A stretch of 26,502 nucleotides of DNA from a virus. Below the pieces are notes generated by a model. The model had not been told where the DNA came from, searched no databases, and saw only the letters and a list, made by a program, of their open reading frames with translations. The position numbers and the translations under genes were made by a program. The stretch lies in IMG/VR virus record IMGVR_UViG_3300032304_001382, positions 1-26,502 of that record. One strand, given 5' to 3'. The first letter of the stretch is position 1. The number at the start of each line of letters is the position of its first letter. Positions 1 to 26,502 of this stretch are shown here, piece by piece.

Positions 1-1
1 C

Positions 2-142
2 GACCAGACGGACGAGTTTGAGTTTGAGAAGATGCTCAAGGCTCACCCTGAAGTGCGGCAGATGCCACAGATTTTTATCGAAGGCCAGCGTGTCGGCGGC
101 TTGGCTGGACTGCAAGCGGCATTGAAGGAGATGGGGTTATGA
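2..142 (+). CDS. Glutaredoxin, C-terminal part (gene cut by window start)
   Basis: This is the last 46 codons of a gene that begins before the window. The readable end contains MPQIFIEGQRVGG, which fits the glutaredoxin fold: a cis-proline after Met, the strand IFIEG, and the GG pair that contacts glutathione, followed by a closing helix. Glutaredoxins reduce disulfides using glutathione. In phages they often supply electrons to ribonucleotide reductase, so that role is plausible here, but no reductase gene is visible in this window. The CxxC/CxxS active site would lie upstream and cannot be checked. The stop codon overlaps the start of the next gene (TTATGA), suggesting coupled translation. 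The family call is fairly safe; completeness and activity are not known. Confidence 0.85.
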   Translation, partial: DQTDEFEFEKMLKAHPEVRQMPQIFIEGQRVGGLAGLQAALKEMGL

Positions 143-231
143 CTGAGTGCAAACACCGCTGGGAACCCGTTGCGGGTCAGCCCATCTACAAGTGCGCCAA
201 GTGCGGCGGCTTCATGAGGATTGTCAAATGA
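139..231 (+). CDS. 30-residue Cys/His microprotein (zinc-ribbon-like)
   Basis: This very short gene starts at the ATG overlapping the glutaredoxin stop. The product begins MTECKHRW and contains YKCAKCGGF, so it offers C-x-H near the start and a C-x2-C-G-G knuckle 15 residues later. That pattern is typical of small zinc ribbons, with Cys4, His6, Cys19 and Cys22 as possible ligands. It ends with an ATGA overlap with the next gene, so both ends sit exactly in the coupled chain, which is the main reason to believe it is real. Such mini zinc ribbons are common in phage early regions and may bind nucleic acid or a host protein. No specific function can be assigned. Confidence 0.6.
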   Translation: MTECKHRWEPVAGQPIYKCAKCGGFMRIVK

Positions 232-431
232 AACAAAACGACCAAGCCGTGAAGGACGTGGCAATGATTGCGGTCAATGCCATAGACAAGATACTGGAGT
301 TGGTGGGGGAGAAACCCACTGCATACCTGTGTGAGTTTTATGCTGATCCGGGGCATCCGTTCTTGTCTTTTGAGCCTATTGAAAGCGGTACCAACATACC
401 GCTGTACAAATGGAAAGAGGTCCGCAAATGA
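228..431 (+). CDS. Small hypothetical protein, 67 aa
   Basis: I chose the ATG at 228, which overlaps the previous stop as ATGA; an open frame extends further upstream, but that extension would overlap the 30-residue gene almost completely. The product starts MKQNDQAVKD, has an amphipathic helix (about residues 5-27) and then a short region with aromatic residues, YLCEFYADPGHPF, and a charged C-terminus. No catalytic motif is visible and I do not recognise the family. Its stop again overlaps the next start (ATGA at 428-431). It is best described as an accessory early phage protein. Confidence 0.6.
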   Translation: MKQNDQAVKDVAMIAVNAIDKILELVGEKPTAYLCEFYADPGHPFLSFEPIESGTNIPLYKWKEVRK

Positions 432-730
432 CCCCAGTACGGCAGAAAAGAATCCGCACCCTGCTGCGCTCAAGACCAAACGGCATGTCGCCACTGGAGA
501 TTGCCGAGGCGCTTGGCATGCACCCAGCTAACGTACGCACTTCTTTGAGGGCCATGCCTGATGTGTATGTTGACCGCTGGCGCATGGGTGGGCGTGGGCA
601 ATACGAGAAAGTGTGGGTTGCAGTGCATGTACCAGAGGACTGCCCTCACCCCAAAGACCGCACCAAGTGGGGCGTTCATTACAAGAAACCAAAGACCCAG
701 TGGGTCATAACAGAAGGAGCGAGAGTATGA
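428..730 (+). CDS. Winged-helix-like DNA-binding protein, copy 1
   Basis: The product (100 aa from ATG 428, overlapping the previous stop) begins MTPVRQKRIRTLLRSRP. Residues about 7-45 read as a helix-turn-helix: a helix RIRTLLRS, the sentence GMSPLEIAEALGM, and a recognition-like helix PANVRTSLRAMPD, followed by YVDRWRMGG and a strand EKVWVAVHVPEDCP that would form a wing. The same layout recurs in the gene at 1731-1988, so the two are paralogs. A start at 410 is possible but would overlap the upstream gene by 22 bases. A DNA-binding or regulatory role is inferred from the fold only; no target site is evident. It stands in the coupled chain with an ATGA overlap at its end. Confidence 0.65.
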   Translation: MTPVRQKRIRTLLRSRPNGMSPLEIAEALGMHPANVRTSLRAMPDVYVDRWRMGGRGQYEKVWVAVHVPEDCPHPKDRTKWGVHYKKPKTQWVITEGARV

Positions 731-1005
731 CTGAAGAAGAACTGAAAGCCAAGATGCTGGCGTTCATTGAAACGCAAGACGGCGACTACGACGATGAGTG
801 GTACGCATCACCCAGAGACTTTGCCGCAACCATACTGAGTGACTTCTCTGAGTACCTCGGGCTTGAGTTGGTTGTGCCAGAGCATGTGCCACAGTTAAAG
901 AAACCTGAGATTGACCGCCAAGCGATGTTTAAAGCACTGCTGCCAGAGATTTCCAAACTGTTTGATATTGAGTATAAAAAACGCATGGAGCAACAGCATG
1001 ACTGA
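727..1005 (+). CDS. Acidic hypothetical protein, 92 aa
   Basis: The start at 727 overlaps the preceding stop as ATGA, and a longer open frame upstream is rejected because it would run through the winged-helix gene. The protein starts MTEEELKAKMLAF, has an acidic stretch with DGDYDDEWY, and ends in a charged helix. It has no recognisable motif. Its N-terminal MTEEE resembles the MTEEDEEF start of the next product, but similarity fades after that. The 8-base overlap with the next start suggests coupled translation. Confidence 0.6.
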   Translation: MTEEELKAKMLAFIETQDGDYDDEWYASPRDFAATILSDFSEYLGLELVVPEHVPQLKKPEIDRQAMFKALLPEISKLFDIEYKKRMEQQHD

Positions 1006-1225
1006 AGAAGACGAGGAGTTCAACCGCATCGAGCGCGAAGCCGCCATGCGCAAAGAAGCCGTAGCCGCAACCATCGCCAAGCGTGAGTGGGTGGGGCTTG
1101 ACCTTGCTGAGATGGATGCCATCATCGACGGCAACATGGCAATCTTTGACTCAAAACTGCGCGATGCCGTATATGCGGTGGTGATCGACACAATGACAAC
1201 TTTAATGGAGAAGAACCGTGGCTAA
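998..1225 (+). CDS. Small hypothetical protein, 75 aa
   Basis: Starting at the ATG inside the end of the upstream gene (8-base overlap), this product is almost entirely predicted helix: MTEEDEEFNRIEREAAMRKE, then a short region around WVGLDLAEMDAI and a C-terminal helix ending MTTLMEKNRG. It is acidic at the front and may form a coiled coil over residues 5-30. No family is recognised. The next gene begins with GTG at 1218, again inside this one. A role as a small binding or inhibitory protein is possible but unsupported. Confidence 0.55.
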   Translation: MTEEDEEFNRIEREAAMRKEAVAATIAKREWVGLDLAEMDAIIDGNMAIFDSKLRDAVYAVVIDTMTTLMEKNRG

Positions 1226-1451
1226 ATTGCCTTACACATTCACAATTTGTCCCGACCAAGAAGCACCGAAGAACTTTACTGCAAGCTGCGCTGAGATGGG
1301 GCGCTTGCTTCAAGACAGCCCTGACGGCGATTTGACCATTAACCAAAAAAGATTTGCGATGTGGGACGCATGGTTGGGTGGTGGACTGGACGCTCCGATA
1401 GAAGAAAAACTCCACGACCTTGTACAGAAAAGGAAAACACATGACCTGTAA
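1218..1451 (+). CDS. Small hypothetical protein, 77 aa (GTG start)
   Basis: The frame opens with GTG at 1218, overlapping the upstream stop by 8 bases. The product contains FTICPDQEAPKNFTASCAEM, then DLTINQKRFAMWDAWL and a charged helix ending in KTHDL. The two cysteines are too far apart to argue for metal binding. No family is recognised. The GTG start is consistent with lower expression through coupling to the previous gene. The end overlaps the next start at 1441, which has its own purine-rich AAAAGGAAA upstream. Confidence 0.55.
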   Translation: MAKLPYTFTICPDQEAPKNFTASCAEMGRLLQDSPDGDLTINQKRFAMWDAWLGGGLDAPIEEKLHDLVQKRKTHDL

Positions 1452-1731
1452 ATGCAAACCCGGATCGCCGTTCCACTGGCACGAAGACCCACGGCCCAGT
1501 ATCTTTTACGAAGACCACACCTTCCGTGCCAAGGGCGCTGATGGTAAGAGCGGCTCACAAATTGCCGCCGACTTTGTTGAATCGCAACGAGTTGTAGGCA
1601 AGATGTCCGGCACGATTCAGAACCTGAGCAAAACAGAAAAAGAGTTGGCCGTTGTTGCATACAAACAGTTCGGCATCTTCAGTCGCGCTCACCCCAATGT
1701 GAAACCGTCACTCAACAAACACGAGAAGTAA
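1441..1731 (+). CDS. Hypothetical protein, 96 aa, N-terminal C-x-C/H-x-H motif
   Basis: I place the start at the ATG at 1441, preceded by AAAAGGAAAACAC, a reasonable ribosome site; an alternative ATG at 1420 would add seven residues. The product begins MTCKCKPGSPFHWHEDPRPS, so Cys3, Cys5, His12 and His14 could chelate a metal, although that is speculative. The rest is polar, with IAADFVESQRVVGKMSGTI in a probable helix and a C-terminal tail ending NKHEK. I do not recognise the family. The stop TAA shares one base with the next ATG (TAATG), continuing the coupled chain. Confidence 0.6.
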   Translation: MTCKCKPGSPFHWHEDPRPSIFYEDHTFRAKGADGKSGSQIAADFVESQRVVGKMSGTIQNLSKTEKELAVVAYKQFGIFSRAHPNVKPSLNKHEK

Positions 1732-1988
1732 TGAGAACCAACGCAACACACTCTGTGCGCTCACTGCTCAGAGAAAACTCTGACGGGATGGATGTAGGCA
1801 CTATTGCCAACACCCTGAACAGAGAACCTGAGAACATCCGCCGAATCCTCAAGACCATGCCGGACGCATACATCGACAGATGGACACACTTTGGCGGCAC
1901 AGGTATGCCCAGCGCTATATGGTGCGTAGTTGTGCCCCCAGAGAATTGCCCCAGACCAGACGCTAAACGAGGAAAGAGAGAACGATGA
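1731..1988 (+). CDS. Winged-helix-like DNA-binding protein, copy 2
   Basis: This 85-residue product is a clear relative of the protein at 428-730. Both read as helix, SxxGM/NGM turn, a second helix (IANTLNREPENIRRILKTMP here; IAEALGMHPANVRTSLRAMP there), then the shared Y(I/V)DRW sequence, a Gly-rich turn, a strand ending in VxVPxxCP and a basic tail. The family pattern is that of a short winged helix. It begins at TAATG and is followed by a 58-base gap, so it is the last gene of the coupled chain. A DNA-binding regulator, possibly acting on phage or host promoters, is an inference. Confidence 0.65.
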   Translation: MRTNATHSVRSLLRENSDGMDVGTIANTLNREPENIRRILKTMPDAYIDRWTHFGGTGMPSAIWCVVVPPENCPRPDAKRGKRER

Positions 1989-2033
1989 CACACTAAGACA
2001 GAACAACCAATCTATCACCCAAACTTTTTAAAC

Positions 2034-2039
2034 AAGGAG
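2034..2039 (+). promoter_or_regulatory. Strong ribosome binding site of the HTH-DUF3310 gene
   Basis: AAGGAG lies seven bases before the ATG at 2047. It breaks the pattern of coupled starts upstream, so this gene can be translated independently. No promoter with both boxes is visible in the short gap 1989-2046. Confidence 0.7.
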
Positions 2040-2046
2040 AATCGAA

Positions 2047-2526
2047 ATGGCTAAAACTTCCCAAGCACAAAAAATTCGTGTCTACATGACCGCTAACCCA
2101 GACAAAAGCGTGTCGCAAGTAGCTAAAGACTTAGGTTTCAAGTACCACGTCGTGTACATGGCCAAGCGCAATATGACCAAACGCGCAAACAAGCTGGCCG
2201 CACAAGGCCACCGTGTGAATCCCATAACAGGCAAAATTTTGATGCAAGCCGCTGAACCACTGAAGGGCGCCAAACCCTATCAGATCGAAATGCTTGAGCC
2301 AGCTTCTGACCCCGTGAACCACCCAGCGCATTACAAGGTGGGCGGTATCGAGACCATCGACTTCATCGAAGCCAAACAACTGAACTACAACTTGGGTAAC
2401 GTGGTCAAGTATGTGACCCGCGCCGACCACAAGGGCAACCGCTTGGAAGACCTTGAGAAAGCCCGTTGGTATCTTGATCGAGAGATCGGTAACCTGAGCG
2501 AGAAATTGGCCACACAAAGTATCTAA
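2047..2526 (+). CDS. HTH-DUF3310 fusion protein (nucleotide-kinase-type annotation)
   Basis: The 159-residue product has two parts. Residues about 6-45 (QKIRVYMTANPDKSVSQVAK and the following helix with KYHVVYMAKR) look like a helix-turn-helix. Residues about 90-150 carry the DUF3310 signature: DPVNHPAHYKVGGIETIDFI, then the conserved LGNVVKYVTRADHKG and DLEKARWYLDREI. DUF3310 proteins are widespread in phages and are often labelled nucleotide kinases by relation to T7 gene 1.7; no P-loop is visible here, so enzymatic activity is not demonstrated. The usual DUF3310 protein is short, so the N-terminal HTH is an extension. It may link nucleotide metabolism with DNA binding, which is inference. 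Confidence 0.8.
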   Translation: MAKTSQAQKIRVYMTANPDKSVSQVAKDLGFKYHVVYMAKRNMTKRANKLAAQGHRVNPITGKILMQAAEPLKGAKPYQIEMLEPASDPVNHPAHYKVGGIETIDFIEAKQLNYNLGNVVKYVTRADHKGNRLEDLEKARWYLDREIGNLSEKLATQSI

Positions 2527-2542
2527 TCCGAGGAGAACCCAA

Positions 2543-2932
2543 ATGAACAAAGGATTGAAAATTTTGATTGATCGCATGCGGGAGTACCCCGACGATTTCG
2601 AGGGTTCCCTTTCTGATTACACCTTAGCCCGGGGAGGGTCGTGGTTAAATTGCCTGCGTGAAGCACAGAAACTTTGCGAGAGAAAACTCTTATCTAACGA
2701 AGATGCACAAGCGCTAGACAAAGCCGTCAAAGAACATGCCGTGGCTGTATTTGAGGCCAGAGTGCTGGAAGCCTTGAACTCCCCCCGTGGGCTACAGCAG
2801 GAACAGGTTGAACAAGACCTGCGTATGTATCAAGGAGCTATCAATCAAGCAGTTTTAACCCGAGACAGCAGAGGTATTTTGGCCGGTGCGTCTCCCAATA
2901 ACTTCGTCTACTCCAACGACTTAAGCAAATGA
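2543..2932 (+). CDS. Hypothetical phage protein, 129 aa
   Basis: AGGAG at 2531-2535 lies seven bases before the ATG at 2543, a strong start. The product is mostly helical, beginning MNKGLKILIDRMREYPDDFE, with a central Trp-Leu-Asn-Cys segment (SWLNCLREAQKLCERK) and a long helix of about 40 residues (residues 55-95) with heptad-like spacing. It has no catalytic motif that I recognise. Its stop overlaps the polymerase start (ATGA at 2929-2932), so the polymerase is probably translated by coupling to it. It might be a polymerase-associated factor, but position is the only support. Confidence 0.65.
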   Translation: MNKGLKILIDRMREYPDDFEGSLSDYTLARGGSWLNCLREAQKLCERKLLSNEDAQALDKAVKEHAVAVFEARVLEALNSPRGLQQEQVEQDLRMYQGAINQAVLTRDSRGILAGASPNNFVYSNDLSK

Positions 2933-4803
2933 ACCTTATAACAATCGACTTTGAGACGTACTACACGAGCAAAGACTTAGGCTTTCGTACCCAGACCACC
3001 GAAGAATACGTTCGTGACAAGCGTTTCGAGGTGATTGGTGTATCGGTTCAAGTTGACGCTGGAGAGCCAGTTTGGTTTTCAGGGGACCGTGAATCAATGC
3101 GCAAGTGGCTACTGCAATTTGATTGGCGTAACTCCATGATGTTGGCGCATAACACGCTGTTTGATGGCTGTATCTTGTACTGGCATTTCGGAATTACGCC
3201 GATGGTCTACCTTGATACATTGTCTATGGCGAGAGCACTGCATGGTGTTGACGCTGGAGGCTCACTGGCTAAACTGGCTGAGCGCTACAAGATAGGTAAG
3301 AAAGGCGACGAAGTTATCGCGGCGATTGACAAGCGTCGTGTTGACTTTGCGCCTGACGACCTTGCGCGGTATGGGGAGTATTGCAGGAACGACGTGGCGC
3401 TGACTTACAGCTTGTTCAACATCATGTCCAAAGACTTTCCTATGGACGAGTTGCGCCTGATTAACATGACTATCCGCATGTTCACTCACCCCATGCTGTA
3501 TGTCAACGAGAAGACGCTCGAAGACAGACTGGACGATATGCAGAAAGAAAAGTCTGGGCTATTGTCGTCGCTCATGAGCCAGCTCAAATGCGATACGGAG
3601 GAAGAGGTCCGCAAGAACTTGTCCAGCAATAAGAAGTTCGCTGATATTTTGCAGAACTACGGCATCAAAGTGCCGATGAAGATGAGCGAGAAGCAGAAGA
3701 AGGAAGTCCCCGCGCTGGCTAAGAAAGACGAGGGGTTCATCGCCCTGTGCGAGAGTGAGGATGAATTCATTCAGCATCTGTGCGCTGTGCGCCTTGGTAC
3801 TAAGTCAACACTTGAAGCGGGGCGCATCCAGAGGTTCATCGACATCGGCAAGCGCAACAAGGGACTCATTCCCATCCCCCTGAAATACTACGGTGCGCAC
3901 ACGGGTCGGTGGTCGGGCATGGACAAGATTAACTTCCAGAACTTGCCAAGCCGTGATCCTAAGAAGAAAGCTTTGAAGAAAGCCATCGTGCCCCCAGAGG
4001 GTTACAAAGTAATCAACGCTGACTCGTCACAGATTGAAGCGCGTATGGTTGCGTGGCTGGCTGGTCAAGACGATGTGGTGCAACAGTTCGCTCGTGGCGA
4101 AGATGTGTATTCGCTGTTTGCATCCGCTGTTTATGGCCGCACAATCACAAAGAAAGACGCAGAGCAACGGTTCGTGGGTAAGACCTGTATTCTCGGTCTG
4201 GGCTACGGCACTGGCGCACTCAAACTGCAACACACTCTGTCAACGTCACAACCGATCAGCGTGAAGATAGACGAGGACGAAGCCAAGCGTATTGTCGGGG
4301 TGTACCGCGAGAAGAACGACAAGATCATTGAGTTGTGGGCCGAAGCGGACGACATGCTCGAAGATATGTTGAACGGGTCATTCAAGAACGGCCCCAAATC
4401 TTTCGGTAAACACAACTGCGTGTACTACGACAAAGACGGGATCATCCTCCCGAACAACATGCGTATCAGGTATAAAAATCTGCGCAAAGAGTTTGAAGAC
4501 GGCAAGAGCAAAATCATTTACGACTCACGCAAAGGGCCGATCTCTATCTGGGGCGGTGCCGTGGTTGAGAACGTGGTTCAAGCCCTTGCACGTATTGTCG
4601 TCGGCGCACAGATGATTGACATCGACAACCATTACCGTGTTGTACTCACCGTCCATGACGCCGCTGTGTGCGTGGTAGCTGAAGACGAGGTTGACAAGGC
4701 TGTAGAGGTAATAACTGGCATCATGCACGTTGCGCCCGAGTGGGCCACGGGACTTCCCGTCGCGTGTGAAGCCAAAGCAGGAGACACCTATGGCGATGCT
4801 TAA
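2929..4803 (+). CDS. Family A DNA polymerase with 3'-5' proofreading exonuclease
   Basis: The 624-residue product replicates the phage genome. Residues 1-170 form a DEDDy-type exonuclease: IDFET (Asp7, Glu9), an Exo II segment LAHNTLFDG, and YGEYCRNDV for the Tyr/Asp motif. The polymerase part follows: TGRWSG (residues 325-330) and NFQNLPSR, motif A NADSSQIEAR (Asp365), motif B RFVGKTCILGLGYG (Arg414, Lys418), and motif C TVHDAAV (His576, Asp577). The usual VHDE Glu is Ala here. It is slightly shorter than T7 polymerase (704 aa) and has no inserted zinc finger. There is no strong ribosome site; the ATGA overlap with the previous gene suggests coupling. Catalytic aspartates for both activities appear intact. 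Confidence 0.95.
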   Translation: MNLITIDFETYYTSKDLGFRTQTTEEYVRDKRFEVIGVSVQVDAGEPVWFSGDRESMRKWLLQFDWRNSMMLAHNTLFDGCILYWHFGITPMVYLDTLSMARALHGVDAGGSLAKLAERYKIGKKGDEVIAAIDKRRVDFAPDDLARYGEYCRNDVALTYSLFNIMSKDFPMDELRLINMTIRMFTHPMLYVNEKTLEDRLDDMQKEKSGLLSSLMSQLKCDTEEEVRKNLSSNKKFADILQNYGIKVPMKMSEKQKKEVPALAKKDEGFIALCESEDEFIQHLCAVRLGTKSTLEAGRIQRFIDIGKRNKGLIPIPLKYYGAHTGRWSGMDKINFQNLPSRDPKKKALKKAIVPPEGYKVINADSSQIEARMVAWLAGQDDVVQQFARGEDVYSLFASAVYGRTITKKDAEQRFVGKTCILGLGYGTGALKLQHTLSTSQPISVKIDEDEAKRIVGVYREKNDKIIELWAEADDMLEDMLNGSFKNGPKSFGKHNCVYYDKDGIILPNNMRIRYKNLRKEFEDGKSKIIYDSRKGPISIWGGAVVENVVQALARIVVGAQMIDIDNHYRVVLTVHDAAVCVVAEDEVDKAVEVITGIMHVAPEWATGLPVACEAKAGDTYGDA

Positions 4804-5428
4804 TAACGTTCAACCGATCTTTGACATCGAGCAGTTCCGCTACACAGTGGAGATGCAGAAGGCCGAGCGCAAACGCCAGCAGGATATTTTTGCGGCTGAC
4901 TACAAGACAGAGGCTGACGCCACGTTGCTGATCCGGCGCTTACTGAACCGGGAGCAGTGGACATTCGAGGAGCAGGTGAACACGGGCGGGGGCAACAGGA
5001 TCGACTTTGTTGTGGACACCTACGACTCAAAGCTAGGTAAGAATATAAAGTTTGGTATCGAATGCAAGCGCCAGATGTCAAAGCACTTTGAGAACGGCCT
5101 AAACGCCACTGTCCTTGCTGACTACCTTGAGCAAGCCGCCGGATACTCACGCGACTTGGGAGTGCCGGTTTTCCTCGGTCCGGTTCAGACAACTATGTCT
5201 CCCAGCAGTGCGTATCTTGGTGGCCCGCATGTTGACTCCCTCCGTGCGCTAAACATATTTGGCGGCAGGTTCAACGTAGGCACACTGATGTTCTCCAATA
5301 ACCGTTACACACCAGAGTTCTTCATCCTGCGTGGGGCGACTTTTTGGGACGAACAAAACGGGTTCAATCCGAAAAGACTTAAGATGGTCACTTCGACTGG
5401 CTCTAAAAAGCAAAGAACTGATCTATGA
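4790..5428 (+). CDS. PD-(D/E)XK-type endonuclease, 212 aa
   Basis: I set the start at ATG 4790, which has AGGAG about seven bases upstream inside the polymerase end and gives a 14-base overlap; an ATG at 4730 would overlap the polymerase more deeply. The core reads GGGNRIDFVV (Asp72), a loop, then KFGIECKRQ (Glu91 and Lys93), the D-x(n)-E-x-K signature of the restriction-endonuclease fold, preceded by a helix with TEADATLLIRRLL that could offer the N-terminal Glu. The family includes resolvases, restriction enzymes and repair nucleases. Position right after the polymerase suggests a role in processing replication or recombination intermediates, or in degrading host DNA. The substrate cannot be read from the sequence. 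Confidence 0.7.
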   Translation: MAMLNNVQPIFDIEQFRYTVEMQKAERKRQQDIFAADYKTEADATLLIRRLLNREQWTFEEQVNTGGGNRIDFVVDTYDSKLGKNIKFGIECKRQMSKHFENGLNATVLADYLEQAAGYSRDLGVPVFLGPVQTTMSPSSAYLGGPHVDSLRALNIFGGRFNVGTLMFSNNRYTPEFFILRGATFWDEQNGFNPKRLKMVTSTGSKKQRTDL

Positions 5429-6090
5429 AACCTGAAGAAATCAAATGGTCTTACTCTGGACTCAAAGACTATGCCAACTGTCCCAAGCAGTACCATGAAG
5501 TAAAAGTGCTGAAGCGGTTTTCCAAGAAGCCGACTCAGCAAATGCTGTACGGCACAGAGGTTCACTCTGCGCTGGAGAACTACGTCAAGGACGGCACTCC
5601 GCTGGCAAAAAATTACGAGCGGTACAGGAAGCAGTTAGACCCACTGCGTGACATGGCTGGAGAAAAGTACCCAGAACACGAGATGGCTCTGCGCCACGAC
5701 AAGACTGCATGCGGCTTCAAAGACCCTGACTACTGGGTGCGCGGCATAGCTGACTTGCTGGTGGTGGACGGAGATCAAGGTTTTATTGTTGACTACAAAA
5801 CTGGAAGCAACAAATACCCCGATCCCAAACAGCTTCAACTGATGGCGCTGATGGCGTTCGCACATTTCCCCCAGCTCCAACACATCAAGGCTGGTCTGTT
5901 GTTTGTTGCGCACGAGCACTTCGTGACTTCTGAATACAGTCGTGAGAAAATCGACACCTACTGGCAGGATTTTTACTGGAACCTTGAAAGACTGCGGCTT
6001 TCCCATGAAAATGATAGCTGGCAAGCAAACCCCACACCGCTGTGTGGCTGGTGCCCTGTAAACACCTGCGACTACCACAAGGAGCGATAG
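5425..6090 (+). CDS. Cas4/RecB-like PD-(D/E)XK exonuclease, probable Fe-S protein
   Basis: The 221-residue product has the layout of the RecB-nuclease/Cas4 group. The N-terminus SYSGLKDYANCPKQYHE includes Cys19, GTEVHSALE gives His47, RGIADLLVVDG gives Asp110, FIVDYKTGS gives Asp123 and Lys125, and QLQLMALMAF corresponds to the later Q-motif helix. Near the end CGWCPVNTC provides Cys207, Cys210 and Cys215. One N-terminal plus three C-terminal cysteines is the arrangement that binds a [4Fe-4S] cluster in Cas4 and AddB. Such nucleases resect DNA ends in recombination. The start overlaps the upstream stop (ATGA). There are no Cas neighbours, so a CRISPR function is not implied; phage recombination is more likely. 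Confidence 0.85.
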   Translation: MKPEEIKWSYSGLKDYANCPKQYHEVKVLKRFSKKPTQQMLYGTEVHSALENYVKDGTPLAKNYERYRKQLDPLRDMAGEKYPEHEMALRHDKTACGFKDPDYWVRGIADLLVVDGDQGFIVDYKTGSNKYPDPKQLQLMALMAFAHFPQLQHIKAGLLFVAHEHFVTSEYSREKIDTYWQDFYWNLERLRLSHENDSWQANPTPLCGWCPVNTCDYHKER

Positions 6091-6091
6091 G

Positions 6092-6406
6092 ATGCCCTAC
6101 GTAAACAAACCACGCCCGTACAAGAAAGAGTACGAGCAACAAAAAGCCAGAGGCGAACACGAGAACCGCATGGAGCGCCAACGCGCACGTCGCGGTATTG
6201 ACAAGACCGGCGCTGACAACAACGGCAACGGCAAAGCAGACAAGCGTGAAGGCAAGGACGTTGCGCACGTGAAGGCTATGGACAAGGGCGGCACAAACAA
6301 AGATGGTGTGCGGATTGAATCTGTAGCACATAACCGTTCGTTCAAGCGTGACTCTAAGGGTAACCTCGTATCAGAGACCAGCAAAAAAGAACGAAAAAGA
6401 ACTTGA
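6092..6406 (+). CDS. Small very basic protein with HNH-like motif, 104 aa
   Basis: AAGGAG at 6079-6084 precedes the ATG by seven bases. The product is rich in Arg and Lys, opening with MPYVNKPRPYKKEYEQQKAR, and is a type seen in many phages. Its second half, VAHVKAMDKGGTNKDG and then AHNRSFKRD, follows the spacing of an HNH endonuclease (DHxxPxxxGGxNxxxNL...N..K), but the first Asp/His pair is AH and the middle looks eroded. It may be a divergent HNH nuclease, or a non-catalytic DNA-binding derivative. The promoter after its stop separates it from the helicase operon. Confidence 0.6.
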   Translation: MPYVNKPRPYKKEYEQQKARGEHENRMERQRARRGIDKTGADNNGNGKADKREGKDVAHVKAMDKGGTNKDGVRIESVAHNRSFKRDSKGNLVSETSKKERKRT

Positions 6407-6432
6407 CAAATTCTTGATAGACCGTAAATAAT
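6403..6432 (+). promoter_or_regulatory. Sigma70-type promoter before the helicase operon
   Basis: TTGACA at 6403-6408 matches the -35 consensus fully. An 18-base spacer leads to AATAAT at 6427-6432, five of six bases of the -10 consensus. Transcription would start near 6439. The -35 box overlaps the last codons of the upstream gene, leaving a leader of about 150 bases before the helicase ATG at 6592. This is the strongest host-type promoter I found in the window. Confidence 0.7.
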
Positions 6433-6438
6433 CTGGCT

Positions 6439-6591
6439 GTAGGGTGTGAGTGGGCCAGATGGCTCCTTTGCAGTTGCTTTTGGCCTTTAACCACATCAGT
6501 CACTCGGCGTTTTGCTTTCTCCTATCCGTTTAACGCGACAGGAGTGACGGACACCTCGGAAAGACGAGGACCAATTCAGTAAAGAGGTAGT
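6439..6591 (+). promoter_or_regulatory. Structured mRNA leader of the helicase gene
   Basis: The leader contains nested inverted repeats. GTCACTC (6499-6505) pairs exactly with GAGTGAC (6542-6548), enclosing GCGTT (6507-6511) paired with AACGC (6532-6536). A second hairpin, CCTCG (6554-6558), loop GAAAGA, CGAGG (6565-6569), follows 5 bases later. The ribosome site AGAGG (6583-6587) lies 4 bases before the ATG and 13 bases after the second hairpin. It may control helicase expression or stabilise the mRNA. It does not match a riboswitch class I recognise. A 24-codon open frame at 6459-6533 overlaps part of it. Confidence 0.5.
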
Positions 6592-8154
6592 ATGGAAATA
6601 GTTCAAAATTCAGCGTTGCGCTTTCTCTGCTCAAATGAGACAGCCGAACAAATCGGCAAGTACATCGACAAGAGCGAGTACTTAGGCCAACGCGAACAAC
6701 ACCACGAGGTGCTTGTACATTGGGGAGTTGACGAGGTACAAAAACTCGCAGTTCTTCTCCCAGACGGAAACTCTGTACCATCCCCCATCGAACGCGACTA
6801 CGGCTGGCCCGGCATGTTTCAGCCGTTTGACCACCAACGTGATACAGCACGTTTCCTCACTCTCTTTCAACGCGCTTTCTGCTTCAACGAAGCAGGTACA
6901 GGCAAGACTTCAGCGGCTATCTGGGCGGCTGACTACTTGATGAGTCAGGGCAAAGTGAGACGAGTGCTGGTCATCTGTCCTCTGTCCATCATGCAAAGCG
7001 CATGGCAAGCAGACTTGTTCAAGACAGCTATGCACAGAACATGTGCGGTGGCACACGGCTCTAAGCGTCGCAAAGTAATTCAGGGTGGCTACGACTTTGT
7101 AATCATCAACTATGACGGCGTGAACGCAGAGCGCGAAGCGATCTCCGAAGGTGGCTTTGATCTAATCATCGTTGACGAGGCCAACGCATACAAGAACCCC
7201 ACGACTGTGCGCTGGAAGAACTTATCCAAAATCATCCGTAGCGACACTTACCTGTGGATGATGACAGGCACTCCTGCATCGCAGTCCCCAGAGGATGCGT
7301 TTGGGCTTGCACGACTTGTTAACCCCGGTGCTGTGCCTAAGTTCAAGACGGCATGGAAAGACAAAGTGATGCGCCAGATAACCCGCTTTAAGTGGGTTCC
7401 AAAACCAGACGCACAGGAAGTAGTCTTCAAAGCTTTGCAGCCAGCCATCAGGTATGAGAAGGCGCAGTGTCTTGATCTGCCGGACGTGATGTATCAGACA
7501 CGTGATGTACCGCTGTCCAGTCAGGCAACTGCCTACTACAAAGAGTTGGTCAAGCAAATGCAGGTGAAGGCGGCTGGTGAAACCATCAGCACAGTCAATG
7601 CGGCGGCGGCACTCACAAAGCTTCTGCAACTGTCTGGCGGCGCGGTGTACACAGACACGGGCAACGTGGTTGAGTTCGACATCTCACCTCGGTTGAATGT
7701 GCTTCAAGAAGTTATCGACGAAGCGTCACACAAGATCATTGTCTTTGTGCCGTACAAGCACACTATCCAAGTGATTCAGGACTACCTGAACAAGAACAAC
7801 GTCACTACAGAGATTATTTCTGGTGATGTATCAGCTAACGCTCGCGCGCAAATCTTCAAAAACTTTCAGACAACTGACACGCCTCGTGTGTTGTTAGTTC
7901 AACCTCAGTCAGCCTCGCATGGCGTAACACTGACTGCGGCAGATACCATCGTTTTCTGGTCTCCTGTAATGTCAGTAGAAACGTACCTACAGTGCGTTGC
8001 GCGTATTGACCGGGTGGGCCAGAAAAACAAGATGACAGTAATTCACCTTCAGGGGTCCGAGGTGGAGCGGCGCATGTACAAGATGCTTCAGGGCAAAGTG
8101 GACATGCACGAAAAATTGGTGGACCTTTACAACGCAGAGATAGGAGAAAAATGA
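6592..8154 (+). CDS. SNF2-like superfamily 2 helicase/ATPase
   Basis: This 520-residue product has the full SF2 set. Motif I is NEAGTGKT (Lys105), motif Ia sits near VLVICPLSI, motif II is VDEAN (Asp195, Glu196), motif III is MTGTP (225-228). The second RecA domain shows FVPYKHT, VLLVQPQSASHG and motif VI CVARIDRVGQ (Arg471, Arg474). The second-domain motifs and QRxxRxGQ-like ending are typical of SNF2 rather than DEAD-box enzymes. Such phage proteins use ATP to translocate on duplex DNA and may aid replication, recombination or protein removal. The N-terminal 80 residues are not recognised. It is the first gene downstream of the promoter, with AGAGG just before its ATG. Confidence 0.9.
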   Translation: MEIVQNSALRFLCSNETAEQIGKYIDKSEYLGQREQHHEVLVHWGVDEVQKLAVLLPDGNSVPSPIERDYGWPGMFQPFDHQRDTARFLTLFQRAFCFNEAGTGKTSAAIWAADYLMSQGKVRRVLVICPLSIMQSAWQADLFKTAMHRTCAVAHGSKRRKVIQGGYDFVIINYDGVNAEREAISEGGFDLIIVDEANAYKNPTTVRWKNLSKIIRSDTYLWMMTGTPASQSPEDAFGLARLVNPGAVPKFKTAWKDKVMRQITRFKWVPKPDAQEVVFKALQPAIRYEKAQCLDLPDVMYQTRDVPLSSQATAYYKELVKQMQVKAAGETISTVNAAAALTKLLQLSGGAVYTDTGNVVEFDISPRLNVLQEVIDEASHKIIVFVPYKHTIQVIQDYLNKNNVTTEIISGDVSANARAQIFKNFQTTDTPRVLLVQPQSASHGVTLTAADTIVFWSPVMSVETYLQCVARIDRVGQKNKMTVIHLQGSEVERRMYKMLQGKVDMHEKLVDLYNAEIGEK

Positions 8155-8567
8155 TGGCAGATGCCGAAAGTTTGGTAGAAACCTACTTGACAATACGCCG
8201 ACAGCGTGAGACGCTTAAGGCTGAGTTCGAGTCGAAAGACGGCGACCTCAAAAAGGACATGGAGCAGATCGAAGCGGCGCTCCTTGATATTTGCAACACA
8301 ACCAACGTAAACGGATTGAGAACACATCATGGCACTGTCACGCGACAGGTCAAGGAAAGATATTTTTGCACTGATTGGGACAACTTCAAAAAGTTTGTCG
8401 AGGCAGAGGGGTCTATCGACCTTCTCGAACGCCGCATACATCAGCGCAACTTCAAAGAATTTATGTCCGAGCGATCAGGTGATGGCCTGCCGCCCGGTGT
8501 AAATGCCCTGCGCGAATTCGATATAGTCGTGCGCAAGGCTTCTTCAACCAGTGAAACTTCAGTTTAA
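8151..8567 (+). CDS. Conserved phage coiled-coil protein, 138 aa
   Basis: Two starts are possible: ATG 8151, overlapping the helicase stop, and ATG 8154, which sits seven bases after AGGAG (8142-8146) and may be the better one. Residues about 5-50 form a helix with heptad spacing (TYLTIRRQRETLKAEFESKD). After a short turn with GLRTHHGTVTRQ comes a compact region, DWDNFKKFVEAEGS, then a conserved-looking end PPGVNALREFDIVVRK. Proteins with this layout recur near phage helicases and polymerases, but I know no established function. A structural or binding partner of the helicase is an inference from position. Confidence 0.65.
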   Translation: MMADAESLVETYLTIRRQRETLKAEFESKDGDLKKDMEQIEAALLDICNTTNVNGLRTHHGTVTRQVKERYFCTDWDNFKKFVEAEGSIDLLERRIHQRNFKEFMSERSGDGLPPGVNALREFDIVVRKASSTSETSV

Positions 8568-8580
8568 GGAAACACTCATC

Positions 8581-9453
8581 ATGAGTAACGAACTCGCAAC
8601 AATTTTTCAGAACTCCGGCGTATCAATTCCTCAAGGTCTCGATGAAGACACCCTTGCCGTTGCTGGTAACGCAACGCAGGGCAACAAACGTATCTCTATC
8701 GAGGGTCGTGTTTTCCGCAAAATCGTCGGTGGCAAAGAACAAAGTGTCAACACCGATTCTTCCATGAACGTCATCGTCGTTAAGATGGCGCACGAAGCAT
8801 CACGCACGTTCTACGGCCAGACATACAAGAAGGGCGTCAAGCTTGCCCCCGCTTGCTGGTCCAACGACTCGAAGACCCCAGACCCAGAAGTGAAAACACC
8901 TTGCGCTTCTACATGCGCAGAGTGCCCCAACTCGGTTAAAGGTTCAGGTCAAGGTGGTCAAGGCACTGCTTGCCGCTTGTCTTGGCGCTTGGCTGTTGTT
9001 CTGCCTAATGACCCAGAAGGCGACGTGTATCAGTTGGTTCTTCCAGCTACTAGCGCGTTCGGCAAAGAAGAATCTGGCAAGTGGCCCTTCCGTCCATACA
9101 TCCAGATGCTGGCCAACAACAACGTGTCTGCTGGGCGCGTTATTACCAAGATGCAGTTTGACATCAACTACCCAGTGCCTCGCTTGCTGTTCTCTCCAGC
9201 CGCCGCAGTGCCTGACTCGATGTACGAAGTTATCAAACAGCAAGGCAAAACAAAAGGCGCTGAGAACGCAGTCAAGCTTACTGTGTACAAGTCAGACAAA
9301 ACAGAAGAGGAAGTTGAAGCACCCGCTCAGCCAGAGACAGTCTCTTCTACTGACGCAGTTGAGGCACCCATCAAGCGTGAGACCGCTCGTAAGGTGACAA
9401 CCGAAACTGCTGATGATGTGAGCGACATCGTTAAGAAGTGGGCTAAGAAGTAA
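8581..9453 (+). CDS. Putative ssDNA-binding protein with cysteine cluster, 290 aa
   Basis: The start at ATG 8581 follows AAGGA with a 10-base spacer. The N-terminal 200 residues look like beta strands in a compact fold, with Cys92 and a cluster C108-x3-C112-x2-C115-x15-C131 that could hold zinc, and aromatic residues spread among strands. From about residue 225 the chain becomes disordered and acidic (TEEEVEAPAQPETVSS), then ends in a basic DIVKKWAKK. An OB-like core with an acidic tail is characteristic of phage single-strand-binding proteins such as T7 gp2.5, but no sequence signature proves it. It sits between helicase and primase genes, which fits a replication role. The final TAA shares its last base with the next gene's ATG. 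Confidence 0.5.
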   Translation: MSNELATIFQNSGVSIPQGLDEDTLAVAGNATQGNKRISIEGRVFRKIVGGKEQSVNTDSSMNVIVVKMAHEASRTFYGQTYKKGVKLAPACWSNDSKTPDPEVKTPCASTCAECPNSVKGSGQGGQGTACRLSWRLAVVLPNDPEGDVYQLVLPATSAFGKEESGKWPFRPYIQMLANNNVSAGRVITKMQFDINYPVPRLLFSPAAAVPDSMYEVIKQQGKTKGAENAVKLTVYKSDKTEEEVEAPAQPETVSSTDAVEAPIKRETARKVTTETADDVSDIVKKWAKK

Positions 9454-9782
9454 TGCCACGTACATTCAGCCCACAACTGCTGAATAGTATTGAGAGTGCC
9501 GAGGACAGCCTCGGTATCTCTCTTGCTAAGACCTGTCTAAAAGCAGGTCTGCCAGCATCTTACGCCGCCCCGATGCTTAAAGTGTCGCGCATGACGCTAC
9601 ACACTTGGTTTCGCGGAGGTGTGATCCGCAAATCAAGGAATGGGCAATTGGAACAATTCATCAAATTCATCGAAGATGAAATCGAAGCAGGAGTACTGCC
9701 AAAACAAACACTGAAAGAAACGCAGGAGTACGTTGAGAAATTCTCAGGTCGCTCACTGCCTGCAACCAAAAGCGCGGCTTGA
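9453..9782 (+). CDS. Small helix-turn-helix protein, 109 aa
   Basis: The start codon shares a base with the previous stop (TAATG), implying coupling. Residues about 22-55 read as a helix-turn-helix: LAKTCLKAGLPASYAAPMLK leading into VSRMTLHTWFRGG, where TLHTWFRGG resembles the recognition helix of small phage regulators and terminase small subunits. The rest is a charged helical tail. Its TGA stop (9780-9782) lies inside a hairpin, and the downstream primase reads in the same frame with no stop in between. Whether it is a regulator or a replication loader is open. Confidence 0.7.
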   Translation: MPRTFSPQLLNSIESAEDSLGISLAKTCLKAGLPASYAAPMLKVSRMTLHTWFRGGVIRKSRNGQLEQFIKFIEDEIEAGVLPKQTLKETQEYVEKFSGRSLPATKSAA

Positions 9783-9819
9783 AAAAGCCGTTATCGTAAC
9801 AGCGGGGCCGGTCCCCGCT
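9775..9819 (+). terminator. Tandem hairpins between HTH gene and primase (attenuator/terminator-like)
   Basis: First hairpin: CGGCTT (9775-9780), loop GAAA (9781-9784), AAGCCG (9785-9790), a perfect six-pair stem with a GNRA-type loop and covering the TGA stop of the HTH gene. Second hairpin: AGCGGGG (9801-9807), loop CCGGT, CCCCGCT (9813-9819), a perfect seven-pair GC stem followed by TTATTGTCT, a weak T-tract. It could be a leaky terminator setting the HTH-to-primase ratio, or a structure guiding translation of the primase, whose ATG at 9837 has no clear ribosome site. Confidence 0.55.
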
Positions 9820-9836
9820 TTATTGTCTCTGCGAAT

Positions 9837-12701
9837 ATGAACCAACAATTTTTTGAGAAAGTACTGCCAACGCAGGGCAACATTTGTGTAGTGGGTATCA
9901 AAGACGGCGTAGTGCGCCCAAAGTTTTTTGGGTACATGGATGACGCTATCGAGCAGATGGAACTGTTCGACAACGAAGACTACAACACATTTTTTGCGCT
10001 TGGTACGTTTGAGGGGTATCAACGTAAGGCGAACGCCTGTTTGTATCTTAGGTCGTTTTTTATCGACCTTGATTGTGGAGAAGGCAAGCCGTACGCAAAC
10101 TGGGAAGACGGACTCATAGCCCTGCACAACTTCATTTCAAAGACAGGACTGCCTCAACCTGTCATGGTGAACTCAGGCCACGGCGTCCACGCCTATTGGC
10201 CATTCACTGAAGACATCGCCGCTGATACATGGAAGCCATACGCAGAAAAGTTCAAACAGTTTTGCGTGGACAACGAACTCTACATTGACGAAGTTGTTAC
10301 GGCAGACGCCGCGCGAATCTTGCGTTGCCCCGGCACACGCAACTTGAAGAGACAGCCCCTGCCAGTTGAAGTGATTCAAGACGGGGAACCTCACCCGTTC
10401 GGGTTGTACGAAGAAATTCTCGGAGTAGTAGAGAAGCCGTTCGATCTTACACAAGTCGAAAAAGGTCTTGATGACGAGACCAAAGCGCTGTTCGACAAGA
10501 TGAACGGCAATTACGAATATGTATTTGACAAACTGGCAGTGGCCAGTCTTGAAGGGAACGGTTGTGAACAGATTAAACAAATTATCGTCAACGCCGCTAG
10601 TTGTCCAGAGCCGCTGTGGTACGCTGGAATATCTGTCGCCGCTCGGTGTGTTGATGGCGATACAGCCATACACAAACTGTCAGAAGACCACCCCGGCTAC
10701 ACCGAAGAAGCCACCAGAAGAAAAGCAGCCCAGTCTCTCAAAGAAGCCGCATGGTCCCACAGCTGTGAAGCATTCGAGAGAGAAAATTCTTCAGGATGCG
10801 CTGGCTGTCCACACAGAGGAAGATTCGGAAAAGCTGGGCCTATTATGCTTGCCCGGAGCCTCAGACTTGCTCAACCCGATGTCGGAGTCCCCACTGCAAA
10901 TGTCGCTGAAGCCGAAGATGAAGCGCAACCAGTACGGGACAACGAGGATACCAAGGAAATTTTAGTCTTCCCAGACTTCATCGCGCCATTCTTCAGGCCC
11001 ATCAACGGCGGTGTCTACTTTCAGCCGCCACCAAGGATCACCAAGGACGGGAAAAAGATTCCCAACGATCCTGAAATGCTTGTGCCGAACGACTTGTACC
11101 CAACACAGCGGCTTTACAGCCCACACGACGGCGAGTGCTTGGTCATGCGCCTCGTCCTACCGCACGACTCGACCAGAGAATTTCTTCTGCCTCTCAAAGA
11201 TGTAACGACACCAGACAAACTCAAATCAATTCTTGCGTCAAACAGCGTCACTTTTGAACCGGCACATGCGCCCAGATTGGCCAGCTACTTGATGAAGTGG
11301 GCTAGTTATTTGATTCAAACAAAAAGAGCGGACATCATGCGTATTCAACAAGGCTGGACAGAAGACCACAAGTCCTTTGTGCTCGGCACAAGCGAGATTT
11401 TTGCAAACGAGATCAGGCACTGCCCTCCATCACCGATGGCCAAGAACATTGTGCGCTACGTCAAGCAGTCAGGGACGTTCGATCAGTGGCTCAAGTCAGC
11501 GCGTTTGTTCAATGATCCCGGCTATGAGTTCCATGCCTTTGCAATGCTCTGCGGGTTTGCCACTCCGATCATGGAGTTCACCAACGTCAACGGTATTGTT
11601 CTGTCGCTTTACGGTGAGTCAGGCACAGGTAAAACCGGCGCGTTGTATGGCGCTATGAGTATCTGGGGCAACCCAGAGAGTCTGACAGTCAACGACGCAA
11701 CACCCAACGCGCTGACCCAGCGCATGATCACCTCAAAGAATATTACGTTTGGTCTTGATGAGCAGACCAACCTTGACGGCAAGGTGGCGTCTGACGTGGT
11801 GTACAAGACTTCAGCGGGTCGTCCAAAGATTCGTCTTATGTCTTCGGCCAACCAAGAGCGCGAGTCAGAATTTATTACGCGCCTGATCACCATCATCACG
11901 TCGAACAACAGCTTGATCGACATCATCTCAACCTACAAGTCGAACACCACGGCAGAAGAGATGCGTATTCTTGAGCCGACAATTGCCAGACCAAATGTGC
12001 CGGGGTATGAACTGACACTTGAGCGCGGCATTGAGATGTTCGAGCAACTCAAAAACAACTACGGCCACGCCGGACCGCCCTACATACAAGAACTGCTGAA
12101 GATCGGACCAGAAGAAATTCACCGCCGCATCAAGATCGCGCACATGCACGTGTCTGATAAATACACGAACAGCGGTGAGTACCGTTTCCTGTCCAACCTG
12201 ATTGTTGGTGTGATGCTTGCTGACCGTATCTTGCGTGACATGAACATGCTGGACTTTGACATAGACCGGATCATGGATGTAGTCGGCAGAGAGTTCAACC
12301 GGATCATTGCCGGCAAGAAGAAAGCAGATGCTGACGACCGTGGCGATGTGTTGGGTGACTTCATCAACAAGAACATTCAGAACATGCTGGTAGTCCATGA
12401 CCACAAAGTCAAGGTTACGCCGCGCGGCCCTCTGTATATACGAGCCGAGGTGGACAGCAGTCACATCTACATTTCTACTTCTGCACTGAAGCAGTACCTG
12501 CATGAGATAAAGCTTGGCATCAAAGACTTTGAAAAGCGCCTATCAAGTTCAGGTGTGCTGGTGGGCAAGGTGCGCAAGCAGATGGCTTCTGGCTGGAACG
12601 AAGCAATCGGCAGTACCAACGTTCAGGCTTATGTCGTCCAGTCAGACATCTCCCATCTGTTCCCTGAAGAGATAAAACTAGATGAGCAAAAAGCCGAGTG
12701 A
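9837..12701 (+). CDS. Primase-helicase (AEP-type primase, PriCT-like linker, P-loop helicase)
   Basis: The 954-residue product joins three modules. Residues about 60-200 resemble an archaeo-eukaryotic primase/PrimPol: FFIDLDCG (Asp77, Asp79), NSGHGVHAYWPF (His115, His118) and LRCPGTRNLKR (163 on). Residues about 245-330 include WYAGISVAARCVDG and HPGYTEEATRRK, similar to PriCT-type linkers, ending in C310-x10-C321-x2-C324-x-H326, a possible zinc site. The helicase part (about 540-760) has Walker A GESGTGKT (593-600), Walker B GLDEQTN (Asp641, Glu642) and a sensor-like TIITSNNS, resembling DUF927-type ATPases. It would unwind and prime the phage genome for the PolA-type enzyme. No Shine-Dalgarno sequence is visible before ATG 9837. 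Confidence 0.85.
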   Translation: MNQQFFEKVLPTQGNICVVGIKDGVVRPKFFGYMDDAIEQMELFDNEDYNTFFALGTFEGYQRKANACLYLRSFFIDLDCGEGKPYANWEDGLIALHNFISKTGLPQPVMVNSGHGVHAYWPFTEDIAADTWKPYAEKFKQFCVDNELYIDEVVTADAARILRCPGTRNLKRQPLPVEVIQDGEPHPFGLYEEILGVVEKPFDLTQVEKGLDDETKALFDKMNGNYEYVFDKLAVASLEGNGCEQIKQIIVNAASCPEPLWYAGISVAARCVDGDTAIHKLSEDHPGYTEEATRRKAAQSLKEAAWSHSCEAFERENSSGCAGCPHRGRFGKAGPIMLARSLRLAQPDVGVPTANVAEAEDEAQPVRDNEDTKEILVFPDFIAPFFRPINGGVYFQPPPRITKDGKKIPNDPEMLVPNDLYPTQRLYSPHDGECLVMRLVLPHDSTREFLLPLKDVTTPDKLKSILASNSVTFEPAHAPRLASYLMKWASYLIQTKRADIMRIQQGWTEDHKSFVLGTSEIFANEIRHCPPSPMAKNIVRYVKQSGTFDQWLKSARLFNDPGYEFHAFAMLCGFATPIMEFTNVNGIVLSLYGESGTGKTGALYGAMSIWGNPESLTVNDATPNALTQRMITSKNITFGLDEQTNLDGKVASDVVYKTSAGRPKIRLMSSANQERESEFITRLITIITSNNSLIDIISTYKSNTTAEEMRILEPTIARPNVPGYELTLERGIEMFEQLKNNYGHAGPPYIQELLKIGPEEIHRRIKIAHMHVSDKYTNSGEYRFLSNLIVGVMLADRILRDMNMLDFDIDRIMDVVGREFNRIIAGKKKADADDRGDVLGDFINKNIQNMLVVHDHKVKVTPRGPLYIRAEVDSSHIYISTSALKQYLHEIKLGIKDFEKRLSSSGVLVGKVRKQMASGWNEAIGSTNVQAYVVQSDISHLFPEEIKLDEQKAE

Positions 12702-12903
12702 GCCAGAGCCACTAGACGAACCTGAATGGGTGTTCCCCTACGAGTTTATGAACGTAGGGGATAGTTTTTTCGTCCCAACAATGCGCCCACGGCACATGGT
12801 CTACATCATCGACGTCACATCTAAAAAAGTGAAAGTGAAGATGAAGGCTTACCCCCGACACGAGAACGGCGTTCTCGGTGTCAGGGCGTGGCGCATGAAT
12901 TAG
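12682..12903 (+). CDS. Small hypothetical protein, 73 aa
   Basis: The gene begins inside the end of the primase-helicase (20-base overlap), behind a modest GAAGAGA. The product MSKKPSEPEPLDEPEWVFPY is followed by MNVGDSFFVPT, a lysine-rich strand IIDVTSKKVKVKMKAY and an ending GVLGVRAWRMN. The vGdSFfVP plus terminal GvRvWR-like pattern recurs in small phage proteins, probably a compact beta-rich fold of unknown role. It ends tail-to-tail with the giant minus-strand gene, their stops overlapping by 4 bases, and closes the plus-strand operon. Confidence 0.65.
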   Translation: MSKKPSEPEPLDEPEWVFPYEFMNVGDSFFVPTMRPRHMVYIIDVTSKKVKVKMKAYPRHENGVLGVRAWRMN

Positions 12904-15900
12904 GGCTTAATCTCGTACACCTCAAACATGTTTATCAAGTTGCGCTTAACGAGGTTCTGCGCCTGAACGATATTTTTCACAATATCTGTACGTTCTTTTG
13001 GCGTCAGCCCCTGCATCCTGCGGTACACGTTTGCTTGCTCACGCAAGTTGCGTAGTGTTTGGTTCACTTGCTCGTCGTACATCTCCACCGCCGCGATGTG
13101 CATGGGGTTGTCCTCAACGTATTTCGCGTACCGGTCAGGGCTGTTCTCCGCAAGTGAGTTAAGCCTTTTCTTTATATCCAAGACTTGCTTTTCCACGTTC
13201 GAGAACTCACGAGCGTCGATGTTGGACGGTGCGCCAAAGAAACTGTCGAACACCAAAGTGTCTGTCTTCGGATTGAACTCTTTGTCCCCCGTAGCCACAA
13301 GAGCGATGTTGTGCGCACCGTGACCCAGACGAGTCAAACCGTCGAGGTAGCTGTTGGCAAAGAAGTACAAAGTATTTGGACTCCAGTCAACACTGCCGCT
13401 TGTAACCTCATACAACGTACGGGCCGCAGATTTATACAACTCGGGTATGTTGTCGCCGCCTGTATACGCATCGCCATACCGCGACTGCCTGTTGTTGTAA
13501 ATCTGACGACCCAAACCATCCACGTTCATAGTCCACTCAAGGAACGGACGCAACGAACTTGGCAGCGCTGAATCCATCAGCCATGCGGCTGGTTGATCCA
13601 TTGGGTTAATCCGTGAAACTGGCAGAGGCAAGAACGAGTCCATGCCAATCAGCATCGTGTTAGTCAGCGCATCTTTGACGGAAGTATTTCCAAGACCAAC
13701 CGACGCTATCTGCGCCCCCGCCGCTGCAAACGCGCCAAGACCGAAGCCCCAAGGCAACTGCAGTGGTGTATCAAAACCGGGGATAAAGAATCTAGCGTAA
13801 CGCGACCAACGAGCGGAGTCATCAGTCGCTACTTTGTTGCGACCTTGATCGTCATCGTCAGCCAGCATGTACGCCATGCCATAAATAGCCGCGCCCATAC
13901 CCAGCAAGCCCAAAGACATAGCTTGAGCGGACTGCTGCCGTTTCTTGTACTCAGCTTTGAATTTTTCTACAGCTTGTTTGTCGCTGCGTACAGACAAAGG
14001 TAGATCAGCCATAGCAGATTCAACGCTACGCAAAGATGGCTCCAACGCCTCGATTGCTCGCACCGCGCCAGTGGCGGCAGGGCGGAAGAACATGAACATC
14101 GCGCCAGCGGCACGGCCCCATTCACCGACTTGCTCAAAGTTGGCTAGGTTTTTAGCGTACCCAGCGGCTTTAGTTTTAGCATCTTCCTCACTCATGCCTT
14201 GCGCCATGAACTGCGATTTAGACACTTGATACGCCGCTGCTCGACTGGCCAATTCAAAACTATCAACCCAGATGTCCAACACCTTGTCGACCGCAGCTTT
14301 GGCTTTTTTGATATTGCCACTGCTCAAGTCGCGCTGAAGTTCTTTCTGCTGTGACTTAGACGAGATACCCTGCAGGTACGACACCTTGCCGCCTTTTTGG
14401 ATGTACTCATACATGTCAGCCACATACGGGTCTTTAGCAGCCAGCTTTTCGATCTCAGCAAAATTACCCGACTCGTACAGACGCGCTACGTTACCGGCTT
14501 TGAACAGACCGCCCGTAGCTACTTTTGCCGAGATAGCGCCGATGTATTGCGCCGCAGCTTTTGGACCCATCTCCGCGCCGATAGTAAAAGCGTTGGTCAG
14601 CGCGTCGCGTACAAAGTTCATTGGCCCGAACGCTATGTTGTAGCGGGTGTGCATTTGACCAATCGTGCTTGTGACGGTGTTGAGCGCATCAATCAGCGGC
14701 TGCGACTCTTGGTATGTACGCTTGATAGCTTCGCGCTGTTCTTTGTCACTCAGCAAAATGATGTCAACTGAACCATCTGCGTTGTAGTGATACACGTAGT
14801 TGGGGCCGCTGTATTCTTGCAAAGCTGCTTTGTAACGATCAGCAAATGGGATCGTTGCTTTTACTTCGCCATACAACAGACGCTTCTTGGGGTCTTTGTC
14901 TTTGACTGAGTTCTTGATGGCAAGAGTTACATCCTTGCGTCCAGCACGCATAGCGGCCCGAGTCGCATCAGTCATAGACTGCAGCAGCGAGTTGTCGGAG
15001 TCAGTCTCACGACCCTCAAACGAGTATTGTTTATCTTGCAGTTCAGTGCCAAGACGTGGGCCATCAAATGTCAGCAGATCGTCATTCGTGCCAACAAAAT
15101 GCTGTTTACCTTTGAGCGGTACGTAGTTATCCCAGCCATAGAAGTCAACCACGCTCTGCACAGGCTTAGACCAGTAGTTGGATTCTTTATCCAACTTAGT
15201 AGTAGCGTTATGCAGCTTCTGCAAAGATTTCATTGCTTTGTCTACAGCCGCTTTCGTCTTGTTGTCCTTGCTTGTGTACAAAGCTTCTGTAACGCGCTCC
15301 ATATCAGCAGGGGAGTAGCCGCCGATCACGTTGTACTCCGACGAGTCACGATCCACAGATTTATACCCGCCCGGCTCAGCGCCATTGATGCCTGAGAAAC
15401 CTGTTGGGTCAGCGTACTTGGCCACAACATCGTTCAGCGCAGTACGTAGGTCTTTAATCTGGCCAGCATCCAACTTGCCAGAGAAGACAGCTTCCATCGC
15501 ACGGATACGGAATTCAGACGGCGCAATGTTGAGTTTTGTACCGTCAGGCAGTGTGATTGCTTGCTTGTCTTTGTTCAACGGTACGTTGAGCATGTACTTC
15601 ACATCACGGCGTTCACCCTCGTGCCGCGCCATGCCAATCACGTGCAAGTCACGGGTGGCTTCGTCTACAGTTTTGCCGGTTGCTTTTGCGTATTCGTTGA
15701 TGGCGTTACGCAAGTCGGAAGCAGCTGGCTCCACTTCGGTCAAGTACAAATCTTTGGCGCGACCAGACGACAAAACAATCTGGGTGTACACGTCGTTCAG
15801 GTCACCACCACTGTAAATAATCTTGCCCGCGCCAGACAGCGCGTCTTCCCAACGCTTGATAGCGTCACGGCTGTTTTGAAACTTTCTCTTCAGAAGGTTG

Positions 15901-18900
15901 TACGCTTTGCGCGTGCCGTAGTGCTTACGGATGTTGGACACCGTAGACAGTTCAGGCAGCTCGTTGCGTTTGAGAATTGCCTCGACTGAGTTGTCTTTAT
16001 CTTCCGCTTTATTGCGTTCCTGCTTTGCGTACAGTTCAGAACTAACAGTCTCTTTACCGGCAAGAGCCGTGATGCCGCCTTCTGGCGCTTCCATAATCTG
16101 TTGAACGGCAGCAGCAACTTCAAGCAGGAGGTTGCCCCTGTATCCGGGCTCGCGCAGAACTGCTCGCTGCAGGTTGGTAATGCCGCGCTCAGAAACCATC
16201 TCTCCCGGTTCAGCGGGGATGGTAGCTTCGTTTGCTTCTTTTTCTGGGTCATCAAACAATGTTTCAGGGGCGAGGGCTTCTTGCTCCTCCGCCGTCATCT
16301 TGCGCTGTTCAGTATCTTTAACGGGAGCGATTTTCTTATCAGAATCTACCCGCTTGCCGACTCTTGTTTTTTCAGTCGGCAACAAAATTTTGGTCTGCTG
16401 CTGTTCTGGACGGAACAGCTTATACATCCATGCTAGCGTGCCAGTGAACGCATCCCACAGAGATTCAAACAGCATGGGAGGCTCAGTGACGCGACCAAGA
16501 CCACGTTCTATTTCAGCTTCTGGTGCAATCGCAGCCAGTGCGTCAGCTTTTTCACCGGTCTTTCTAGTAGCGCGGGCGATACCCGGCACTTGCGCTTTGG
16601 CCAGCTCGTTCTGGAAGTTCAGATCGGTGAGCGCATAGGCCACAAACTCGTACAGGTTTTCAAACGCATTTGGGAAGCGCGTGCCCATGATGCGCTTGGC
16701 GTATGACGCAATCGTCTGAATCTGTTCCACCGCAGCAATCTGCCGTGCATCCAGCTTAGTCTTGTCAGTAAAGAACTGATGGATGATTTTTACAGTAGCT
16801 GCGTGAGTAAGCTCGTGCAGAATCGTAACTTCATCTAGTCCGTTTGGGCCGACATACAGTGTGTTTGTATTGGCATCGTACCGGGCAAGTTGGTCGTAGA
16901 CCATGTTCTTGTCGAACACAACGTTGACCTTGAGACCCTCTACGTTAGCCAGCGCACCAGCAAGGGAGCGGAAGACTTTCTGGGCGACGGTATCTCGGAT
17001 TTTTACTTTGCCTTGACCAAGTAGACGCGCGGTCTTGGTATCCAGCCCTTGCCCGTCTTTGTTCAAATAGTTCAAAACGCCAGCAATATCGCCTCGCCCG
17101 AGCATTTTGAGTACGTTGAGGGGGAGAATTGCGCCCTTGCCTTCTCCTTTTTTAGAACCACCCGGCTGTGCTTTACGAGCGCGTTCGGCAGCGGCTTCCA
17201 TTTCTTGTATGGAACGGCGCTCAGCCTCCTCAATCCCAAGACGGGAACGCTCTTGCTCCTGTTCCTTCTGTACCTGCTTTTTAACGGCACGGAATGCCAT
17301 ATCCTGCTCAAGTACAGTATCGGTTTTGTTGATTGATGCGTATGCGCGTTGGCTTTCTCCGGACAGACTGCCCCAGTTTGGCAACTCGTATGCGATACCC
17401 GCCTTACGACTGAACGCAAGGCGCTCACGCTGATAAGAGTCACCAGCACGCACTAAGTCTTGGGCTTCACGGCGTTGCGGCTCTGAAGCCTTTTGCGGAA
17501 CACCACGTTTAGTCGCCCTGCGCGTGGCTTCTTCTGATTCAGTCCGTTTGGACTCAATGTAATCAGACAGGCTTTCAGCAGCACGCTCGTGCTCATCCCA
17601 ACTATTGCGAGAGATGTTCTCTTGAAAGTACTTAATTTTTTCGTCAGGAGTCAGGTTGTCAAACTCTGGCAGCTTTTGAGTCTCGTCCTCAACTCCTTCG
17701 TTAAACCCTTCACGCATCTCCTCGTACATTTCCCGTTGTTCAGTGGGAACAGTGATAGGCTTTTTACCTACGAGAGATTGTTTGGCGATAAGTTGATCTT
17801 CGATAGCCGCAAGTGGCTCACCTTCTTCAGTGGTACGGCGTACAAACTCTTGTTCAGCCGCGCGACGTTCCGCCGCAGCAAGTTTTAAGCGATTTGCAAG
17901 TTGTTGGGTACTCTCCCCGTCCATACGAACGAGGCCGTAATCAGCCGCCATAGAGTCAATTTTGGCGTCAATTTTTGCTTGCTCAGGCGTAACAGCAGCG
18001 CTACCACGTGAGGGGAGCCCATCGTCTCCTAACAAAGAGTTAAGGAACGCCTCGTCTGCGTCGAGCTTAGTCTTGCGTGTAGTCGCAGTTACTGTTGGGG
18101 CTGCGGCTGGTTTTTGTCCTTGCGTTTCTGTTTGCTGGGCTTGAGAGGTTTGAGCGCCACGCGGAATCTCCTTGAGGGTACTAGCTTCAGTTGGGGTCAG
18201 TTCAAAATTAAAAGTAAATCCCTGCTTTACGCCTTGGTCGGCGTAGTCAGGATTGTTTACTCTAGGATCATTAGTAGGTAAGTCTGTATATAGCAGTGGT
18301 AAATCTGGGCGGTAGTTTGCAGCATAGTCTCGGCTTGTGCTGGCCCAACGCCCGGTTTCACCTTCGCCTTTTTTACCACTGTGATACACACGAACGTAGC
18401 CTTCAGGTACTGGGGGCTCAACATTCACTGCAACGGGTTTTCGTCCTTCTCCTTCATTAAGCACGTCAACATTCTGTCCAGCAGGAACCATTCCATCTCG
18501 TTCAGGTGCGACAGTTCCTTCGGTGGTGGGAAGTTCAGTGGCTGGTCGTGCAGATACTTCAGTGCTTGCTCCACCTGCTGGTTGTCCAGTTCCTGCAGCA
18601 TCTTCTTCTCCTGTTGGTTGGCTCTGGATAAGCGCATCAATTTTCGCCTTCAGTTCCTTTTGCTTACGTCTTTTTCCGTGAAGTATCCCTCTTTCCGTGC
18701 CGTTCAGAGTAACACCACGAGCTTCTAATTCCTTGATTTCAGCTTCGCGCTTGTTGTAATCAGCTACCAACGCGTCAATGTCGGGGCTGGTTTTTGGCGC
18801 AGGCTTATCCGCAAATAAACTCTCTAGCGTGACGGGGGCTTCAGGTGCGGGAGCTGGCTGCAACTCTTCAATTTTTTGCTGCTCTGTTGTCTCTGTAGTA

Positions 18901-19952
18901 GGAGGAACAACTTCAGGCGTCTTTGCCCGTCCAGCTAGCAAGCCCGCTCCGCCGCCCATACCCGCAGCGCCAAGTGTGGCCATAGCAGCAGTTTGTCCTG
19001 TTCCTGCCATAAGCTCGCGGTCAAGCCCGGCTTGCTGCGCAGCAACGTTTTGCGCAATGCGACCACCAACTTCTTCAATGTTTTCGCCGGGTATTTCTTT
19101 GAGACCAGTTACAGCCCCGGACACAAGGCGACTACCGCCAAGTTTTTTACCAGCCAAAACTTCTTCAAGCGCACTCGAACCCGGCAGATAACGGTTAGCC
19201 AGAACAGACAGCGCATAACCAGCTACACCAGCGGCGCGGGCTTTGTTGATTGTTTCGGCAGCTGCTTGTTCAGCCGACATGCCTTTGGCTGTGAGTTCTT
19301 TAAAAATCTCGTCGTAGGTTCCAGCGCCGACGTCCGTACCCTGCATTACGGCCCCAGTTTGGATCGCCGCTGTCGTACCAGCTTTAGTCGCCGCAATTTT
19401 TGCCGCTTCTGCCGCCGCTTCTTTTGTAGCCCCTTTAGCCAACTGAGCAGCAGTTGCACGACCAGCAGTGATAGCTGCAGTAGTGCCTCCGGTCAAAATC
19501 ATTGGCAGGAGTTGAGGTGTTTGCTCTGAGAGGAAAGACGAAAGAAGCGCTGGGTCTTTGATAGTCTCACCGAGTGCAGTTTTAAATGCTTCCCAGTTAC
19601 CTTGCTTTTCGGCTTCTTGGACCTTTACATCCCGCGCGGCTTCACGCGCTCGAAGTCCCTTGGACTTCATTTCTTCGCCGTACTTAGAAATGTTCTCGCC
19701 CAGCCCTAACGCGCCAGTTTTAGAGAAATCACCTGTGGCTAGGCCGTAGAGCTGCCCCGGCATTTGAACGAGCGAACCCGTGCCGGAAACCAAACCAGCA
19801 CCGACATCTTTCGCGGTTTCACCCCAAGTGCGTTCTTTAGGCGCTAAGTCTGGCCTTGCTCTAAGGATTCTGGCTTTTGCTTCTTGTGGAGTAACTTCAT
19901 CAGGGATGTTGTCGACCGAAGTACCATCTGGCAGGCGAATCGAATAGGCCAT
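12900..19952 (-). CDS. Giant polyvalent internal virion/ejection protein with HELTH metallopeptidase motif, 2350 aa
   Basis: AGGAT lies about seven bases before the start, 13 bases after the upstream stop. The N-terminus AYSIRLPDGTSVDNIPDEVT is a module common at the front of phage virion proteins. Residues about 100-345 are Ala-rich with hydrophobic stretches. Around 517-600, VRVYHSG, GRWAST and LLYTDLP suggest an ADP-ribosyltransferase-like fold. Long charged helices follow to about 970. HELTH at 1046-1050 is a zinc-peptidase HExxH site. The C-terminal third (from about 1765, FGPMNFVRDALTNAF, to the end) resembles the LPD38 type of polyvalent-protein domain and includes hydrophobic segments near 2010 and 2070. 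T7 gp16 (1318 aa) fills a comparable position. It is likely ejected with the DNA, digesting or crossing the envelope and acting on host targets; each activity is inference. Confidence 0.75.
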   Translation of the reverse strand: MAYSIRLPDGTSVDNIPDEVTPQEAKARILRARPDLAPKERTWGETAKDVGAGLVSGTGSLVQMPGQLYGLATGDFSKTGALGLGENISKYGEEMKSKGLRAREAARDVKVQEAEKQGNWEAFKTALGETIKDPALLSSFLSEQTPQLLPMILTGGTTAAITAGRATAAQLAKGATKEAAAEAAKIAATKAGTTAAIQTGAVMQGTDVGAGTYDEIFKELTAKGMSAEQAAAETINKARAAGVAGYALSVLANRYLPGSSALEEVLAGKKLGGSRLVSGAVTGLKEIPGENIEEVGGRIAQNVAAQQAGLDRELMAGTGQTAAMATLGAAGMGGGAGLLAGRAKTPEVVPPTTETTEQQKIEELQPAPAPEAPVTLESLFADKPAPKTSPDIDALVADYNKREAEIKELEARGVTLNGTERGILHGKRRKQKELKAKIDALIQSQPTGEEDAAGTGQPAGGASTEVSARPATELPTTEGTVAPERDGMVPAGQNVDVLNEGEGRKPVAVNVEPPVPEGYVRVYHSGKKGEGETGRWASTSRDYAANYRPDLPLLYTDLPTNDPRVNNPDYADQGVKQGFTFNFELTPTEASTLKEIPRGAQTSQAQQTETQGQKPAAAPTVTATTRKTKLDADEAFLNSLLGDDGLPSRGSAAVTPEQAKIDAKIDSMAADYGLVRMDGESTQQLANRLKLAAAERRAAEQEFVRRTTEEGEPLAAIEDQLIAKQSLVGKKPITVPTEQREMYEEMREGFNEGVEDETQKLPEFDNLTPDEKIKYFQENISRNSWDEHERAAESLSDYIESKRTESEEATRRATKRGVPQKASEPQRREAQDLVRAGDSYQRERLAFSRKAGIAYELPNWGSLSGESQRAYASINKTDTVLEQDMAFRAVKKQVQKEQEQERSRLGIEEAERRSIQEMEAAAERARKAQPGGSKKGEGKGAILPLNVLKMLGRGDIAGVLNYLNKDGQGLDTKTARLLGQGKVKIRDTVAQKVFRSLAGALANVEGLKVNVVFDKNMVYDQLARYDANTNTLYVGPNGLDEVTILHELTHAATVKIIHQFFTDKTKLDARQIAAVEQIQTIASYAKRIMGTRFPNAFENLYEFVAYALTDLNFQNELAKAQVPGIARATRKTGEKADALAAIAPEAEIERGLGRVTEPPMLFESLWDAFTGTLAWMYKLFRPEQQQTKILLPTEKTRVGKRVDSDKKIAPVKDTEQRKMTAEEQEALAPETLFDDPEKEANEATIPAEPGEMVSERGITNLQRAVLREPGYRGNLLLEVAAAVQQIMEAPEGGITALAGKETVSSELYAKQERNKAEDKDNSVEAILKRNELPELSTVSNIRKHYGTRKAYNLLKRKFQNSRDAIKRWEDALSGAGKIIYSGGDLNDVYTQIVLSSGRAKDLYLTEVEPAASDLRNAINEYAKATGKTVDEATRDLHVIGMARHEGERRDVKYMLNVPLNKDKQAITLPDGTKLNIAPSEFRIRAMEAVFSGKLDAGQIKDLRTALNDVVAKYADPTGFSGINGAEPGGYKSVDRDSSEYNVIGGYSPADMERVTEALYTSKDNKTKAAVDKAMKSLQKLHNATTKLDKESNYWSKPVQSVVDFYGWDNYVPLKGKQHFVGTNDDLLTFDGPRLGTELQDKQYSFEGRETDSDNSLLQSMTDATRAAMRAGRKDVTLAIKNSVKDKDPKKRLLYGEVKATIPFADRYKAALQEYSGPNYVYHYNADGSVDIILLSDKEQREAIKRTYQESQPLIDALNTVTSTIGQMHTRYNIAFGPMNFVRDALTNAFTIGAEMGPKAAAQYIGAISAKVATGGLFKAGNVARLYESGNFAEIEKLAAKDPYVADMYEYIQKGGKVSYLQGISSKSQQKELQRDLSSGNIKKAKAAVDKVLDIWVDSFELASRAAAYQVSKSQFMAQGMSEEDAKTKAAGYAKNLANFEQVGEWGRAAGAMFMFFRPAATGAVRAIEALEPSLRSVESAMADLPLSVRSDKQAVEKFKAEYKKRQQSAQAMSLGLLGMGAAIYGMAYMLADDDDQGRNKVATDDSARWSRYARFFIPGFDTPLQLPWGFGLGAFAAAGAQIASVGLGNTSVKDALTNTMLIGMDSFLPLPVSRINPMDQPAAWLMDSALPSSLRPFLEWTMNVDGLGRQIYNNRQSRYGDAYTGGDNIPELYKSAARTLYEVTSGSVDWSPNTLYFFANSYLDGLTRLGHGAHNIALVATGDKEFNPKTDTLVFDSFFGAPSNIDAREFSNVEKQVLDIKKRLNSLAENSPDRYAKYVEDNPMHIAAVEMYDEQVNQTLRNLREQANVYRRMQGLTPKERTDIVKNIVQAQNLVKRNLINMFEVYEIKP

Positions 19953-19965
19953 AAATTTATCCTAC

Positions 19966-22668
19966 TCAGGGAATGTCGTTGAAGTTGATTGAGCGTCCGC
20001 CGCTTGAAGCCCCACCGCCCAGTCCAATCTGGGCTGGATCAATGCCGTTGGCTCTAGCCTTAGCCGCAAGAGCTTGCTCAAGAGTTCTAATTTTCTCTAG
20101 AGTCTCAGGTTTTGGATTAGACGCGCCACGCAGAGCAGAAAGCGTGTTCAGTTCTGTTTTTACGCCCGGCAAGTTTTCAAACTTTTTGATATTTTCCAAT
20201 TCAAGGCCCGGTTTTCTGGTCTCACCAATTGTGGCCATAACTTCTTTAAGCTTAGCAGCTCTATTCGTATCCCCCGCCAAAACCGCTCTAGCGTACTCGC
20301 CGTTCAAGTCAAACGAACGCCCTTGCTTAGACCGGGCATTTGCACTTTGCTGTTCAAACTGCGAAATACCAACCTTGATCTGGTTGTCCACCATCTTAAG
20401 CGCGGTATCGTAGTTGACCTTGAACATCTCCATGTTCGCTTTAACGCGATCTTCTTTAGCGCTGATAAGCGTAGTTTTAATCTCGTTTTGAAGCTTAAGT
20501 TTCTCACGAGCAGTCAACTCACCGCGCTGGGCTTCCAACTCCTCCAGACGGTCACGTGCATCAGCCAGTTTTTCTTTGGCCGAGTTGATCTTGTCCAAGC
20601 CAGCCATGTACTGCTCGGTACCCATTTCAGCAGCTGCGCCAAGGCTCTTACCGGCAGCGATGCCTGCGCCTAACTTAAAAATGGCTGCGCCCAAGTTTGT
20701 GGTGCCCATTTTTTCAATGTCAGTCTCTTTAGCTTTTTGTCGCTCTTTTCTGCCTTTGTAGATGTCATCAAACTTGCTGTGGATAGCCTCAAGCCCTGCG
20801 GCTTCCGCTTCTTTAGCTTTTACTTTTTCGTCACCAATTTCTCTAATATCTTTTTCAAACGGGTGAGGTTTCCCGCTAATACCCGCCAGCGCCTGATCTG
20901 TCAGTTTCTTAACATCGAGCCCCGAGTAGCCACTAGGCATGCCAATACCGCCAGTATCGCCAGCGTTGTTCATGGGCACAGGAGGTTTTTCTGCCCCGGT
21001 GTTTCCCGGAGAGTATGGCATTGGAGCGCCGTACACGCCGGGGTCTTTCCGTGCGGTTTGCTCAGATTGATTCAGGAGTTCGCGGTTAAGCGTGTTTGGA
21101 GCAGATGCAGGCGCAGCGCTTTGCCCGTCGACTGTGGGGGCCATAGTTCTGCGGCGAGCCAACTCCGCATCTTCGCCTTCGCCTAACTCACCGTGGTAAA
21201 GGCCGAGCCCATACCCAGCTAAACCAGCGGGGTTAACGGGGCGAAATAAATTGCTGCCCGCAGTTTTTGCTGCTTGTGCCGCACGCGCCGCAGGTGGGTT
21301 TGTTGGCTGAGACATGGTAGAGCGCATCATGTCTTTAATTTGATTCTGAGTTTTTGCCGGGGCTTGCGTAAACTCTTCTGGAGTTATGCCCATCTTCTTC
21401 AGGAAATCAATCAACTCAGCTTGTGGGTGAACCCGTGGAGAGCCACCGCCAGCAAACGCAATGATGCCACCATCAGCAAAGTTCATATCTCCAGCAGGCA
21501 ACTGGCCGATGCCTTGCTCTTCAGGCAGGGTTTGCGCTCCGCTACGCAAGGCGGCGCGGGATGCCATTTCTTGCTGGATAACGTTGGCTTGTTCTAAGTC
21601 ACCACGAGCTTGGGCCGCAGCCATCGCTTGCTGCAACTGCGCGTCTGACAAATTATCTGCAATAGATTGGATGCTTTCTGGGCTATCAACACTACCGCCC
21701 GCAGCGTATGCCGAGGCAAGGCCACCTTCTTTAAAACCGAATCTGCCGCCACTGCCGAGATACGCGCCGCCCAGCATAGTAGCTGCGCCGAGCAATTGGC
21801 TACCGGTCGAAACGCCGGGGTTGTATACAGATGTAGTTGACCCGTACGGAGTACCACGCATGATGTTGGACATGAACTCCAACTGCTGATATGGGTACTT
21901 CTGCTTGTTGAGGAAGTCCTCGTAGCCTTGAGAGAGCTTGGCCTGCTCTTGTGTTTGCTGCTGTGCGCCAGCCAACTGCTGCAAGCCGATAACGTCTTTT
22001 TGCTGGCCGAACTGAGTAGCACCCAAACCGCCCAACTGCGAGGCACCAGACAGTGCTGTCTCCAAACCCTTCATACCCAGATTTGCGCCGTACTGACGCG
22101 AGGCTTCGCCCAAGGCTTGCTCGGTGTTGAACTGCTGTTGAGCGCGGGTGTAAGCATCCTGCAAACCACGGGCTTGAATGTCACCCTTCTGGGTGGCCAA
22201 GTTGCGAGCTGCTTCTGCGTCCACAATGGCCTGACGGCTACCGCCAAACGCACCATACTTCACTGCATTTGCATTGCTCTGGGTGCGGGCAATGTCTGCG
22301 GTACGTTGGGCTTCACGTTGCTGGATGTCCACCACATTCTGCATGTAGGGGTCCATGTACTGACCAGCCTGAGCGCCAAACTGACCTGTTTGGTAAGGGT
22401 TGTACGAAGTGTTGAGCGCACGACCAGTAGCTTGTCCAGCAACGTCAATACCCTGACCGATAGCGCCCGAAGTACCCATATTTTGGATACCTTGAAACGC
22501 TTGCTGCTGCATCGGGTTAAATTCCGCAATGCGCTGGCCTTCGTACTCTTTGTACGGGTTCTGCGTGGTGTCAGTCAGCGCCGTGGCTTTGCCCAGCTGC
22601 GTCTTAGCCGCCTCTTCCATCCAAGGAGAAAGGGTGCTGGTGTTTGTTGAGGTTGATCCGCCGCTCAT
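19966..22668 (-). CDS. Internal virion/DNA ejection protein, 900 aa, glycine-motif type
   Basis: GGAG about eight bases before the ATG is a good ribosome site, and the start overlaps the previous stop. The N-terminal third is Gln/Ala/Gly-rich with a segment SNANAVKYGAFGGSRQAI and long helices, as in internal-core proteins of podoviruses. Two glycine motifs follow: GFKEGGLASAYAAGGS near residue 310 and MNFADGGIIAFAGGGS near 396. A Pro-rich linker (about 455-600) leads to a C-terminal helical region (about 610-860) with a strong coiled coil around KLADARDRLEELEAQRGEL. It lacks enzyme motifs. Position between the GNAT-like gene and the giant gene mirrors T7 gp14/gp15, so a scaffold or channel role in DNA ejection is inferred. 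Confidence 0.65.
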   Translation of the reverse strand: MSGGSTSTNTSTLSPWMEEAAKTQLGKATALTDTTQNPYKEYEGQRIAEFNPMQQQAFQGIQNMGTSGAIGQGIDVAGQATGRALNTSYNPYQTGQFGAQAGQYMDPYMQNVVDIQQREAQRTADIARTQSNANAVKYGAFGGSRQAIVDAEAARNLATQKGDIQARGLQDAYTRAQQQFNTEQALGEASRQYGANLGMKGLETALSGASQLGGLGATQFGQQKDVIGLQQLAGAQQQTQEQAKLSQGYEDFLNKQKYPYQQLEFMSNIMRGTPYGSTTSVYNPGVSTGSQLLGAATMLGGAYLGSGGRFGFKEGGLASAYAAGGSVDSPESIQSIADNLSDAQLQQAMAAAQARGDLEQANVIQQEMASRAALRSGAQTLPEEQGIGQLPAGDMNFADGGIIAFAGGGSPRVHPQAELIDFLKKMGITPEEFTQAPAKTQNQIKDMMRSTMSQPTNPPAARAAQAAKTAGSNLFRPVNPAGLAGYGLGLYHGELGEGEDAELARRRTMAPTVDGQSAAPASAPNTLNRELLNQSEQTARKDPGVYGAPMPYSPGNTGAEKPPVPMNNAGDTGGIGMPSGYSGLDVKKLTDQALAGISGKPHPFEKDIREIGDEKVKAKEAEAAGLEAIHSKFDDIYKGRKERQKAKETDIEKMGTTNLGAAIFKLGAGIAAGKSLGAAAEMGTEQYMAGLDKINSAKEKLADARDRLEELEAQRGELTAREKLKLQNEIKTTLISAKEDRVKANMEMFKVNYDTALKMVDNQIKVGISQFEQQSANARSKQGRSFDLNGEYARAVLAGDTNRAAKLKEVMATIGETRKPGLELENIKKFENLPGVKTELNTLSALRGASNPKPETLEKIRTLEQALAAKARANGIDPAQIGLGGGASSGGRSINFNDIP

Positions 22669-23069
22669 AATTTCACTCCTACAATTCGGTACTTCTCAGT
22701 GAATCCGTACCGTGTCCATAAGCGTGCAACGGCTTCCCGTGCAGCGCCTTCAATGCAAGTAGCCCCGTTGGAGGCCGCGTAAGTTTTTAACTGTTCAAAG
22801 GTTTCGCTACTGCTGATGAGCTTGCCGCCGATCGCAATGATAAAGCACACCCGGTCATTTGGGCGGTTAAAAAACTGCACCAGTGCAGCGCCTTCGATAC
22901 CTTCGTCCGTTGTTGCCACCAGCAACTGCCACTGTCCGTTGGTCGCCATGACCTTGGCGTGTTCAGCCGTATATTCGCCCTTGGAATGGTCCAGCGCAGA
23001 TGCAACAAAGGCCTCAACTTGAGGCCATGTCTGGTTCACCCACTCTAGAGGGACGAATTGGATTTTCAT
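22665..23069 (-). CDS. GNAT-like protein, 134 aa (T7 gp13-like position)
   Basis: The product has the pattern of a GNAT acetyltransferase fold: a strand-helix start with LEWVNQTWPQVEAFVASAL, strands QWQLLVATTDEG and GAALVQFFN, a strand VCFIIAIGGKLI, a helix TFEQLKTYAASNG and the closing CIEGAAREAVARLWTRYGF, where arginine-rich RLWTRYGF is typical of the last GNAT helix. The acetyl-CoA loop QxxGxG is not convincing, so it may be non-catalytic. T7 gp13 (138 aa) is similar in size and lies in the same relative place, before the internal core genes. Start and stop both overlap neighbours, consistent with a tightly coupled virion operon. Confidence 0.7.
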   Translation of the reverse strand: MKIQFVPLEWVNQTWPQVEAFVASALDHSKGEYTAEHAKVMATNGQWQLLVATTDEGIEGAALVQFFNRPNDRVCFIIAIGGKLISSSETFEQLKTYAASNGATCIEGAAREAVARLWTRYGFTEKYRIVGVKL

Positions 23070-24154
23070 GCTGGCAGATTCTTGTCAGCACGGCTGTTGA
23101 CCGCCACGCGATCTTTACCCACGGTTTTGCCACGGGCCTTCTGGATTCGATCCATCATGGCGTACAGCTTGCGAGCGCCTGCTTCAGTTGAGCCGTTGCC
23201 CAACTCAGAAACGATACGGGCGGGAACCACAAATTCGCCGTCGGCCAAACGAGCTGGACGCTTGTTGCCAATAGTCGCAGGGATGCTGTCAGACACGCCG
23301 TCACCGGGGCCACGCAACAAACGACCGCCATCGGAGTAGTCGCCAAGGTGGCTCATGCCGCCACGGGCCAAAGCAGCCAGACCACCGCGAGCGTATGTCT
23401 CACCCGAATAACCAAGGGATTCAGCGGTTACACCACCGCCGGGAGGTGAATCTGAACCGGGAGCAGCACTGCCTCCAAGTTCGCTGGGGAGGCCGTTCTG
23501 GCCTGTTTGGTAACCGGTCACTGCGTCGGTGTTGACATTGGGACCTTGACCGTCATAATCGCCCGGCTGATCGCCTTGCGTACCGCGCAATCCGCCGCCC
23601 CAGTTAGTGACAAAACCGGGCTCCCGAGCGTTTCTCTCCACTTGTGCGTTACGCTCGGCGTAATAATCCGGGTCAACACCGCGAGCAATCATGCCCTGCC
23701 GAGCGACAAAATCCGGCACCAGACCTTGTTGCGCCTTACCCAATGCAGTAAAACCAAAAAGGTCTTGGAGCGTTTGCGTCACTTTAGCCATCGTCGGGTT
23801 TTCGGCGTAGTACGCGGCTTTGTCTTTATCCGACATCAAGTCCCAACCGCTCGGCTTGGAATCATAGGACCCACTACCACCCGATGCCTGCGCAGCCCGT
23901 TGCTGTCGCAGCAACTCTTCTTCCATCGCAGTTGTAGCCTTGTCGTCACTCGAAAGAACATACGTCTGGGTTGCTGGGTCGTATTTGTACTTGGGTAAAG
24001 CGCCGCCGTCAGCAAGTCGAGCGATGCCGCCAGAGGCAAACATTTGACCGCCATTTGCCATGTAAGTTTGGACCTCGTTGCGGTCGGACATGGCCTGAAC
24101 AGGGCCAAGCGCAGCAATGCCTGCGCCGTAGTTTTGGTAAGGGTTGAAGTTCAT
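23066..24154 (-). CDS. Virion-associated protein with glycine motifs, 362 aa
   Basis: The start overlaps the upstream stop (ATGA) and has only a weak purine run. Residues 32-53 read MANGGQMFASGGIARLADGG and residues about 253-278 ARGGLAALARGGMSHLGDYS, the same glycine-pair pattern seen in the 900-residue neighbour. The C-terminal 80 residues contain GDGVSDSIPATIG and LADGEFVVPARIVSELGNGS, a module found near the end of tape-measure and other phage tail proteins. The rest is low-complexity and polar. It is a structural or assembly protein of the tail or internal core; a precise role is not assignable. Confidence 0.65.
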   Translation of the reverse strand: MNFNPYQNYGAGIAALGPVQAMSDRNEVQTYMANGGQMFASGGIARLADGGALPKYKYDPATQTYVLSSDDKATTAMEEELLRQQRAAQASGGSGSYDSKPSGWDLMSDKDKAAYYAENPTMAKVTQTLQDLFGFTALGKAQQGLVPDFVARQGMIARGVDPDYYAERNAQVERNAREPGFVTNWGGGLRGTQGDQPGDYDGQGPNVNTDAVTGYQTGQNGLPSELGGSAAPGSDSPPGGGVTAESLGYSGETYARGGLAALARGGMSHLGDYSDGGRLLRGPGDGVSDSIPATIGNKRPARLADGEFVVPARIVSELGNGSTEAGARKLYAMMDRIQKARGKTVGKDRVAVNSRADKNLPA

Positions 24155-24462
24155 ACTTTTACTTTCAGCACATTGCCAGCAGAGGTATCGTAATAGATGT
24201 CCCCTACCCGGAGGTTACTCAAATCTGCCTGCGTTGGCAAGCTAACCGTGAAGGTATTTGGGTTTGCCGGATCGGGCTGAATAAAGCTCAGACCAGCCAC
24301 GATTGTCCCGTTTACCCGCTGGGTTGCAGCAGCCATTGGCCCTGTGTTGTCCAACTGGTTGAAGTACAGGCGCAAAACGCTCGTAAGCTGGTCCATGAAC
24401 CGTGCGTCGTATTCTACCGGAGCTACCGGCAAGAAGGGGGCTTTTACGTTCTTTTGAGCCAT
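24151..24462 (-). CDS. Small structural protein, 103 aa
   Basis: The ribosome site GGAGAT lies in the last codons of the upstream gene, seven bases or fewer before the ATG. The product begins MAQKNVKAPFLPVAPVEYDA, has a helix FMDQLTSVLRLYFNQL, then a beta region FIQPDPANPNTFTVSLPTQA and a final strand GDIYYDTSAGNVLKVKV. The beta-rich end resembles short phage fibre or tail-connection domains. No signature motif is present. Location between the tail-tube-like gene and the glycine-motif gene supports a virion role only. Confidence 0.6.
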   Translation of the reverse strand: MAQKNVKAPFLPVAPVEYDARFMDQLTSVLRLYFNQLDNTGPMAAATQRVNGTIVAGLSFIQPDPANPNTFTVSLPTQADLSNLRVGDIYYDTSAGNVLKVKV

Positions 24463-24464
24463 GC

Positions 24465-26408
24465 TTATCTCCGCCCGTCAGGACGTACATCAATCGAAGG
24501 AACGCCAAGCTGCCACTGTACGCCCAATCCATCAGACGCAATCTTGAACGCCATCTGGCGTCCGCGTACCCGCGTGTAAACAATTTCGGTGAACTGCTGC
24601 ACCACGTAGTTGCGCTGACCCTGATAGTTCTGGGCGCTGATGACTTCTGGCGATGGAGCCGTACCGTAGTTCGCGCCGGGGTTCTGCCGTGGGCGCATCG
24701 TAATTGTCACTGCGGGGTTGTTGACGAACGAGCCGTCGAACGTAATGTCCGGGATCATGCGCCAAACAAAGCCGTAATTGTGGCCGTCACCAATGTTGAA
24801 GTCGGCGGACTGAATGTACGCCTCGATCGGGCTGGGCGGGTTTGTTGTACCATCGTCCACGCCGTCTTCGTGGTAAATCAACTGGCCATCGTAGCCAGCA
24901 GCCGCAGGGAAATCGCGCAGGGGCGAGTCAATCCAAGCCGTACGGGACATATTGCCGTAGGACCAGATTTTTTCCAAATGGTTGTACACCACGTAGCGGT
25001 CGATTACCGTAGAGTTGGCTGAGCAGTAGAACCACCAGATTTCGTTGAAGCCTTCGTTGGTGCTGGAAAAGAATTGGTACTGCTGCTGCAGGTTGATGTC
25101 ACCAAAGATGTACTGGCGCAGAGGGCAGTAGAGCGTTTCCACACGACCGGAGTACATGTAGAACTTATCGAGGCCCATCCAGTAAGTGATGTTGGCTGCT
25201 GTAGCAACGGCGTTTGGACCCGCAATGGAGATGTTTGCGCCCAGAATCTGGAAGCCCCAGACGTACGGCGGTCCAAGGTACTGCATGGAGTACAGCGCAG
25301 CATCTGTCCAAACCAAGATTTCCTGACGAGTCTGCAGGTTGGCAACAATACCCGAGCCAGTACTCAAACGGTAGCTACCTGCTTGGTTGGTGGCAGCAGG
25401 GGTCCAAGTCAGGTAGTCTTCTTGGTCTGACCATCGGATCAATAGAGGGTCAATTTCGGAAGCCCCGTAATCGTTACAACCAAACGCAATCACAAAGCGC
25501 GAAGAGTCCGAAACGGCCACTGCGTTGCACACATCTGGGCAGTCTGTGTCTGCATCATAAGGCGACGGGCTTGCCGAGTTGAGCAAAACTGCGCGGTCGT
25601 AGACATTGGGGTTGGCGTTTACTTTCCAGAGATACAGCGCACCGCCGCGAGGGTTAATCAGGAGGTCTTGCCCGTAGTTAGCCTGACTCCACAAACGCAT
25701 TTGCTGGTCAATACCAAGCCCAGAAGGAGCCGCCTCACCCCAACCAGTCAAAGTCCCAGCAGTATCGCCGCCCCAGCCACCAGCACCCCAACCCACGCCG
25801 ACAGTGGCAATTTCCCCACCGGTAGACAGTTGGTAGGTAAAAGTAGCGGAACCTGTGGTGCCAGACGATGTGGCAGGCGACGAAACCACAATGCTGTAGG
25901 TTCCAGAGGAAAGATATGTGATACGGAACTCGCGGTTAAGTGCCGCCGCAGGGATGCCGTTGATTGCACCGCCAACAGCGGAAATTGTCACAAAATCCCC
26001 ATTTTGCGCCCCATGCCCCGCATCGTTGACCACAACCGTGGTGGACCCATTAACCGTCGTAAAGGCGTTGGAGCCAACCGATGCGATTTCGCGGATGGGC
26101 GTGATGTCGTAGAACGTGCCGCCTGCAGTTTGCTGGATGTAATACTTCAGGTTGGTGCCGAGCCCCATCAAGTTGAAGCCATCCAGCGTGATCCAATTCC
26201 ACAAAGAGCGGCACACACCCCAGAATGAACCTGCGGGTGGTTGCAAGGTAGCCCCAGCCGAACCGCTGTCCAAAGTCCAACCGCCAAGCTTTTCAGGATA
26301 GCCCGAGCGAAAGCGCACCTTGTCCATCTCGAACCAAGTGCCTTCGTTGGCCAGCGTCGTCGATTCACGGTTTACGCCGGGGCGCAGTTGGAGTTTCTGT
26401 AAGGGCAT
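24465..26408 (-). CDS. Tail tubular protein B-like / P22 gp10-like stabilisation protein, 647 aa
   Basis: GAGGT about six bases before ATG 26406-26408 marks the start. The N-terminus LQLRPGVNRESTTLANEGTW and then FEMDKVRFRSGYPEKLGGW is typical of phage tail-hub proteins that close the head after packaging. Aromatic beta-propeller-like repeats follow (ALYSMQYLGPPYVWGF, KFYMYSGRVETLYCPL, YVVYNHLEKIWSYG). A beta insert at about 109-193 (GHGAQNGDFVTIS to SATFTYQL) is followed by a Gly/Trp run GVGWGAGGWGGDTAG. Such proteins form the tail tube below the portal/adaptor. T7 gp12 and P22 gp10 are functional comparisons; I cannot confirm homology by eye. Confidence 0.75.
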   Translation of the reverse strand: MPLQKLQLRPGVNRESTTLANEGTWFEMDKVRFRSGYPEKLGGWTLDSGSAGATLQPPAGSFWGVCRSLWNWITLDGFNLMGLGTNLKYYIQQTAGGTFYDITPIREIASVGSNAFTTVNGSTTVVVNDAGHGAQNGDFVTISAVGGAINGIPAAALNREFRITYLSSGTYSIVVSSPATSSGTTGSATFTYQLSTGGEIATVGVGWGAGGWGGDTAGTLTGWGEAAPSGLGIDQQMRLWSQANYGQDLLINPRGGALYLWKVNANPNVYDRAVLLNSASPSPYDADTDCPDVCNAVAVSDSSRFVIAFGCNDYGASEIDPLLIRWSDQEDYLTWTPAATNQAGSYRLSTGSGIVANLQTRQEILVWTDAALYSMQYLGPPYVWGFQILGANISIAGPNAVATAANITYWMGLDKFYMYSGRVETLYCPLRQYIFGDINLQQQYQFFSSTNEGFNEIWWFYCSANSTVIDRYVVYNHLEKIWSYGNMSRTAWIDSPLRDFPAAAGYDGQLIYHEDGVDDGTTNPPSPIEAYIQSADFNIGDGHNYGFVWRMIPDITFDGSFVNNPAVTITMRPRQNPGANYGTAPSPEVISAQNYQGQRNYVVQQFTEIVYTRVRGRQMAFKIASDGLGVQWQLGVPSIDVRPDGRR

Positions 26409-26439
26409 CGTTTACCTCAGTTTTATGGCATTTTCGCAC

Positions 26440-26502
26440 TTAACTCAGGAACAGCGCAATCTCTGCTTCCCGGCGCTTCACCAGTCCGGGCAAAACTTTG
26501 CC
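26440..26502 (-). CDS. C-terminal end of an upstream virion gene (cut by window edge)
   Basis: Reading the minus strand from the window edge gives GKVLPGLVKRREAEIALFLS and a stop at 26440-26442, in frame with no break. It is the last 20 residues of a gene whose body lies beyond the window. The gene order suggests an adaptor or tail-tube A type protein just before the tail-tube-B-like gene, but 20 residues cannot prove it. A 31-base gap with GAGGT separates it from the next gene. Confidence 0.5.
   Translation of the reverse strand, partial: GKVLPGLVKRREAEIALFLS

What the first reader, a model, noticed from the sequence alone, without database searches (positions are those of the whole stretch)
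12900..19952. 2350-residue polyvalent protein carrying HELTH peptidase motif, ART-like segment and LPD38-like C-terminus
One gene takes over a quarter of the window. It combines a virion-type N-terminus, hydrophobic segments, a segment with VRVYHSG/GRWAST/LYTDLP that resembles ADP-ribosyltransferases, an HExxH zinc site at 1046, and a long C-terminal module. A phage could deliver this whole set into the host with its DNA as a multi-enzyme weapon. The combination, especially ART-like plus metallopeptidase, deserves experimental attention.
Basis: partly seen in the sequence, partly recalled or inferred. Interest (0 to 1): 0.65.

Follow-up and report, generated by a model that had tools for sequence, protein, structure and literature searches.

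The report
Giant phage ejection protein with zinc-peptidase
A huge phage protein, probably packed in the virus particle and pushed into the bacterium with the DNA, contains a well-supported zinc peptidase domain and a small exchangeable cassette that only resembles an ADP-ribosyltransferase; it belongs to a known class of phage 'polyvalent' proteins, but the cassette itself is in no family library searched here.

Summary
The gene is real: 2350 codons at 12900-19952, minus strand, with a true LPD38 C-terminus (E 6.6e-16). The zinc-peptidase claim holds. HELTH at 1046 has a third ligand, Glu1102, conserved in all 33 aligned zincin relatives; the AlphaFold model (pLDDT ~90) resembles mini-gluzincins, and the profile finds the HExxH domain of the ejected N4 virion RNA polymerase (E 1e-5). 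HExxH occurs in 65 of 65 distinct full-length relatives collected by their C-termini, although two zincin types replaced each other at least 7 times. Of 78 family members with a readable upstream gene, 71 have a homologue of the window's 'DNA ejection protein' there. This points to an ejection protein; packaging itself is not shown. The ART-like segment (511-600) is a genuine ~90-residue cassette, found in some two dozen viral contigs in otherwise different giant proteins, under purifying selection, and absent from the nearest relatives. That it is an ART is unproven: no library or profile match is significant; only motif order, predicted strands and an H-to-R swap in distant plasmid copies point that way. 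Verdict: a known kind (polyvalent proteins, Iyer 2017) with an unnamed optional cassette; 'multi-enzyme weapon' is partly supported.

The parts
12900..19952 (-). 2350-residue giant protein, LPD38 family, probable ejection protein
   Evidence: family of relatives; purifying selection
18903..19952 (-). N-terminal region, residues 1-350, conserved among close relatives (70-82% identity)
18153..18422 (-). ART-like cassette, residues 511-600; H524, S538-T539, Y543, Y547, D557 invariant
   Evidence: (pLDDT ~95); absent from L002 and L129
17013..18152 (-). helical middle region, residues 601-980, exchanged together with the zincin
16593..17000 (-). zincin (gluzincin-type) peptidase domain, residues 985-1120
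16803..16817 (-). HELTH, residues 1046-1050, zinc ligands H1046 and H1050, general base E1047
16647..16649 (-). Glu1102 in EFVAY, predicted third zinc ligand
12903..16100 (-). C-terminal module, residues 1285-2350, almost all helical, includes LPD38
13308..13808 (-). LPD38 domain, residues 2049-2215
19966..22668 (-). upstream 900-residue gene, PHROG 4287 'DNA ejection protein'; homologue upstream in 71 of 78 relatives

Best explanation
The gene encodes a giant internal ('ejection') protein of a phage. I infer that it is packed in the head with the product of the gene just upstream and pushed into the host ahead of or with the DNA. The conserved N-terminal region and the ~1065-residue helical C-terminal module are the delivery part. 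Between them lies an exchangeable payload region: a helical stretch plus a gluzincin-type zinc peptidase (H1046, H1050, E1102; general base E1047) and, in this phage, an extra ~90-residue ART-like cassette in a flexible linker. The mechanism I think most likely (about 0.4, given ejection) is that the peptidase acts at or after delivery by cutting the polypeptide itself, so that the inner part and the payload separate; cutting a host or cell-envelope protein is the main alternative. The cassette would then modify a host molecule, perhaps by ADP-ribosylation (0.35). Shown here: gene, zincin fold and ligands, LPD38, cassette, mosaic exchange, gene order. Inferred: packaging, ejection, self-cleavage, any activity of the cassette.
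For: PHROG 4287 'DNA ejection protein' gene directly upstream, homologue upstream in 71 of 78 relatives. Zincin: HExxH plus Glu in all rows, model pLDDT ~90, fold hits to small metallopeptidases, profile match to N4 vRNAP E ~1e-5 and to the ejection protein gp48 of 8vb2 E 2.9e-4. N4 vRNAP is ejected and has the same order, HExxH domain then a large helical domain (PMC12633501); phiKMV gp37, the gp16-like ejection protein (PMC8954989), has the same HExxH...E domain. HExxH kept in 65/65 although the zincin type was swapped at least 7 times, which argues for a needed active enzyme.
Against: No virion proteomics or infection data; the link to N4, phiKMV and 8vb2 rests on the zincin alone. The C-terminal module has no detectable relative of solved structure and no link to the phiKMV gp37 C-terminus was seen. 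N4 vRNAP is packaged uncleaved (PMC5512222), so self-cleavage is not general. Only one clearly transmembrane-like segment.
Confidence: 0.6

Rival explanations
1. One reading: a two-enzyme weapon, with an active ADP-ribosyltransferase (511-600) and a zinc peptidase that cuts host proteins.
For: Module motif order and predicted strands resemble ARTs; plasmid relaxase copies have R in place of H524, as between ART clades; true ART-PolyVal domains lie upstream of the same zincin in L088-L090; ARTs are the commonest protein-modifying domains of polyvalent proteins (PMC5512222).
Against: ART-PolyVal E 0.1 in one of 26 members; hhalign probability 1-5%; no PDB profile match; third ART residue not identified; module absent from all 65 C-terminally collected relatives, so not needed by the family.
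Confidence: 0.2
2. The zincin works during assembly, trimming the protein before or inside the capsid, as inferred for P1 DdrB, and is not active in the host.
For: P1 DdrB is cleaved before packaging and has a zincin (PMC5512222).
Against: N4 vRNAP with the related domain is packaged uncleaved (PMC5512222); frequent swapping of zincin type fits an interchangeable payload better, though not exclusively.
Confidence: 0.2
3. The cassette is not an enzyme, or is another enzyme class, for instance a binding domain or a distant deamidase-type fold.
For: Best Pfam match of the module is CNF1, E 0.0053, 16.5 bits against a cut-off of 25, in 5 of 26 related members; strong conservation of non-ART positions such as the GFTFNFE stretch.
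Against: No cysteine in any of the 26 aligned modules, which rules out a CNF-type Cys-His deamidase; the match is below cut-off and its members are not independent.
Confidence: 0.4
4. The HExxH domain is a structural relic without peptidase activity, as could be the case in an architectural ejection protein.
For: No peptidase activity of the N4 domain was found in the passages read of the N4 structure paper, which notes the HExxH motif only (PMC12633501).
Against: H, E, H and the third Glu are kept in every aligned relative and HExxH in 65/65 despite fast divergence and type swapping.
Confidence: 0.15

Closest known systems
Polyvalent proteins of phages and conjugative elements (Iyer et al. 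2017, PMC5512222)
   Same: Many unrelated domains in one huge polypeptide, zincin-like MPTase as hub, LPD38, ART plus MPTase combinations described
   Different: The ~90-residue ART-like cassette matches no library entry; backbone with obligatory but exchangeable zincin not found described
N4 virion RNA polymerase, C1 and C2 domains (PMC12633501)
   Same: HExxH zincin domain (profile E ~1e-5) followed by a ~1,100-residue mostly helical region; virion protein ejected into the host
   Different: No RNA polymerase in the window protein; no sequence match between C2 and the window C-terminus
phiKMV gp37, gp16-like ejection protein (PMC8954989)
   Same: HExxHAA...Glu-[FL]-V-A-[YW] zincin; follows another ejection protein gene
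   Different: 1337 residues, no ART-like cassette, C-terminus not detectably related
ART-PolyVal (PF18760)
   Same: Similar motif order (YHGT...GIYLT...AxxY) and the same place upstream of a zincin in L088-L090
   Different: No significant profile similarity; ~90 against 140 positions; no third catalytic residue assigned

Membership tests
Polyvalent proteins | Several functionally unrelated domains in one phage polypeptide, including an LPD | tested here: met
   zincin, LPD38 and the cassette
Polyvalent proteins | Packaged and injected into the host | not testable with these tools
   only gene order supports it
LPD38 (PF18857) | Score above the curated cut-off | tested here: met
   59.4 bits against 27
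Zincin-like MPTase of polyvalent proteins | HExxH on the first C-terminal helix and a Glu on the second | tested here: met
   H1046, E1047, H1050 and E1102; all 33 rows
Zincin-like MPTase of polyvalent proteins | N-terminal helix, three strands, two helices; homology to the N4 vRNAP domain | tested here: met
   secondary structure of the model; profile E ~1e-5 to N4 vRNAP
Zincin-like MPTase of polyvalent proteins | Zinc-dependent proteolysis | not testable with these tools
   needs protein
ART superfamily | Significant profile match to an ART family | tested here: inconclusive
   ART-PolyVal E 0.1 in 1 of 26; hhalign probability 1-5%
ART superfamily | H or R in strand 1, Y or ST in strand 2, acidic or Gln residue in a late strand | tested here: inconclusive
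   H524 and W536/S538/T539 fit; R replaces H in L217 and L218; third residue unclear
ART superfamily | ART fold | tested here: inconclusive
   module pLDDT ~95, but folded within a long construct and barely covered by the search
gp16-like ejection proteins | Last large gene of an ejection gene cluster | tested here: met
   directly downstream of the PHROG 4287 gene; 71 of 78 relatives
gp16-like ejection proteins | Homology beyond the zincin | tested here: inconclusive
   no link between the C-termini found, with a single-sequence template

The most novel reading that the evidence does not exclude
The ~90-residue cassette is an undescribed minimal ART-type (or other) effector family that moves between unrelated giant phage proteins and, in diverged form, conjugative relaxases, often beside or even inside a zinc-peptidase domain that could release it after delivery.
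Probability: 0.3. Interest if true: 0.6.

Novelty: new variant of a known kind. Interest (0 to 1): 0.42.

Why it matters
It extends the idea that phages deliver protein payloads with their DNA. A delivery backbone stays constant while the peptidase type and an extra cassette are exchanged, which gives a natural comparison for asking what these zincins cut and what the cassette does. The cassette is absent from Pfam, PHROGs and NCBIfam as searched here although it occurs in some two dozen viral contigs. phiKMV gp37, in a tractable laboratory phage, carries the same peptidase domain, so its role can be tested directly.

Tried and rejected
Pfam, PHROGs and NCBIfam on the whole protein found nothing besides LPD38. 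A search with the whole protein found a single relative because of pattern choice; module-wise searches were needed. PDB profiles of the cassette gave nothing significant. The sub-threshold CNF1 match was rejected for lack of any cysteine. Cassette as a host gene: only 2 loci in the bacterial genome collection. Recent horizontal copy: rejected, since protein identity exceeds DNA identity and G+C follows the local genome. The C-terminal module gave no informative fold match, no PDB sequence match and no link to the phiKMV gp37 C-terminus. BFVD hits named 'ART-PolyVal-like' were not used as evidence, because the aligned stretch may be the zincin. A Pfam scan of the linkers of 71 relatives found no enzyme cassette, only one MORN and one DUF5525 match. 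No ART chain appears among the VIA rows, which is not evidence against an ART fold. A paper search for internal virion metalloproteases found none with all terms.

Full report
What is there. The coordinates are right and the gene lies on the minus strand: 12900-19952 encodes 2350 residues. Pfam sees one domain, LPD38 at 2049-2215 (E 6.6e-16, 59 bits against a cut-off of 27). PHROGs and NCBIfam see nothing in it. The 900-residue gene directly upstream matches PHROG 4287, 'DNA ejection protein' (E 1e-19), and the 647-residue gene further upstream a virion structural family. The record is a 26.5-kb viral contig.

Relatives and architecture. Searching module by module recovered a large family in viral contigs. 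The C-terminal ~1065 residues retrieve 119 relatives, 79 loci kept; the zincin retrieves 157, 80 kept. Of 78 family members with a readable upstream ORF, 71 have a homologue of the PHROG 4287 gene there, nearly all within 13 nt (an iterated profile, so composition may have helped a few). Against its nearest relatives the protein is a mosaic. Versus L002 the N-terminal 350 residues are 78% and the C-terminus 87% identical, but the middle and zincin only 27-40%. Versus L129 the middle is 90% and the zincin 93% identical, with dS 0.48 in the middle against about 1.1 in the C-terminus. Neither relative has the ART-like segment. So the middle has been exchanged by recombination, and the ART-like segment is a separate insertion or loss.

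The zinc peptidase. Relatives share HExxHA and a Glu about 56 residues later in EFxAYxLTDxxFQ. In the alignment used for folding, H1046 and E1102 are matched in all 33 zincin rows. AlphaFold gives a helix, three strands, the HELTH helix and the helix that carries E1102, at pLDDT about 90. The leading Foldseek PDB hits are mainly small metallopeptidases (selecase, jannalysin, abylysin) and IrrE-like regulators, with SPRTN and MATCAP lower; E-values are weak, 0.1 and up, as the query is long. VIA-align adds SPRTN (Z 5.5, rmsd 7.2, 79 residues) and N4 vRNAP 2127-2356 (Z 5.0, rmsd 4.8, 132 residues); these Z are middling. The sequence profile is the strongest evidence: N4 vRNAP with E about 1e-5 and an ejection protein gp48 with E 2.9e-4 (its phiKMV-type hit is expected, since phiKMV gp37 was in the alignment). 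This is the domain that Iyer et al. recognised in N4 vRNAP (PMC5512222). Among 65 distinct full-length proteins found by C-terminal homology, all have HExxH. Most are of the HExxHA...E type; 14 of an enlarged set of 88 are of an HExxHxxxDH type. On a C-terminal tree the type changes at least 8 times, 7 forced by strongly supported branches (FastTree, some long branches). The slot is always filled, but by exchangeable peptidases.

The ART-like segment. Residues 511-600 form a discrete module found in 28 viral loci, some near-duplicates, and 2 loci of the bacterial genome collection. In the carrier proteins examined it sits at very different positions. Protein identity (67-85%) exceeds DNA identity (63-75%) and local G+C is followed: old and constrained, not a recent copy. 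Across 26 members R521, H524, S538, T539, Y543, A544, Y547 and D557 are invariant. Its model is very confident: strands 519-525, 535-538, helix 541-547, strands 553-559, 582-585, 594-596. The order H in strand 1, [W/Y]xST in strand 2 and AxxY in the next helix is that of ARTs (my knowledge of the family; compare the ART-PolyVal rows). Distant copies in plasmid relaxases have R for H, as between ART clades. True ART-PolyVal domains lie upstream of the same zincin in L088-L090 and occur together with the module in L007 and L014. Against this, no test was significant: ART-PolyVal E 0.1 in one member, hhalign probability 1-5% with score 21.0 against a best of 18.8 in 60 shuffles over 17 columns, no PDB profile hit. 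I call it ART-like, with about 0.35 probability of being an ART.

How it probably works. Two studied virion proteins share this zincin. N4 vRNAP is ejected into the host, and its HExxH domain is followed by ~1,125 mostly helical residues (PMC12633501). phiKMV gp37 is the gp16-like ejection protein (PMC8954989). The window protein has the same order, zincin then ~1065 helical residues, and a matching gene setting. The simplest reading is an ejection protein with a peptidase payload. Whether the peptidase cuts its own chain or a host protein is not decided by sequence; Iyer et al. discuss both, with P1 DdrB cleaved before packaging and N4 vRNAP uncleaved (PMC5512222). Catalytic residues kept while peptidase types are swapped argue for an active enzyme.

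Novelty. Injected polyvalent proteins, LPD38, and ART plus zincin in one phage protein are known (PMC5512222; PMC9503650 for virion-packaged ARTs). Not covered by the libraries searched is the ~90-residue cassette, and I did not find the obligatory yet exchangeable zincin slot described. I rate it a new variant of a known kind.

Noticed in passing
L018:436-546 (Xanthomonas phage 10KY502B) and L216:3001-3195: A distant copy of the cassette lies between the HExxH helix and the following E-rich helix of another zincin; the same region in L015 is uninterrupted, so the cassette seems inserted inside the peptidase domain.
   Followed up: partly
L217 and L218 (Rhizobium and Agrobacterium plasmids): Relaxase-LPD7 proteins carry a diverged cassette (tblastn E 0.02-0.07) with R in place of the invariant H.
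   Followed up: partly
L003:3913-12660: A 2916-residue polyvalent protein combines the cassette, the zincin, an HSP90/HATPase_c-type domain, a second HExxH (HEMAH, 1809) and LPD39.
   Followed up: no
window:22665-23069 minus: A 134-residue ORF between virion genes matches PHROG 22172 weakly (E 1e-3, unknown function) and looks like an acetyltransferase (GNAT) by eye; untested.
   Followed up: no
alignment A8, linkers of 71 relatives: One relative carries MORN repeats between the N-terminal region and the zincin.
   Followed up: no
L141, L150, L159, L162, L164, L176, L178, L181, L191-L193, L199, L202: A second zincin type, HExxHxxxDH, replaces the HExxHA type in front of the same C-terminal module.
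   Followed up: partly
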